From positions 1,035,501-1,099,500 of the forward strand of contig NZ_CP049074.1 in the NCBI RefSeq assembly GCF_013343295.1: DNA of 64,000 nucleotides. The letters are read 5' to 3'. Positions 1 to 64,000 of the stretch are shown in pieces; the first letter of the stretch is position 1; the number at the start of each line of letters is the position of its first letter. Position numbers and translations under genes: made by a program. The notes under the pieces were generated by a model, which saw only the letters and a list, made by a program, of their open reading frames with translations, was not told where the DNA came from and searched no databases. The DNA comes from Metallosphaera tengchongensis. GTDB lineage: Archaea; Thermoproteota; Thermoprotei_A; Sulfolobales; Sulfolobaceae.

Positions 1-1
1 G

Positions 2-232
2 GTCTTGGAAAAGCCTCTACTTAAGGCCGGTAACAATTACTGGAAGTATAAGGTGAAGGCTAAGAAGTGGCCACACGTAAGAGGAGTTGCCATGAACGTT
101 GTATCCCATCCGCATGGTGGAGGTCTACATCAAAGCGTTAGCAGATCAAGTACAGTTTCCAGAAATGCTCCTCCAGGGAGAAAGGTTGGGCATATTGCGG
201 CCCGTAGAACTGGGAGGAAGGATAGGAAGTGA
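2..232 (+). CDS. rpl2: 50S ribosomal protein L2, C-terminal part (5' truncated by window)
   Basis: This is the last 77 codons of ribosomal protein L2 (uL2), which binds 23S rRNA domain IV near the peptidyl-transferase centre. The recognisable part is the HPHGGG loop at window residues 38-43 and the basic, Arg-rich tail ending RRTGRKDRK. The reading frame is open to the window edge, so the start lies upstream. It is the first visible member of the ribosomal superoperon; S19 follows after 32 nt. Confidence 0.97.
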
Positions 233-264
233 ATTTAAATAATGTAAAGGGGATTGATTGGTAG

Positions 265-687
265 ATGTCTCAAGAAATACCTGCAGAGTGGAAAAAGTTT
301 AAGTACAGGGGTAAAGGTCTTGATGAGTTATTGACGATGCCCATGGATGAGTTTGTAAAGCTACTTCCATCAAGGCAGAGGAGGTCCTTGAAGCGAGGTT
401 TCACTCCCTCTGAGAGGTCTTTGATTGAGAAGATCAGAAAATTAAGAAGAGAGAACAAGGTGGATAAACCCATCAAGACTCATGTGAGAAGTCTAGTAAT
501 TCTGCCAGAAATGATAGGTCTGAAATTCGCAGTTTACAACGGTAAACAATTCGTGGAGTTCCAGGTAGTTCCTGAGATGATCGGACATTACCTCGGGGAG
601 TTCTCTATTACCTTGCAAAAGGTTGAACATGGAGAGCCAGGACTTAAGGCTACGAGATCTAGCTTGTTTATGGCAATGAAAGGGTGA
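265..687 (+). CDS. rps19: 30S ribosomal protein S19
   Basis: S19 (uS19) sits in the head of the small subunit and contacts the A-site tRNA elbow. The 140-residue length and an N-terminal archaeal extension of about 40 residues before the conserved core fit the archaeal family. Core landmarks are [15 protein letters not shown] (about residues 71-85) and the VYNGK and GHYLGEFS motifs. L22 begins 5 nt after its stop, and its last codons supply the GGTGA Shine-Dalgarno for L22. Confidence 0.97.
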
Positions 688-692
688 TATTC

Positions 693-1163
693 ATGGGATC
701 TTGGACATATCCGGATGTAGGGCTTGATGAAAGCAGAATTGGAAAGGCTGTTGTAAGGAACGCTCCAGTATCTATTAAGGATCTTTATAACGTTTCAAGG
801 TCAATTAGGGGAATGAATGTTAACGAGGCTAAGGAATTTCTTCAAAGAGTTCTAGACAAAAAGGAAGCAATGCCTTATTGGAGATATAATCATGGGGCTT
901 CCCATAAATCCAATATATCCAAAAAGTGGAATGTAAAAAGTGGTAGATATCCAATCAAGGCCATTAAGTACGTGCTAAGGGCCTTGGAAAACGCTCGGGC
1001 TAACGCTCAGGGCAAAGGTCTGGACGAGGATAAGCTTAAGGTAATTCATATTGCTTCCCATAAAGGAATTATAATAAAGAGGTATTTACCTAGGGCCTTT
1101 GGGAGGGCCACTAAGAAATACAACAGGACCTCCCATATAGAGGTAATCGTTGGTGAGGTGTGA
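693..1163 (+). CDS. rpl22: 50S ribosomal protein L22
   Basis: L22 (uL22) lines the nascent-peptide exit tunnel. The frame is open from a GTG at 684, but the ATG at 693 is preferred because GGTGA at 683-687 lies at the right distance from it and the protein then begins [10 protein letters not shown], the usual archaeal N-terminus. The long beta-hairpin that reaches into the tunnel ends with YLPRAFGRA. The protein is 156 residues, normal for archaeal L22. Confidence 0.96.
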
Positions 1164-1166
1164 GTC

Positions 1167-1862
1167 ATGGTTGATGTAAAGAAGTATTTTCTCCAGAAGT
1201 CAATGACGAGAGTAATGGTGGACGAATTCCTAGCCAAAGAGTACTATAATGCTGAGTATGCTGGTACTGAAATAAGCAAAACGCCGATGGGTACGAGGGT
1301 TACAATATATGCGGGAAGACCTGCAATAATAATAGGCAAGGATGGAAGAACTATAAAGAGATTAGCTCAAATACTGGAGAAGTATTTCAATCTGGAGAAC
1401 CCTCAGATAACTGTAGCTCCTCCTGAGAAACCTGAATTGAACGCCAGGGTTATGGCTTTCAGGCTCGCTGTAACTCTAGAAAGGGGTTATCATTTCAGAA
1501 GGGCTGCGTTTATCACAATAAGGAAAATAATGAATGCAGGTGCAATAGGTGCTGAGGTTATTGTAAGCGGTAAAATTACGTCAGAGAGAGCAAAATTCGA
1601 GAAGTTAAAGGAAGGAATCGTCTACAAGACGGGTAATAATTTGGATGTGATGGTAGATAGGGCAATTGCGATAGCTACCTTAAAAATGGGAATATATGGT
1701 GTAGAAGTTGTTATTACTAAACCCATAAGGAGTATCGATAAGATCTCATTAAAGGAGGGTACTGAATCCTCGGGAGGAGAAGTTAGGGTAACTAACGTGA
1801 GAATAATAGATGAAGAGCAGAGACCATCACAGGGGGAGGAGAGCAGTGAGCAAGCTGAGTAA
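1167..1862 (+). CDS. rps3: 30S ribosomal protein S3
   Basis: S3 (uS3) binds at the mRNA entry side of the small-subunit head. A KH domain is visible, with the GKDGRTIK form of the GxxG loop near residue 58. The C-terminus is a Ser/Gln/Glu-rich acidic tail of about 20 residues that overlaps the start of L29. L29 begins inside this tail in another frame, indicating translational coupling. Confidence 0.96.
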
Positions 1863-2058
1863 GGAACTCAGAAATAAATCTGATGAAGAATTAAAAAAGA
1901 GATTAGAGGAGTTAGAGGCAGATCTAATTAAGAATAGGGCTGAGGCTAGGATGGGTACCCTAAAGAATACATCTTTGATCAGAAACAAAAGAAAAGAGGT
2001 AGCTAAGATTTTAACCATTATGGGAGAAAGAAAAAGATCTAAAAGACAATCAACATGA
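1846..2058 (+). CDS. rpl29: 50S ribosomal protein L29
   Basis: L29 (uL29) is a small helical-hairpin protein near the tunnel exit. A longer frame begins at ATG 1810, but GTG 1846 is chosen because the purine-rich Shine-Dalgarno at 1832-1841 precedes it and the product then starts at the conserved [15 protein letters not shown] helix. The resulting length of 70 residues suits the family. It overlaps the 3' end of rps3 by 17 nt and the start of the RNase P gene by 4 nt. Confidence 0.93.
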
Positions 2059-2309
2059 GGAAGATAGGATTTTCTAAACTAGATATAATTAATTCTGAAA
2101 TAAAAATTCTTTTCCATTCCGATTCTTCTCTTATTGGAAAAAAGGGTAAGGTTATATTCGAGGGCGAGAAAACCTTTATCCTTGACACTGGAGCCAAAAA
2201 AATAATTGTGTATAAGGCATCTGGCATTTATGAGTTAGCTTTTAAAAGAGACCGATTTACTATATTAGGCGAAGCCTTAGTGGGTAAGCCGGTAAAAAGG
2301 GTGAAATGA
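2055..2309 (+). CDS. rnp1: RNase P protein component 1 (Rpp29/Pop4)
   Basis: This 84-residue protein matches archaeal Rpp29, a subunit of RNase P that helps the RNA recognise and cleave pre-tRNA 5' leaders. It has the Sm-like beta-barrel pattern of the family, with the GKKGKVIFEGEKTFIL and GKPVKRVK stretches. Its place between L29 and S17 is the standard archaeal arrangement and supports the call. The ATG overlaps the rpl29 stop. Confidence 0.93.
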   Translation: MRKIGFSKLDIINSEIKILFHSDSSLIGKKGKVIFEGEKTFILDTGAKKIIVYKASGIYELAFKRDRFTILGEALVGKPVKRVK

Positions 2310-2313
2310 TCTC

Positions 2314-2649
2314 ATGTCTCAAATAAAACCGAAAAGTGTGGGCATTCCAGGGATTACGCCTCCCTCTAAGGAGTGCGATGATATGGATTGCCCTTACCAT
2401 GGGAGTTTAAGAGTGAGAGGTATCCTCATAGAGGGTACCCTAGTTAAAAATAGGGCTAATAAGATGGGAGTTGTCGAGAGAACTTATTTATTCTACGATC
2501 ATAAGTATAAAAGGTACGAAAGAAGGTCTAGCAGAATACATGCCCATGTGCCTCCATGTTTAGACATTAAGGAAGGAGATAGGGTTCTAATTGGTGAAAC
2601 TAAACCCATATCGAAATCAGTATCTTTTGTGGTGTTAGGTAAGAGGTGA
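2314..2649 (+). CDS. rps17: 30S ribosomal protein S17
   Basis: S17 (uS17) is a primary 16S rRNA binder with an OB fold. The 111 residues include the archaeal N-terminal extension and the conserved stretch RYERRSSRIHAHVPP (about residues 69-83). The LRVRG beta strand opens the OB fold. It stands 4 nt behind rnp1 and 7 nt ahead of rpl14. Confidence 0.97.
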   Translation: MSQIKPKSVGIPGITPPSKECDDMDCPYHGSLRVRGILIEGTLVKNRANKMGVVERTYLFYDHKYKRYERRSSRIHAHVPPCLDIKEGDRVLIGETKPISKSVSFVVLGKR

Positions 2650-2656
2650 ATGCTAG

Positions 2657-3073
2657 ATGCCCGAAAAAATGCAGATGTTAGGATCGAGAAAGGGTCTTAC
2701 CCCGGCTGTTCAAAACTACACGAATGTTGTGGTATCAGACAATAGTGGGGGCAAAGAGGCAGTTATTATAAATGTCTTTGGATATAGAGGAGCTCTTAGA
2801 AGGGTTCCTTATGCCAACGTAGGGGATTTGGTAATGGTATCCGTAAGAAAGGGCACTCCAGAGGTAAGAAAGCAGAAGTTTAAGGCAGTTGTTATAAGGC
2901 AGAGGATGCCTTTCAGGAGACCTGATGGGAATTGGATCTCCTTTGAGGATAACGCTGTAGTGATTGTAAATCCCGACGGTACAGCCAAAGGTACTGAGAT
3001 TAGGGGGCCTGTCGCAAGAGAAGCCGCTGAAAGATGGCCAAAGGTAGCTAGCTTGGCTACCTTTATAATTTGA
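2657..3073 (+). CDS. rpl14: 50S ribosomal protein L14
   Basis: L14 (uL14) forms part of the intersubunit bridge surface and is a binding site for anti-association factors. The family signatures [11 protein letters not shown] and [19 protein letters not shown] are present. GGTGA at 2645-2649, formed by the S17 stop, lies 7 nt before the ATG. The 138-residue length is typical. Confidence 0.97.
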
Positions 3074-3084
3074 GGTTGAGTGAA

Positions 3085-3438
3085 ATGGTAAATACTTTAC
3101 AATTGAAGAAGAAAACTTTGACCGCTAAACTTTCAGAAGAGCTAGTAAAAGAGTATGGAAGAAAGAGGGTTCAGATAAGAACGGATGACACTGTGAGGGT
3201 TATGAGAGGTGATAATTACGGATTTGAGGGAAAGGTTACTCAGGTTTTTCCAGAGACTGGGAGAATATCAATTGAGGGACTTACTAGAAAGAAGGCTGAC
3301 GGTACTCCGGTATATATCAAGATTCATGCCTCTAAGGTAGTTATAACTAAATTAACTCTCGACGATCCTAAGCGCAAGGAAGTAATAAATAGGGTTTCCC
3401 AAAGCACTAAAGGTCAACAGGAAGGAGGTAAGAAGTAA
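3085..3438 (+). CDS. rpl24: 50S ribosomal protein L24
   Basis: L24 (uL24) is an assembly-initiator protein. The KOW motif is visible as VRVMRGDNYGFEGKVTQVF. The frame is open from TTG 3070, inside rpl14, but ATG 3085 with GAGGT nine bases upstream is the more ordinary start and gives 117 residues. The C-terminus is a short polar tail ending in KK, and the stop overlaps the S4e start by one base. Confidence 0.92.
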   Translation: MVNTLQLKKKTLTAKLSEELVKEYGRKRVQIRTDDTVRVMRGDNYGFEGKVTQVFPETGRISIEGLTRKKADGTPVYIKIHASKVVITKLTLDDPKRKEVINRVSQSTKGQQEGGKK

Positions 3439-4163
3439 TGGTCCACATTACAAGACTAGAAGCACCTTGGTTCTTGAAGGCCAGTAAGAAGGACTATAAG
3501 TGGACAGTAAGAGCGTCACCAGGTCCTCATCCGATATCAAGGTCAATTCCTTTAGGACTTCTCTTGAGAGATTACTTGAGAGTAGCATCTACCCTCAAAG
3601 AGTCGAAGAAGATCATTTCGGACGGATCTGTACTGGTGGATGGGAGAATAAGGAGAGATTATAAGTTTCCGGTGGGTCTGATGGACGTTATAAGCATACC
3701 GAAGGCTAATCTTTACTTCAGAGTAATCCCAGATAAAGCGAGGTTACTTAAGCCCATTAAGATAAGTGAGGACGAAAGTGGCTTTAAATTAGTAAGGCTT
3801 ATGAACAAAACCCTTACCAAGAATGGAAGATTTCAGCTCAACCTTGAGGATGGAAGGAACATCTTGCTTTCCGATAGCTCCTCTGATCTGATTAAGATTC
3901 CTACTTTAACCACGTTAAAGTTATCTATACCTAAACAGGAAATCTTGGGAACTTTCCCCATCAAGGAAGAATCCTATGTGATGGCTATAGGTGGAAAGAA
4001 CGCTGGAATAATAGGCCAACTAAAGAAGCTTCAATCAGCTTCCTACAAAACCCGAAGATACTCGATAGTTATAATTAAAAGTGCTGACGGATCTGAATAC
4101 GAGACTAACCTTGAAAATCTAATGGTTATAGGTCAAGAGAAACCTGAAATTAAGGTGGAGTAA
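3438..4163 (+). CDS. rps4e: 30S ribosomal protein S4e
   Basis: S4e is present in archaea and eukaryotes but not bacteria. The 241 residues run in the family order: N-terminal S4e region with [16 protein letters not shown], an S4-like RNA-binding segment around residue 45-90, a central domain and a KOW-like motif [13 protein letters not shown] near residue 180. The gene shares one base with the rpl24 stop. Confidence 0.96.
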
Positions 4164-4164
4164 A

Positions 4165-4695
4165 ATGAGTGAGCAAACGCTTCAAAAAAACAATCCAATG
4201 CGTCAGATTAAGATAGCTAAAGTTACAGTAAATATAGGTCTCGGCGAATCAGGCGAGAGGTTACAGAAGGCTTTTCAGTTACTGGAAGAGCTCACTAATG
4301 CAAAGCCAGTATATACTAAGGCAAAGAAATCAATAAAGGAGTTTGATGTGAGAAAGGGTGCCCCGATAGGGGTTATGGTGACACTGAGGGGACAAAAAGC
4401 TGAGGACTTTCTTAAGAAAGTATTAGCTGCCGTAAATTATAAGATAAAATCTTCCAGTTTTGACAGACACGGAAATGTAAGTTTTGGTATCGCGGAACAT
4501 GTGATAATACCCGGCACTAGATATGACCCTGAAGTGGGTATATTTGGGCTCGATGTAGCCATTACCTTTGAAAGACCTGGATTCAGAATATCGAAAAGGA
4601 AAAGAAAGAAGTCACGTATACCTGATTCTGCGAGGGTCAGAAAAGAGGAATCGGCTAAGTTCCTCGCGGATAAATTTGGAGTGGTTATTGTTTGA
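4165..4695 (+). CDS. rpl5: 50S ribosomal protein L5
   Basis: L5 (uL5) binds 5S rRNA. Conserved features are [15 protein letters not shown] at residues 19-33 and the motif [19 protein letters not shown] near residue 52. The C-terminal [13 protein letters not shown] loop is the archaeal version. The ATG lies one base after the S4e stop. Confidence 0.96.
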
Positions 4696-4706
4696 GGTGA
4701 GAATAA

Positions 4707-4871
4707 GTGGGGAAATATAAACCACCGGCTGAGAGGAAACATGGAAAGGGGGTTCAGTACTGCAGGAGATGTGGCAGTACTGATTCGGTGATTCAGAAAT
4801 ACGGAATATACTTATGCAGGCAGTGTTTTAGGGAAGTAGGGTACCCGTTAGGATTTAAGAGATTGAGGTGA
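4707..4871 (+). CDS. rps14: 30S ribosomal protein S14, zinc-binding type
   Basis: This short gene encodes 54 residues starting from GTG. It is the zinc-ribbon form of S14 (uS14): two CxxC pairs are visible in YCRRCG and LCRQCF, followed by the basic end GFKRLR. It lies exactly where archaeal S14 is expected, between L5 and S8. GAGGTGA at 4694-4700 is a good Shine-Dalgarno. Confidence 0.93.
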   Translation: MGKYKPPAERKHGKGVQYCRRCGSTDSVIQKYGIYLCRQCFREVGYPLGFKRLR

Positions 4872-4877
4872 AAGGTG

Positions 4878-5279
4878 ATGACAGTCATAAATACATTATC
4901 TAATGCTTTAAGCACGTTGTATAATAATGAAACTAGAAGAAATAAACAGGCTATTATAATGCCCTCATCGAAATTAATTATTAATGTTTTGAGGACTATG
5001 CAAAAAGAAGGTTACGTAGGAGAGTTCGAATTTATAGATGATGGAAGATGGGGTAAAATCGTCGTGCAGCTGTTAGGTAGAATAAACAAATGCGGTGCCA
5101 TAACACCTAGGATCTCCTTGACCTACAGGGAAATGATTAGCTTACCAGATAACGTTAGGAGATACCTACCATCCAAGGAAATAGGGATCATCATAGTATC
5201 TACGTCCAAAGGTGTAATGAGCCATAAGGAAGCCGCAAGACAGAGGCTGGGTGGAGTAATATTAGGTTATGTGTATTAG
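4878..5279 (+). CDS. rps8: 30S ribosomal protein S8
   Basis: S8 (uS8) binds the central domain of 16S rRNA. A GTG at 4875 is also open, but ATG 4878 follows GGTG and starts [17 protein letters not shown], the family N-terminus. The C-terminal signature [19 protein letters not shown] (about residues 112-130) is intact. Length is 133 residues. Confidence 0.96.
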
Positions 5280-5283
5280 GTGA

Positions 5284-5835
5284 ATGAGAATGCAAGCTGT
5301 CTCTTTAATGGATGAAATCGAGATCCCCCAGGGTATTACTGTCAGTATAGATGGGAAGACAGTCAAGGTAAAAGGTAAAAAAGGAGAGCTAGTCAGGGAT
5401 TTCTCGTTTGCTAAGTTCATTAATATCTACTTAAAGGGCAACAAGATAGTCCTAGAGGCATCCTTTTTAGGTAGAAGAGAAAAGGCTACTTTTTACAGCA
5501 TTATGAGGCATATCAAAAACATGTTTACTGGAGTCCAAGGGGGATATAGATATTATTTAAAGATAATATTCACGCATTTTCCAATATCTGTAAAAATAAG
5601 TGGTGATCAGGTTCAAATAACCAATTTAATTGGAGAGAAAAACGTTAGAGTAGCTAAAATAATGCCTGGAGTTAAGGTGAGTCTTAAGGGAGAGGATATA
5701 GTCGTAGAGGGGCTAGATTTAGAAAAAGTTGCCCAAACTGCATCCAACATAGAGCTAGCTTCCAAAATAAGGGGTTTTGACAGGAGAATATTTTCAGATG
5801 GAATTTATATTTACAAAAAAGAGGTGATTGAATGA
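5284..5835 (+). CDS. rpl6: 50S ribosomal protein L6
   Basis: L6 (uL6) lies near the factor-binding site. Two repeated L6 domains are visible; the first starts at [22 protein letters not shown]. Length is 183 residues from ATG 5284; an internal ATG at 5311 is less likely because GGTGA sits just before 5284. Its end overlaps the L32e start as ATGA. Confidence 0.94.
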
Positions 5836-6236
5836 ACGAGATAAAGTCGGATGTTATAAGAAGAAGAGCTGTATATAAGCTTAAACTAAAGTATAAGAGT
5901 AAAATACCTGATTTTCTAAGATATGATTGGGATAAATACTACAGATTAGAGAGGCAGGAGAGATGGAGAAGGACAAGGGGTCAAGACAATAAGACGAGGC
6001 TGAGGGTCAAAGGGTTTCCCAAGCCAGCAGGTGTAGGATTCAGGAAACCCAAGTCAATCAGGTATCTTCACCCCTCAGGGTTAAGGGAGGTTCTCATAAA
6101 AAGTGAAAAGGATTTAGATTCGTTAAATCAAAAGGCTGATGTAATAGTCAGATTGTCGAGCTCTCTAGGGCTTAAGAAGAGGCTAGAAATTATTAAAAAG
6201 GCAAAAGAGATGGGACTAAGGGTATGCGGTGAGTAA
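5832..6236 (+). CDS. rpl32e: 50S ribosomal protein L32e
   Basis: L32e is an archaeal/eukaryotic large-subunit protein. The motif [12 protein letters not shown] and the following [16 protein letters not shown] are diagnostic. The protein has 134 residues with the expected Arg/Lys richness. The ATG overlaps the rpl6 stop, and the L19e gene starts two bases after its own stop. Confidence 0.95.
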
Positions 6237-6238
6237 TT

Positions 6239-6694
6239 ATGGCGGATCTTCAGTTACAAAAAAGATTAGCTGCAGATATAAAGGGTGCTGGGTTATCTAG
6301 GGTAAGAATACCTGTAGAGTATATTGAAGAAGTTGCAGAATCGTTGACAAGGGAGGATATAAAGAAGAGAATCAAGGAAGGAAAAATCGTAATCCTCTCA
6401 AAGAAAGGCAACAGTAGAGGTAGGGTAAAGGTCAGAAGGAGAAATAGAAAAAGGAAGGGTGAAGGTAGGCGAATGGGGAGTAAGAACGGAAGGAAAGGAG
6501 CAAGGATAGATAGAAAAGATGAATGGATGAATAGGATAAGGAAGATAAGGAGATACCTTCAGTGGCTTAGGGATAATAAGGTCATTGATAGTTCAACGTA
6601 TAGGGAAATGTATGTGAAGGCCAAAGGAGGAACTTTTAAGAATTTGGGCGATGTTAAGTCTGCGCTGATGCAGATGGGAAAGTTAAAGGAGTGA
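6239..6694 (+). CDS. rpl19e: 50S ribosomal protein L19e
   Basis: L19e reaches across the subunit interface in archaea and eukaryotes. Recognisable features are LQLQKRLAADI at the N-terminus, a very basic loop (RNRKRKGEGRRMGSKNGRKGAR, about residues 68-89) and the helix RIRKIRRYLQWLRD. The length of 151 residues is typical. Confidence 0.96.
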   Translation: MADLQLQKRLAADIKGAGLSRVRIPVEYIEEVAESLTREDIKKRIKEGKIVILSKKGNSRGRVKVRRRNRKRKGEGRRMGSKNGRKGARIDRKDEWMNRIRKIRRYLQWLRDNKVIDSSTYREMYVKAKGGTFKNLGDVKSALMQMGKLKE

Positions 6695-6700
6695 GATAGC

Positions 6701-7288
6701 ATGGGAAATGGTCCAAGTTATAAGGTCAAGTTCAGAAGGAGAAGGGAAGGCAAAACAAACTACTACAGAAGGTATACTTATGTCATAAATAGGGCCACGA
6801 GAGTTGTAGTGAGGTTAACGAATAAGTATGTCATAGTCCAATTCGTAAAATTTGACCCTAAGGGAGACGTAACAGTAGCAGTAGCTCACTCGAGAGAACT
6901 AAGGAAGTTTGGATGGAAGGGAGATGAAAATAATTCTGCAGCATGTTATCTAACCGGTCTACTTGCAGGTCTGAGGGCCTCGAAGTCTGGGATAAAGGAG
7001 TCCAGTGCTGATATAGGACTATATACACCTACTAAGGGGGCGAGGATATTTTATGCGTTGAAGGGAGCTATAGATGCTGGCGTAAAGATCCCTATGGGAG
7101 ACGTTGGCGTTATTAAGGACAGGATAGAAGGGGTTCATATTGCTGAGTACGCAAAGCGACTTGAAGCAGAAGACCCTGAGAAGTATAAGAGAGTCTTCTC
7201 TAGATACCTTGCTAACGGATTGGATCCCAAGGACATTCCTTCACATTTTAAGGAAGTTCTTAACGCAATAAAATCAGGTGAGAAATGA
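6701..7288 (+). CDS. rpl18: 50S ribosomal protein L18
   Basis: L18 (uL18) is the archaeal/eukaryotic long form (eukaryotic L5) that carries 5S rRNA. The N-terminal RRRREGKTNYYRR segment and the core GLLAGLRASKSGI are recognisable. The 195 residues include the archaeal C-terminal extension. S5 overlaps its stop by 4 nt. Confidence 0.96.
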   Translation: MGNGPSYKVKFRRRREGKTNYYRRYTYVINRATRVVVRLTNKYVIVQFVKFDPKGDVTVAVAHSRELRKFGWKGDENNSAACYLTGLLAGLRASKSGIKESSADIGLYTPTKGARIFYALKGAIDAGVKIPMGDVGVIKDRIEGVHIAEYAKRLEAEDPEKYKRVFSRYLANGLDPKDIPSHFKEVLNAIKSGEK

Positions 7289-7932
7289 TGGCAGAGGAAG
7301 TTCCCATATCTAATGTAGAAGAGTGGAAACCTAGAACAAAGGTAGGCCAGCTTGTAAAGGAGGGCAAGATTACTTCAATAGTAGAACTTTATGCAAGAAA
7401 CCTGAACATCGCGGAACCAGAAATTATAGATGCGTTGTTGCCGAACATGAAATATGAAGTATTAGACATAGGAATGGTGCAAAAGCAGACTGATGCGGGT
7501 GAACTATCTAGATATAAAGTTTTAGTTATCATGGGGAATTACGATGGTTATGTGAGTATTGGTGTAGGCAAGTCAAAGCAATTAAGGGTAGCTATACAGA
7601 AGGCTATAAGAGATGCAAAGATGCATGTGATACCAGTAAGAAGGGGATGCGGGAGTTGGGAATGCACTTGCGGCGAGTCCCATAGCCTTCCATTCCTGGT
7701 TTCAGGGAAAGCTGGTAGCTCTGAGGTTGTTTTAAGACCTGCTCCAAAGGGGACCGGACTAGTAGCTGGTGGAGTATTAAAGACATTACTTACTTATGCA
7801 GGAATAAAGGACGTATGGTCATTCACTAGAGGAGAAACCAGGACTACTGATAACTTCATTATGGCTGGGTATAAAGCTCTCTACAACTCATATAAATTCA
7901 TTACCCCAATAGATTGGGCAAGAAGGAAGTGA
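7285..7932 (+). CDS. rps5: 30S ribosomal protein S5
   Basis: S5 (uS5) lines the mRNA entry channel and contributes to decoding accuracy. The double-stranded-RNA-binding-like S5 N domain contains VMGNYDGYVSIGVGKSKQ, and the zinc-type archaeal variant motif RRGCGSWECTCGESHS with three cysteines is present near residue 115. Two tandem ATGs start the frame; the first overlaps the L18 stop. Confidence 0.96.
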   Translation: MMAEEVPISNVEEWKPRTKVGQLVKEGKITSIVELYARNLNIAEPEIIDALLPNMKYEVLDIGMVQKQTDAGELSRYKVLVIMGNYDGYVSIGVGKSKQLRVAIQKAIRDAKMHVIPVRRGCGSWECTCGESHSLPFLVSGKAGSSEVVLRPAPKGTGLVAGGVLKTLLTYAGIKDVWSFTRGETRTTDNFIMAGYKALYNSYKFITPIDWARRK

Positions 7933-7943
7933 AGGTGATTAAA

Positions 7944-8405
7944 ATGTCGTCACTTTTGGTAATAAGGATTAGAGGGAGCGCGTCTGCACCCTGGAACATT
8001 CAGGAAGTCCTGAAAATGTTAAGGCTTGAGAATCAATATAACGCCATAGTTTTTCCTAAGGACGAGAGCATTATTGGGTCTCTTCGAAAAGTACAATCAT
8101 ACGTCACATGGGGAGAGCTTAATATGGACGGTGCAAAGGCCCTACTGTATAGGATGGAAACATATAGGGGAAAATTAGATGAAAAAATTCTAAGGGAATC
8201 TCTCAACATATCATTAGAAGAGTTTACTAAAAACATGGTTGAGGGAAAAATTAAGTTGTCAGATATAGATGTTTTAAAGCTACCAATAAGGCTCCATCCA
8301 CCTCGGAAGGGCTTTAAAGGGAAAATCAATGCGTTTTTAGGATCCGGAGGAGAATTGGGCTATAGAGGAGAGGCTATAAATGAGTTGGTCAGGAGGATGG
8401 TGTAA
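7944..8405 (+). CDS. rpl30: 50S ribosomal protein L30
   Basis: L30 (uL30) is here the archaeal long form. The frame extends upstream to 7914 inside rps5, but ATG 7944 follows GGTGAT and yields the family start SSLLVIRIRGSASAPW. The archaeal insert with LHPPRKGFKGKIN is visible near residue 117. The protein has 153 residues and is followed at once by rpl15. Confidence 0.94.
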   Translation: MSSLLVIRIRGSASAPWNIQEVLKMLRLENQYNAIVFPKDESIIGSLRKVQSYVTWGELNMDGAKALLYRMETYRGKLDEKILRESLNISLEEFTKNMVEGKIKLSDIDVLKLPIRLHPPRKGFKGKINAFLGSGGELGYRGEAINELVRRMV

Positions 8406-8840
8406 ATGGTAGTACGTAGGTCTAAGAAGACAAGGAAGATGAGAGGACATAGGACTATGGGCTGGGGTACAAAGGGTCAACATAGAGATAGGGGAGCAGA
8501 AGGAGGAAGACATATAGGTATGCACAAAGAAAAATGGTCTTGGGTTGTAAAGTACGGTAAGGATTGGTATGGTAAGCATGGGTTTGTAAATCCCACTTCT
8601 GTGAGAGTCAAAGCGATTACAATAAGGAGGCTTATGGAACTAGTAGAATCAGGAAAACTACCCGTTTCTAAGACAGATGGTAAACTAGAGATCGATCTTG
8701 ATAAGGCTGGTTATGAGAAACTACTTGGGGGAGGAACTGTATCGACTCCACTGATTATAAAGGTGAAAAAAGTTACTAAGAAAGTAAGGGAAAAAGTGGA
8801 AAACGCCGGTGGACAAGTTATTTTAACCAGTCCAAGCTAA
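8406..8840 (+). CDS. rpl15: 50S ribosomal protein L15
   Basis: L15 (uL15) is a late-assembly protein. The glycine-rich basic N-terminus (RGHRTMGWGTKGQHRDRGAEGG spread over about residues 13-35) and the C-terminal beta domain with LLGGGTVSTPLIIKVKKVT are typical. The ATG starts directly after the L30 stop. SecY follows after 16 nt, the usual archaeal order. Confidence 0.96.
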   Translation: MVVRRSKKTRKMRGHRTMGWGTKGQHRDRGAEGGRHIGMHKEKWSWVVKYGKDWYGKHGFVNPTSVRVKAITIRRLMELVESGKLPVSKTDGKLEIDLDKAGYEKLLGGGTVSTPLIIKVKKVTKKVREKVENAGGQVILTSPS

Positions 8841-8856
8841 CTGTTTTGATAAGTTT

Positions 8857-10248
8857 ATGTCATTTACGGACGTCCTATCTAAGTTAGGGCAGATATTACC
8901 AGCTGTAAAGAAACCAGAACAAAAGCCTAATCTAAATCAGAAATTATTGTGGTCAATTGTTGGGGTTGTAGTTTACCTTCTTATGTCTTCAGTACCTTTA
9001 TACGGAATTCAAAGCACCTCATTAAGTAATTTTCTTTTGGAACAAGTTATATTTGCGTCCACTGCTGGAACTCTTGCCCAACTTGGTATAGGTCCTATAA
9101 TTACAGCGGGTCTAATAATGCAGATTTTAGTAGGCTCTAAATTGTTGAACTTAAATCTAAATAATGAAGACGACAAGGCGAAGTTTACAGAGGCCCAAAA
9201 GGGTCTTGCATTTATTTTCATTCTAATAGAATCATTTCTATTCGGATTCGCACTTAGCAGATCTTCGGGGCTGACAAATTTCAACATACCTTTGATTGTA
9301 GCAGGCCAGCTAATCATCGCTACTTATTTCATCCTTTTATTAGATGAGCTAATACAGAAGGGATGGGGGCTGGGCTCTGGAGTTAGTCTATTCATCCTAG
9401 CTGGGACGATGAAGATCATATTCTGGTATATGTTTGGTATAGTAAACGTCCAGTCTCAGAATTTGCCTGTTGGGTTTTTCCCATCCCTAGTAACTACAAT
9501 TGTAGATCATGGGGACTTGTTATCTTTAATAGTGAACACAACAAAACCATTTCAACCTGATTTAGTCGGTCTAATCACCACCATTTCTCTCATTTTCCTA
9601 ATAATATATCTCACATCCATAAATGTTCAGATTCCAATCACCTCACAAAAGCTCAGGGGGATAAGGAGAACTATACCACTTAACTTCCTTTATGTTAGCA
9701 GCATCCCAGTAATCTTTGTGAGCGTCTTAGGTGCAGATATAGAGTTATTTTCATCATTGACATCTTATATTTCATCCTCTGCAAGCAGTTTCCTTAACGC
9801 TATTCAGTCTGCGTTTATTTTCCCACCTCCCAACACTACAATACCTCACAGCGTATATGCGGTAGTTGAAGATCCTATTGGTGCGATCATATATTCCGCT
9901 GTTTTCATTGTGTTAGGGATATTATTTGGAATAGTCTGGGTAGAAGTTTCAGGTTTGGATCCAGCCACTCAAGCTCAAAATCTAGTAGACGCTGGAATAG
10001 AGATACCTGGAATGAGAAATAGTCCAAAAATGATTGAGGCAGTGTTGGCAAAGTATATATATCCTCTGGCATTTTTCAGTTCTCTGATTGTCAGCGTTAT
10101 AGCGGTTGGAGCTACGTTGTTGGGGGTGTATGGAACTGGCGTAGGTATACTCTTAGCTGTATCAATTGCCATGCAGTACTATAGCCTTTTGGCATACGAA
10201 AGATCTATAGAGATGTATCCTCTATTAAAGAGACTGATAGGTGAATAA
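8857..10248 (+). CDS. secY: Preprotein translocase subunit SecY
   Basis: SecY is the channel-forming subunit of the Sec translocon in the cytoplasmic membrane. About ten hydrophobic segments can be counted over 463 residues. The cytoplasmic loop with [26 protein letters not shown] (about residues 261-286) and the late loop [19 protein letters not shown] that contacts ribosome and partner proteins are well conserved. Its place after L15 and before adenylate kinase is typical of archaea. Confidence 0.97.
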
Positions 10249-10250
10249 GT

Positions 10251-10832
10251 TTGAAGCTGGGGATCGTAACCGGAATCCCAGGAGTAGGAAAAACAACTGT
10301 GTTAAATACCATAAAGGAGATATTGACAAAAAATAATGCAAAATTTATCATAATGAATTACGGCGACTATATGCTGAAGACAGCAATAGAGCTGAAGTAT
10401 GTTAATAATAGGGATGAGATACGAAAATTACCATTGAATTTGCAAAGAGAACTACAACTTGAAGCCGCAAGGAACATTTTTAGGGATGCGTCTTCATTAG
10501 GTGACGGACTGTCATTTTTGGACACGCATGCGGTAGTCAGAACACCTGGTGGTTATTTACCAGGTTTACCTAAGCACATAATAGAGATCTTACAGCCTCA
10601 GGTTATATTTCTTATAGAGAGTGAACCGGAGCAAATATTGAAGAGACAATCTAATGATAAGACCAGATCCAGAACAGACTACTCGGATCCTTCTGTAATA
10701 AAGGAAACTATGGACTTTGCTCGCTTCTCAGCTATGGCTTCAGCTGTGTTAGTTGGAGCATCCGTAAAAGTAGTGAAAAATGTGGAAGGCGATCCAGCAG
10801 TTGCTGCTAATCAGATAATATCTTCTCTTTGA
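10251..10832 (+). CDS. adkA: Adenylate kinase, archaeal type
   Basis: AdkA converts ATP and AMP to two ADP. This is the archaeal trimeric family, distinct from bacterial Adk: a Walker A P-loop GIPGVGKT at residues 8-15 and 193 residues in total. The start is TTG two bases after the SecY stop. The gene order secY-adkA is common in Crenarchaeota. Confidence 0.93.
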
Positions 10833-10838
10833 TGTAAT

Positions 10839-11282
10839 ATGTCATATCAAATCTTTTTAATTCTCTTTTTATCTCTTGGGATCAATCTAATTATATATGT
10901 ATTTTATAGATTTTTAATTTCTAGGAGACTATTCGAATACATTGGGAAGTTAGACAGCTTACAAAATAGAATGAACAAGGTTGCCTCTAAAAGAAGGGAA
11001 AGGGTTTACAGAAAAATCTCTAAAGATATAAAGAAATATAATAATGTAATTTATTTTTATTCAATGATGCAGTCTATTTTGCTGCTAGCGCTTTATATTG
11101 TGGGCATGTTTCTGGTCTTTCCGATGAGTTTCCAGGTGTTCCTCCCCTTCGCAATCCCTGTTTTAACAGTAGGAGTATCGGGTAGATTCGAGGTAGTTGA
11201 GGGTCCTATTTTGATCTATATTTTATCTTTTCTTCTGTTTACACCACTCTCGCTTAGAAGACCCAAAGCAAATATAAACTAA
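10839..11282 (+). CDS. EMC3/TMCO1-like (DUF106) membrane protein
   Basis: This 147-residue protein has a first membrane segment at about residues 5-23, a basic cytoplasmic coiled section (RMNKVASKRRERVYRKISKDIKK) and two more hydrophobic segments after residue 70. That layout and the position after secY and adkA match archaeal DUF106 proteins, which belong to the Oxa1/YidC superfamily with eukaryotic EMC3 and TMCO1. A role in membrane-protein insertion beside SecY follows from the family. Confidence 0.8.
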   Translation: MSYQIFLILFLSLGINLIIYVFYRFLISRRLFEYIGKLDSLQNRMNKVASKRRERVYRKISKDIKKYNNVIYFYSMMQSILLLALYIVGMFLVFPMSFQVFLPFAIPVLTVGVSGRFEVVEGPILIYILSFLLFTPLSLRRPKANIN

Positions 11283-11310
11283 GCTCCATAACTCAGATAG
11301 GGGATGCTAG

Positions 11311-11538
11311 ATGAGACCCTTTCAAAGGACTAGTTCTTTAAGAAAAATTTCTAGAAGAACTCCTTCAGGAAAAAGTAAAACATTGCTAAAGAGTAGGAGG
11401 AGAAACTCCAAGACTTGTGCGTCCTGTAAAAAGTTACTGAGGGGTAACCTCAGATCGGAGAATAGGATGTTTGGTGGATATCTTTGTCATCGATGTTTAA
11501 GTAAGTACATTAAGGTCTCGCTGAGAGGAATTTCATGA
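11311..11538 (+). CDS. rpl34e: 50S ribosomal protein L34e
   Basis: L34e is a small archaeal/eukaryotic ribosomal protein. Two CxxC pairs (CASC and CHRC) form the zinc site, and the N-terminus is Arg/Ser-rich as usual. Length 75 residues. The stop overlaps the ATG of cytidylate kinase by 4 nt. Confidence 0.88.
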   Translation: MRPFQRTSSLRKISRRTPSGKSKTLLKSRRRNSKTCASCKKLLRGNLRSENRMFGGYLCHRCLSKYIKVSLRGIS

Positions 11539-12077
11539 TTCTTGTTGTGAGCGGTCCTTCTGGAAGCGGTAAGACAACAATAGCGAAATCCCTCTCTTCA
11601 AAGTATGGATTTAAATTTCTATCAGGCGGTCAGATTTTCAGAAATAAGGCTCAAAGCTTGGGTATAGATCTACTATCATTAAATAAACAAGCAGAACGTG
11701 ACTTCGACATAGATAGAATGGTAGATAGAGAAATCTTGATGGAAGCTAGGAAATCCAATGTGGTTATCGAGTCTCATATCGCTGGGTGGATTCTGGCTGG
11801 GGAATCGACGCTAAGTATATACCTCTGGGCTCCCTTGGAGGAGAGGGCTAGGAGAATAGCTTCAAGAGACAATATTACCTATGAGCAAGCTCTTCTTTCA
11901 ATCTTAAGCAGGGAGCAAAGTCACTATTTTAGGTTTTGGAAATATTACGGAATAGATATACAAGACACCTCACTTTATGATTTAGTTATTAATACCTCTA
12001 AGTTATCTCCAGATAACGTTCTAAAAACAATTGCACAGTTTCTAGACTCTTACATTCAGTCTACCCCGTGGAAGTAA
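11535..12077 (+). CDS. cmk: Cytidylate kinase
   Basis: Cmk phosphorylates CMP/dCMP to the diphosphate. The P-loop GPSGSGKT lies at residues 7-14, followed by the LSGGQIFR nucleotide-binding segment and the lid helix RRIASRDNITYEQA. The 180-residue archaeal type lacks the large insert of the bacterial enzyme. It is the last housekeeping gene before the membrane locus that follows. Confidence 0.92.
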   Translation: MILVVSGPSGSGKTTIAKSLSSKYGFKFLSGGQIFRNKAQSLGIDLLSLNKQAERDFDIDRMVDREILMEARKSNVVIESHIAGWILAGESTLSIYLWAPLEERARRIASRDNITYEQALLSILSREQSHYFRFWKYYGIDIQDTSLYDLVINTSKLSPDNVLKTIAQFLDSYIQSTPWK

Positions 12078-12093
12078 AATATGCGCACTATAG

Positions 12094-12333
12094 ATGATGA
12101 CTGGCATAGAATCTTTTGTGCAACAGATTACTACTCAAGTAACTGAAATAGCGTGGAGCGTGTTCATATTAGCCTGGGCTGTGGGTTGGGCTCTAAGAGG
12201 TTCCCCTATTCCCATCTTTAAGATAAAGCGAACCGGCCAGGACTTCATTGAGGACGCAATTATGGCTGCCTTTTGGTTGGCTTTAGGTACTACTGTATTT
12301 GCTCTAGTCTCTTACATAGCAGGTCAATTCTAG
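12094..12333 (+). CDS. cedA1: CedA1-like two-helix pilin subunit of the Ced DNA importer
   Basis: The 79-residue protein has two hydrophobic helices (about residues 19-34 and 52-76) joined by a basic turn (residues 43-46, KIKR). Short two-helix proteins with a positive loop are the VirB2-like layout, and CedA1 of Sulfolobales has this form. In Sulfolobus acidocaldarius cedA1 stands beside cedA and cedA2, the arrangement found here; the assignment rests on this architecture and order. Two tandem ATGs open the frame with no Shine-Dalgarno, so a separate leaderless transcript is possible. CedA1 forms pili in relatives, which is family knowledge. Confidence 0.75.
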   Translation: MMTGIESFVQQITTQVTEIAWSVFILAWAVGWALRGSPIPIFKIKRTGQDFIEDAIMAAFWLALGTTVFALVSYIAGQF

Positions 12334-12341
12334 GTGATATT

Positions 12342-13118
12342 ATGAACGCATTCGAAATCTTAGCTATTTCCCAAGATCTGTCTTCCTTAACGTATTTTAT
12401 AGGAGCTCTAATAATGGCTTTGCCTCTACCGGTGTATGGCTTAAAGAGATGGGGACCAAGGATGATAGTGGATGGAATATATGCGTCTATTTTGGTGAAC
12501 CTTTATGAGTCATTCCTCACTCTAATGGAAAATTTAGGAAACATGCTAGGAGTAAATTGGGCCTACTATATGAATTGGATCTATCAGCTTCTCCTTGGGG
12601 AACTTGAAGTGTACACTACAATAAAAACAATTTACTCTGTGGCAATATCTGCACCTTACTCTGGGTTTAATCCATTTCTAGCTACAATTGGGCTACTGTT
12701 GTCTATGATATCAGGGTTTATGAGTGTTACTGGAACCATAATAGTGATTTCCCAATTAATATTGAATTATTCCGGACTAATTATATCTCTAGGGATTCTC
12801 CTTATGTCACTCCCTTTTAGGATCGGTAGGTCTATTGGAGGTTCCATGATAGCCTTTGGGATTGTATTTTACTTAGGTTTACCCCTTCTCCCTAATTTCC
12901 TTTCTAGTTTCGGCGTAAATATATTGCAACAGGGTTTTTCTCAATCTGAGCTTAACTCTATATCGGGACTTGCAACGATAGTTATTCCGGCCTACATAGA
13001 AGGTACGGTATTGATGCCGTTGGCTTATATAGGAATCCTGACGTCAATAACTCTAGGTTTAGGCTCGGCAATATCCGGATCTTATTCCAGGTTACCTATA
13101 CCTGTTGATTTCTTATGA
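12342..13118 (+). CDS. cedA: CedA-like polytopic membrane protein, Ced DNA import channel
   Basis: The protein has 258 residues and about six or seven hydrophobic segments. The frame is open from 12273, but ATG 12342 with GGTGAT at 12333-12338 is the start, just after the cedA1 stop. Size, topology and flanking two-helix proteins match CedA, the membrane component that imports DNA together with the CedB ATPase in Sulfolobales. CedB is not in this window. Residues 22-54 closely resemble the second half of CedA1, and residues 152-178 repeat the same pattern more loosely. Confidence 0.75.
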   Translation: MNAFEILAISQDLSSLTYFIGALIMALPLPVYGLKRWGPRMIVDGIYASILVNLYESFLTLMENLGNMLGVNWAYYMNWIYQLLLGELEVYTTIKTIYSVAISAPYSGFNPFLATIGLLLSMISGFMSVTGTIIVISQLILNYSGLIISLGILLMSLPFRIGRSIGGSMIAFGIVFYLGLPLLPNFLSSFGVNILQQGFSQSELNSISGLATIVIPAYIEGTVLMPLAYIGILTSITLGLGSAISGSYSRLPIPVDFL

Positions 13119-13128
13119 GGTATATATT

Positions 13129-13281
13129 ATGAAATCAAGAATATTAGTTTCTGCTCTTTTAATATATTCTTCGATAGTCACATATATTGAAACAAAAAAT
13201 ATACCTTTAAGCCTTATATCACTCATGTTAGCAGTAGTAATCTACATAGCTATATACGCTATTTCGAAGAAGATTGAGTAG
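13129..13281 (+). CDS. cedA2: CedA2-like small two-helix membrane protein
   Basis: This short gene encodes 50 residues with two hydrophobic segments (about residues 4-19 and 25-45) and a basic C-terminal end, SKKIE. It starts 10 nt after cedA; GAGGT at 13117-13121 serves as Shine-Dalgarno. A third small membrane protein at this place completes the cedA1-cedA-cedA2 arrangement. The sequence itself carries no motif that I can recognise, so the name depends on context. Confidence 0.62.
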   Translation: MKSRILVSALLIYSSIVTYIETKNIPLSLISLMLAVVIYIAIYAISKKIE

Positions 13282-13285
13282 GCTG

Positions 13286-13310
13286 TTGTTTTTTCTCTTT
13301 TTTTACTTCT
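13286..13310 (+). terminator. T-rich terminator after the ced locus
   Basis: Two T-runs (six and seven bases) lie within 25 nt just after the cedA2 stop. U-rich 3' ends are typical archaeal terminators. This probably ends the transcript of the ribosomal-ced block. Confidence 0.5.
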
Positions 13311-13392
13311 TTGTTCATGAATATGGTAGTTCTCTGTCTGCCTCCCATCTTAATCTAAAACGTTAAAGTGTTCTCAGGAATAAAAGATTACC

Positions 13393-13800
13393 ATGAAGTT
13401 CGAGTTCTTTGATCACACGGCAGATATCGGGGTCAGAGCTTTCGGAAGAACACTAGAAGAGGCGTTTGAAAACGCTGCTTTGGCGGTATTCGAAATAATG
13501 ACCGATACCAGTAAGATAGAACCCAAAAGAGAGATTAGTATTGAGGTTGACGGCTACGATCTCGAGAATCTCTTGTATAGGTGGATAGAGTCGCTAATTG
13601 TCTACTACGACACTGAGCTATTGATCTTCAATCAGTTCAAAGTAAAAATTAACGGGCTTCACCTAACTGCAAAGGTTTACGGCGAGAAGTTTGATGAAAG
13701 TAGGCACGAGAGGAGAACGGTTGTAAAGGCCATGACTTATCACGAAATGTCTATCAAAGAAAACAGTGAGGTAGAAATCACTTTCGTCGTAGATATCTAA
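13393..13800 (+). CDS. Archease
   Basis: Archease is the activator of the RNA ligase RtcB, needed for several ligation turnovers in tRNA splicing. The start MKFEFFDHTADIGVRAFG and the DLENLLYRWIESLI and KAMTYHEM segments are diagnostic. Length 135 residues. The context of tRNA genes with an intron in this window is compatible but not informative. Confidence 0.9.
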   Translation: MKFEFFDHTADIGVRAFGRTLEEAFENAALAVFEIMTDTSKIEPKREISIEVDGYDLENLLYRWIESLIVYYDTELLIFNQFKVKINGLHLTAKVYGEKFDESRHERRTVVKAMTYHEMSIKENSEVEITFVVDI

Positions 13801-14161
13801 CAATTTTGTTGTATATTATATAATATCTAAGAAATAATCAACATTTAATTTAGTTATTAGCAACCTTGAATCATATCAGATTTTCCAGCGCTAATCATCT
13901 ATCATGCGACCCTCTTCTCATCTCAAGTACTCTAGTTCTAATACTCAAATATAGGAAAACTCCATTATATTTGTTTTAGCCTCATCTGACTTCCTCACCC
14001 TAAAGGGCAAGACTCTCCCCAACTTTGAAAAGAAGTTTTAGCTAGTCTATATTTATATAATATCTAGGTATAACTTAAAGACAAACTTACAAAAGAAAAC
14101 CTTCACGTGGGGAACTAGTTTTTAAAAAGATCATCACATTAATATCTGAATAATATAGATT
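13801..14161. other. Intergenic region without recognisable gene
   Basis: This 361-bp stretch between archease and the convergent acetyltransferase gene is AT-rich with frequent stops in all frames. It includes several TATA-like words (for example around 13815 and 14048). I saw no tRNA, no box C/D pair with proper spacing and no long inverted repeat. Confidence 0.5.
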
Positions 14162-14665
14162 TTACTGTAAAGGTGCAGCCATTAGATATGCATCCTCGCC
14201 GTCGGCATAATAGTGCTTAAGTAGTCTGACCTTTTTATAACCAAGCTTCTCATAAAGTGATATGGCAGGTACATTACTTACTCTTACTTCTAGGTACACC
14301 TCCTCAGCTCCATAAGCTTCCCTCATTTTTTGCATAGATGATGTAAGCAGTTGTCTTCCTATGCCTCTCCTCCTGTATTGTTCTAGAACTGCTATCGAGA
14401 CTACATGCCCTTTTCTTACTAGAGGAATAAAATTTCTGAGATTGCTGAAACCAGTCTCTATCCTAGGCATTATGTAACCCACTACTTCTCCATCAACAAC
14501 TGCAACAAAGAAGGCTTCTCCCCAATCCCTGACGTGCTCCACAAAGAAGTAATACGGATAGTTCTCCGGTAAGGTAAATCTGTTTACCTTTATTATAGCA
14601 TCTATGTCATCAGATCTAACGTTCCTGATAATAAACTCTCTCTTTTCCTCTATGGACTCTACCAT
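14162..14665 (-). CDS. Ribosomal-protein/N-terminal acetyltransferase, Ard1/RimI type
   Basis: GNAT acetyltransferase that closely follows the Sulfolobus Ard1 protein that acetylates protein N-termini. The acetyl-CoA motif is RRRGIG (residues 98-103) after the VSIAVLEQYR strand, and LEVRVSNVPAISLYEKLGY follows. The frame is open to 14737, but the ATG at 14665 gives the expected 167 residues. The gene is divergent from coaBC with about 50 bp between the starts. Confidence 0.9.
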   Translation of the reverse strand: MVESIEEKREFIIRNVRSDDIDAIIKVNRFTLPENYPYYFFVEHVRDWGEAFFVAVVDGEVVGYIMPRIETGFSNLRNFIPLVRKGHVVSIAVLEQYRRRGIGRQLLTSSMQKMREAYGAEEVYLEVRVSNVPAISLYEKLGYKKVRLLKHYYADGEDAYLMAAPLQ

Positions 14666-14714
14666 GTTATAATGGTTTATTATTGAGGAATAAATAGATG
14701 CGTGAAGATATATA

Positions 14715-15944
14715 ATGCATCCTTCCAAGAAAATCATAGGTTCTTACAGTGACGAACTTAGCGGAAAATCAATTTTGTTGGGAATAACGGGAAGCGTTTC
14801 CTTATATAAGTCAATAGATTTGGCCAGGACGCTCATGAGAAGAGGTGCCACAGTTAAAGTTATGATGAGCCAGATGGCTTCAAAACTAATATCTCCAGAC
14901 ATGTTCCAATGGGCGACAGGAGAAGAGGTAACTGTTGAACTAACCGGAAAATTGGAACACGTAACGTTAGCTGAAGATAACGATGGGATGCTTATAGCTC
15001 CTGCCACTGCTAACATAATTGTAAAACTGGCTCAAGGTATTGCAGATATAAGTTTAGTAGCTACCGCGCTTAATTTTATGGGTTTAAATAAACCACTAGT
15101 ATTGGTCCCGGCAATGCACCTTCCCATGTACATATCTCCTCCAGTGAGGGATGCAAAGCTTAGACTCGAAAGTATGTCTATTAAGATTGTGGAGCCGGAA
15201 GTCGTCGGAGACCTAGCTCATTATCCAGACGTAGATCTTATAGCCTCATATTTTACAGCCCAACTCCTAAGAGGAGACGATCTTAAAGGAGTGAAGATGG
15301 TAGTGACTGCGGGTCCTACGCGGGAGTACATGGATCCAGTAAGGTTTATCAGTAATCCCAGCAGTGGTACTATGGGCGTTGCGATTGCCAACGAAGCTCA
15401 ATTTAGGGGGGCTGACGTGTATTTAGTTCATGGAGTCCTTAACACGAAAGTGAAAAGTTTCGTAAGGAAGAGCGTGCAAGTAGAGAGCACTGAGGAGATG
15501 AAAAGCTCAGTTTCTGAGCTCGTAGAAAAAGGATATAAAGTAGTCGTGTTGGCAGCAGCACCTGCAGATTATAGATTTAAACAAAAGAAGGATAAGAAAA
15601 TAGATAGTCACACCGAAGTTCCTAAGGTCGAATTGGAGAAAACCCCAAAAATATCCTCGTCTATAAGAGGAAAGGCCTTTATTGTAGGCTTCTCTGCAGA
15701 AACAGTTGAGAATGATGAGGAATTAATAGAGAGGGCTAAAGCTAAGAAAGAGAGGCATGGTTTTGATTTGATAGTCGCTAACAATGTGGGTAGAAAAGAT
15801 ATAGGCTTCTCCTCGGAATATAATGAAGTTTTCCTAATCGGTAGTGACTACGTCAAGAAGATCGAAAAGAGCTCGAAGAACATTGTCGCGCGAATACTCC
15901 TGGATACAGTTAAGGAAGAGCTTAAAAGTAGAAACTTGTTATAG
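14715..15944 (+). CDS. coaBC: Bifunctional CoaBC: phosphopantothenoylcysteine decarboxylase / phosphopantothenate-cysteine ligase
   Basis: This fusion makes 4'-phosphopantetheine for coenzyme A in two steps. The N-terminal CoaC flavoprotein domain spans about residues 1-190, with GITGSVSLYKS, the LIAPATANI motif and PAMHLPMY. The CoaB domain follows, opening with VTAGPTREYMDPVRFISNPSS, and has the nucleotide/lysine segment KQKKDKK near residue 290. Length 409 residues is usual. A TATA-like word at about 14690 precedes the ATG. Confidence 0.93.
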   Translation: MHPSKKIIGSYSDELSGKSILLGITGSVSLYKSIDLARTLMRRGATVKVMMSQMASKLISPDMFQWATGEEVTVELTGKLEHVTLAEDNDGMLIAPATANIIVKLAQGIADISLVATALNFMGLNKPLVLVPAMHLPMYISPPVRDAKLRLESMSIKIVEPEVVGDLAHYPDVDLIASYFTAQLLRGDDLKGVKMVVTAGPTREYMDPVRFISNPSSGTMGVAIANEAQFRGADVYLVHGVLNTKVKSFVRKSVQVESTEEMKSSVSELVEKGYKVVVLAAAPADYRFKQKKDKKIDSHTEVPKVELEKTPKISSSIRGKAFIVGFSAETVENDEELIERAKAKKERHGFDLIVANNVGRKDIGFSSEYNEVFLIGSDYVKKIEKSSKNIVARILLDTVKEELKSRNLL

Positions 15945-15958
15945 GATTACTAAGTTGT

Positions 15959-16034
<76 letters not shown>

Positions 16035-16337
16035 CTGTTGGAATATATTCCGCATCACTTTTATTTTCTAATTTAGTATAATTATTCAGAATGTTGATTA
16101 AGGTCAAGGTGATTTTCTTGACATCACAGTTTATTACACTTGATTATAAACGCATTTCTTTCTGCCGAGAGAAAGACCATAATCCGCGATCACAGGCAGA
16201 AAATGGGCATTGCGTATTAAACCTGGTCATTTCCAGCTTTTGACACAAGTTGAAATGCCTAGGCGTTTAAAGTCCTTACGTTTAAATTGAGAAAGGAAAA
16301 AATTAATAACTCTCTCACCGTTGTAATGACTGGTTAT
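16035..16337. other. Intergenic region between two tRNA genes
   Basis: No coding frame of note is present. A perfect 8-bp inverted repeat (TTTCTGCC at 16159-16166, GGCAGAAA at 16195-16202, 28-nt spacer) is the only structure I see. A TATA-like word at about 16300 probably serves the tRNA-Lys gene. Confidence 0.5.
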
Positions 16338-16414
16338 GGGCCCGTAGCTCAGCTAGGAAGAGCGGCGGGCTTTTAACCCGTAGGTCCCGGGTCCGAATCC
16401 CGGCGGGCCCGCCA
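16338..16414 (+). tRNA. tRNA-Lys (TTT), CCA encoded
   Basis: Acceptor GGGCCCG/CGGGCCC, anticodon stem GCGGG/CCCGT with loop CTTTTAA and T arm CCGGG-TCCGAAT-CCCGG form a normal cloverleaf. The anticodon TTT reads AAA/AAG. The 3' CCA at 16412-16414 is encoded. No intron. Confidence 0.95.
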
Positions 16415-16454
16415 CAAGAAATTTCTTAAATTATGCCTATATGGTTCTAATCAA

Positions 16455-16462
16455 ACTTATAC
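16455..16462 (+). promoter_or_regulatory. TATA box of the ECF transporter operon
   Basis: The word ACTTATAC is centred about 27 nt before the ATG at 16485 and no Shine-Dalgarno lies between. This spacing implies a leaderless transcript beginning at or next to the start codon. Confidence 0.55.
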
Positions 16463-16484
16463 GAGCCATCTCCTAATTTTTATT

Positions 16485-17012
16485 ATGGACACTAAACTAC
16501 TAATTTACGCTTCTATCTTTTCTGTTGCCTCGTTTGGAGTAGCTGCAGTAATGAGCCTCTCTCTTTCACTCTACGCTCTTAGTGTGTTTCTAGATCCTGT
16601 TCTAACTCTCACTATTCCCCTAATAATTATTTCTATAGGTATACAAATAATGAATAGGAAGAACGGACCAATTTTGGTGGGAGTGATAAGCTCCATCCTT
16701 TACGGTTTATTTGGACTCTTTTTCCTCGCGGCGACTTTCCTCGTCACTGGAGTTGTAGTGGAACTAGTATCCAGAATAGTAGGATATAGGGGATTTAGGG
16801 CAGTTTTAATAAACACTACCCTAGCTGGGGGATTAGCAGGAGTCTTGAGCGTTCTTTTCGGTTTTATGTTTCTGGGGGTACCGGCAAAGATAAACGACAT
16901 TGCCCTTTTGACTTTGATATTTAGTATAATTTATTTTGGGGAGAGTGCAGTAATGGGGATCATATCAAACAAGCTAGGTAACTTCCTTCTAAAGTCGGGT
17001 GTAGCTAAGTGA
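16485..17012 (+). CDS. ECF transporter S component-like membrane protein
   Basis: The 175-residue protein is almost wholly hydrophobic with five or six membrane segments and no large loops. Its size and its position ahead of an EcfT-like and an EcfA-like gene, all overlapping, make it the probable substrate-binding S component of an energy-coupling-factor vitamin importer. The substrate cannot be read from the sequence; no riboswitch or vitamin gene adjoins it. The stop overlaps the GTG start of the next gene. Confidence 0.7.
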   Translation: MDTKLLIYASIFSVASFGVAAVMSLSLSLYALSVFLDPVLTLTIPLIIISIGIQIMNRKNGPILVGVISSILYGLFGLFFLAATFLVTGVVVELVSRIVGYRGFRAVLINTTLAGGLAGVLSVLFGFMFLGVPAKINDIALLTLIFSIIYFGESAVMGIISNKLGNFLLKSGVAK

Positions 17013-17596
17013 AATGGAAAGCAATTTATGCTCTTTTTTTTGCAGTGGCTGTGGTGATATCTACTCTAGTGTTCCCACTTTGGTCGCTTTTAACTCTCCT
17101 TATCCTCTTAGTAAAGAGAAAATTAATCGTAATCGTTGAGCTAATAGCCTTAGCAGTGTCCTTTGTCTCTCTATATTTTCTAAGCCATCTAGGGATTTAC
17201 ACTTACGTTATGAGGGCTTTCGTCTACATCGATCTCTTCTTAGCTCTATCTGAGTATATTGATAAGGTATCGGTCCTGAGTATAACTGGTGAAAGGGGAG
17301 TTCCAATTGTAGTCACCCTAAGCTATATTCCTTTCTTCTATAACGTAGCGAGAGATGTTTTCTTTTACAGGAATTCAAGAAGGAGAAGATTCAACTTGGA
17401 AGAGCTCTCAAGACCGATACTAGTTGAAATGGTAAGGGTAGCAGAAAATCTCTACAAGGCATATGTTGTAAAGCTATACGGTAATTTTAATCGTAATTTT
17501 GAGTTAAGTCCAGGTAAAGGAGATATGCTTCCAATAATTTTAGGAGTTGTTCTGATTTGCTTACCATTTCTCATCCATACATTCCCGGTAAATTAG
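17009..17596 (+). CDS. ECF transporter transmembrane component (EcfT/CbiQ-like)
   Basis: Four or five membrane segments fill residues 5-115, followed by the basic cytoplasmic stretch NSRRRRFNLEELSRPILVEMVRV, where EcfT proteins couple to the ATPases through Arg-containing helices. A last membrane helix closes the protein at residues 172-192. It starts with GTG overlapping the S component stop and overlaps the ATPase gene by 40 nt. The family fit is by topology and context; the canonical ARG signatures are not clear. Confidence 0.68.
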   Translation: MKWKAIYALFFAVAVVISTLVFPLWSLLTLLILLVKRKLIVIVELIALAVSFVSLYFLSHLGIYTYVMRAFVYIDLFLALSEYIDKVSVLSITGERGVPIVVTLSYIPFFYNVARDVFFYRNSRRRRFNLEELSRPILVEMVRVAENLYKAYVVKLYGNFNRNFELSPGKGDMLPIILGVVLICLPFLIHTFPVN

Positions 17597-18672
17597 AACT
17601 AGAGAAGGAAGAGATTGTCGCCATAGTTGGTAAAAATGGGTCCGGAAAGACTACCCTTATAAATTCAATATTATGCGAGATGAAAAACGAAATTAACGTA
17701 GATGGGAAGGACTTCTGTAATGAGAGACGTTATGACGAACTCTCGGCAGTATTTCAAGATCCCAGTTCTCAGATATTGGCTGAGACATTAAACGACGAAC
17801 TTAGGATTATTTCCCTTTACCATCAAGTGAACTTCGAGTTGGCAAGGATCTTAATGGGTGATTTTCTATTCCAGAACTTCTTTACCTTGTCAGACGGTTA
17901 TAAGAAGAGGTTTGTTATCTCATCCATACTTTCCTCCCAGCCAAAATACGTCCTATTAGATGAACCTCTTTCCAACTTAGATAGGAACGGATCTAAACTT
18001 GTCTTAGAAATCTTACCCAAGGGCAGTTTAATAGCTGAGCACAGAACGAGGGAGATTTCGGGGTTAGTAGACAGAGTCTATCTCTTAAAAGAAACTGGTA
18101 TGAGAGAGATCGAAAAAGAAAAGTTAAAGGACGAGGAGTTCTTGAGGAAGAATGGTCTTAGGGGGTTTACCCTTGACAATGTAGATAATGGCTTACTGGG
18201 AGAGAAGATATTGGATTTTGATTACAAGGATTTGAGAATAGAGGTTAGGGAGAGTGAAATTGTTTGCCTATTAGGTCCAAACGGTTCAGGGAAAACTACG
18301 CTCCTTAAGAAGCTCTCTAAAAAGATTTACTCAGTTTTTCAAAACCCAGATCTTCAGTTCTTTCAGGAAAGTGTCGAGAAAGAAGTGGGTAACACTGAGG
18401 CCCTTCGTCTATTCGGTTTATGGGATATAAGGGACAAGAGTCCATTTGTCCTAAGTACTGGTCAGAAAATGAGAACCTTAATCGCGGCAGCCTACGCCTC
18501 AGGATCCAAGGTTATTGGTTTAGACGAACCTACCGTAGCCATGGATGGAGACGGTTTAATTGCATTTAGAAAAATGTTAAAATTACTGAAAGAGGAGGGA
18601 AGGGGCGTTATTATTGCTACTCACGATGAGGATATCGTAAACTTATGTGATACCAAGATTAGATTGGGGTGA
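17557..18672 (+). CDS. ECF transporter double ATPase (two ABC domains in one chain)
   Basis: Two ABC ATPase domains are fused in 371 residues. Domain 1 has Walker A GKNGSGKT, Q loop VFQDPSS, signature LSDGYKKR, Walker B YVLLDEP and switch His in AEHRT. Domain 2 has GPNGSGKT, VFQNPDLQ, LSTGQKMR, VIGLDEP and ATHDED. Both signatures deviate from LSGGQ. Domain 2 has only about 13 residues between Walker A and the Q loop, so its usual beta subdomain is almost gone. It starts with TTG inside the EcfT gene. Confidence 0.85.
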   Translation: MLTISHPYIPGKLELEKEEIVAIVGKNGSGKTTLINSILCEMKNEINVDGKDFCNERRYDELSAVFQDPSSQILAETLNDELRIISLYHQVNFELARILMGDFLFQNFFTLSDGYKKRFVISSILSSQPKYVLLDEPLSNLDRNGSKLVLEILPKGSLIAEHRTREISGLVDRVYLLKETGMREIEKEKLKDEEFLRKNGLRGFTLDNVDNGLLGEKILDFDYKDLRIEVRESEIVCLLGPNGSGKTTLLKKLSKKIYSVFQNPDLQFFQESVEKEVGNTEALRLFGLWDIRDKSPFVLSTGQKMRTLIAAAYASGSKVIGLDEPTVAMDGDGLIAFRKMLKLLKEEGRGVIIATHDEDIVNLCDTKIRLG

Positions 18673-18804
18673 TTTTTATTCCTTACAAACTAAAGAAATT
18701 TAATATAAAATAAACTTCAAGCTCGCCCTGCAAATTTATACCCAGAAGAAGCAAGATCTAATGAAGACTTTTTTCTTGATTGCGATAAAACTTTTGGAAA
18801 AGCC

Positions 18805-19416
18805 ATGCTAAACTTGCTAACGGTTTTCAATTTCTTGGGAATAATGGCCTTCTCCATATCTGGATCTCTTAAGGCCTTTGAGAAGAAGCTAGATTTGCTC
18901 GGGGTCTTCGTCCTAGGGTTTTCTACTGCTCTCGCAGGTGGTATAATGAGAGACGTTCTCCTGGGAGTTTACCCACCAACAAATATTAGCAATGTATATT
19001 ACCCCATATTCGCTCTTCTAGGCTCAGCAATAACGATCGTTTTTTATAGTTATATTAGAAATTTCAATAACGCTCTGTTGATCGCAGACGCAATTGGGCT
19101 CGGGACTTTTACTGCAACAGGAGCTGAGATAGGATTAGATCACAGATTGAACATAGTAGGAGTAGCGCTAGTAGCTTCCATAACTGCAGTTGGAGGAGGA
19201 GCTGTTAGAGACCTTCTTTCCAACGAAATACCAATAGTATTAAGAAGAGACTTTTACGCAACACCTACCATAATTGGCGGTTTAATTTTTCCTCCGTTGG
19301 TTTCCTTATTGGGTATAGGTCCTTCCACTTTATCAGTGTTCATTTTAGTCACAACTCTCAGGCTAATAGCTCTGTTTAAAAAATGGGAGTTACCAAAGGT
19401 AGGATATAGACATTAA
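18805..19416 (+). CDS. TRIC-type cation channel / UPF0126 membrane protein
   Basis: The protein has 203 residues in seven hydrophobic segments, made of two three-helix repeats plus one. Each repeat carries the kinked glycine motif followed by an Arg-Asp pair: ALAGGIMRDVLLG (about residues 43-55) and AVGGGAVRDLLSN (about 128-140). This is the prokaryotic TRIC family, for which a Sulfolobus member has been studied as a K+ channel. It stands alone, with no operon partner. Confidence 0.87.
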   Translation: MLNLLTVFNFLGIMAFSISGSLKAFEKKLDLLGVFVLGFSTALAGGIMRDVLLGVYPPTNISNVYYPIFALLGSAITIVFYSYIRNFNNALLIADAIGLGTFTATGAEIGLDHRLNIVGVALVASITAVGGGAVRDLLSNEIPIVLRRDFYATPTIIGGLIFPPLVSLLGIGPSTLSVFILVTTLRLIALFKKWELPKVGYRH

Positions 19417-19565
19417 CTAAAAGACACGCGTTATGAAAGTCATTAGTAATAACCTCAACTTCTTCATGCTATCCTTTCAATTTCTTATCAAAAATTAGCT
19501 ATTTCTCTAATTATGATTTACAATCTACAAAAACCTTATTCGATATAGTTCCCTTAGATCGGTAA

Positions 19566-19958
<393 letters not shown>

Positions 19959-20100
19959 CAATTTTTAATTAGTGTTTTCTACAGCTGTTGAAATATCTTG
20001 AAGACAGTTTCTATGAGGTATTTCCTCTTTAGTTTTCCATGTGTATATACAGAAGTGTTATCGCATTTCACTTTTAAGCTATTTAGATAAGATGTATTCT

Positions 20101-20346
20101 ATGAGGGAACTTCTTGGAGACTATGAGCCGCGTGGGAGGCTACTTCAGGGCATAGGCAAGTTCGTTTTGTTTGGTTTAGATGACCCATTCCATTTAACAA
20201 CGGTAACAGGACTTGCGATATATGGAGTAGGTAAGGTGATGGAAAGCCGAAGTAATTATGGAATCAGAAGAGCAAAAGTGGATATTGCTATAACCACACA
20301 AGACTTCAGAAATCTAGTAGATGAGTTAAGATCCCTAAGATTTTAA
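20101..20346 (+). CDS. Hypothetical protein, 81 residues
   Basis: I do not recognise this protein. The frame is open from 20041, but a TATA-like CTTTTAAG at 20071-20078 lies 26 nt before ATG 20101, consistent with a leaderless start there. The product has a glycine-containing hydrophobic middle (TTVTGLAIYGVGKV) between charged ends and a mixed C-terminal helix (FRNLVDELRSLRF). It stands alone between the ferredoxin and a glycosyltransferase. Confidence 0.5.
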   Translation: MRELLGDYEPRGRLLQGIGKFVLFGLDDPFHLTTVTGLAIYGVGKVMESRSNYGIRRAKVDIAITTQDFRNLVDELRSLRF

Positions 20347-20631
20347 TATTCTTTATTTTGTCTGTAGTTAGACATTTTATGTTTTGAGCCTGATCATATC
20401 CTTCTCCTTTAATGCGAGAGTATATTAAAAATATTCTACGATTTTTATAATATTTAAATGAACTGAGTCTAGAGCCAGAGTCCTTAAGCGTAAATAGTAG
20501 TCAGAAACAGCTTAAAGCTTACTTTCCCTATCGAAGAGATCATATTATAATTTTTTACTTAAATTAACAAGATTTAAATCATGGCGGTTTATGAAAACAT
20601 ATAAAGATTGTTGAAGCAAGAAAGTACATCA

Positions 20632-21831
20632 ATGTTTGACAATATTCTCATTGGACTCAGCATCGTAGTTTCTGTCTGGAGTATCTACAATTCCATATTC
20701 GCCATTGTGGGATTAACGTGGAATACCACGGTAGGAAAGGCAGCTTCAGGACCGTCGTTTTCCTTACTGGTTCCCTCAAAAAACGAGGAGAAAGTATTGG
20801 GAAGACTTCTGGAAAGACTAGTGAATCAGGAGTATGATAGATCGAAGTATGAAATAATAGTTATTGAAGACGGATCTACTGACAATACCTTGGGAGTTTG
20901 CAACAGGTATGCAGAAATGTACAGTCTCATAAGGTGTATTCACCTTGACGCCTCACCAACTATAAACGGGAAAAGTAGGGCCCTAAACTACGGTCTTAAA
21001 ATGTCAAAGGGCGAAATAGTGGGAGTATTCGATGCGGATACTGTCCCCAGGCTGGACATTCTGTCATACGTTTCGCAAAAGTTTATCTCTGAACCAGAGT
21101 TAGGTGGAGTTCAGGGTAGACTTATTCCCATTAATGTTAGGGAGAGCATAGTAGCACGCCTAGCCTCTCTTGAGGAACTCTTTAGTGAATATACTATTAC
21201 TGGGAGAGCTAGGTTGGGACTTTTCGTTCCTCTGGAAGGAACTTGTAGCTTTGTTCGAAAAGACCTCCTAGAGAAGGTAGGAGGATGGAATGAAAATGTA
21301 CTTACCGAGGACATTGACCTGAGTTTGAGGTTAACAAGTATGAATTATCGCATATCTTATTCTCCTTATGTAATAGCGTGGAGAGAAGTACCAACTACAT
21401 TTTCTAGTCTAATAAAACAAAGGCTAAGATGGTACAGAGGAAATTTTGAAGTAAGCCTAAAATTATCCAGTATAAGATTCAGTTGGAAGTTGATAGATGC
21501 GGTGATGTTGGTCGGGACACCGATATTTATGGTACTAAGCTTGGCTAACTACTCTCTTGTGTTCATCTATTCTTCCGAGCCCAATCTATTCCTCATTACG
21601 TTTATTTCTATCGCTTCTTCGCTTTCTTTCTTCTTGATTTTGATCATATCTAGAAAACATATGATAGAAACCGCTTACATTTTCCTCTCAGCTATATACT
21701 TGAATTTCACGGTTGCCTTACATCTCGCTTCAATAGTTTTAGAGCTTGCGGGAGCCCCTCGTACATGGTATAAAACTGAAAGGTCTGGCAAGCTTCACAT
21801 AGGCAATTCCCAAAACGTAGATTTATCTTAA
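20632..21831 (+). CDS. Membrane glycosyltransferase, family 2
   Basis: A processive-type GT2 enzyme. After an N-terminal membrane segment (first 25 residues) come the nucleotide-sugar motifs IEDGSTDNT and FDADT, the acceptor motif TEDIDLSLR and Q-x-x-R-W as QRLRW. Three C-terminal membrane segments follow. The layout fits enzymes that make cell-surface polysaccharide or lipid-linked sugars. TTG codons at 20608 and 20611 are open upstream, but a TATA word at about 20597 favours ATG 20632. Confidence 0.83.
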   Translation: MFDNILIGLSIVVSVWSIYNSIFAIVGLTWNTTVGKAASGPSFSLLVPSKNEEKVLGRLLERLVNQEYDRSKYEIIVIEDGSTDNTLGVCNRYAEMYSLIRCIHLDASPTINGKSRALNYGLKMSKGEIVGVFDADTVPRLDILSYVSQKFISEPELGGVQGRLIPINVRESIVARLASLEELFSEYTITGRARLGLFVPLEGTCSFVRKDLLEKVGGWNENVLTEDIDLSLRLTSMNYRISYSPYVIAWREVPTTFSSLIKQRLRWYRGNFEVSLKLSSIRFSWKLIDAVMLVGTPIFMVLSLANYSLVFIYSSEPNLFLITFISIASSLSFFLILIISRKHMIETAYIFLSAIYLNFTVALHLASIVLELAGAPRTWYKTERSGKLHIGNSQNVDLS

Positions 21832-21855
21832 TCTATTACTAAATGCTTGTTGAAA

Positions 21856-23067
21856 ATGAGAGTCAGACCAGTCGCGCTTACTATTGCTGGAAGCGACTCT
21901 GGAGGGGGTGCCGGAGTTCAGGCTGACCTTAAGACATTCACTTCACTGGGAGTATTCGGAGTTTCAGTAATTACAGGAATAACTTCTCAAAATACGAAAA
22001 GAGTCGGAAAGATCTTGGAAATGCCTCCTGATATGATAGAATCGCAGTTTGACCTCATAATGGAAGATTTTCCTGTAAAATACGGAAAGACGGGGATGCT
22101 GTCCTCCACCAAGGTTGTGGATTGCGTGGAAAGGAAGATCTCTCAATACAAATTGGATTTGGTACTAGATCCAGTTATGATATCAAAAAGCGGTTATCCT
22201 TTAATTTCTGAAGATACTGTCAGAAATTTGAGCAGATTAATTAAGAAGTCCATACTTATTACTCCAAACAAGTTTGAAGCAGAGAGGCTTACGGGATTCA
22301 CCATTAGAACAACTGAAGATCTTAGGAAAGTCGCTCATCACATCTACAAGAACTTGGGAATAAATGTTGTAGTGAAGGGAGGAAAGTTTCTTAATGGGCA
22401 TGATTTTGCCATAATTAACGGTGACGAACTTGAGCTCTCTGGGGAGGGAATTAACACTAATAATTTGCATGGTAGCGGAGATGTCTTTTCGGCCGCCATA
22501 ACTGGTTACTTAAGTATGGGGCACAACGTAAAAGACGCAATTACTAAAGCTAAGTCATTCGTGACTGAGTCTATCAAATATTCCCTTTCTTTGGGGGGAG
22601 GCTCTGGACCAGTAGATCCTTTTGCTCCAGTAGAACGAGTAATAGAAATAAATCAGGCTAGAGAATCTTTGGAAAAATTAGTCGAGTATATTGAAAAGAA
22701 TAAAGATAAAATTAAAAAAATCCTATCTAACGATGATAAGATCAACGTAGGCTATCTCACCGAATACGGTGATTATGCTACGTTAGCTGGAGGAATCATA
22801 AAATACATAGAATGGATTAAGGTTGATGGGCCAATTGTAGTGAATTGGTATACAAATACAATTTTCAAAGCACTGAAACTAGCAAACAAGAAGATAGGTA
22901 TATCGATTTCTATAGGAGATGAGTTATTAAAAGTATTAGAGAAGAAAAAATTAAAAATATCAGAAAGTGGAATCTATGGTGACGTAATTCTCGTAGACGG
23001 TGTAGCAGTTCTGGTAGCTGATACCTTGAACGAACTTGAGGAAAAGATAGGAGATGTTCTATCATGA
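21856..23067 (+). CDS. thiDN: HMP/HMP-P kinase fused to ThiN thiamine-phosphate synthase
   Basis: Residues 1-260 are ThiD, which phosphorylates hydroxymethylpyrimidine twice; GSDSGGGAGVQADLKT and the anion hole HGSGDVFSAA are clear. Residues about 265-403 are ThiN, the archaeal thiamine-phosphate synthase that replaces ThiE, here with GDYATLAGG and a closing alpha/beta pattern. The fusion would perform two consecutive steps of thiamine synthesis. ATG 21856 is preferred to TTG 21847. The stop overlaps the next gene's ATG. Confidence 0.9.
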   Translation: MRVRPVALTIAGSDSGGGAGVQADLKTFTSLGVFGVSVITGITSQNTKRVGKILEMPPDMIESQFDLIMEDFPVKYGKTGMLSSTKVVDCVERKISQYKLDLVLDPVMISKSGYPLISEDTVRNLSRLIKKSILITPNKFEAERLTGFTIRTTEDLRKVAHHIYKNLGINVVVKGGKFLNGHDFAIINGDELELSGEGINTNNLHGSGDVFSAAITGYLSMGHNVKDAITKAKSFVTESIKYSLSLGGGSGPVDPFAPVERVIEINQARESLEKLVEYIEKNKDKIKKILSNDDKINVGYLTEYGDYATLAGGIIKYIEWIKVDGPIVVNWYTNTIFKALKLANKKIGISISIGDELLKVLEKKKLKISESGIYGDVILVDGVAVLVADTLNELEEKIGDVLS

Positions 23068-23930
23068 TTACTGTAGTAGGTAGCTATAATACAGATACGA
23101 TCTTGAAGTTAGAGCGTTTTCCTGTCCCTGGGGAAACGGTTTTCGTTCAAGGAAAACTCATTAGTCATGGGGGAAAGGGGTCCAATCAGGCAGTTTCAGC
23201 AGCTCGCTTGGGAGCCAACGTATCTCTGGTTGCTGCAGTTGGTAATGATGAAAGGGGAACCATTGCGTTAAAATTTCTTCAGCAGGAAAAAGTGGATACC
23301 TCATGCGTAAAGGTAAAGGAAGCCCAAACCGGGTCGGCGTATATATTACTTAACGGTCAGGGTGAGACAATGATAATAGTGGATAGGGGAGCCAACTACG
23401 AGCTTGTTGCAGAGGATCTGTACCAATGCTTAAGGGGGGACGTGTTGCTAACTCAACTGGAAATAAGGGAGGAGGTAGTCAGGTTCGCCTTGAAGGAGTT
23501 TAATGGCTTGAGGATACTGAATCCGGCCCCCGCTGAATTGCGATCTTTGGACATTTTGGAAAATGTAGATATTCTTACTCCTAATGAGATAGAATTCAAA
23601 GAAATAAGTAACTCTGACGATATGCTTTATGGCGCTGAAGTACTCCTGAAGAGGGTCAAAAAGGCTATAGTGGTCACATTGGGAGAGAACGGTTCGGTGA
23701 TATTTACTAAGCATAAGTCAGTTAGAATACCTACAATTAAGGTGAGGGCAGTGGATACAACTGGAGCAGGGGACGTCTTTAACGCCGCCCTAGCCCTGTT
23801 CCTTGAGAGGGGGTACGACCTGGAGCAAGCAGCGGAGAACGCAAACATAATAGCTTCAATATCTGTAACATCGTATGGGGCACTTGGACCAAAGTGGGAA
23901 GAGGTCAAGGAACTCCTCCAGGAAAAGTAA
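23064..23930 (+). CDS. PfkB-family carbohydrate kinase (ribokinase-like)
   Basis: The two PfkB signatures are present: GGKGSNQAVSAARLGA near residue 36 and DTTGAGDVFNAALALFLERG near residue 229, with the catalytic Asp in GAGD. Length 288 residues. The substrate may be ribose, but PfkB kinases vary and the call stays general. It overlaps thiDN by 4 nt, so it may act on a nucleoside or sugar near the thiamine pathway. Confidence 0.82.
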   Translation: MITVVGSYNTDTILKLERFPVPGETVFVQGKLISHGGKGSNQAVSAARLGANVSLVAAVGNDERGTIALKFLQQEKVDTSCVKVKEAQTGSAYILLNGQGETMIIVDRGANYELVAEDLYQCLRGDVLLTQLEIREEVVRFALKEFNGLRILNPAPAELRSLDILENVDILTPNEIEFKEISNSDDMLYGAEVLLKRVKKAIVVTLGENGSVIFTKHKSVRIPTIKVRAVDTTGAGDVFNAALALFLERGYDLEQAAENANIIASISVTSYGALGPKWEEVKELLQEK

Positions 23931-23984
23931 GGAGACTTGTCCTGGACTTTGTGACCTAGAGGATGTTGAGGAGAGGAATTTTAA

Positions 23985-24671
23985 ATGAAGGTAACCTTTC
24001 TCGGTACAGGTTCTGGGAGTACCAAAGGGTCAGCTAGGTTTAAATCTGGTATCTTGATTGAAAGTAAGGGTGCTAAAGTAGTGCTTGACTTTGGTTCCGG
24101 AATACATATGAGACTAGAGGATCTGGGCGTAATACCAGACGCCGTATTCGTCACCCACCTGCACATAGATCACTTTTCTGGAATCTTCGACCATTTGGTT
24201 AGAAGGAAAATCGATAACATCTCACCCCTTAGAGTTTTTACGTTAAAAGAATTCGGCAGAATCCTAGAAGCTGTTAAGAACAGTAATGATATTGATGCTA
24301 TTGTGCATGAAAGCAGGTTCCCTAACGCTACCATAGAAGATCTCGAAATTTACTCGATAGAGGCTTGTCATAAAATCCCTGCAGTCTCTTACGTAGTTAC
24401 CGACGGACGCAAAAGTGTTATTTACACCGGGGATACTGCAGAGCCTTGCGAGCCTATCCTCAATGAAATACCCAGAGCAGACTTGGTGATTCATGAGGCT
24501 AGCTGTCTAGATGATTGCAAGGCGTGGGGTCACACTTCCATTAAAGAAGCATTGAGATACGTTGAAAAACCTGTGCTTACCCATATTCCATCACAAATAG
24601 AAAAAGGAGTCCAAAACCTTGTTGGAGATAAAGCTATAATTGCTAGAGATGGAATGAGCATAGATGTGTAG
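23985..24671 (+). CDS. Metallo-beta-lactamase fold hydrolase, RNase Z-like size
   Basis: The metal motif THLHIDH (about residues 57-63) and later D in YTGDTA and H in GHTS define an MBL-fold hydrolase of 228 residues. The N-terminal MKVTFLGTGSGS is shared with RNase Z-like and phosphodiesterase-like members. It lacks the RNase Z exosite arm, so a tRNA role is unlikely. SD GAGGAGAGG lies 8 nt upstream. Confidence 0.8.
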   Translation: MKVTFLGTGSGSTKGSARFKSGILIESKGAKVVLDFGSGIHMRLEDLGVIPDAVFVTHLHIDHFSGIFDHLVRRKIDNISPLRVFTLKEFGRILEAVKNSNDIDAIVHESRFPNATIEDLEIYSIEACHKIPAVSYVVTDGRKSVIYTGDTAEPCEPILNEIPRADLVIHEASCLDDCKAWGHTSIKEALRYVEKPVLTHIPSQIEKGVQNLVGDKAIIARDGMSIDV

Positions 24672-25380
24672 GTTTGTAGCTTTCTCGGAAAGTGGGGCTA
24701 TAAAACCTGAAATTATTAATGCAATGATTAAGAGCGCTTGGAAGGATATTTACTCTAGCTCCGGGCATCACGACGACGGGTGGGGATTCGTTATCTACGC
24801 ATATAATAACGGATGGAATAGAATTTTTTACAACTCCTCAAAACCTATCTTTCAGGACGATAACGTAGCCATGCTGTATTCTATCAGGGGAGAAAAATTA
24901 ACAGGAATTATCCATGTGAGAAAGGCCTCTAAGAAATTCCTGTCTGGAGTATCGCACTCCCATCCATATCACATTAGAGCTGGACCTAATGATCTTTTTT
25001 ACGCTCACAACGGCTCAGTATCCAGAAGAGAATTCTCAAATCCAAACCTGCCCTATACCGACAGTTTCATGATACTTAAGACAATAGTTGAGGGGGTGGA
25101 GTCTGGAAAAGGCGTCATTGACTCCCTTAACGAAACCATGATAAAAATAAAGGACTACAGCTCAAGTCTCAATTCTGCACTTCTAGTTTTCAATGAAGCG
25201 GAGGGTCCTAGGTTATTTGTATATTATTATTATAATAAAAGTAATATTAGAGAGAAAGAGGATTACTACAAAATGTATAGGCACAAGTCTTATGCGTTCT
25301 CCTCTACTGTTAATTATTATCTAGGAAGTATTGGACATGAAATGAAGTACGATAAGATAGAGGAATTGACTGCAACTTAA
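24664..25380 (+). CDS. Class II glutamine amidotransferase
   Basis: An N-terminal nucleophile hydrolase with Cys2 exposed after Met removal (MCRFVAFS). The family residues DDGWGF, IIHVRKAS and HNGSVS are present in order. At 238 residues it is a stand-alone glutaminase-like domain of the YafJ kind; its acceptor is unknown. It overlaps the end of the MBL gene by 8 nt, so the two are co-translated. Confidence 0.82.
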   Translation: MCRFVAFSESGAIKPEIINAMIKSAWKDIYSSSGHHDDGWGFVIYAYNNGWNRIFYNSSKPIFQDDNVAMLYSIRGEKLTGIIHVRKASKKFLSGVSHSHPYHIRAGPNDLFYAHNGSVSRREFSNPNLPYTDSFMILKTIVEGVESGKGVIDSLNETMIKIKDYSSSLNSALLVFNEAEGPRLFVYYYYNKSNIREKEDYYKMYRHKSYAFSSTVNYYLGSIGHEMKYDKIEELTAT

Positions 25381-25583
25381 GTTTGTCTCTGCCTAGGAGA
25401 AATTTAGAGCCGTTACAGTTACTGGAATTAATTATATCCATCGAATACTTAAGTTATAAGGCTCAAAATCTTCTAACTAGGTGGAAGCCTTAAACCTACA
25501 GCTTTCATAGGGATGAAAGAAGGCATATTGCTAAGATGACTTTAAATATCAACATCTCTTTTACAGATAATTAGCTTTACCAT

Positions 25584-25673
25584 GGGCTCGTAGCTTAGCC
25601 AGGTAGAGCGACGGGCTCTTAACCACGGAGAGGCACCCGTAGGTCCCGGGTCCGAATCCCGGCGAGCCCGCCA
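25584..25673 (+). tRNA. tRNA-Lys (CTT) with 13-nt intron, CCA encoded
   Basis: Acceptor GGGCTCG/CGAGCCC, anticodon stem ACGGG/CCCGT and T arm CCGGG-TCCGAAT-CCCGG. The loop reads C-T-CTT-A with anticodon CTT. An intron of 13 nt (25622-25634) follows position 37, the canonical archaeal site. The 3' CCA is encoded at 25671-25673. A TATA-like TTTAAATA lies near 25544. Confidence 0.93.
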
Positions 25674-25715
25674 CATACAATTATTCAGATTTATGGCCAT
25701 GGAGAACTCTCTTTA

Positions 25716-25937
25716 CTACCTCTTTTCAGAATAGGTTGCCATCACTATTCCTGTATATGCAATGTAACCGAATACTATTAAGATAACAAGGAAGTTAATA
25801 ATATGTAAAATCAGCGATGGAATCCTAAGGTTAAGGTAAGGTACTTTATAATTAAAAAACAGTGCATCAAATGAGATTACAATAATTAAAATAGAGATTA
25901 CAAACATTAAGGTTCCTATTAATTTAACTCTTAGCAT
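25716..25937 (-). CDS. Small two-helix membrane protein
   Basis: The 73-residue product has two hydrophobic segments (about residues 5-27 and 40-66) and a short polar end. I do not recognise a family. The ATG overlaps the stop of the upstream epimerase gene by 14 nt, so it is probably co-translated with it and could serve the same surface-sugar pathway. Confidence 0.6.
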
Positions 25938-26844
25938 AATTTAACAACCTTAATGCGTCCTCTGTAGCTCTTAGTACAACTTCCTTTGACGACAACTTGG
26001 GTTTCCAACCCAACGCCTTTATTTTCGAAATATCCAGCAGCATAAATCTTACATCCCCTTTCCAACCCCTACCATCTCCAGAGTCTAGATACCTATGAAC
26101 CGGTCTTAGATTCATTTTATCTTCCACTATCTGCGCGATCTCCTCTACAGTTATCCAGTCCTCATTCCCCACATTATAAAAGTTGTATTTGTCTATAGAC
26201 TTATTTTGTAGTAAGAGAATCGCGTCAATTAAATCTTCCACGTATAGGTAGCTCTTCCTTTGCTTTCCATTTCCTAAAATTTCCAATTCGTTTGGGTTTC
26301 TCAGGAGCTTTTTAATAAAATCTATTACCACACCGTGAGATACTCGACCCCCTGTAATATTCGCTAACCTAAGAGATACCGCTTTCAAACCGTAATTATC
26401 AGAATAGAACTTTACCATCTGTTCTCCCATAAGTTTAAATAGACCGTAATTGGAAATCGGTCTGGTCTCGACGTCTTCTGAAGTAGGGACAGGTGCCTCA
26501 CCGTAGACGGTAGAAGAAGAAAAGAAAATGAAAAATTTACAATCTGAGACTCTCGCCATTTCCAAAGCGTTGAGGCTGACCTTGACGTCCCGTTCAAAGT
26601 GATCCTCAATATTTTCCATGGACGTTCTCACGTCAGGGTTCGCAGCTAAATGAAAAACTGTGTCACACTCCTCTACCTTGGGGAAGGTAACTCTTAAATC
26701 GGTACGGAAAAACCTAGACTTAGGATTGATATAGTTTCCAAAGGACAGGTCGTCTATGGATATGACCTCCTTTCCTAGATCTAGTAATTTGTCGACTAGG
26801 TGCCCACCTATGTAACCAGCTCCTCCTGTAACTACTTGTGACAT
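25924..26844 (-). CDS. NAD-dependent sugar-nucleotide epimerase/dehydratase (GalE-like)
   Basis: Extended short-chain dehydrogenase of 306 residues. The NAD motif GGAGYIGGH is at residues 7-15, FHLAANPDV follows, and the catalytic triad is Ser in FFSSSTVYG with Tyr/Lys in NYGLFK. Members act on UDP-glucose and similar; the exact sugar is open. A TATA-like word lies about 28 nt before the ATG, so it is probably leaderless. Confidence 0.85.
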
Positions 26845-27276
26845 TGACTCACAAAGTGCAAGTTTCCGCTTTAACTTTATGGGAAGACTTTAGGGAAGTT
26901 GTAGTATGTCTTCATTAACTATGAAAAATGGCGCTAATAATCCTATGAAGCCCCCAAACCTCTTCTTTTAGTTAGGTTTTATCTTAAAGCCTAGGGATTG
27001 GGACTTGGTTTGTAATGGTCCCTATCCTTAACTGTGTTAACTCGCTCATGTTCTTCACTTAAACTTTTATTTCGGGTACTTTTATAAACCTAGTTAAATT
27101 TAAATTATATATTATATGAAAATTTTATCTTCTTCCCAAAAGGGTAAGGTTAACTTCATTTCGGTATGCGTTAGAGACCTGAAAGCGTTGAAATAAACTG
27201 GACAAATGAACCCACGAACAATAAGAAGTATTAGATTTAATAGACTCCTCTTTGTTGGTAATAAAGAGGAAAAATT
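26845..27276. other. Intergenic region with AT-rich patch and 5' hairpin
   Basis: This 432-bp region separates the divergent epimerase and zinc-ribbon genes. A long AT-rich patch (about 27095-27130) may be a promoter region. An inverted repeat sits immediately before the zinc-ribbon gene. A minus-strand open frame crosses the region into the zinc-ribbon gene, but I judge it a shadow. Confidence 0.5.
27247..27269 (+). promoter_or_regulatory. Hairpin overlapping the Shine-Dalgarno of the zinc-ribbon/aEF-1beta unit
   Basis: CCTCTTT (27247-27253) pairs perfectly with AAAGAGG (27263-27269) over a 9-nt loop. The GAGG at the end of the second arm is the likely Shine-Dalgarno, 7 nt before ATG 27277, so folding would hide it. 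A TATA-like AGATTTAATAG at about 27232-27242 might start transcription too late to include the first arm. Confidence 0.35.
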
Positions 27277-27474
27277 ATGACATTCAGGCTGAGTCTTAAG
27301 GAAGAAGTTGAACCACCAGTATGTTCTAGCTGTGGAAAAATCCTTCACCCTAAGGAGAAGGGGGCTATTTTCAACTGCCCAAACTGTGGGGAGATAACGA
27401 TAAACAGAGACGTTTATTGTAGACTTCAGGGAGTTCCTTATACATGTCCCAACTGTGGCTTCAGCGGACCATGA
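27277..27474 (+). CDS. Archaeal zinc-ribbon protein upstream of aEF-1beta
   Basis: The 65-residue protein has CxxC pairs at 16/19, 34/37 and 57/60, plus a Cys at 48, so two zinc ribbons are likely. Small zinc-ribbon proteins encoded before aEF-1beta are common in archaea, which supports a translation-related RNA-binding role; the exact function is unknown. The next gene follows with GAGGTG at the shared junction. Confidence 0.8.
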   Translation: MTFRLSLKEEVEPPVCSSCGKILHPKEKGAIFNCPNCGEITINRDVYCRLQGVPYTCPNCGFSGP

Positions 27475-27484
27475 GGTGTTAAGT

Positions 27485-27760
27485 GTGGCTGATGTAATGG
27501 TAGTTTTAAAAGTGTTTCCTGAGGGAGACGAAACCGACTTGGAAAAAGTGGCCAATGAACTAACTTCAAAACTACCTCAAGGGTACAAATTGGTAAGGAA
27601 GGAGACCGAACCTATTGCCTTTGGTCTAAAGGCTTTAATAGTATACATCTCCATGCCTGAGAGGACTGAAGGTGGGACAGATACTTTAGAGGAGCTTGCC
27701 TCCGGGATAGAGGGAGTTAGTCACGCAGAGGTAGTGGGTATAACAAGGCTCGGGTTTTAA
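27485..27760 (+). CDS. ef1b: Elongation factor 1-beta (aEF-1beta)
   Basis: aEF-1beta exchanges GDP for GTP on aEF-1alpha. The frame is open from 27455, but GTG 27485 behind GAGGTG gives VADVMVVLKVFPEG and 91 residues, the usual size. The C-terminal signature, with Phe-Gly-Leu (IAFGLKAL) and the VSHAEVVGITRLGF end, is present. Confidence 0.92.
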   Translation: MADVMVVLKVFPEGDETDLEKVANELTSKLPQGYKLVRKETEPIAFGLKALIVYISMPERTEGGTDTLEELASGIEGVSHAEVVGITRLGF

Positions 27761-27817
27761 ATGAAAGTATAAGTTAATCTCTTTTATCCTGATTGACATA
27801 TAAGTACTTGGATAAGA

Positions 27818-30124
27818 TTGAGTGCTGGTTCTAGTTCAGAACAAAGGCCACCAAGGCGTGAGTTAACGCTGAAGGTGATGGAAGCGAGGCAGAAAGACGT
27901 CGGGAGGGGAAAGGTCAGAATAGACGTAGAAATGCTAGCCCAAATTGATGTGAGCCCAGGAGACGTAGTGGAAATAGAGGGAACTAGGAAGACTGCAGCC
28001 ATAGCCTGGCCACTTTCTCCTGATGATGCAACCGGAGAGAGGGACATAATAAGAATGGATGGAATAACGAGAAAAAACGCTGGTGTATCCATTGGGGATA
28101 AGGTTGTTGTTAGAAAAGCGTCAGTCAAGCAGGCTGCCTCAATAAAGTTGGCTCCTTCGAATTTCTCTATAACTGTTGATCCAGGATTCGTAGCTTACGT
28201 AAAGAAGAAATTAAAGGAGTTCCCTTTGGTTGAAGGGGATACTGTCCTCATTCCAGTGTTGGGACAGGCAATTCCATTTACTGTAATTCAGGTCAGACCT
28301 GCGTCCATTGTCATGGTAGTTGATGAAACTAGTATCTCTATATCCGATAAGCCAATCGAGCAGACCAGATATCCAAGAGTCACATATGAGGACATAGGAG
28401 GAATGAAGAACGTAATTCAGAAGATCAGAGAGCTCGTGGAACTTCCGCTGAGACATCCGGAGCTGTTCAAAAGGTTGGGGATAGAGCCTCCTAAAGGAAT
28501 AATGCTCTATGGACCTCCAGGTGTAGGGAAAACCCTTCTGGCTAAGGCTGTAGCCAATGAAACCGAGTCATATTTCACCTCAATTAACGGACCTGAAATT
28601 ATGAGCAAGTTTTACGGAGAGAGCGAACAGAGACTTAGGGAAATATTTGAGGATGCTAAGAAACACGCCCCTGCAATAATCTTCATCGACGAAGTTGATG
28701 CCATAGCTCCCAAAAGGGATGAGGTCATAGGGGAAGTTGAAAGGAGAGTAGTAGCCCAGCTTCTCACATTAATGGATGGGTTAGAGAGTAGGGGAAACGT
28801 CATCGTCATAGCAGCTACCAATAGACCTAACGCTGTAGACCCGGCCCTGAGAAGGCCTGGGAGGTTTGACAGGGAAATAGAGATACCGCTTCCTGACAAG
28901 CAAGGCAGGCTAGAAATATTACAAATCCATACAAGAAATATGCCACTAGCTAAGGATGTCGAGTTAGAGAAGTTATCGGATATAAGTCACGGTTATACTG
29001 GAGCAGACCTTTCAGCCCTAGTAAGGGAGGCTGCAATGAACGCCCTGAGGAGGTATTTACCAATGATAGATGTGAGTCAAGATAAGATCCCACCAGAAAT
29101 TTTAGAGAAGATGGAGGTTAAGATGGAGGACTTCATGAACGCCTTCAAGGAAATTGTACCAAGCGGGATGAGGGAGATATACATTGAGGTGCCTGAGGTA
29201 AAGTGGGATGATATAGGAGGCTTACTTGACATCAAGGAGGAGCTGAGGGAGGTAGCAGAGTATCCTCTAAAATTCCCAGACTATTACGAAACTGCAGGAG
29301 TAGAACCACCTAAGGGGATCTTACTTTTCGGTCCTCCAGGTACTGGTAAAACAATGTTAGCTAAGGCAGTAGCTACAGAGAGCGGGGCCAACTTCATTGC
29401 TGTAAGAGGACCGGAAGTACTATCCAAATGGGTAGGAGAGAGCGAAAGAGCGATAAGGGAGATATTCAGAAAAGCGAGAATGTATGCTCCATCTGTTATT
29501 TTCTTTGACGAAATTGACGCCATAGCTCCCATGAGAGGGATATCGTCGGATTCCGGAGTTACGGAGAGGCTAGTGAATCAGCTTTTGGCAGAAATGGATG
29601 GGATAGAAAACCTAGATAACGTTGTGATAGTAGCTGCCACTAACAGACCCGATATTTTAGATCCTGCGTTATTGAGGCCAGGTAGATTCGAGAAGCTAAT
29701 GTACGTCCCACCACCTGATAAAAACGCAAGATATGATATCTTGAAGGTTCATACGAAGAAGGTTGCATTGTCTGATGAGGTTAACCTCGAAGAGTTAGCT
29801 GAGCGGACTGAGGGTTATACTGGGGCAGACCTAGCAGCCTTGGTTAGAGAGGCTGCCATGAGAGCAATAAGAGAAGGGATGAGAGACTGCGTGAACAAGG
29901 TGAGCAGCCAGTGCGCACCAAACGATAAGGACTGCAGGGATGCGAAAATGAGAGATTGTATGAAAGGGGCTTCAATTAGAGTGGAGAATAAACACTTCGA
30001 TGAAGCATTAAAGAAAGTTAAACCATCGTTAACCCAAGAGATGACACAATTCTATCAGACCTGGATAGAGAAGGCAAGACAGCAGCTACCTAGGCAGACA
30101 GCTAAGCCCAGCACGTTTACTTAG
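27818..30124 (+). CDS. Cdc48/VAT-type AAA ATPase (double ring)
   Basis: An unfoldase of the VCP/p97 family with 768 residues: N-terminal substrate domain (about 1-190) and two AAA modules, D1 with GPPGVGKT and [11 protein letters not shown]2 with GPPGTGKT and [10 protein letters not shown]. Arg fingers occur in RRPGRFDR and LRPGRF. The D2 lid has four cysteines (691, 699, 706, 714) within 24 residues, an uncommon cluster. The start is TTG. Confidence 0.95.
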
Positions 30125-30208
30125 GCCAATTTTAAACTTCCTTTTTGGCGTCCTCTCCCGAAATCAACATTTTTAAATTGGTAAACATTTACTGTTGAGG
30201 TAGTCGAA

Positions 30209-30451
30209 TTGAAACTTTTCTCTATCGTTAATGAGGGATTGGTGGAATTTCGGATTCGAGATCGATGCGCTATCCTTAGTGTTAGCCTAAACAGGAAGTT
30301 ACACCCATGGATTTCACTTAAATCGATCGCAGGCGGTATTGGCTCAATGCTTTCACAAACTATTAGGGAGAGCAAAAAGCGGAGCCGACTACCTTACATC
30401 CCCAAGTATTATGACTGGATTCGTCCTCAAGAAATAAGAGTGATTAGGTGA
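30209..30451 (+). CDS. Hypothetical protein, 80 residues
   Basis: Not recognised. The basic product (pattern LSVSLNRKLHPWISLKSIAGGIGSML then RESKKRSRLPYIP) starts at TTG and overlaps the following gene by 4 nt. A TATA-like TTTTTAAATT lies near 30170-30180. The coupling with the next two genes suggests a three-gene unit ending with FEN1. Confidence 0.6.
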   Translation: MKLFSIVNEGLVEFRIRDRCAILSVSLNRKLHPWISLKSIAGGIGSMLSQTIRESKKRSRLPYIPKYYDWIRPQEIRVIR

Positions 30452-30456
30452 GGCTC

Positions 30457-30687
30457 ATGTGGAGAGACACTCCGTTAATTTACGTTGTTTTGGAGAAGCT
30501 TAGGAAAACTAACGGAACTATAAAAGACGAGGATCTTTATAAGGAAGTGAAGAAGAGCGTGAACTATGAGGTTTCGTATAGTGATTTTCTAAAGGCCCTA
30601 ATGTCCCTGGAGATTAGAGGGATAATTAGCGTATCATTAATAAGGGAAAACACACGAATGATTACATACATAGGTGAAAAGGAATAG
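30457..30687 (+). CDS. Small winged-helix-like protein before FEN1
   Basis: The 76-residue product begins WRDTPLIYVVLEKLRK and has the helix-helix-strand profile of a winged-helix DNA-binding domain (TIKDEDLYKEV, SYSDFLKALMSLEIRGII, then the wing). The frame is open from GTG 30448; ATG 30457 behind GGTGAGG is preferred. Its TAG stop overlaps the proposed ATA start of FEN1. Confidence 0.65.
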   Translation: MWRDTPLIYVVLEKLRKTNGTIKDEDLYKEVKKSVNYEVSYSDFLKALMSLEIRGIISVSLIRENTRMITYIGEKE

Positions 30688-31736
30688 GGGTAGATCTAAC
30701 AGACCTAGTACTAGACGTAAAAAGAGAGCTCAATTTTGCGGAAATTAAAGGAAAGAAGGTAAGTATTGATGCTTATAACGCTATTTATCAGTTCCTCGCT
30801 GCCATAAGACAGCCAGATGGTACCCCACTCATGAACAGAGAAGGTAAAGTAACTAGTCATCTCAATGGAATTTTCTATAGGACGGTTAATCTTATAGAAG
30901 AAGGGGTCATTCCAGTATATGTTTTTGATGGAAAACCTCCCGAAATGAAGGCGGAGGAACTAGAGAAGAGGAGGAGATTTAAGGAAGAAGCTGAAAAGAA
31001 GTTAGAAAAAGCTAAACAAATTGGAAGAATTGAAGAGATGAGAAAATACTCTCAAATGTCGTCAAGGCTAACTGGGGAAATGGCGCATCAAAGTAAAGAG
31101 CTTCTAGAGTTGATGGGAGTTCCTACAGTTCAGGCACCATCAGAAGGAGAGGCAGAGGCAGCATATTTAAACTACAGTGGTTACACCTTTGCAGCTGCTA
31201 GTCAAGATTACGACTCTATCCTCTTTGGAGCTACAAGATTAATTCGTAACTTAACCATTACCGGTAAAAGGAAACTACCTAACAAGGACATTTACGTGGA
31301 GATAAAGCCTGAAGTTATAGAGGCTGATACCCTGTTTAAAAAACTAGGAATTACAAGGGAGGAACTTATTGATGTAGCTATACTCATAGGAACGGATTAT
31401 AACCCTGAAGGCATTAAGGGTATAGGTCCAAAAACCGCTTACAAGCTAATAAAAACCTACAAGAGTATCGAAAATATCAACAAAAAGGACTTGGATCCCT
31501 CGCAAATATATTTCGACTATAAAAAAATAAGGGATCTATTTTTAAAACCACAAGTATCGTCCCCTTCCTCCAGCCTAGAGCTTGGAAGTCCTGATGCAGA
31601 AAAGGTGATAGGGATGTTAGTGAAAGAGTTTGATTTTAACGAAGAAAGGGTGAAAAACACTCTCAACAGATTGGAGAAAGCCATCAAAGAGCTTAAGGGG
31701 ATTGGAAGACAGACTGGTTTGGATCAGTGGTTTTAG
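30684..31736 (+). CDS. fen: Flap endonuclease 1, apparently from an ATA start codon
   Basis: FEN1 removes 5' flaps in Okazaki processing and repair. The product begins GVDLTDLVLDVKREL and runs through the N, intermediate and C nuclease domains (VYVFDGKPPEMK; APSEGEAEAAYL; the ASQDYDS metal-binding region) to the PCNA-binding end QTGLDQWF. It has 350 residues, the family length. The frame upstream of 30831 has no ATG, GTG or TTG back to a TGA at 30675; ATA 30684 sits where Met1 belongs, 6 nt after GGTGA at 30673-30677. ATG 30831 would lose 49 conserved residues, including the first metal-binding Asp. Confidence 0.88.
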   Translation: MGVDLTDLVLDVKRELNFAEIKGKKVSIDAYNAIYQFLAAIRQPDGTPLMNREGKVTSHLNGIFYRTVNLIEEGVIPVYVFDGKPPEMKAEELEKRRRFKEEAEKKLEKAKQIGRIEEMRKYSQMSSRLTGEMAHQSKELLELMGVPTVQAPSEGEAEAAYLNYSGYTFAAASQDYDSILFGATRLIRNLTITGKRKLPNKDIYVEIKPEVIEADTLFKKLGITREELIDVAILIGTDYNPEGIKGIGPKTAYKLIKTYKSIENINKKDLDPSQIYFDYKKIRDLFLKPQVSSPSSSLELGSPDAEKVIGMLVKEFDFNEERVKNTLNRLEKAIKELKGIGRQTGLDQWF

Positions 31737-31842
31737 AAGTTCTTCAATGGAGGTTCTCCATACATCACAAGATTTAATACTAGTAGGTACTTTCGAGGTT
31801 AAACGGAAAATAATAATCTGTTATAAACCAATAGTAATGAAC

Positions 31843-31850
31843 ATTTAAAA
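31843..31850 (+). promoter_or_regulatory. TATA box of the tetrapyrrole operon
   Basis: ATTTAAAA is centred 26 nt before the GTG at 31873 with no Shine-Dalgarno between, the geometry of a leaderless Sulfolobales promoter. It would drive the overlapping sirC-hemABLCD series. Confidence 0.6.
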
Positions 31851-31872
31851 TCTATAGAGTAAAGACTTCTGT

Positions 31873-32535
31873 GTGACGCTTACCTCCAACCGTTATTTTC
31901 CGATTTTTGTTGACATATCTGAAATGAAAGTTCTAGTTGTAGGAGGAGGGAAAGTGGGCAGTAAGAGGGCTTTGAAATTCAGGGAATTTAACTCTCAAGT
32001 TACGGTCATTTCGTTGGAGTTTACGGACGAGCTCATGATGAAGGAGGATATAGAGAAGATAAAAGGGGAAGCAAATAGTCTAAATGATGAATTTATTTCA
32101 AAATTTGACATAATAGTGACAGCGACCAATAACAGGGAGGTTAACTCTAGACTATGCGAGAGAGCGAAGCAACTCAGGAAATTGTGCAATAACCCTACAA
32201 ATCCTTCCCAGTCCTCCTTTATTGTACCAATCTTTTATGAAAGCGAAGACCTAGGTATCGCCGTAACTACCTTGGGTAAGTCAAGTATAATGTCGAAGGT
32301 TATCCTAGACAGAGTCTTGGAGTTGATCAACAGAGACCCAAAGATATTGTTTGAGGTGAAGGTAATGGGTGAAGTGAAAAATCTCCTTAAGGCAAAAGTG
32401 AACGATCCTTCATTAAGGTACGTGTTATATCAAAAAATATTCGTAGATAAACAGTTTGAAACGTATGTGAATGATGGAAATGTCAATAGCGCAATGAAGA
32501 GAGCGGAGGAGATAATTAATGAGTCTAGCTCGTAG
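31873..32535 (+). CDS. SirC-like precorrin-2 dehydrogenase / siroheme synthase N-terminal domain
   Basis: The first 130 residues show the family pattern: [26 protein letters not shown], an NAD Rossmann motif, then [16 protein letters not shown] and [13 protein letters not shown]. This stand-alone form oxidises precorrin-2 to sirohydrochlorin on the way to siroheme or archaeal heme. No methyltransferase domain is fused. It is the first gene of the operon and overlaps hemA by 17 nt. Confidence 0.85.
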
Positions 32536-33772
32536 TTTAATTAACTCTTATTCTGCAATCGTTTACACCTATAAAACGATAGGTACCGAGAAGCTGGCCT
32601 CTCATTATTTAGGTTGGGAAGAAGTTAAGGAACTAGCTAAGTATTATCGTGGAGAGATGGCATTATTGCAGACTTGTAATAGAATAGAAATTTACTTGTT
32701 TTCGAAAAATAGCGCCAGTTCACAAGAGATTCTTCGCTATCTAAATCAGGTACACGGCAAGGAAATTTCCTCAGACGCTATTACCCTAGTAGGAGAGGAC
32801 GCAATAAAACACCTTTTTGAAGTGGCATCTGGAATTGATTCGTTATCTGTGGGGGAATATGAAATCCTAAGTCAGATAAAGAACTCTTTGAAGGATTCTA
32901 TTAGGTTAGGAATAGGGTCAAAGCACATGAGAGCCCTAATGGAAAGAGCTCTTAAAGTTGGCAGAAGGGTAAGACTTGAGACCTCTATTTCTAAGGGAAA
33001 GGTGGGCGTCCACTCCCTTGCAGTGGAGTTTACGAAAACGATAGTTAAGGATCTTTCAAGTAGAAAAATTGCCATAGTCGGTGCTGGAGAGATTGCAAGT
33101 AAACTCGCTTTGATACTTCACAATGAAGGTGCTAGAAATGTCACTATTTTCAACAGGACGTTTGAGAGAGGAAGAGACTTAGCCGTTAAATATGGTTTCA
33201 GCTATTTCCCTTTGGATTTTAATAGATTGCATAACTATGATGTAATATTTTCAGCTATATTTTATCCGGAGAAGATTAAAAATATATCCAATTCAGTTAT
33301 AGTCGATCTAGGGTCGCCACCAGTATTTGAGGGAGCTAACGTCTACACTCTCAAGGACTTGGAGGTGCTCTCCAAGGCAAGACTTGAGGAGCGTCAAAGG
33401 GAAATCCAAAAGGCAAAGGAAATAATCAAGGAAGGTATAAAGGACTTCGAGAAGGACTGTCTTAATTTAATATATGATGAATTTGTAGCTGAATTCATGA
33501 ATAAAATTGAAGAAATAAGGAGAGAAGAGGTGGAGAGAGCAGTTAAAATGTTGGGAGGAGATAGTAAAACTAGGGAGATTTTAGATGCCATGTCTAGATC
33601 TATGAACAAGAAGACCTTCTCGCCACTATTTGAAAACCTAAAGAGGGCCACAGAGAGAGGCGAGATAAACTACATTAACTTGGTCACTTCATTATTCACT
33701 CATGAAGGGATATCCCAGAGTAAGACCAAGGAGATTAAGACTGAACAAGAATATAAGGGACACGACAGCTGA
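32519..33772 (+). CDS. hemA: Glutamyl-tRNA reductase
   Basis: HemA reduces Glu-tRNA(Glu) to glutamate-1-semialdehyde, the first committed step. The catalytic Cys is in [12 protein letters not shown], followed by [17 protein letters not shown] and the NADPH motif IVGAGEIA. Length 417 residues. The ATG lies inside the end of the SirC gene. Its last 71 nt are shared with hemB. Confidence 0.94.
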
Positions 33773-34712
33773 AACCGATCTTACTCCTAACAATCTCATC
33801 TTACCCGTTTTTGTGAAGGAAAACATAACCACACCCGAGAAAATACCTTCCATGCCAGAGATTTTAAGATATCCGGTAAACGATTTACTTGTAAAATTTA
33901 TTGAGGAAAATTATGAGAAAGGAATTAGAAGTGTTATATTATTCGGAATACCTGCCTTTAAGGACAATTTCGCAACCTCTGCATTTAGTAAGGACGGAGT
34001 AATTCAGAAAGCCCTCCGTCTCCTAAGGGATACTTTTGGGGAGAAGATTCTTCTAATTGCCGACGAGTGTACCGATGAGTATACCTCCCACGGACATTGT
34101 GGTATAGTTAACTATAGGGGAGATAAATACTACATAGATAACGATGAGAGTTTAAAGGTTCACGCTAAGATAGCGTTATCTCAGGCAGAGGCAGGAGCAG
34201 ATGTGATCGCTCCTTCTAGCATGATGGATGGAGTTGTAGGTGCCATAAGGGAGGAGCTAGATAAGAACGGGTATTCGGACACTCTAATCATGTCCTATAG
34301 TGTGAAGTATGCATCTGTGTTTTACTCACCCTTCAGAGAAGCCGCTAACTCTGCTCCAGCCTTCGGAGATAGAAGAAGTTATCAAATGGATCCTAGGAAC
34401 TCTTTCGAAGCATTGAAGGAAGTCTCACTAGACGTTGAGGAAGGTGCAGACATACTTATGGTTAAACCTGCTCATACATACCTGGATGTAATAAGACTCG
34501 TCAAACAGAATTTTCCCCAGTATCCTTTAGCCGCTTATCACGTTAGCGGGGAGTACTCCATGATAAAGGCTGCGGTACAAAGCGGATGGCTGGATGAAAG
34601 GAGAACCGTGCTCGAGATAACATTCTCTATCAGGAGAGCAGGAGCAAACATGATTTTAACTTATTACGCTCCAAAAATAGCCGAATGGATCTCCGAAGGT
34701 GTTCCATTTTGA
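33702..34712 (+). CDS. hemB: Delta-aminolevulinic acid dehydratase
   Basis: HemB condenses two ALA into porphobilinogen. Catalytic lysines are in [14 protein letters not shown] and [10 protein letters not shown]. The metal loop [13 protein letters not shown] has Cys-Asp-Cys where zinc enzymes have three Cys and magnesium types have Ala-Asp-Asp. The ATG is inside hemA, and the RPRRLRLNK start is conserved, so the long overlap is real. Length 336 residues. Confidence 0.94.
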
Positions 34713-35962
34713 GTTACGAGTTGTGGAATGAGGCCAAAAATCTATTTGCAGGTGGGGTAAACAGTCCAGTAAGAGCAGCAGTAAAGCCTTATCCATTCTA
34801 TACCAGAAGGGCAAAAGGAGCCTATATAGAGACCGAGGACTCAAAACAGTTGATAGATTACGTATTGGGCTACGGTCCGCTGATTTTAGGGCATTCCCAT
34901 CCTAAAGTTTTGAACGCGGTTAAAAATCAACTGGAGAAGGGATGGCTTTACGGAACCCCGAGCGTTGCTGAGATCAAATTAGCTGAGAAAATAACTAAAC
35001 ATGTCCCTTCAGCCGAGATGGTGAGGTTTGTAAACAGCGGAACAGAAGCCACCATGACAGCAATAAGACTTAGTCGTGGTTTTACAGGCAGAAAGAAAAT
35101 AATCAAATTTGACGGGAACTATCACGGAGCTCACGATTACGTTCTGATGGATGCCGGTAGTGCAGCGTCAGAGTTTGGGGTACCATTTTCCTTGGGAATT
35201 CCAGAAGAAGTGGCATCTACTGTAATCGTCTGTCCCTACAACGATATATCATGTGTGGAAAGGACAATAAGGAAGGAGGATGTAGCTGGGGTTATTGTTG
35301 AACCAGTTATGGGGAACATGGGCGTGATCCCTCCAAACTCTAATTTCCTGAAAGATCTTAGGTCCCTTACAAGAGAGTTTAATTCTTTACTCATATTTGA
35401 CGAAGTAATTACTGGATTCAGGTTAGGCCTAGGAGGGGCTCAGTCCTACTTTGGTGTTAAGCCTGATATAACAACATTAGGCAAAATTATCGGTGGCGGT
35501 TTTCCCATTGGGGCTATTTGCGGTTCAAGAGATGTAATTAGTTATCTCACTCCGTCAGGGAAAGTGTTTAACGCCGGAACGTTTAACGCAAATCCAGTCT
35601 CAATGATTGCAGGGTTAGCTACCATAGAGGAACTAGAGAAAGGTAATGCGTACAGGATATCGGAAAAAGCCGCGAAGATCTTGGCTGAGGAAATAGACTC
35701 TTTAATTAAGATTGAGCACGTTGTCAACAGAGTGTTTAATTTCTTTCAGTTTTTCCTGGGAGTTAAAAAGGTAGAAAATGCGGGTGACGCCAGGAAATCC
35801 TTAAGGGAGGTTTACGTCAAAGTTCACGAAGCCCTTCTTCGTGAAGGAGTTTTCGTACCTCCCAGCCAATTCGAGGCGCTTTTTACCTCAATAGCCCACG
35901 ATGATGATGTTATAAATCGAACTATAGAGGCCTTTAGAAGGGTATTAGGGGAAGTGCATTGA
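34709..35962 (+). CDS. hemL: Glutamate-1-semialdehyde 2,1-aminomutase
   Basis: HemL makes ALA from glutamate-1-semialdehyde. The protein starts at TTG, overlapping the hemB stop as TTGA, with AGGTG upstream. [10 protein letters not shown] at the N-terminus, FDEVITGFR and the PLP lysine in [14 protein letters not shown] are diagnostic. Length 417 residues. Confidence 0.94.
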
Positions 35963-36846
35963 AAATAAGAATAGCAGCCAGGGGAAGCAGATTAAGTTTA
36001 GAACAGGTCAAAGTTGTTGAGAACTTCCTTTCAGAGAACGGATATGAGACTGAATTTCTTGAAATAAAAACTAAAGCTGATCTATTTAATAATAGACCTT
36101 TAACTGAAATTGGAAAAGGTGTATTCGAGAAGGAGGTTAACGAAGCCATTCTGCAAGGGAAAGCGGATATAGCAGTGCACAGTATGAAAGATCTCTCATC
36201 TGAATTACCCGCTGGTCTAGAAATCATAGCTACGCCAAAGAGGGAGGAACCTATAGACGTGTTGATAGCCAATACGGATCTCATGGATCTACCGTCAGGT
36301 TCGAAGATAGGGACTAGCAGTGTGAGAAGAGCGTATTTCCTGAAGGCTATTAGACCTGACGTGGTCGTGAGTGATATTCGGGGAAACGTAGATACTAGAC
36401 TAAAGAAATACCTTGAAGGTACGTATACCGGACTAATTCTTGCAGAGGCTGGGTTGAGAAGGCTTGGTATAAATATTGAAAGGTATCCCCTTAACGTTAG
36501 GGACTTCACCCCAGAACCTAACCAAGGAATTATTGCAGTAGTTTCCTCGTCGAAAAACACCAACGTAAAGGAGGCGTTAAAAGGTCTAAATCACGAGGAT
36601 ACTATGGCCGAGGCGATAGCAGAGAGGATAACTGTCTCACTGATAGGAGGAGGATGTCACACTCCGTTGGGGGTTCTATTTCGTAAGATTGATAACAAGC
36701 TTGAGGGTATAGCCAGCTACAGTAATGGTATTAGAAAAGTCACAGTAGATATTTCTACCTCAGATGACCCAAAGGAGGCTGGAAGGAAATTAGGGGAGAG
36801 CTTGCTAAGGGGCATGAAAAATGAGGGTATTGTACTTAAGACCTGA
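35959..36846 (+). CDS. hemC: Porphobilinogen deaminase (hydroxymethylbilane synthase)
   Basis: HemC polymerises four porphobilinogens. Key segments: [11 protein letters not shown] at the start, [20 protein letters not shown] and the dipyrromethane Cys in GGGCHTPLG. It starts at TTG 35959, overlapping hemL by 4 nt, and overlaps hemD by 26 nt. Length 295 residues. Confidence 0.95.
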
Positions 36847-37486
36847 AGGATCTGAGGAGCCCTCGTTAAAAGGGATCGAAATAATTAATGTCCCCCTGTT
36901 TAATGTGACATGTATCCCCTACGATAGTTCTCTCCTAAAGGGAGAGGGGATAGCGTTCACCAGCGTTAATGCAGTTAGATGCTTCAAGGACATAGGAATC
37001 CTTAAGTTTAAGAGGATATTCTCAATCGGTCCTTCTACCGCCAAGGAATTAGAGAGGATAGGCATATCCTCCGAAGTGCCAGAGCGTTACACTTCAAGAG
37101 ATCTGGCCACATTGATTCTACAAAGTAAAGTTAGGTCTCTGACTTCCGTAAGAAGCTTAAGGGCATCCCAAGAAATGAAACATATACTGTCCTCTATAAG
37201 TTATACTGAGATATATGACTACGACTTGACAGAAAATCATGAAAACATGGAGTATGCGAAGGATCTGCTTGAGGACTGCTCAGTGGATATTGTAGTTCTT
37301 ACGAGCTCGTTGATAGCCACTACCGTAGCTAAATTCATAAAGGATTGTCATAAAGTAATTACCATAGGGCCAATGACATCTGCCTCACTGAAGCTTATCA
37401 GACCGGACTTGAGATTCATTGAAAGTCCAGTATCCACCATTGAAGGAACTTTAAATCTTATACAAGAATTGAAAGGAGGTGAATAA
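36821..37486 (+). CDS. hemD: Uroporphyrinogen-III synthase
   Basis: HemD cyclises hydroxymethylbilane with inversion of ring D. Sequence similarity is weak in this family; FTSVNAVRCF, IGPSTAKEL, VLTSSLIATTV and IGPMTSASL are the expected glycine/serine-rich loops. Position after hemC and 221 residues support it. Confidence 0.84.
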   Translation: MRVLYLRPEGSEEPSLKGIEIINVPLFNVTCIPYDSSLLKGEGIAFTSVNAVRCFKDIGILKFKRIFSIGPSTAKELERIGISSEVPERYTSRDLATLILQSKVRSLTSVRSLRASQEMKHILSSISYTEIYDYDLTENHENMEYAKDLLEDCSVDIVVLTSSLIATTVAKFIKDCHKVITIGPMTSASLKLIRPDLRFIESPVSTIEGTLNLIQELKGGE

Positions 37487-37488
37487 AG

Positions 37489-37752
37489 GTGGAGGACCTA
37501 AGGGATCTCTTGGTTAAGGTGTTGAAGAAAATAGATCCTACTATAATTGAGGAGACTTTAGATATCAAATTCACGCAAAATTTTAAGGATAGATATGATG
37601 TTTTTGGTCAATTTAAAAATAGTAAAGGAATATACGAATTTGCCGTAAGTTTTGATCATAAGGGAAATATAAAGAGGGAGCACGTAAACATGATAGTCCC
37701 AAATAAGGTAAAGGACGAACTGGAGAAAAAGGTTCATGGAAAAGGTGATTAA
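37489..37752 (+). CDS. Hypothetical protein, 87 residues
   Basis: Not recognised. A small mixed-charge protein from GTG with GGAGGTGA upstream, placed between hemD and the phosphodiesterase-like gene and directly abutting the next start. The profile is helix (LRDLLVKVLKKI) followed by strands (YDVFGQF, IYEFAVSFD). It could belong to the same transcript. Confidence 0.6.
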   Translation: MEDLRDLLVKVLKKIDPTIIEETLDIKFTQNFKDRYDVFGQFKNSKGIYEFAVSFDHKGNIKREHVNMIVPNKVKDELEKKVHGKGD

Positions 37753-39366
37753 TTGAAAATTTTGTTGATCGTGATCGACGGTCTTTCTTTCCACTTGATG
37801 GAGAGGTTCAGGTATAACTTACCTACCTTTCAAGAGATGGAAGAAGAAGGGGTCTATGGATCGTTAGAAAGTTCGTATCCATCTATAACTCCAGTAGCTC
37901 TAGCTTCTCTATTTACCGGTTTCAATCCGAAAACTCATGGGGTGGTAGCACCTAGAATCTTTATAAAAGGGAGAAAGATCCAGTCCAGCCTCTCTGCGTT
38001 CTCCAGTAACTCTCTCTTAGTAGATCCCATATGGTCCGTTCTAGGTAAGAAAGGGTTTAAAGTAGTTGTCACTTCAGCTCCTCAAGCTTTACCAGATAGA
38101 TGGGAACTAGATAACGTAGTTCTGTTCGATCCGTATAAGGCCAAGGTGAAGAAATGTTCTGAGAGCTTTGTATTAAAGCCAGGGGAAAATGAGGTTTTGG
38201 GAGGAAATTGGGTCGTAAAGAAGACTGATGGAGGGCATATAGTTACAATCGAGGGAAAGGAAATAGAGTTGAAAGGTCAGGATTGGATAGGCCCTCTGGA
38301 AATAAAAGGAAAATGTGGAGAAGAGGAACTACTAGGTACCGTGTTTCTTCACAACAAGGAAGAAGGAGTTTATGTTACTCAGCCGGCCTTTCTCAATTAT
38401 AAGTGGGGAAACAGAAGAGAACTGGTCTCTAAAGTCTGGGAAAACGTCGTTAAAAAGGTGGGTATGATTCTAGATGGAGACTATAGAGCTCTGAACAAGG
38501 GTCTAATCTCGTTCGAGGAGTACCTTAAAACTGTGGATCTCGCGTTTAATTTCTTTGTAGAGTACTCACTTTACGTTCTAAAACTGGAGGAATGGGACTT
38601 TGGAATTACATATCTACCCATAGTGGACAATCTTCAGCATCTCCTTTACGGTATAGATGATGGTAGGGCCTTCGAAAGCATTTTCAACGGGTACAAGATC
38701 GCTGACAGATTCGTTATGTTGCATAGGAGTTTGGCGGACAATATATTTGTGTGTTCAGACCATGGTATAACAAAAATAAAGAAGAGAGTATATATTAATA
38801 AAATACTTGAGAGGTTGAATGTATTAAAAATTGAAAATGGGAAAATCAATTGGGGAAAGACTAAGGCGTTTTATGGTGGTGGAGGAATCATAAGGGTGAA
38901 TCTAAGGGAAAGGGAAGAGGCAGGTGTTGTTAATTCAAAGGAATATCAGAGGCTGGTTAGGTATATAGTAAAAAATCTTGAGGAGGTTAAGGATGAAAGT
39001 GGAGAGACAATTTTCACCGGAATTTATATGAGGGACTCACCAGCAGTCGATCGTCAAGGAGACATTGAGCTTAGTACCAGAGACTTTTTTTCACTGAGTA
39101 GTAATACGGAACATGATAACGAAATAGAAAGCGTAAAACCCTACGTTACTACCACAGGAGATCATGGTTATTACAGAAAGGAAGACTTGTACGGGATAAT
39201 AATAGCGAGTGGGAATGAAATCGCGAAGGGGAAAAAGATCAAAGCAAAGATAGTTGATGTTGCACCGACCATATTAAAAATTATGGGTATTCAAAATTCT
39301 AAAACCGAGGGTAGAGTTCTAGTTGAGGCGTTAAGAAATGGAAGTCAGGAGCAAAAGACATCTTAG
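37753..39366 (+). CDS. Type I phosphodiesterase / alkaline phosphatase superfamily protein
   Basis: The metal/nucleophile pattern of the superfamily is visible: IVIDGLS at residue 5, SITPVALASLFTGFNPKTHGV at 46-66 with the nucleophile region, the CSDHGI motif and TTTGDHGYY near the end. Length 537 residues; residues 150-260 form a family-variable insert. Start TTG. Substrate unknown. It overlaps the next gene by 29 nt. Confidence 0.8.
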   Translation: MKILLIVIDGLSFHLMERFRYNLPTFQEMEEEGVYGSLESSYPSITPVALASLFTGFNPKTHGVVAPRIFIKGRKIQSSLSAFSSNSLLVDPIWSVLGKKGFKVVVTSAPQALPDRWELDNVVLFDPYKAKVKKCSESFVLKPGENEVLGGNWVVKKTDGGHIVTIEGKEIELKGQDWIGPLEIKGKCGEEELLGTVFLHNKEEGVYVTQPAFLNYKWGNRRELVSKVWENVVKKVGMILDGDYRALNKGLISFEEYLKTVDLAFNFFVEYSLYVLKLEEWDFGITYLPIVDNLQHLLYGIDDGRAFESIFNGYKIADRFVMLHRSLADNIFVCSDHGITKIKKRVYINKILERLNVLKIENGKINWGKTKAFYGGGGIIRVNLREREEAGVVNSKEYQRLVRYIVKNLEEVKDESGETIFTGIYMRDSPAVDRQGDIELSTRDFFSLSSNTEHDNEIESVKPYVTTTGDHGYYRKEDLYGIIIASGNEIAKGKKIKAKIVDVAPTILKIMGIQNSKTEGRVLVEALRNGSQEQKTS

Positions 39367-40726
39367 AGTAAGAGCTCCCTTTGACTGTGAGAAAGGTCTT
39401 CCGTACACTGAAGTTGTGACTTCTCAGGGTCGTTTGGAGAACTGTGCGCCTATTGAGACTATTGGCAGGAACGTTTTCCCTTACTTTAGCAACATGAATT
39501 TACATACATTGAAAATAATAAGAAGATTCCCTAAAATCCTCGAAATCGTAGCTAGGAGACTAAACGTACCTGGCAGCTATAGTAATAACGAGGAGTATTC
39601 TGTAGAGAAAATACAAGTGGATTCTTTAATTGTAGGGTCTGGAATAGCGGGTCTAGTGTCCCTAGATAATACGAAAAATGGTTTCATGATAACTAATAGT
39701 GTCTATACCGATTTTTTTGATGACCCCCTGAATCTTGGTTCTCCTATCCTAGAAAAATTAAAGGACATTATAAAGTCCAATAATGAAAGGATTCTTGTTG
39801 GCGATTTCCTAGGGAAATTCAATGAGGGTTACCTAATTAGGCACTCGAATAAGTTGATACTGGTTACCCCTAAGAAACTAATTTTTGCCGTAGGGGCTAG
39901 GTACCTTCCACCAATTTTTGAAGGAAATGATTATCCCAATGTTATATCTAGGAGGCTTTACCTAAAGAGAAAATCATCATATGAAAAGGTAATCGTATTA
40001 GGCTCTACTGATGACGCAATTAAAACAGGATTGGTAGCAAAGTCAAAGGTACTAACGCCAAAGAGTACCAAACTGTTTTCTAGGTCTTTCGTTGAGAGAG
40101 CAGAGAGTACTGGAATCGAGATAGAGGAGGTGGAGCATATAAAGGTAAGGAGAACCGGTAAAAAGTTGGAAGTGTTATGGGATAAGGGAAGCACAATTGT
40201 TGACGCCGTGGTCTTCGCACCAGTGAAGCAACCAAGGTTAGAAAGCATAGCAAACTCAGAATGCGGCTATAAGTACTATCCTAACCTTGGAGTATATCTC
40301 CCTGATCATGAGATGGATGGTTATATGAGGAGTTGCGGTCATTTTGTAGTTGGTGGTGCGAGGGGGATATGGGACGAGGAATTATCTTTTCTAAGTGGGG
40401 AGACTCCTTTCAACCCTGATGCCTCTTCGGAAATTAACGCTAAGATAAAGGATACCCCACTTCGTAACTTTTATACAAGGGACTTTGTGGCTATAAGTAG
40501 TCCATATCTTTATTCCAATGCTGGGTACGCCTGTTTTTGTGAGGACGTTCTATGGAAAGATGTTTTGATGTCTCAGAGTATGGGGTATAAAGATGTAGAG
40601 ATGGTTAAGAGAGTGGCAGGGATTGGACTTGGCGAGTGTCAAGGTAAGGTCTGCACATACGTTGTGGGGAGCATTTTGAATAGCGAAAAACTGATAACGT
40701 TTAGATCACCCCTGCTACCTTTATAA
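39338..40726 (+). CDS. FAD/NAD(P) oxidoreductase with Bfd-type 2Fe-2S end (sarcosine/opine oxidase alpha-like)
   Basis: A Rossmann FAD motif (IVGSGIAGLVSL, about residues 97-108) and a later VFAPVK site place this 462-residue protein with alpha subunits of heterotetrameric sarcosine, opine or D-proline oxidases (SoxA/HcnB). The end has a Bfd-like cysteine set: C-x-C in YACFCEDV and C-x4-C in GECQGKVC, 33 residues apart. No N-terminal 2Fe-2S ferredoxin domain is visible. The partner flavoprotein follows at 41052. Confidence 0.75.
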   Translation: MEVRSKRHLRVRAPFDCEKGLPYTEVVTSQGRLENCAPIETIGRNVFPYFSNMNLHTLKIIRRFPKILEIVARRLNVPGSYSNNEEYSVEKIQVDSLIVGSGIAGLVSLDNTKNGFMITNSVYTDFFDDPLNLGSPILEKLKDIIKSNNERILVGDFLGKFNEGYLIRHSNKLILVTPKKLIFAVGARYLPPIFEGNDYPNVISRRLYLKRKSSYEKVIVLGSTDDAIKTGLVAKSKVLTPKSTKLFSRSFVERAESTGIEIEEVEHIKVRRTGKKLEVLWDKGSTIVDAVVFAPVKQPRLESIANSECGYKYYPNLGVYLPDHEMDGYMRSCGHFVVGGARGIWDEELSFLSGETPFNPDASSEINAKIKDTPLRNFYTRDFVAISSPYLYSNAGYACFCEDVLWKDVLMSQSMGYKDVEMVKRVAGIGLGECQGKVCTYVVGSILNSEKLITFRSPLLPL

Positions 40727-40905
40727 TACCTAGACCCTATACTTGCTTAGCCATATCTAGGAATAATTTGGACTTTCCATCAAGTCGATGTTAGAAAAAT
40801 GGTTTAGTTATCGTGGATTAAGTTATGAATTAACTCGTAGTGAAACATAAAAACAGTATAAGAGATCGTACATGATCTTTTATTCTTAAAAACTTCTTGT
40901 GAATT

Positions 40906-41043
40906 ATGACCTTTGTGATAAAAGTTAATACTGCAGGAGATTCAGTGTTTGTGTTTAAATGGGGAGTGGGACGTCTAGTTCCAAGCCTTCCAGAGCAGAG
41001 AGTAGGAAATGCGTCATTGACTTGTGACATAGAAAGTAGGTGA
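40906..41043 (+). CDS. Small ORF before the flavoprotein, 45 residues
   Basis: ATG 40906 opens a 45-residue frame, MTFVIKVNTAGDSVFVFKWG onward. A TATA-like TTCTTAAAA is centred about 20 nt upstream, and the final codons form the GGTGA Shine-Dalgarno of the next gene. No domain is recognised; it may be a short gene translated ahead of the flavoprotein or only a leader. Confidence 0.4.
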   Translation: MTFVIKVNTAGDSVFVFKWGVGRLVPSLPEQRVGNASLTCDIESR

Positions 41044-41051
41044 TCTGCCTC

Positions 41052-42155
41052 ATGAGAATAGCCATCCTTGGAGGAGGAGGTCATGGGGTTAGTGTCGCTT
41101 ATCACCTTGCGAAGAAGGGAGTGAAGGATATATCGATTATTGAGATGAAGAGAATAAATTATGGTTCTAGCGGAAGAAATGCGGGCAGATATAGATATCA
41201 CTTTCACTCCAAGGAAAATGTAGATTTTGCTAAACATGCTATACCTTATCTCCTGGAGCTATGCAAGAAACTACCCCTTAATCCGGTATGTTACAGAACT
41301 GGATATCTTTGGATATTGAAAAACGACGAGACGTTTAACTTCATAAGGAGGATGGACACGCTATGGGAATCGTTTGGAGTTGGCGGGAAATTCTTGGATT
41401 GTTCTGAGATGGACTATCTCAAAAGCCAAGATCAATGTTACCTAGCTCCCCAAGACGGGTCCTTTCATCACGACTATCTGACGTTTGGACTTTATGAAGA
41501 AATTAAAGAGAAAGTAAAAATAATTAATGGAGAGGCTAGAGAAATATTAACATCGGGAGGAAAAGTGGTCGGAGTAAGAGTAAATGAGGTAACGTTTCCG
41601 GCGGATCAAGTGGTGGTCACCCTAGGAGCATGGGCAGGGGACTTTCTGGGAAAAAATGGGTTTAAAGTACCGATAGAGCCTGAAAAGAAAGAAATATTTA
41701 TTACAGAAGATCTAAAATTTAGAGTTAAACCACTCGTCATTTCAGACCAGATATACTTTTCCCACACGTTGAAGGGAGAAATTATTGGTGGGATTGAAGA
41801 TTCCAGCCCTAGAATGTTTACAAACTTTGATGTATCGTTGGAGAGGACTCTTATCTTCCTAAAGGAACTAAGGAAGTTAGTCAAGGGTGCAGAAGGCATA
41901 AGAATATTGAGGGGTTGGAGCGGCTACTACGAAATGACACCTGACCATTCCCACATTATGGGTTACTCCCAGATGTGGCCGGAAGGTCTTTACATCGATG
42001 CAGGGTATAGTGGACATGGAATGATGTTCGCTCCTTTCTCTGGAAAGATTATGGCTGATCTGATTGCCGATGGCTACAAAAATAAGTTCTTAGACGTTTT
42101 CAATCCTGATAGATTTGAGAGAAACAAACTAGTGGATGAAAGGATGGTAATTTAA
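41052..42155 (+). CDS. DAO-family FAD oxidoreductase (sarcosine oxidase beta-like)
   Basis: The glycine-rich FAD motif GGGGHGVSVAYHLAKKG at residues 6-22 and the closing GYSGHGMMFAPFSG identify a D-amino-acid/sarcosine oxidase type flavoprotein (367 residues). SSGRNAGRYRYHF is the segment where some relatives attach FAD or bind substrate. With the alpha-like protein upstream it probably forms an amine/imino-acid dehydrogenase complex; substrate is unknown. The ATG at 41052 follows GGTGA. Confidence 0.8.
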   Translation: MRIAILGGGGHGVSVAYHLAKKGVKDISIIEMKRINYGSSGRNAGRYRYHFHSKENVDFAKHAIPYLLELCKKLPLNPVCYRTGYLWILKNDETFNFIRRMDTLWESFGVGGKFLDCSEMDYLKSQDQCYLAPQDGSFHHDYLTFGLYEEIKEKVKIINGEAREILTSGGKVVGVRVNEVTFPADQVVVTLGAWAGDFLGKNGFKVPIEPEKKEIFITEDLKFRVKPLVISDQIYFSHTLKGEIIGGIEDSSPRMFTNFDVSLERTLIFLKELRKLVKGAEGIRILRGWSGYYEMTPDHSHIMGYSQMWPEGLYIDAGYSGHGMMFAPFSGKIMADLIADGYKNKFLDVFNPDRFERNKLVDERMVI

Positions 42156-42246
42156 ACTTCACGTTTTATGTAATTTAACGTTGTTACACCATTCAGCGGA
42201 TTATGACTCTAATCGTATATGATCCTTTATGGTAATTTTTGAGACT

Positions 42247-42255
42247 TTTATATTA
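42247..42255 (+). promoter_or_regulatory. TATA box of glmM
   Basis: TTTATATTA is centred 25 nt before ATG 42276, with no Shine-Dalgarno, suggesting a leaderless transcript. Confidence 0.6.
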
Positions 42256-42275
42256 CAGAATCCTAATAACTAAAC

Positions 42276-43637
42276 ATGGGCAAGCTTTTCGGTACAGACG
42301 GAGTTAGAGGTATAGTAAACCAGGAACTAACCATAGAATTAGCTCAGAGGTTAGGGAAGGCTATAGGGACGTTCTTTGGAGAAAACAGTACCTTGCTGAT
42401 TGGAAGGGACGCCAGATCTGGTGGAGATATGATTATGAGAGCTGTTGAGAGCGGGTTAATATCGACTGGGGTTAAGGTATATGAGGGAGGTTTTGCCCCG
42501 ACCCCTGCCCTCCAATACTCAGTTAAGACCTTAGGATATGATGGAGGGGTCATAATTACAGCGAGTCATAATCCTAGGGAACATAACGGTATAAAGGTCT
42601 TGGCTAAAGACGGTATAGAGATATCGAGAGATAAGGAGGACGTTATAGAAAGCATTTATTTCGAGAATAAGTTCAATACAGTCCCGTGGCATAGGTTAAC
42701 CTTTGATGTCAAGAAGGAGGATAGAGTTATCGACACATATGTATCAGGGATAATTTCTCACGTTGACGTAGAGAAAATCAGGAGGAAAAACTTCAAGGTT
42801 CTGATAGACGGTGCCAACAGTGTGGGCTCAATATCAACTCCTATAGTTGCTAGGGAACTAGGATGTAAGGTGTTCACTTTCAACGCAAACCTAGATCCTA
42901 CCTTCTCTGCGAGGAATCCTGAACCCACAATCGAATCGTTAAGCGAAACTGCTGAAGTTGCAAGGTCAATAAAGGCAGATCTATCCGTGGCTCATGATGG
43001 AGATGCAGATAGGGCTATATTCATTGATTCCATGGGAAGGGTGCAATGGGGGGATAGGAGTGGGACACTCCTAAGTCTCTGGTCTTCCAAGAAGGAAGAT
43101 TTTCCAAAAAGGATATATACAGCAGTCTCAAGCTCGTCCTTGGTTCAAGAGTTCCTGTCGAACTACGGTATCGAAGTTATCTGGACTAAAGTGGGTAGTG
43201 TGGACATCGCGAGAAGGCTGTATCAAGAGAAAGGTATAGCGGGATTTGAGGAGAACGGTGGTTTCATATTCCCACTTCACCAATACGTGAGGGACGGTGC
43301 CATGAGTTTTGCCTTAATGCTAGAGATGATGGCGTTGGAAAACTCTAGTTCTGCGGAACTTTTCAACAGGTTACCTAAGTACCATCTTGTTAAGACCAAG
43401 GTTGGACTTAAGCCTAACATGGATATAAATAACGTTTATGAAAAGGTGGAGAGGGAAATCGGGAGTGGAAACCAAATAGTGAAGATAGATGGGGTCAAAG
43501 TAATAGGAAAAGATTTTTGGGCACTTGTAAGGAAGAGTGGTACAGAACCTATAATACGAATTATGGTAGAGGCTAAGGAACCCGAAGTTGCAGAAAGGTT
43601 GGCAAATCAACTTAAACAGATAGTAGGTGAAATTTAA
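42276..43637 (+). CDS. glmM: Phosphoglucosamine/phosphohexomutase
   Basis: Converts glucosamine-6-P to glucosamine-1-P (and possibly other hexose phosphates, as for Sulfolobus enzymes). The four domains show LFGTDGVRG, the phosphoserine loop [13 protein letters not shown], the metal loop DGDADRA and the phosphate site [12 protein letters not shown]. Length 453 residues. The next gene follows directly. Confidence 0.92.
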
Positions 43638-44024
43638 ATGAAATACAGACTTATGGACATTTTAGCTTGTCCTATATGCAAGCACTTTCACCTGGAGTTG
43701 ATAGTTTTTCAAGAGAAAGAGTATCCAAAGAGAGAGGTCAAAGAGCAAATTCCTCTTTGTGAAATTTACTGTAGCTACAGGAACATGGAAGTGAAGAAGT
43801 TGGAGAACCCACCGTGTCAAGAGTGTATAAAGAAAGAGGTTGTAGAAGGGATCCTCCTATGCCCTGCATGTGGAAGATGGTACCCTATAATAGATGAAAT
43901 TCCCAGGATGTTGCCAGATAAACTAAGAAAGAGAGACGATGATCTTAAGTTCCTAGAAAAATATAAAATGAAAATACCTGAGAAAGTTCTCAATGAAGGT
44001 CTACCCTACAACATCAAGGGATAA
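43638..44024 (+). CDS. Trm112-like zinc protein
   Basis: ILACPICK at the start and LLCPACGRWYPIIDEIPRML near residue 73 are the Trm112p zinc-binding ends with the hydrophobic strand. Trm112 activates RNA and protein methyltransferases. The 128-residue form has a long central insert with a further C-x2-C pair (CQEC). It abuts glmM. Confidence 0.83.
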   Translation: MKYRLMDILACPICKHFHLELIVFQEKEYPKREVKEQIPLCEIYCSYRNMEVKKLENPPCQECIKKEVVEGILLCPACGRWYPIIDEIPRMLPDKLRKRDDDLKFLEKYKMKIPEKVLNEGLPYNIKG

Positions 44025-44096
44025 AATTGTAAGCTATGGACTAGATTAAAATGAGCTTATTAATGGCCAAACCCAATTTTACAATGGTGTAACTAA

Positions 44097-44516
44097 ATGG
44101 AAAGCTCATTCATTGGTAATCTAGACGAGTGGATAAAGATGCAAAAGAACCTCTTATCGACAATAAAGGACATGGAGAAAAGGGAGGAAAGTGTAGAGCA
44201 GGACCGATTAGACCTTATACTGGCATCTAGGGTAGCGTTCCAGCATATGATGAGAACCTTGAAGGCGTTCGATCAGTGGCTTCAGGATCCAATGATAATT
44301 AAACATATGCCAAGAGAGATGCTGGAGGACGTTAAGAGGACTAGTTGGTCCTTACTAGAACAGTTGCTGGAACTTGATGTGAGACATACTAGCCAAGCTA
44401 AGGAGTTGATAACAAAACTCGGGAAAGAAGGAAAGCTTGATCCCCTAATATGGAGCAAACCTCCAGTCGAAGATCAGCCAACTCAGACCAGGAGAGGAAC
44501 TTTCACTACTATGTGA
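44097..44516 (+). CDS. Crenarchaeal helical protein (DUF2153-like)
   Basis: The 139-residue protein is helical with many charged residues ([36 protein letters not shown]) and a Thr-rich tail. I believe it matches DUF2153, a crenarchaeal family of unknown function, but only from memory. Confidence 0.6.
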
Positions 44517-44563
44517 ATAAAAGTTTTTAGTTAAAATAGATTCTAAATCTTTAAATAAAGTTT

Positions 44564-45046
44564 TTATCTTCTTCTTCGTCCGCCCGATCTAAGCTTGAGG
44601 TTGTACTCCTGATCTATCGAAACTATCTTTGACTTTAGCTCCCCTATAACTGCGTTTGCAGTATTGATGAAGTTCTCCTCTAAGAGTTGCTTGTTTGACT
44701 GAAAGGCCTCTTCTCCATCGTTGGTAAGTTTCAGTTTCTTCGTTTGGGGATCAGACTCAATGTATCCTAAGTAAAGGAGAGATGTTACGTCTTCCTTTAC
44801 AGTGGGACTGAAAAGGTTATTCCCCAGTGTGTTAAACTGATGGCCCATGTTCAAGCCCTTTTGCGAGCCTTCATAAAGAAGCGTTATGAGACCCTTCTCA
44901 GAAACTCCTTCCAATGTCTTTATAATATATAATAGTTGCAATTTTCTTTTATCTTCCTTTAAAATACTGGGGGAAATCACTTGCTTGGAGGCTGTCTTCA
45001 ATTCTTTGGATTTTCCGGGCTGTCCGCCTTGAGTGGGTTGCGACAT
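44564..45046 (-). CDS. Winged-helix-like protein with basic tail
   Basis: After a polar N-terminus (about 30 residues), a winged-helix profile is visible: LQLLYIIKTLEGVSEKGLITLLYEG, then VTSLLYLGYIESD and LTNDGEEAF. The C-terminus ends GGRRRR. It probably binds DNA or RNA. It is 4 nt downstream of the hexulose-phosphate synthase gene and likely shares its transcript. Confidence 0.65.
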   Translation of the reverse strand: MSQPTQGGQPGKSKELKTASKQVISPSILKEDKRKLQLLYIIKTLEGVSEKGLITLLYEGSQKGLNMGHQFNTLGNNLFSPTVKEDVTSLLYLGYIESDPQTKKLKLTNDGEEAFQSNKQLLEENFINTANAVIGELKSKIVSIDQEYNLKLRSGGRRRR

Positions 45047-45050
45047 TTAA

Positions 45051-45731
45051 TCACCGTCTTGGTATAGTAGTGTTCGATAAGATATTAACTATTTCTTCTG
45101 TCACCTTTCTGGGAGACTGACTTCTTGTTATAGCTCCTCCAACTACATAGATTGAGATCGGCAGATCCGATAGCTCAGCAATACTATTCGGTGTTAGACC
45201 ACCAGCTACCGACACCAATCCACTTTTGCCTACTTCTGCTATTTCTTCCTTAAGAGAAGCTACTGTTATATTACGTTTCTTCTGTACATCTAGACCTACA
45301 TGGAAACCTACTATATCCACACCTAGTCTAAATAGCTCCTTTGCTCTATCAACTGTATCCTTAACCCCTATGAGATCTGCCTGAACTATAAGCTTCAACT
45401 CCCTAGCTCTTCTAACTGCGCTCTCTATAGTAGAGTCATCCATTATTCCTAAAACTGTCATAATGTCTGCCTTACCTCTCCACGCTATTTCAACCTCTAC
45501 ATCTCCAGCGTCAGCAGTTTTGGTGTCTGCAAGGAGAATTTTACTGGTCTCCCTCAATTTCAGCAGACCAGCTATTCCTTGAGACTTAACTAGAGGAGTT
45601 CCTGCCTCAATTATAACGTTGTTTAAGTCTCTTGTCTGTCGTGCTATCTCATACGCTATATCTAGGTCAATGAAATCTAGCGCTATTTGAAGATGTTTCT
45701 CTCTCAGCTTGTTTAGTAAGTCTTCTCTCAT
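45051..45731 (-). CDS. 3-Hexulose-6-phosphate synthase / OMP decarboxylase family
   Basis: The catalytic D-x-K-x-x-D set occurs as [10 protein letters not shown] and the barrel opens with QIALDF. This fits archaeal hexulose-6-phosphate synthase, used in the reverse direction to make ribulose-5-P. The frame is open to 45743; a TATA-like word at about 45760 (minus strand) places transcription just before ATG 45731. OMP decarboxylase itself cannot be excluded. Confidence 0.8.
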
Positions 45732-45750
45732 CTTAACTCTCATTCAGTTT

Positions 45751-45981
45751 TTGGCAATAATTAAACTGACTTTCATAGGTGGAGCTGAGGTATCCACTAC
45801 ATGGATAATCAAAGCTCATAACTTTGATGTGGTAAAATTGCCACCTCTCTATCGCGTAGAATTTAACTGGAAGCCTGGCCTTTCTAGAGTAGAAAGATTG
45901 GTTAGAAAACTATTTTGTAGTAATAATTATACATTAAAAATCTCTGATGATCAGATTATTAGTATGAGGGAATATAGTTAG
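45751..45981 (+). CDS. Possible small protein divergent from hexulose-phosphate synthase
   Basis: An open frame with protein-like composition (KLTFIGGAEVSTTWIIK ... FNWKPGLSRVERLVRKLF) runs to 45981. TTG 45751 is the last start codon before the conserved-looking part; the frame is also open from 45709. It lies upstream of pyrG. I do not recognise it. Confidence 0.4.
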   Translation: MAIIKLTFIGGAEVSTTWIIKAHNFDVVKLPPLYRVEFNWKPGLSRVERLVRKLFCSNNYTLKISDDQIISMREYS

Positions 45982-46100
45982 AATCTGACCTTAATTATCA
46001 GAAAGCCCTATTATAAAAAGTCTATGGAGTGTTACTCTCGGAAAGCTACATTGATTTTTTATTCTAAGTTGCTGAAACCTGATTACTGTGATTACTTAAA

Positions 46101-47702
46101 GTGACAAAATATATAGTGGTAACAGGTGGCGTGCTTTCTAGTGTAGGCAAGGGGACAGTCTCAGCTTCTATTGGTCTCCTTCTTAAGGAAAGGGGTTTCA
46201 GGGTAAGCATAATCAAAATAGACCCTTATCTTAACGTTGACGCGGGCACAATGAACCCGTACATGCACGGGGAAGTATTTGTTACGGAAGACGGGGCTGA
46301 AACTGATCTAGACCTAGGACATTACGAGAGGTTCCTTGATATAAACACAAGTAAGCATAACAATATAACTGCAGGCAAGGTGTACTTTGAGGTCATTAGG
46401 AAGGAAAGAGAAGGAAAGTACATGGGGCAAACTGTTCAGATCATCCCTCACGTTACTGAGGAAATAAAAAAGATGGTCACTAAGGTTGGCGAAATAGAAA
46501 AAAGTGATATTGTAATAAGTGAAATTGGAGGGACAGTTGGAGATATAGAAGGCTTACCGTTCCTAGAGGCAATGAGAGAGTTAAGACTTGATGAGGAAGA
46601 GCACAACGTAATTTTCGTTCATGTTGCGCTGGTGGAATACCTTTCAGTTACGGGTGAGCTGAAAACTAAACCCTTACAGCATAGCGTTCAAGAACTCAGG
46701 AGGATAGGAATTCAGCCTGATATAATTATAGCAAGGTCAATAGTTGAACTCGACGATGAAACTAGAAGAAAGATTGCTCTCTTCACTAACGTTAGACCGG
46801 AGTATATATTCTCGAGTTATGATGTGCAGACCCCATATGAGGTCCCCTTGATACTAGAGAAGCAGGGTTTGGGAAATAAGATTATTTATAAGCTTAATTT
46901 GAATCAGAGGAACCAAGCCTCTTTCGAGGAGTGGTCAAAGTTCGTAAATTCAGTGAAAAATAAGGAAGGGAAAAGGGTAAAAATTGCCTTAATTGGTAAG
47001 TATACAAAGCTTAAGGATAGCTACTTGAGCATCAAGGAGGCTATTTATCACGCTTCCTCGCAACTTGGCATAGTCCCTGAGCTATTGTGGGTTGAATCCA
47101 CTGACCTGGAGAAGGATAGTGATGCTGGAAAGGTTCTAGAACAGGCCGAGGGGATTATCGTACTGCCAGGATTTGGATCGAGGGGAGCTGAAGGTAAAAT
47201 AAGGGCGATCCATTACGCTAGGACTAATAACGTTCCCTTCCTCGGTATATGCTTCGGTCTTCAACTTGCTGTGGTAGAATTTGCTAGGAACGTGCTAGGC
47301 TTGTCAGGTGCTAATACTACTGAAGTGGATCCAAGCACCTCATTCCCAGTAGTCTCCCTTTTGGATGAGCAAAAGAAAGTAACTCAATTCGGAGGTACTA
47401 TGAGACTCGGTAGTCAGAGAATTCATCTTATGAAGGACACGTTGGTCTACAGTCTCTACGGTGAAGATGTGATATATGAAAGACATAGGCACAGGTATGA
47501 GGTTAATCCTAGCTACGTTGACTCCCTACAGGCGCACGGATTAATTGTTTCTGGAGTGAGCGATAACGGCCTTGTAGAGATGATAGAATTGAAAGACCAT
47601 AGATTTTTCGTTGCTACCCAGGCACATCCTGAGTTCAAAAGTAGGCCTCTCAGACCTGCACCACTATTTACCGGGTTCCTGAAGGCTATCATCGGAAAGT
47701 AG
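46101..47702 (+). CDS. pyrG: CTP synthase
   Basis: Amidates UTP to CTP with glutamine. The synthetase domain starts [13 protein letters not shown], with [13 protein letters not shown] and the [10 protein letters not shown] loop; the class I glutaminase domain has the Cys in GICFGLQLA and HPEF near the end. GTG start. Its last 39 nt overlap the convergent HTH gene. Confidence 0.96.
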
Positions 47703-47969
47703 AGATATTACTATTTTTGAATATTTCGATCTTATTAATTTTTTTAGCCCCTTATTACCTTCAGTGTATCTAACCTCTACAAGCCCAGAGCTCACGAGTA
47801 AGGCTACTTGAGAACTTACATTTCCTTTAGTCATATGTAGTTCCTCGCTCAATTCAGTTATACTTTTTTCTTCGTTTGCAATCAATTTTAGTATATTCAC
47901 CCTTGTCATCGAAGATAATGCCTCTGAAATTTTAATAATGTCCTCAACATCAGAGACTATCAGATCCAT
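47664..47969 (-). CDS. ArsR-like winged-helix transcriptional regulator
   Basis: About 101 residues with a helix-turn-helix ([29 protein letters not shown]) after [12 protein letters not shown]. The frame is open from ATG 47984; ATG 47969 fits the promoter spacing better. No metal-binding Cys is present, so it is not a typical metal sensor. It converges on pyrG with a 39-nt overlap. Confidence 0.78.
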
Positions 47970-48077
47970 AAACAACACTTGCATGGAAATCCAAATTAAA
48001 CGTTTAGCCTCTCTGTTTCAACGTTTCAACATTCTTTTATATCTGAAAGCATCAAGTGTTAAGGAGGAGGTTTAATC

Positions 48078-48341
48078 TTGCAAGCGAAAGTAGAAAATCC
48101 TTTGAAAAGTCTAAGAATGGCTACGAACAAGATAGTTCTAGTCAAATTAAAGGATGGGTCAGAATACATTGGCAAGATGGAGCAATCTGACGGGACAATG
48201 AACCTTGTACTTAGAGACTGTACGGAACTTAGGGAGGGAACAGCAGATCCCATCGCCAAGTATGGAAGAGTTCTAATTAGGGGTAGTAACGTACTATTCG
48301 TCAGTATAGACTACGAGAACGTATTGAACTCGGAGAAGTAA
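48078..48341 (+). CDS. LSm (Sm-like archaeal) protein
   Basis: The Sm1 motif ([26 protein letters not shown]) and Sm2 motif ([14 protein letters not shown]) are clear. Sm proteins form heptameric RNA-binding rings. Start TTG behind GGAGGAGGT; the Sm core starts near residue 17. Length 87 residues. metK follows 33 nt later. Confidence 0.92.
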
Positions 48342-48374
48342 TTTTTTAAAATTAGCAAAGAAGTTGAGGGAGAC

Positions 48375-49592
48375 ATGAAAAACATCAATATAGAATCCTT
48401 TAGGACTTTGGAACCAGATTCCTTACCAGTTGAGTTGGCTGAGAGAAAGGGTACTGGACATCCTGACTATATGGCCGATTCAGCTTCTGAGGAGGCTAGC
48501 AGAAGACTTTCACTATACTATCTCAAGACATATGGGACTATCCTTCATCACAACTTAGATAAAACCCTCCTTGTTGGTGGGCAGGCTTCTCCAAGATTCA
48601 AGGGCGGTGACGTGATACACCCAATTTACATAGTTGTCGCTGGGAGAGCTACTACAGAAGTCAGGACATCAGAAGGGACAGATAATATACCTGTGGGTAC
48701 CATTATTGTTGAGAGCGTAAAGAATTGGATAAAAGAGAACTTCAGATATTTGGACGCCGAGAAGCACGTCATCGTTGACTATAAAATAGGCAAGGGATCT
48801 GCTGATCTTGTGGGGATTTTCGATAAAGGAAAGAAGTCCACTCCTTTGTCCAATGATACAAGCTTCGGCGTAGGCTTTGCACCCTATTCTAAACTTGAGG
48901 AGCTAGTTTATCAAACTGAAAGGATGCTTAACTCAAAACAGATGAAAGTAGAGCTTCCTGAGGTTGGGGAAGACGTAAAGGTTATGGGACTAAGGAAGGG
49001 TAAAGATGTAACCTTGACCATAGCTATGGCTGCCATAAGTCCACTAATAGAGGACAAGAATCATTACATTTCCGTTAAGGAACAGGTGAAGGAGAAAGTC
49101 CTGAGTCTAGCCTCAAAGGTTGCTCCTGATCTAAACGTTAAAGTCAATGTCAACACGGGAGATAGGGAAGATCAAGGGATTCTGTACTTGACCGTTACCG
49201 GGACTTCAGCTGAACACGGTGATGATGGTATGACAGGGAGAGGGAACAGGGGTATAGGGTTAATTACTCCCATGAGGCCAATGTCGCTGGAAGCCACTGC
49301 AGGTAAGAATCCTGTTAACCACGTAGGTAAACTGTATAACGTTGTTGCTAACCTTATTGCGAAGAAAGCCGCAGATCAGGTTAAGGACGTGAGGAATGTC
49401 CAAATTGAGGTCCTTGGCCAAATAGGAAGACCTATAAACGATCCCCTAATAGTTAACGTTGAAGTCGCAACTCACTCTGGATCAATTACGTCTGACACTA
49501 GAGGCGAGATATCTGGTATAGTAGACGAATATCTGGACTCGTTTGATAAGATAACCCATCTGATATTAGAAGGAAAAGTGATGTTATTTTAA
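48375..49592 (+). CDS. metK: S-adenosylmethionine synthetase, archaeal type
   Basis: The archaeal MAT family, distinct from bacterial Met[12 protein letters not shown] near residue 29, [10 protein letters not shown] and [44 protein letters not shown] (spread over residues 276-318) are the active-site segments. Length 405 residues. Confidence 0.95.
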
Positions 49593-51410
49593 ACTACGCG
49601 TCCTAGAAGATCTATATTCATCTATGAGCTTCTTGAGAGAACTCTCGTCAACTTTCTTACTTATTTCCAATTCCTTTCTTAGTAACTGTAAATCCTTTAT
49701 TAAACTCTCGTCCACTACGGCTATTTCGTTACTTATATACAGGGCTAGCTGATTGTTAATGGCCCACTCACCGTAGTACAATTTTCCGTCTCTAACTTCC
49801 ATTCCCTTAAAACTACCCCTCACAGTTATCACTTTCCCCGAGATTAATGCCTCAATGACTTTTTCTAATGAGGAGGCCCTTTTATCGTAATTACTAAGGA
49901 TCTCCCTTAATCTACTTATCTCCTTATTCTTCTGGTCTATAATGTTCTTTAATTCCTCTACTCTTCTATCCCTTTCAGTCTCCTTCCTGTAGAAAAGCTT
50001 AATCTCCTCAATTTTCCTCTCTAGCTCATACTTCTCTCCTAATACCTTCGACAAAATTCTTCTCATCTTTAGAAGTTCGTGTTTAAGAAACATGATCTCT
50101 TCGTTCAGCTTATTGCTATCCTGAATGTTCTGGTTTGTCTCCTTTAGGTCTTGAACTGAGATCTCTGGCTTTTTCGATTCAGTTATCTTCTTGTCTATTT
50201 CCTTTTCTATACACTCTGCGATAGTATTATCGTCAATTATACACCTGAAGACATTATTCTTGTCCATGTCGATACCGAACCTGTTTATTAGACCTTCCGC
50301 ATGACGTAGTTTCCTTTCTACGTCTCTAAACGCCATGACTGCTGCAGCCAGTGAGTCTCTGACGTGAGGGTCGCTGATATGCATTCCGTACTTTTTAGAG
50401 ATATCTTCCAAGATGGTCTGTTTCTCCTCTACAGACAGAGACTTCTCTGGTACGTGTATCCTTGATCTAAGAATAGCCCCTAACTTCCTTACTGTATCGG
50501 GAACTGGGTTTACGTCCGTCGCAATGATTACTGGGGATCCAATCTCAAGGATAAGCTCGATTAGAGATTCTCTATCTATTCCTCTTTTAGTACTCAAGAG
50601 CAGAGGATTGCCATACATATCGAGAACGGATATACCAAATTCCAGTCCAGGATCCAATCCGACTATGATGGGTCTTTGCGACGCTTTCTTACTGTCTATA
50701 AATTCAATCCTGTCTCTATATATAGGGCGTATTTCAAGGTTTACATCATGGCCGCTCATCTTTCTGACTATACCGTACAAACTTTCTCTAGGCGCATATA
50801 CAATAAACATGGCACTCTCTAGGCCTGCTTTGGTTCTTCTTACCACAACATCATAGTCAAAGTTATGCCTATCTAGCTCCTCTTTAACTCTCTTAAATAC
50901 CCTGAGAACTAATCCCCTTAGATGCCTCTTATATCTGTTGGAGCTCATACCTCCAGGTCCTGATCTTCGACCCTTGGAAATGATAATCTTAGTTCTATTC
51001 TCAACAAACTTAATTTTAGTACCTGCTCCTTTAAGGACTAGACTGGCAACAATATATGCGGTTCTGGACGATGTAGGCTTTCCTTGGACATCTATACCGT
51101 ATTCCTTTGCAACTTCCTTAAGATCCATGAACGCCCCGTTCTTCACGTTTACTTGGATAACCTCAACGTTCTCGGGTAACAGGCTTAGAAGTGATATAAT
51201 CTCCTTATCGGTACTTCCCAGTTCGTAGACATTATCCGTCCCTATGGCCGAGACCTCATATTCCCAGGCCAACCTAACTATTCTACTTCTACTTACTTCC
51301 TCTGCCTTCAGTATTATGTTCCCTGTTTCATCCATGATAACTATGGAGTATTTTGGCTGCTCGTTAGAATTTGGAGACCCCTTTTCTATGTCTATTCCCA
51401 TTACTTTCAT
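49584..51410 (-). CDS. DUF460 protein, RNase H/RuvC-like with coiled coil
   Basis: 608 residues in three parts: an N-terminal conserved domain, an RNase H-like core with [14 protein letters not shown] near residue 249 and [21 protein letters not shown] near 341, and a long coiled coil (about 420-520) followed by a small domain. DUF460 is archaeal and often pairs with Rio2, as here. It overlaps metK convergently by 9 nt and rio2 by 4 nt. Confidence 0.85.
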
Positions 51411-52264
51411 GTTTTCCCCTTTACGTAGTCTATTACCTCCTCGAAATCTCTGGATATGGAATATTTTCTATCAAAATAAGATAAAATGTTCTCCACATCG
51501 GCCTCCAAAGCTTCATTATCTCTTGTTGCTTGAGGCCAATCAATAATCATTACGTTCTGTGATTCATCTACGAGAACGTTGTAAGGACTGAGATCTCCGT
51601 GTGTGAGGCCATCGCAGTAAACCTGTGATATGCGTAAAGTAGCCAATATTTTATCTAGTACGTTCTCAGGATCCTGAACTTCCGTCCTATAAAGAGGTAT
51701 GCCCTCAAAGTATTCCATTACTACAGCATTGACCGAGAAGCCTAGAGGAGACGGAACGTTGCCCATATTTCTCTTTACGCATTCCAAATTTTCGTATTCC
51801 CTTTTTGCGTTTTCTAAAGTCATTGAAATCCAGTTTCCATTATAAAACTCATCGATTTTCCGTTTGTAAGTTCTCCTCCCTATCCTGTGATACTTCACTG
51901 CTACAGTGTCGTCGCTAAAGCTGTACCCAAAGTGAACCTTACTTTCCTTCCCTTCTCCAATAACAATACCTAACCTGTTTAGTATTTTTTTAGTATAGAG
52001 GGATTTAGTAGCTACTATGTCCAGACCCGTAAAAGTGATAGAGAGTGCCTCCTCCCCCCTAATACGTGTCTTAGTGACCGCCCCTGTTTTCAGTAGTCTT
52101 AGGGAGCTAACTGCGTACTCGTTTTCAGTTAGATTGAGACTATTCTTTATGATGCTTTTGGGTATGACCTGATATTTTTCCCTTTTCTGTATTAAAAACT
52201 TCAATATTAGGTAATCTAACTTGTCCGTTACGGCTACTCTCTCTGCAAGAGTAAGAGAATTCAT
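51407..52264 (-). CDS. rio2: Rio2-type serine/threonine protein kinase
   Basis: Rio2 is an atypical kinase involved in small-subunit maturation. An N-terminal winged helix (residues 1-80) precedes the kinase core: IGEGKESKVHFG (P loop), VAVKYHRIG (Lys), LTHGDLSPYNVLV (catalytic loop) and IIDWPQA (metal loop). Length 285 residues. Confidence 0.93.
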   Translation of the reverse strand: MNSLTLAERVAVTDKLDYLILKFLIQKREKYQVIPKSIIKNSLNLTENEYAVSSLRLLKTGAVTKTRIRGEEALSITFTGLDIVATKSLYTKKILNRLGIVIGEGKESKVHFGYSFSDDTVAVKYHRIGRRTYKRKIDEFYNGNWISMTLENAKREYENLECVKRNMGNVPSPLGFSVNAVVMEYFEGIPLYRTEVQDPENVLDKILATLRISQVYCDGLTHGDLSPYNVLVDESQNVMIIDWPQATRDNEALEADVENILSYFDRKYSISRDFEEVIDYVKGKT

Positions 52265-52475
52265 GATTAATTATATTACTTCTACTCAATCGGCCTATTT
52301 TTGTTTTCTTGAACCTAAACCTTTCAACACGATCACTTCTAGAACAATAGAACTTTCTTCAAAACCTCCTTTTATATTTGAAATTAAATTTTAACATTAT
52401 TGGATCTAGGCTACATTGAAAATCCGAAAAATACGAAATATAACAGAAGTCATGAACTAGACAATACAGCTATTC

Positions 52476-54281
52476 TCATGTTTGGTCGGAAAGATTATCT
52501 TTTAGCTTGTCGCTACTGGAAGCTATACGGGACTTTCCTGGAATCAAACGAACTAAATCTTCTTGGAACACCTTGATACCTTCTAGACCAGTTTGCCTTG
52601 AAAGAATCTTTAATATTCTTTCTGCAAGCTTCTGCTGGTCATTTTCCCCAGGAGTGATGGTCACGTAAGCCTTACATCTCCTAGAAATGACGTTTATAGA
52701 GCCGGCCTCCAGGCGCAGACCTCCCTGCTCATTAATCCCAATAGCTAGCTCTAATTTCACATTTTTCAAATAATTCTTTTTGCCATATATCATAAACGAA
52801 CCTTTGGGTAAATACTCTCCTGCTGGAGGCGACTTGGAGACTTGATTTCCGTAAACCCAAAAGACATCGACGCTCGCTAGCCCTAATTTCCAGGCCTTTG
52901 AATAACTAGCGGCAATGATGGCAGCATCTATTATGTCAATTTCTTGTATGTCTTTAGGATTCTTTATAATAGTAGCTGGAGCTCCTTGTATGTCTGCGTG
53001 CAAAAATATGTCATCAGGTTCCAGTAGTTTTCTGACTAAACTTTCGTTCTGATCCACGTCCCTTCCTGCTATTACAAGAAACCCATTGGTTGTAATACTC
53101 CAATGGTATTTCTCATACCATTCCTTTTTCCTCAGGGAGATTATCTTCCCCTCTTTACTCTCATTGACCATGGCCTCAAGTTCCGCTTTTTTCTTAGTCA
53201 ATTGCTGAATCGTTTCCTCAGCCTTCCTAGCTTTAGCCTCTAGTTCCTTCGCCTTATCAAAGTAAATTGCGGCATTCTTTGTCACAGATAACTTGGGATT
53301 TACCTGAATCTTGTAGTTCCCAATTTGAACCTCATTTGAACCTTTGTATTTTATTTCAGCTTCTATTTGAGAGAAGTTCTCCATTAGGAGTCTCCCATAG
53401 TTACGGAACTGTTCAGCGTTGTCTCTCAGCTCTTTAATCGTTTGGTTGAGGTTAGAAATTGTAGATTCCAGCTTTTTAATTTCGCCCTCGTTCTTATCCT
53501 CAGTAATCTCGTTCCTTTCCTTATTGGTAAAGTACTCGTCCAAGGCTTCATTGAAACTCTCCTTCTTCGTACAACCTGGAAACTCTATGGGCAAGACGGT
53601 TTTCTCTAGATCAATGCACGGAGTGATTTTCCCTTCTCTAATGTCTTCTAAAACTTTTGCGACCTCAAATTTGGCCCTCTCTAAGTCTTCCAATGAGGTT
53701 ACGTTCAAGGATAAGGCAGAGATTATCTCTTGTGGTACTCCTAATATTCTTGCAATAGCCCCTTTTTTTATCAACTTTTCAATTTCTTCTCTCGGTAAAC
53801 CTTCTTGCTTGGGTGGAAGAACGTACATTTCACCGGGTTTCATTACCCTATCTCTAAATTCCTTATGCTCGGTCACAAACTTTATTTTGTTATCCATGTC
53901 AGTAATGACTAAAATACCTTTTGGAAGTAATTCAATGTAAATTATTGTATTGTTAGACAGTTCCATTTTAAGGATCCTTTCGTTCTCTATCACATCCACT
54001 CTCCTTATTACGCTGCCCCGAATCAGTTCCCTCAACATCCTAGCCTTGTTAGAAAGGCCTTTATTTCTTACAAAGTTGGTAAAGTGAACTCTCTTGGAAG
54101 GCTCTATTACCAGACTATGGTCCCCACTAGGACAGTGGATCACCAGGAGATAGGTATTTTCCCTATCTGTGGAGAAAATATTGTCAACTCTGCATCCCTC
54201 AAGCTTCGATCTACTTTCTACAAGCCATGCTAAAAGATCAACGTAGCTCATTGACTCTTTCTTTGTCAACTTTATAGACAT
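52476..54281 (-). CDS. NFACT protein, archaeal Rqc2/NEMF homologue
   Basis: A 601-residue ribosome-quality-control factor that binds stalled large subunits. NFACT-N starts SYVDLLAWLVESRSKLEGCRVDNIF; a coiled coil (about 260-380) follows; the NFACT-R domain has KYHWSITTNGFLVIAGRDVDQNE. Start ATG 54281 (a second ATG is 10 codons inside). It is in a divergent position to the 54300 gene, 18 nt away. Confidence 0.9.
   Translation of the reverse strand: MSIKLTKKESMSYVDLLAWLVESRSKLEGCRVDNIFSTDRENTYLLVIHCPSGDHSLVIEPSKRVHFTNFVRNKGLSNKARMLRELIRGSVIRRVDVIENERILKMELSNNTIIYIELLPKGILVITDMDNKIKFVTEHKEFRDRVMKPGEMYVLPPKQEGLPREEIEKLIKKGAIARILGVPQEIISALSLNVTSLEDLERAKFEVAKVLEDIREGKITPCIDLEKTVLPIEFPGCTKKESFNEALDEYFTNKERNEITEDKNEGEIKKLESTISNLNQTIKELRDNAEQFRNYGRLLMENFSQIEAEIKYKGSNEVQIGNYKIQVNPKLSVTKNAAIYFDKAKELEAKARKAEETIQQLTKKKAELEAMVNESKEGKIISLRKKEWYEKYHWSITTNGFLVIAGRDVDQNESLVRKLLEPDDIFLHADIQGAPATIIKNPKDIQEIDIIDAAIIAASYSKAWKLGLASVDVFWVYGNQVSKSPPAGEYLPKGSFMIYGKKNYLKNVKLELAIGINEQGGLRLEAGSINVISRRCKAYVTITPGENDQQKLAERILKILSRQTGLEGIKVFQEDLVRLIPGKSRIASSSDKLKDNLSDQT
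54271..54277 (+). promoter_or_regulatory. TATA box within the start region of the NFACT gene
   Basis: TTTATAG is centred 26 nt before GTG 54300 with no Shine-Dalgarno, so the transcript is leaderless. The box lies over the first codons of the divergent NFACT gene. Confidence 0.6.
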
Positions 54282-54299
54282 GAGTACCTAGAAAGCATT

Positions 54300-54542
54300 G
54301 TGGACAGCGAAGATAAATTACTGATTATTCGAGGGGTTCTGGGTGGAATAGCTGGAGTATTGTCAAGCCAAGTTCCAACATTTTACGTATCAGTTCTCGT
54401 GGTAGTTTCAGCTTATCTAATATCCTTGGCTATAGGATTTCTATTCTTCAGAGGAAATAAAACTAGAACCGTACTTACCAAGGGAATTATAACTCTTGTT
54501 GTGGCATGGTTTTTAATACTGATTGTTACATACAACCTTTAG
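54300..54542 (+). CDS. Small membrane protein
   Basis: 80 residues with three hydrophobic segments (LIIRGVLGGIAGVLSSQ; SVLVVVSAYLISLAIGFLF; TKGIITLVVAWFLILIV). No family recognised. GTG start at a leaderless promoter; the Mut7-C gene follows 11 nt later. Confidence 0.62.
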   Translation: MDSEDKLLIIRGVLGGIAGVLSSQVPTFYVSVLVVVSAYLISLAIGFLFFRGNKTRTVLTKGIITLVVAWFLILIVTYNL

Positions 54543-54553
54543 TTTATGACGCA

Positions 54554-55054
54554 ATGGCTACTCAGAAGTTCATCGTTGATGCAATGCTCGGTAAGCTAGC
54601 TAGGTGGTTGAGAATCTTAGGCTATGATACACTCTATTATAGAGACGCTGAAGATTGGAAAATTCTAAAAAAAGCGAAAGACGAGAGGAGGATTCTCATA
54701 ACTAGGGACAGAGGACTTTGCGTTAGAGCTAGGAAAAATGACGTAGACTGTTTTTTCGTAATACCTAACGAAGAAATCGAGAAAATATTGGCCGATCTCT
54801 CAAGAAAGTATAAGATATTCCTTGATGTCAATCCAGAGGCGTCTCGTTGTACTTCCTGTAATGGGATCTTGGAAAAGAAGGATAAGAATCTTTGGATATG
54901 TACTAAATGTAGAAAAGAATATTGGAAAGGAAAGCATTGGGAGACAATTACTGAGATTCTTATTAAGGCTCAAGCTCTAAAAGATTCTTATGGAACTGCT
55001 GAAGCTGGAGGATCTAAACCTACAAGTGGGAGAAAAACTGGTAATGATAGCTAA
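54554..55054 (+). CDS. Mut7-C RNase domain protein with zinc ribbon
   Basis: The PIN-like Mut7-C fold is recognisable from [34 protein letters not shown] and a C-terminal zinc ribbon with two CxxC pairs (CTSC and CTKC). ATG 54554 is chosen; the frame is open from 54506. Length 166 residues. It overlaps the AMMECR1 gene by 65 nt. Confidence 0.85.
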
Positions 55055-55658
55055 AGGAGCCATAAAAAGAAAATTAAAAATTAATGTTGAAGATAATGTA
55101 AATTCAAATGAAGAGGTTTTACAGAAATACGGAATGGCGTTTGTAACCCTCGAGACTTACCTAGGTAATAGATATGAACTTAGGGGATGTATAGGGTACG
55201 TTGAGGCAGTAGCACCTATAAGAGACGTGGTGGCGAGAGCAGCCACTGCTGCGGCTTTTTCGGATCCACGCTTCCCTCCCTTGAGGAAAGACGAAATTGA
55301 TGGCATAGTGGTAGAAGTCACTGTTCTAACCAAACCAGAAGTAGTTGAGACGCAGGATAGGAAACTCCTTCCAAGTTCCATAGAGGTCGGAAAAGATGGC
55401 CTTATTGTGGAAAAGGGCATTACTCACTCTGGCCTTCTTTTACCGCAAGTTCCAAAGGAATATTGTTGGGACTCAGAAACCTTCCTGGCTGAGACCTGCC
55501 TGAAGGCTGGTTTGATGCCCGATTGTTGGCTAGACCCATCAGTAAAGGTGAAGAAGTTTCAAGGTGTCATCTTCAGGGAAACCAGGCCTGGAGGAGAGGT
55601 TGTGATGATGCAACCTGCAGATGTGAAATGCAGGGCCGAGGAGGAGGCATCAATCTGA
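54990..55658 (+). CDS. AMMECR1 domain protein
   Basis: A 222-residue AMMECR1 protein: [23 protein letters not shown] and [23 protein letters not shown] are the family signatures. Biochemical function is unclear. ATG 54990 lies inside the Mut7-C gene in another frame. Confidence 0.88.
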
Positions 55659-55768
55659 GAAGGACTTTACTTGCGAAATTAAATTTATTCTTTCGTAATG
55701 CCACTCAATTTCTAAAGCTTATAATAAACTTTTATTTCCCCGAATCTGAGGTATAAAGAGTGATAAAA

Positions 55769-56461
55769 ATGGAGGAAGAATATGCTGAGTTATTCACAGA
55801 GGACGTAAAAAATGCTCTGGTTGATGCCCTAAAAGATATGAAGGAACCAGTAGAGGGATATGTTTTTGTGGATTCCTCTAACACCAGTTGTCAATATTGC
55901 AACGTCACAATAAAGTTCATGGACTTCGTAAGGCAAGCGTCCCCAAAAGGGAGGGATGGAGACTATCTGTTAAAAATTAAGCTGTTTGACTTAACGAAAG
56001 ATAAGGAGATGTTTGAAAAGTTCGATGTTAAAAGAGTCCCCACAGTTGCCTTCTTAAACGGGAAAATAAGGTGGAGCGGTGCACCTCTAGGTGAGGAAAT
56101 TAGAGCACTTGTGGAAACAATTGTTAGACTATCTCAAAACGAAAGTGGTCTAAGCCCCGAGACAGTGAGCACTATAAGGGAGAAACTTAATGGTCAGGTC
56201 AAGGTTGAAGTAATGGTCACACCTTCGTGCCCTTACTGCCCTTACGCAGCTCTTCTAGCTCATATGGTCGCATTTGAGGCATGCAAAGCTGAGAAGTGCA
56301 ACGTACTATCCGATGTGGTAGAGTCATACGAGAACCCAGACATAGCCGAGAAATACCAGGTTATGTCAGTCCCTACAGTAGCAGTTAACGAATCGGTAGA
56401 GTTCATAGGAGTTCCTCAAGAAGAGAACTTCATTAGTACTTTGCTAGAGAAGCAAAGTTAA
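55769..56461 (+). CDS. pdo: Protein disulfide oxidoreductase (double thioredoxin fold)
   Basis: Two thioredoxin-fold halves with active sites CQYC (residues 41-44) and CPYC (154-157), each followed by a cis-Pro (RVPT, SVPT). PDO makes intracellular disulfides, common in hyperthermophiles. ATG 55769 is preferred to GTG 55760. Length 230 residues. Confidence 0.92.
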   Translation: MEEEYAELFTEDVKNALVDALKDMKEPVEGYVFVDSSNTSCQYCNVTIKFMDFVRQASPKGRDGDYLLKIKLFDLTKDKEMFEKFDVKRVPTVAFLNGKIRWSGAPLGEEIRALVETIVRLSQNESGLSPETVSTIREKLNGQVKVEVMVTPSCPYCPYAALLAHMVAFEACKAEKCNVLSDVVESYENPDIAEKYQVMSVPTVAVNESVEFIGVPQEENFISTLLEKQS

Positions 56462-56515
56462 AGCACTTTATTTACAATTAGATTTTTATGTAACGCTTAA
56501 GGACTTATTTCTTAA

Positions 56516-57193
56516 ATGAGAAATGTTATCATAAGACTGACTGACGATGAGCTTAGAAAACTTGAGGAGGAAGCTAGAAGTGAGGGGTTTGTTCTTATCA
56601 CTGATTATATAAAGTTCAAGCTCTTTGGCTCCTCCGCAATACCCACTAAGGAGCGAGGTTCTTCCACAACTAGTGTAGAGGATGCGCTTAACCCAATAAC
56701 GGTCGAACTCCTCAATCTTAAGAAAAAACTAGGCGAGCTCGCAGAAAAGGTAGATATAATCGAGTCTGAATTAACTGAAAGCAAACAAAGAACACAGGTT
56801 CAAGAGTCGAGAAGAGAGTTCAGGGAAGAAAAAAGGCCTATTCAGCAAGAGCAGAAGAAGAGCGTTATGGATTACCTAAGGGAGCAAAAGGTGATGTATG
56901 AGAGAAAACTAAGAAGTATAAGGGATCCGGACTCCTTCTTTGAGAAGCTGGAGAGGAATGGAGCAAAAGTCCTATACACTCCAGAAGAAAGGATAGCAGT
57001 CGATCCTAAGTTTTATGATAGTTTTGTAAACAAGTTAAGCAAAATTGACACTTCCGATGAAACCGAAGTTCAACAACGATTATCAGCTGAAGAGCACGAG
57101 CTCTTTCAGAAGCTTAGGAAAGCAGGTAGTATATACTTTGATAATCAGAGTAAGTCATGGAAACTCACGTCCAATGCTTCGTCAAAAATTTAG
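56516..57193 (+). CDS. Coiled-coil protein with ribbon-helix-helix-like N-terminus
   Basis: Residues 1-37 ([19 protein letters not shown] ... DYIKFKLFG) look like a ribbon-helix-helix DNA-binding domain. A coiled coil (about 65-115), a basic helix and a C-terminal mixed domain follow, 225 residues in all. I do not recognise the family. It overlaps the convergent dcd gene by 29 nt. Confidence 0.65.
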
Positions 57194-57695
57194 CTAAAGT
57201 TACACCTCTTTGTCCCTGATATTTTCCCTTGTAGGGTTTTTCTACTGGTGTTAAAGTCTTAGCGAAAATTAGATGAAGAAATCTAGTGCCCTTCTTAACC
57301 TTAATGGGGAACCCTGAACCCATAACCTCTATAGTGAGCTGGCCTTCAAATCCTGCATCGACTATGGTCGGGGGAGCTAACAGACCTAGTCTAGCAAAAC
57401 TAGATCTTATGTTAACGAAAGCCATAACGTCTTGAGGGAGTTTAATGTACTCCTCAGTAACGAGCAGAACGTGCTCATTTGGATAAATGATGAAGGAATC
57501 TCCATGTTCTACTTGGAAATATTCTGATAAATCCATACCTTCCTCGTATGGAATCTCATTTGACTTAAATCGAGCTATCTCGCCTCCTATCCTCATATCT
57601 ATACCGTTCTCTCTGACGCTTTCTTCCACAAAAGGTTCTATAGAGATCCAGCCTTTCTCTAAGTAATATCTAAGATCTCTATCTCCTAAAATCAT
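57165..57695 (-). CDS. dcd: dCTP deaminase
   Basis: Deaminates dCTP to dUTP. Family motifs: [39 protein letters not shown] (catalytic Arg/Ser) and [13 protein letters not shown]. Length 176 residues. Confidence 0.93.
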
Positions 57696-58009
57696 CTAGA
57701 AAATATTTGTTCTCCTTCAGTTTTTAAGTTAGCATAATCCATGTTACGGAATGGAGTTTTTTGAATCGTTCACGTGAGGTTTTAAGTTCTATCTTAGGGC
57801 ACAAGTAATTAGACCTTAGTAAACACCTGCTGAAGACCTGCTAAACTCTAACTTGTCCATGAGGTTTTAAGGAGATCCGGAATCCTTTAACCTTGTTTTC
57901 CTCAGGTTATACATAGGTTAACCTAATCAGTGTAACTCTGAAACTTCACCCATCTGAGCATTTTGCTCATCATCTACCCTATTTAACCTGATTTTAAAAT
58001 TAGTAATAT
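57696..58009. other. Intergenic region with a 12-bp direct repeat and possible box C/D motif
   Basis: Between divergent dcd and DNA ligase. TGAGGTTTTAAG occurs at 57775-57786 and 57860-57871. A possible minus-strand box C (ATGATGA, 57967-57973) and box D (CTGA, 57927-57930) are 36 nt apart. A TATA-like ATTTAAC at 57981-57987 is 26 nt before the ligase ATG. Confidence 0.45.
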
Positions 58010-59806
58010 ATGAAGTTTAAGCTTATAGCTGAGTACTTTGATAAGCTAGAGAAAATAACCTCCAGAATCCAATTGACGTCACTTCTATCTGAACTCTTTT
58101 CTAAAACTGACAGGGATCTCCTTGACAAGGTTGTATATCTAATTCAGGGAAGGCTATGGCCCGACTTCACTGGCCTTCCAGAGATAGGAATGGGCGAAAA
58201 ATACTTGATAAAAGCGATAGCCATGGCAACTGGTATAAAGGAAGATGAGGTCGAGAGAACCTATAAATCAATAGGTGATCTAGGTGAGGTAGCCCTTTCC
58301 TTAAAGACCAAGCATAACGAGGTGAATATTTTATCCTTCATCAAAGCCCCAGAGAAAACCAACGAGCTGGAGGTAAAGGAGGTTTATGACGATCTAGCTA
58401 AGATAGCTACGAGTATGGGAGGGGGAAGCAGAGACATTAAAATAAGGATCTTTGTTGGTCTCCTCAAGAAAGCCTCTCCCTTAGAGGCCAAGTATTTGGT
58501 CAGGTTTGTCGAGGGAAGGTTAAGGCTTGGAATCGGGGACGCTACTGTTCTTGACGCCTTAGCCATTACCTTTGGAGGGTCTGCCGACTATAGGCCTATT
58601 GTAGAGAGAGCCTATAACCTGAGAGCTGACCTTGGGAATATAGCCAGGGTTATCGCTAACGACGGAATTGAGAAGTTAAAGAACATAACCCCAATCCCAG
58701 GGATTCCAATAAGGCCAATGTTAGCAGAGAGGTTAGCAGACCCAAAGGAAATCATGGATAAGGTGAAAGGTAAAGCCCTGGTTGATTACAAGTATGATGG
58801 GGAGAGAGCTCAAATTCACAGGAGCGGAGATGATATAAAGATATTCTCTAGGAGGATGGAAAACATAACGGCGCAGTATCTAGATGTGGTAGCCTATGTG
58901 AAGGACTACGTCAAAAGCAAGGATCTTATTATTGAGGGGGAAATAGTTCCGATAGACCCTGAAAGCGGAGAAATGAGGCCTTTTCAAGAGTTAATGCACA
59001 GACGTAGAAAGAACGAAATTCATGAGGCTATTAAGGAATACCCAGTGAATTTGTTTCTCTTTGATCTAATGTATCTCGATGGAAAGGACTTCACTAACGA
59101 GCCTATTTTGAATAGAAGAAGGGCACTTGAGGAGATTTTGGAGACTAACGATAAGGTTCACATTGCGTCCCATATTATTGTCGATAATGTCACAGATCTA
59201 ATGAACTATTTCTATCAAGCTATCTCAGACGGTTCGGAGGGGGTGATGGTGAAATCCATATCTGAGGAGTCCGTTTATCAGGCTGGATCAAGGGGCTGGC
59301 TATGGATAAAGCTAAAGAGAGACTATCAAAGCGAGATGGCAGACACGGTTGATCTAGTGGTAGTTGGTGCATTCTACGGTAAAGGGAAGAGGGGAGGAAA
59401 GTATAGCTCCTTACTCATGGCTGCTTACAACCCAGAAAAGGACGTCTTTGAAACTGTCTGTAAGGTCGCGTCTGGCTTTAGCGACCAAGAGTTAGAGGAC
59501 ATGCAGACGAAATTGGAGAGTCTCAAGAGAGCCGATAAACATCCCAGGGTTGTATCACAAATGGTGCCAGACGTGTGGATAACTCCTTCCTTAGTGGCTG
59601 AAATAATAGGAGCTGAGATTACCATATCCCCCCTCCACACTTGTTGTAAGAATGATAGGGGTGGTCTATCTATTAGATTTCCCAGGTTTTTGCGTTGGAG
59701 AGACGATAAAAGTCCTGACGATGCAACAACTAACTTAGAGATCCAGGAGATGTACTCAAAGCAGCTTAAGAAAGTTGAGGAAAAGTCTATAGATGAAAAT
59801 ATCTAA
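58010..59806 (+). CDS. lig: ATP-dependent DNA ligase
   Basis: Seals nicks in replication. An N-terminal DNA-binding domain (to about residue 225), the nucleotidyl motif I KYDGERA (catalytic Lys near residue 260), IEGEIV (III), EGVMVKS (IV) and WIKLKRDY (V) are present. The OB domain ends it. Length 598 residues. The transcript appears leaderless. Confidence 0.95.
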
Positions 59807-59829
59807 CCATAACATCCAGTTGACAACCA

Positions 59830-60813
59830 ATGGAAGTTCGTATTGATGACAATGGAGCCGTATTAATAGGTAGGAACTTCACGGTAGATGGCCATTGGAA
59901 GAGAAACTTCAGGATTGTGACTCATTTTCACGCTGATCACATTGGGCAGCTCAAAAGCAGTATCAAGGAATGTATGGGTATAATCTCGACACTTCCCACC
60001 TTGGAAGTTCTAGAGGCATTGGGGTATAACGTACCTGAGAATAAGAGGATCCCATTAACTTATGGAATGACAACAGATATTGATAGTGAAAAACTTACTC
60101 TGCACCGTTCCGATCACGTTTTTGGCTCAGCCCAGGTAGAGGTAGAGGGAGAAGAGGAAACAGTTGCCTACACAGGGGACTTTAAGAACCCTGGGGAAGG
60201 AACCCCCATTCTTAATCCAGATGTATTAATAATTGAATCCACTTACGGAAAACCGGAGTTCAGAAGGGAGTTTAAGCGGGAAGTGAACCAACTGTTAGCT
60301 GATTATGTTAATGACGCTTTATCCAGAGGACCAGTAAGGATGTATGGGTATCACGGAAAAATCCAGGAGGCTATGAAGGTTCTGAGGGAGATGGGAGTGA
60401 TTGCCCCATTTGTAGTTGACGAGAAGATTCATAGGATTACTGAAATTGCTGTAAAACATGGTGTTAATATAAGCGACTTTTACGCTCTCCCTAAAGCTAT
60501 GGAAGAAGGAATAATGAAAGATGGCTGGTATGTAGAGTTCAAGCACTTCAATAATTTTAAAAGCAGGGACAATAAATTTGCAAACTTCCTACTCAGCGGC
60601 TGGGAATTCAATTTAGCTGTGAAGAGGATAGATAAGAGCTCCTTTTCCGTATCCTTTAGCGACCACGCGGACTTTGATGATTTGGTATACTACATTGATA
60701 ACTCAAAGGCTAAGGTAATAATAACAGACGGGGGGAGAGGCGGCTATTCAAGGGAGCTTGCAAAATACGTAAGTAGCGTTCTAAAAAAGAAGGCTTTCAG
60801 TCTACCGTTTTAG
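59830..60813 (+). CDS. MBL-fold ligase-associated exonuclease-like protein
   Basis: The metal motif THFHADH (about residues 32-38), HRSDHVFGS, AYTGDF and the final SFSDHADFD define a beta-CASP-like MBL protein of 327 residues resembling LigD-associated exonucleases and mRNA-processing-factor homologues. It lies 23 nt after the DNA ligase, supporting a repair role. Confidence 0.82.
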   Translation: MEVRIDDNGAVLIGRNFTVDGHWKRNFRIVTHFHADHIGQLKSSIKECMGIISTLPTLEVLEALGYNVPENKRIPLTYGMTTDIDSEKLTLHRSDHVFGSAQVEVEGEEETVAYTGDFKNPGEGTPILNPDVLIIESTYGKPEFRREFKREVNQLLADYVNDALSRGPVRMYGYHGKIQEAMKVLREMGVIAPFVVDEKIHRITEIAVKHGVNISDFYALPKAMEEGIMKDGWYVEFKHFNNFKSRDNKFANFLLSGWEFNLAVKRIDKSSFSVSFSDHADFDDLVYYIDNSKAKVIITDGGRGGYSRELAKYVSSVLKKKAFSLPF

Positions 60814-60842
60814 AGTCTTGAAATGTAACCTTAATGGTAAAA

Positions 60843-61352
60843 TTACTTTATAACTATCAGTATATCTCCCTTCTTCACTCCCTGTCCTGGCTTTACCAGT
60901 ATCTTCTGAACTAACCCACTTACTGGGGCTGATATTACAGTTTCAGATTTCATTGCCTCAACAGATAGTAATGGCTGTCCCTTGTTTACAGCGTCACCCT
61001 CCTTTACCCTTATTTGAACTATTCTCCCTTGTAAAGGCGATATAACTTCTCCCTCCTTGCCTTTTATCATCTCTTCAAGAGACTGTCCCTCCTGCGTTGG
61101 AAGCTCTGTGACCCTTTCAGCCCTGAATAATGCCTGATTGTCTAGAACGATCCAACCATTTTCTATGAAAACGTGTTTCTCCTCCCCATTTACCCTTAAT
61201 ATTATCTCTCCCTCTCTTCTTCCCTGCCCTACGTACTCTATTTCGAAACTGCTACTTTCAGTTTTTAGGAGGTCCTTATTATTCTTCTGATCCTGAGCAA
61301 CTACGAATACGTCTCCGGTTTCCGAATGGACCCTATAAAGTTTCATCCCCAC
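60843..61352 (-). CDS. accB: Biotin carboxyl carrier protein
   Basis: The biotin site VEAMKSE has Lys135; the lipoyl-like fold occupies residues 100-169. The N-terminus is a small domain typical of archaeal acyl-CoA carboxylase carriers. It overlaps the biotin carboxylase by 10 nt. In Sulfolobales the complex fixes bicarbonate on acetyl-/propionyl-CoA in the 3-hydroxypropionate/4-hydroxybutyrate cycle. The carboxyltransferase gene is not in the window. Confidence 0.93.
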   Translation of the reverse strand: MGMKLYRVHSETGDVFVVAQDQKNNKDLLKTESSSFEIEYVGQGRREGEIILRVNGEEKHVFIENGWIVLDNQALFRAERVTELPTQEGQSLEEMIKGKEGEVISPLQGRIVQIRVKEGDAVNKGQPLLSVEAMKSETVISAPVSGLVQKILVKPGQGVKKGDILIVIK

Positions 61353-62875
61353 ATCACCCTAGGAGTGCTCTGCATACTCAAACCGTAACTCTTCCAGCTG
61401 GAACCCGATCGGGTTTGCCCCTTTACTGGTTCAGATTTCTTCCTCAGGAGCCCCCTACTCTGCAGAACTACCGCTATTGAAGCCAGCATCTCGTCGGCAT
61501 ACTTCATCTTTTGCACCATACTGTCCATTTTTTGCGAAATGTAGGCAGTGCTAAACTTACCCTCTTGGAAGTCAGGATCCCTCATAATGAGCTTGTATAA
61601 GGGTATAGTGGTCTTCACGCCTCCTATCATATAGTCATTCAGAGCCCTTATTGCTGTATCAACAGCGTAGGATCTGTTCTCCCCGTATACAATAAGCTTG
61701 GATATAAGCGAATCGTAAAACGGGGGTACCCAGCTTCCAGTTGACACTCCGCTGTCCACTCTTACGCCTGGACCGGAAGGCTCCTTGTAGTAAGTGATGT
61801 AACCAGAGCTCCCACTAAAGTCGTTCACTGGGTCTTCAGAATTTATTCTAAATTCTATAGCAGCCCCTCTCGCTCTCTTATTGAGCTCCTCTTGAGTAAA
61901 CGGTAAATGTTCTCCTGCAGCTAGTCTTATCTGCAACTTCACCAAATCGACCCTGAAAATTAGCTCTGTTACTGGGTGCTCAACTTGAAGTCTCTTATTC
62001 AATTCAAGGAAGTAGAACTCCCTTGTCAAATCCGAGAATACAGTTTCAAAAGTACCCAGTGTAAAGTAGTTGATAAGTTGTCCGAACTTCATTATTGGTT
62101 CAAACATTCTAGATCTTTCTTCCATGGTAATAGCGGGTGACGGCGCTTCCTCGATGAGTTTTTGGTTCCTTCTCTGAATTGTACACTCCCTTTCCCACGC
62201 TACTACATAGCTTCCGTATTTATCACCAATAAGCTGAAACTCTATATGTCTAGGGTTTACTGCAGCCTTCTCTATGTATAAATCTGATCTACCGAATGCC
62301 TGAGTTGCCAATCTCTTGTTCCTCTCCCAGACGTCCATAAGCTGATCAGGGGAGTCAACCTTTGTGATGCCCACTCCACCTCCCCCACTAGCAGCCTTCA
62401 CCATAATGGGATACCCTATTCTATCAGCTATCTTTAGAGCCTCATCTATGGATCCAACAGGTCCATCTGATCCTGGGGCTATGGGAACTCCAGAGAGTTG
62501 CGCTATCCTTTTACCGTCTAGCTTATCCTTTATTTTCCTCATCACTTCAGCTGAAGGACCAATGTAAGTCATTCCGGCCTTCTCCACGGCTTCGACGAAA
62601 TCAGCGTTCTCAGACAGAAAGCCATATCCTGGATGTACGGCATCAACGTGAGCCTTCTCAGCTGCGTCTATTATATGGGGTATGTTTAAGTAACTTTCTA
62701 GGGCAGGAGAGGGACCGATATAGTAAGCTTCATCTGCATACTTTACGTGAACTGCATACTTGTCAGCCTCAGAGTAAACAGCTACAGCTTTCATTCCCAT
62801 TTCCTTTATTGCTTTCATAACCCTTACCGCTATCTCGCCCCTGTTCGCTACCAATACCTTTCCGAAAGGTGGCAT
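61343..62875 (-). CDS. accC: Acetyl-/propionyl-CoA carboxylase, biotin carboxylase subunit
   Basis: The ATP-grasp enzyme carboxylates biotin on AccB. GYGFLSENADFVEAVEKAGM, the glycine loop KAASGGGGVGIT, ECTIQRRNQKLIEEAPSP and LNKRLQVEHPVTE are present in order. The 510 residues include a C-terminal extension of about 40. Promoter AT-rich element at about 62905 (minus strand) suits a leaderless ATG. Confidence 0.95.
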   Translation of the reverse strand: MPPFGKVLVANRGEIAVRVMKAIKEMGMKAVAVYSEADKYAVHVKYADEAYYIGPSPALESYLNIPHIIDAAEKAHVDAVHPGYGFLSENADFVEAVEKAGMTYIGPSAEVMRKIKDKLDGKRIAQLSGVPIAPGSDGPVGSIDEALKIADRIGYPIMVKAASGGGGVGITKVDSPDQLMDVWERNKRLATQAFGRSDLYIEKAAVNPRHIEFQLIGDKYGSYVVAWERECTIQRRNQKLIEEAPSPAITMEERSRMFEPIMKFGQLINYFTLGTFETVFSDLTREFYFLELNKRLQVEHPVTELIFRVDLVKLQIRLAAGEHLPFTQEELNKRARGAAIEFRINSEDPVNDFSGSSGYITYYKEPSGPGVRVDSGVSTGSWVPPFYDSLISKLIVYGENRSYAVDTAIRALNDYMIGGVKTTIPLYKLIMRDPDFQEGKFSTAYISQKMDSMVQKMKYADEMLASIAVVLQSRGLLRKKSEPVKGQTRSGSSWKSYGLSMQSTPRVMWG

Positions 62876-63124
62876 TTTGAATCAAAGAATGTAGTTTCAA
62901 GAGTTTAAAAAACTTTTACTTTTGGAATTATACATATACGTTTAAAGAAATATTTATTAAGGTTTGTCGCCTCTTTACCACCAATAATATGATTGTTTAC
63001 TAAAACTGAGTTAAGATAAGATATGCCCAAAGGGTTACAAACACTTTAAGATTAGCCTAGTACTAATCAGGAAAGCCGTGAAAATTAGATGAAATGAAAG
63101 TTAAGATCTGGAGGTAGGGGACTA

Positions 63125-63199
<75 letters not shown>

Positions 63200-63435
63200 G
63201 TTCTACCCTACCAAGCTTTAGTACAACTACTTATCCTTTAAATTTTTCCTAACCGTTTACCTGACATATAGATTATGCGGGTTGGATACGGTCTGGTAAA
63301 ACATGTTTGTTTTCGCTCAAGCTTGGATGCGACCACCTTGCAGGAACTAAGCGACAGTTCAAATTCTCGTTATCAAGAGGTCATTCAAGTTATAGTACAA
63401 TAATTAGAGAATGAGTTGTAATATCATCTTGGCGT

Positions 63436-63840
63436 CTATATTATCTTTGTGCAAGAGTTGAAATCATTTTCAGCTATCTTATCTGCTAACCCTCGCAATT
63501 CGGCCATAAGTTGAGTTAAATCGCCCTTCTTAATATTGGAGATAGAGATCAGAACTAGTTTATCAGAGACTATACACTCTGGTTCCTTTCCTTCATATTC
63601 GATTTCGGGAAAAAATAACAAGATAATTGAAGAAAAAGGAAAATTGGATAGCCTTCTTTGAAGACTATTAATGATCCTCCTCCCATCGTATCTATTGCTA
63701 TTCCAATTGTATGCGGAGAGGCTAAGATGTATTATTTCCGTCATAACATACAGTTTAATTCCATGATTTTCCAAAGTGTCGCGAATTAGTTCAATAAACA
63801 CTCTATCGTTCTTACTGATATTTACCAAAAGAGTTTCCAC
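63436..63840 (-). CDS. Hypothetical protein, 134 residues
   Basis: Not recognised. A mixed alpha/beta protein from GTG with a hydrophobic core (FSSIILLFFPEIEYEG; KLVLISISNIKKGDL) and no catalytic motif I can identify. It starts 5 nt after a strongly structured leader on the same strand. Confidence 0.58.
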   Translation of the reverse strand: METLLVNISKNDRVFIELIRDTLENHGIKLYVMTEIIHLSLSAYNWNSNRYDGRRIINSLQRRLSNFPFSSIILLFFPEIEYEGKEPECIVSDKLVLISISNIKKGDLTQLMAELRGLADKIAENDFNSCTKII

Positions 63841-63844
63841 TGTA

Positions 63845-63911
63845 GGGGTCCCTGGAGACCCTAATTCACAGACACCCTAATAAGGGTACTCCTCGGGTGT
63901 CGCCGGACCCC
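63845..63911 (-). ncRNA. Structured RNA or leader upstream of the hypothetical gene
   Basis: Two perfect 7-bp stems are nested: GGGGTCC (63845-63851) with GGACCCC (63905-63911), and GACACCC (63871-63877) with GGGTGTC (63895-63901). A competing hairpin GGGTC/GACCC (63846-63850 with 63857-63861) and ACCCT/AGGGT in the apical loop are possible. The minus-strand TATA at 63934-63940 is 26 nt before the outer stem. Confidence 0.45.
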
Positions 63912-63933
63912 AAATATGCATTTCAGGCAAAAG

Positions 63934-63940
63934 CTTTAAG
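63934..63940. promoter_or_regulatory. Possible divergent TATA box (CTTTAAG)
   Basis: CTTTAAG is nearly palindromic. It lies 29 nt before the tRNA at 63966 (plus) and 26 nt before the structured element beginning at 63911 (minus). One box may serve both directions. Confidence 0.45.
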
Positions 63941-63965
63941 TTTTAGATACTTCAATAATGAATGT

Positions 63966-64000
63966 GCCGCCGTAGCTCAGCCCGGGAGAGCACCCGGCTG
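63966..64000 (+). tRNA. tRNA, 5' half only (window ends in anticodon loop)
   Basis: The start GCCGCCG, TA, D stem GCTC/GAGC and 5' anticodon strand CCCGG followed by C-T-G are present; the anticodon begins with G. The acceptor and arms resemble Sulfolobales tRNA-Phe (GAA), but two of three anticodon bases are missing. Confidence 0.8.

Follow-up and report, generated by a model that had tools for sequence, protein, structure and literature searches.

A pilin-like hairpin at the N-terminus of the archaeal channel protein CedA and a candidate second copy in its other half

The CedA1 pilin and the N-terminal region of the channel protein CedA share ancestry, and every test that we applied supported this. 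Additionally, the second half of CedA probably carries a diverged duplicate of the same two-helix hairpin, for which our data are suggestive but fall short of proof. The analysis concerned a stretch of 64,000 nucleotides from Metallosphaera tengchongensis (NZ_CP049074.1, positions 1,035,501 to 1,099,500), hereafter called the window. A first-pass annotation of the window had known of no description of the pilin-channel likeness. For the N-terminal part this was mistaken: Beltran et al. (2023; PMC9905601, Discussion and Supplementary Fig. 2c,d) had reported homology between almost all of the CedA1 pilin and the N-terminal region of CedA, one of the two being derived from the other. For the second half the statement held, since our literature search found no paper describing a further pilin-like hairpin, be it in CedA or in VirB6. 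The second hairpin is the addition made here.

The ced locus and the first hairpin

Three ced genes follow one another in the window:

12094..12333, + strand: cedA1, conjugative pilin of 79 aa (NCBIfam Ced_CedA1, E 6.8e-40, above cut-off)
12342..13118, + strand: cedA, VirB6-like channel protein of 258 aa (NCBIfam Ced_CedA, E 6.3e-110, above cut-off)
13129..13281, + strand: cedA2, two-helix protein of 50 aa (NCBIfam Ced_CedA2, E 1.2e-6, below cut-off)

Both CedA1 (NF041797, 135 bits against a cut-off of 100) and CedA (NF041796, 366.8 bits against 330) reached the equivalog level. The spacing between their genes is 8 bp, and a second ATG at 12097 is an equally possible start of cedA1. CedA1 also matched the Aeropyrum CedA1 pilus subunit, PDB 8dfu_B (E 4.4e-24; family profile E 8e-35). 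CedA2 scored 28.6 bits against a cut-off of 80 (NF041798), yet its match was full-length and the protein is present in related genomes; as a further hairpin copy it was rejected, since it has no pilin-like motif and no match to the hairpin profiles. The comparison drew on 90 cedA loci and 84 pilins from the order, and the pilin and channel genes were adjacent in nearly all of the loci examined.

A cytidylate kinase-like gene lies directly 5′ of cedA1-cedA-cedA2 (window 8857-13281), a housekeeping setting that is unusual for DNA-import genes. The kinase-like gene belongs to what we take to be a secY-adenylate kinase-membrane protein-ribosomal protein cluster. The sequence AGTTTC at 12037-12042, 57 bp upstream of cedA1, agrees with the Sulfolobales UV-inducible hexamer ANTTTC; ANTTTC-like sites at about -48 to -57 were found in 8 of 22 Sulfolobaceae loci (expected, 0.22 per 100 nt).

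The features of the first hairpin are as follows:

12136..12327, + strand: CedA1 residues 15-78, homologous to the CedA N-terminus (hhalign against CedA 5-68, E 9.5e-12)
12211..12285, + strand: motif copy in CedA1, residues 40-64 (sequence comparison, pilin conservation)
12354..12545, + strand: hairpin 1, CedA residues 5-68, a paralogue of the CedA1 pilin with helices at 3-26 and 32-69
12429-12503, + strand: hairpin 1 motif, CedA residues 30-54

The first-pass annotation had aligned CedA1 40-64 (PIFKIKRTGQDFIEDAIMAAFWLAL) with CedA 30-54 (PVYGLKRWGPRMIVDGIYASILVNL) without gaps, and we reproduced both this alignment and its coordinates. The homology extends well past these 25 residues. In profile-profile comparison, CedA1 15-78 and CedA 5-68 matched over 62-64 columns, nearly the whole pilin, with an hhalign probability of 97-98% and E-values of 1e-11 to 1e-16; a similarity of this strength over both helices is too extensive for convergence. 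The match held in subsets taken alone (Sulfolobaceae, E 1.4e-9; other Ced systems, E 2.6e-14; distant pilin/channel pairs, E 2.2e-7). Single sequences sufficed as well: window CedA found pilins by phmmer, and the reverse, and BLASTP of window CedA against window CedA1 gave E 8e-5 in a five-protein set. The NCBIfam CedA1 model matched window CedA at E 3.5e-6, and the CedA model matched window CedA1 at E 1.8e-6.

The signal also stood beyond the membrane-protein background. Column-shuffled decoys that kept the hydropathy track reached at most 36.7, compared with a score of 68.3 for hairpin 1. When the CedA-family HMM was run against 177,635 PDB sequences, membrane proteins included, the Aeropyrum CedA1 pilin 8dfu ranked first (E 2e-11). 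In the genome that contains the window, just two places matched the pilin profile at E<=1, namely cedA1 and the N-terminus of cedA, and genome-wide searches with the CedA profile recovered the cedA1 gene as an additional match in most Ced-bearing genomes. Moreover, the motif is conserved at both sites in orthologues (55 pilins and 71 CedAs), with G31, P38, P40, G48, E53 and D54 invariant among the 55 pilins.

A candidate second hairpin in CedA

Two features mark the second half of CedA:

12705..12917, + strand: CedA residues 122-192, candidate hairpin 2, structurally like the CedA1 pilus subunit (predicted fragment model, VIA-align)
12786..12866, + strand: looser motif copy, CedA residues 149-175, G151-x6-P158-x-R160-x2-R163-x2-G166-x2-[LM]-I170 (hhalign, conservation)

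A looser copy of the motif had been noted before at CedA 152-178, which reads ILLMSLPFRIGRSIGGSMIAFGIVFYL. Family profiles placed a match at exactly this site, here delimited as 149-175; it was significant at the level of the family but not within Sulfolobaceae alone. With Ced sequences only, CedA 5-68 matched CedA 76-258 at E 3.8e-3 (hhalign), and with four distant channels added the match improved to E 5.4e-4 (score 23.4); the signal between the two copies thus rose as distant sequences joined the profile. None of 600 hydropathy-preserving decoys reached the score of the CedA N-terminus against the rest of CedA, the decoy maximum being 19.1. The pilin profile matched the second-half region at E 0.013, a score that 2 of 600 decoys also reached. 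All six split-half tests returned the same motif-to-motif match (E 4e-4 to 5e-3), as did non-Sulfolobaceae Ced sequences alone (E 2.8e-3). With Sulfolobaceae-only profiles the match to copy 2 was absent, the best match lying elsewhere (E 0.07). The alignment requires a gap of two residues between the proline and the basic residue, covers about 27 columns and has an hhalign probability of 30-50%.

No signal came from other CedA segments (E 0.05-0.7; N-terminus against middle, 0.08, and against last helix, 0.07), nor from SecY as a real membrane control (E 0.2-0.3). The middle hairpin (70-148) and the last helix were consequently rejected as extra copies, having no match in the profile comparison. 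A search of PDB sequences with the hairpin-2 HMM gave no match.

Conservation follows the two copies. Six columns are invariant in 71 CedAs, and all of them fall inside the copies (G21, P28, P30 and K35; P158 and G166), while G151 and R160 are near-invariant. The pattern G-x6-P recurs with equal spacing in the pilin (G31-P38), copy 1 (G21-P28) and copy 2 (G151-P158), and is followed in all three by a basic residue, a glycine and [LM]-I.

In the AlphaFold2 model of CedA (pLDDT 94.8), both motifs sit in inter-helix loops, at 27-31 and 156-162, and the predicted layout of hairpin 2 comprises the end of helix 107-155, loop 156-162 and helix 163-189. When CedA 104-192 was folded alone (pLDDT 90.1), the CedA1 pilus subunit 8dfu_0 headed the VIA-align ranking of PDB candidates. 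For the single fragment folded, its Z of 7.2 (3.2 Å, 71 residues aligned; next match, 5.9) lies within the range that helical pairs reach through their common arrangement and is not conclusive. The alignment ends imply a register at most one residue from that of the motif alignment. In Foldseek, the pilin was not among the matches of the hairpin-2 model at E<=10. Together, sequence and fragment fold are suggestive of pilin-family membership for hairpin 2.

Origin of the hairpins and possible docking of the pilin

Convergence would account for hairpin 2 if only hairpin 1 were homologous to the pilin: many membrane hairpins have a helix-ending glycine or proline, a basic loop on the cytoplasmic side and small residues against which the next helix packs. 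We consider this a real possibility, albeit one that we somewhat doubt. The short gapped alignment with its probability of 30-50%, the lack of support from Sulfolobaceae alone, the indecisive VIA Z and the absence of any internal repeat in 13 bacterial VirB6 sequences from 13 plasmids (E 0.39) all speak for it. However, convergence on common hairpin features sits poorly with the 0/600 decoys, with the failure of every other CedA or SecY hairpin to match, and with the same register being recovered in several subsets and in the structural match. For the N-terminus, by comparison, it is very improbable that shared selection on one surface contacting the same partner, instead of ancestry, produced the similarity. 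Such a surface would suit the fact that R388 VirB6 binds the pilin through its N-terminal helix region, but 62-64 columns over both helices at E 1e-11 to 1e-16 strongly disfavour it, and so does the adjacency of the two genes. The first-pass suggestion that pilin and channel present the same surface in the assembled machine fits the published R388 VirB6-VirB2 data and does not compete with common ancestry.

We regard it as unlikely that the hairpins stem from separate fusions, or from homogenisation in each lineage, rather than from one ancient duplication. In a hairpin tree of 64 columns, the pilins and channels of three distant systems (two of them in Caldarchaeum-like genomes) cluster together apart from the rest, and the motif FxPGVSR is common to the L142 pilin and its channel. 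Nevertheless, a single ancient pilin clade was not rejected (p-AU 0.128, on 64 columns only), and within Ced the pilins form one clade and the channel hairpins another (95/88 and 93/78). The pilin/channel split is therefore older than the diversification of Ced; there was no sign of recent conversion, and cognate homogenisation within Ced was discarded as unsupported by the tree.

Taken as a whole, the data are in our judgement probably best explained by a common hairpin ancestor, a second copy in CedA and VirB6-like docking. CedA1 and the first two CedA helices go back to a single two-helix hairpin of the membrane. CedA as a whole would most likely consist of pilin-like hairpins in tandem, together with extra helices, with copy 2 formed by helices 107-155 and 163-189 and the loop P158-R160-R163-G166; such a build would explain the fit between pilin and channel. 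The earlier proposal of a channel made by duplicating and fusing a pilin-like unit gains moderate new support from hairpin 2, short of proof. By analogy with the solved R388 type IV secretion system, CedA may assemble as a VirB6-type pentamer; within the membrane, CedA1 subunits would bind hairpin 1 much as pilins pack against each other and then enter the DNA-conducting pilus. Hairpin 2 would supply CedA with a further pilin-like surface, and a part for it in the pilus assembly platform is a guess.

In R388, VirB6 alpha-1/alpha-2 is the VirB2 recruitment site, as indicated for the first transmembrane helix by co-evolution, by the mutants T41F, G48I and V60E, and by a VirB10 segment that overlaps the site (PMC9259494, PMC11294453). 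Because this recruitment helix matches by position the pilin-homologous region of CedA, the simplest reading would be homotypic docking, the channel offering the pilin a hairpin of the pilin's own kind to bind. The absence of VirB3 and VirB8 homologues reported for archaea (PMC11868833) counts against a docking role borrowed from R388.

We put forward more tentatively that the core of the VirB6/CedA channel goes back to an ancient event in which a VirB2/CedA1-like hairpin was duplicated in tandem. Both copies would serve pilin handling, the first in recruitment within the membrane and the second as part of the platform for the pilus base. Homotypic pilin-like contacts would then accompany pilus growth throughout. 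In the small bacterial set, neither VirB6 nor VirB2 matched Ced significantly by sequence. VirB2 matched VirB6 best at TrwI 23-57, the published recruitment helix (E 0.013), and next at 198-224 (E 0.14), both suggestive but not significant. The archaeal hairpin-1 profile best matched TrwI (L185:6127-7155) at 196-227, in the second and not the first hairpin (E 0.007, not significant), a pattern that an internal duplication could yield.

These findings bear on the seating of a conjugation pilus on its channel and on the order in which the two arose. If the same hairpin builds both, docking becomes a concrete, mutable interface that could be tested in Saccharolobus, for which DNA-import assays exist; the interface residues would be CedA G21/P28/P30/K35/D44 and G151/P158/R160/G166 against CedA1 G31/P38/P40/K45/D54.

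Comparison with related systems

The window system does not differ in essentials from the Ced system of Sulfolobales, Aeropyrum and relatives: the genes are the same, and CedA1 and CedA pass the NCBIfam equivalog cut-offs. Like other Sulfolobaceae CedA, however, window CedA is without the ectodomain of about 200 aa of longer Ced relatives. Most non-Sulfolobaceae CedA proteins have about 450-480 aa (e.g. L023:1501-2841, L049:1212-2567, L066:1164-2567), because this probably extracellular domain is inserted before the last helix; in L023 it starts like CarboxypepD_reg (Pfam E 0.002). CedE, a Saccharolobus CedA paralogue (PMC11868833), is homologous to CedA over its whole length (NCBIfam CedE against window CedA, E 9e-52; against window CedA1, E 1.7e-7) but, unlike CedA, is confined to one genus.

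In the Ted system of Thermoproteales (TedA, TedC), the pilin gene adjoins the channel gene as in Ced, whereas its pilin is described as processed and pairwise similarity as undetectable (PMC9905601). Three further loci (L142, L143 and L144) have CedA/VirB6-like channel genes of about 280 aa directly behind a gene that encodes a small, probably secreted pilin-like protein, so that Caldarchaeum-type archaea have a DNA-transfer module resembling Ced and Ted. In L142, a second CedA-like gene (L142:2252-3427) overlaps the end of the first and has both hairpin motifs and a C-terminal extension. Neither a scan of viral contigs nor tblastn against plasmids matched CedA-like channels.

HHpred has linked CedA with TedA and TedA with VirB6, and Beltran et al. 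reported weak VirB2-VirB6 homology (PMC9905601). The best PDB chains for the full CedA model by VIA-align were TrwI/VirB6, with Z 9.4 for residues 70-245 and Z 8.8 for 1-243; Foldseek gave an E-value of about 0.1. By predicted fold, CedA would resemble TrwI of R388, a system in which VirB6 alpha-1 recruits VirB2 (TrwL).
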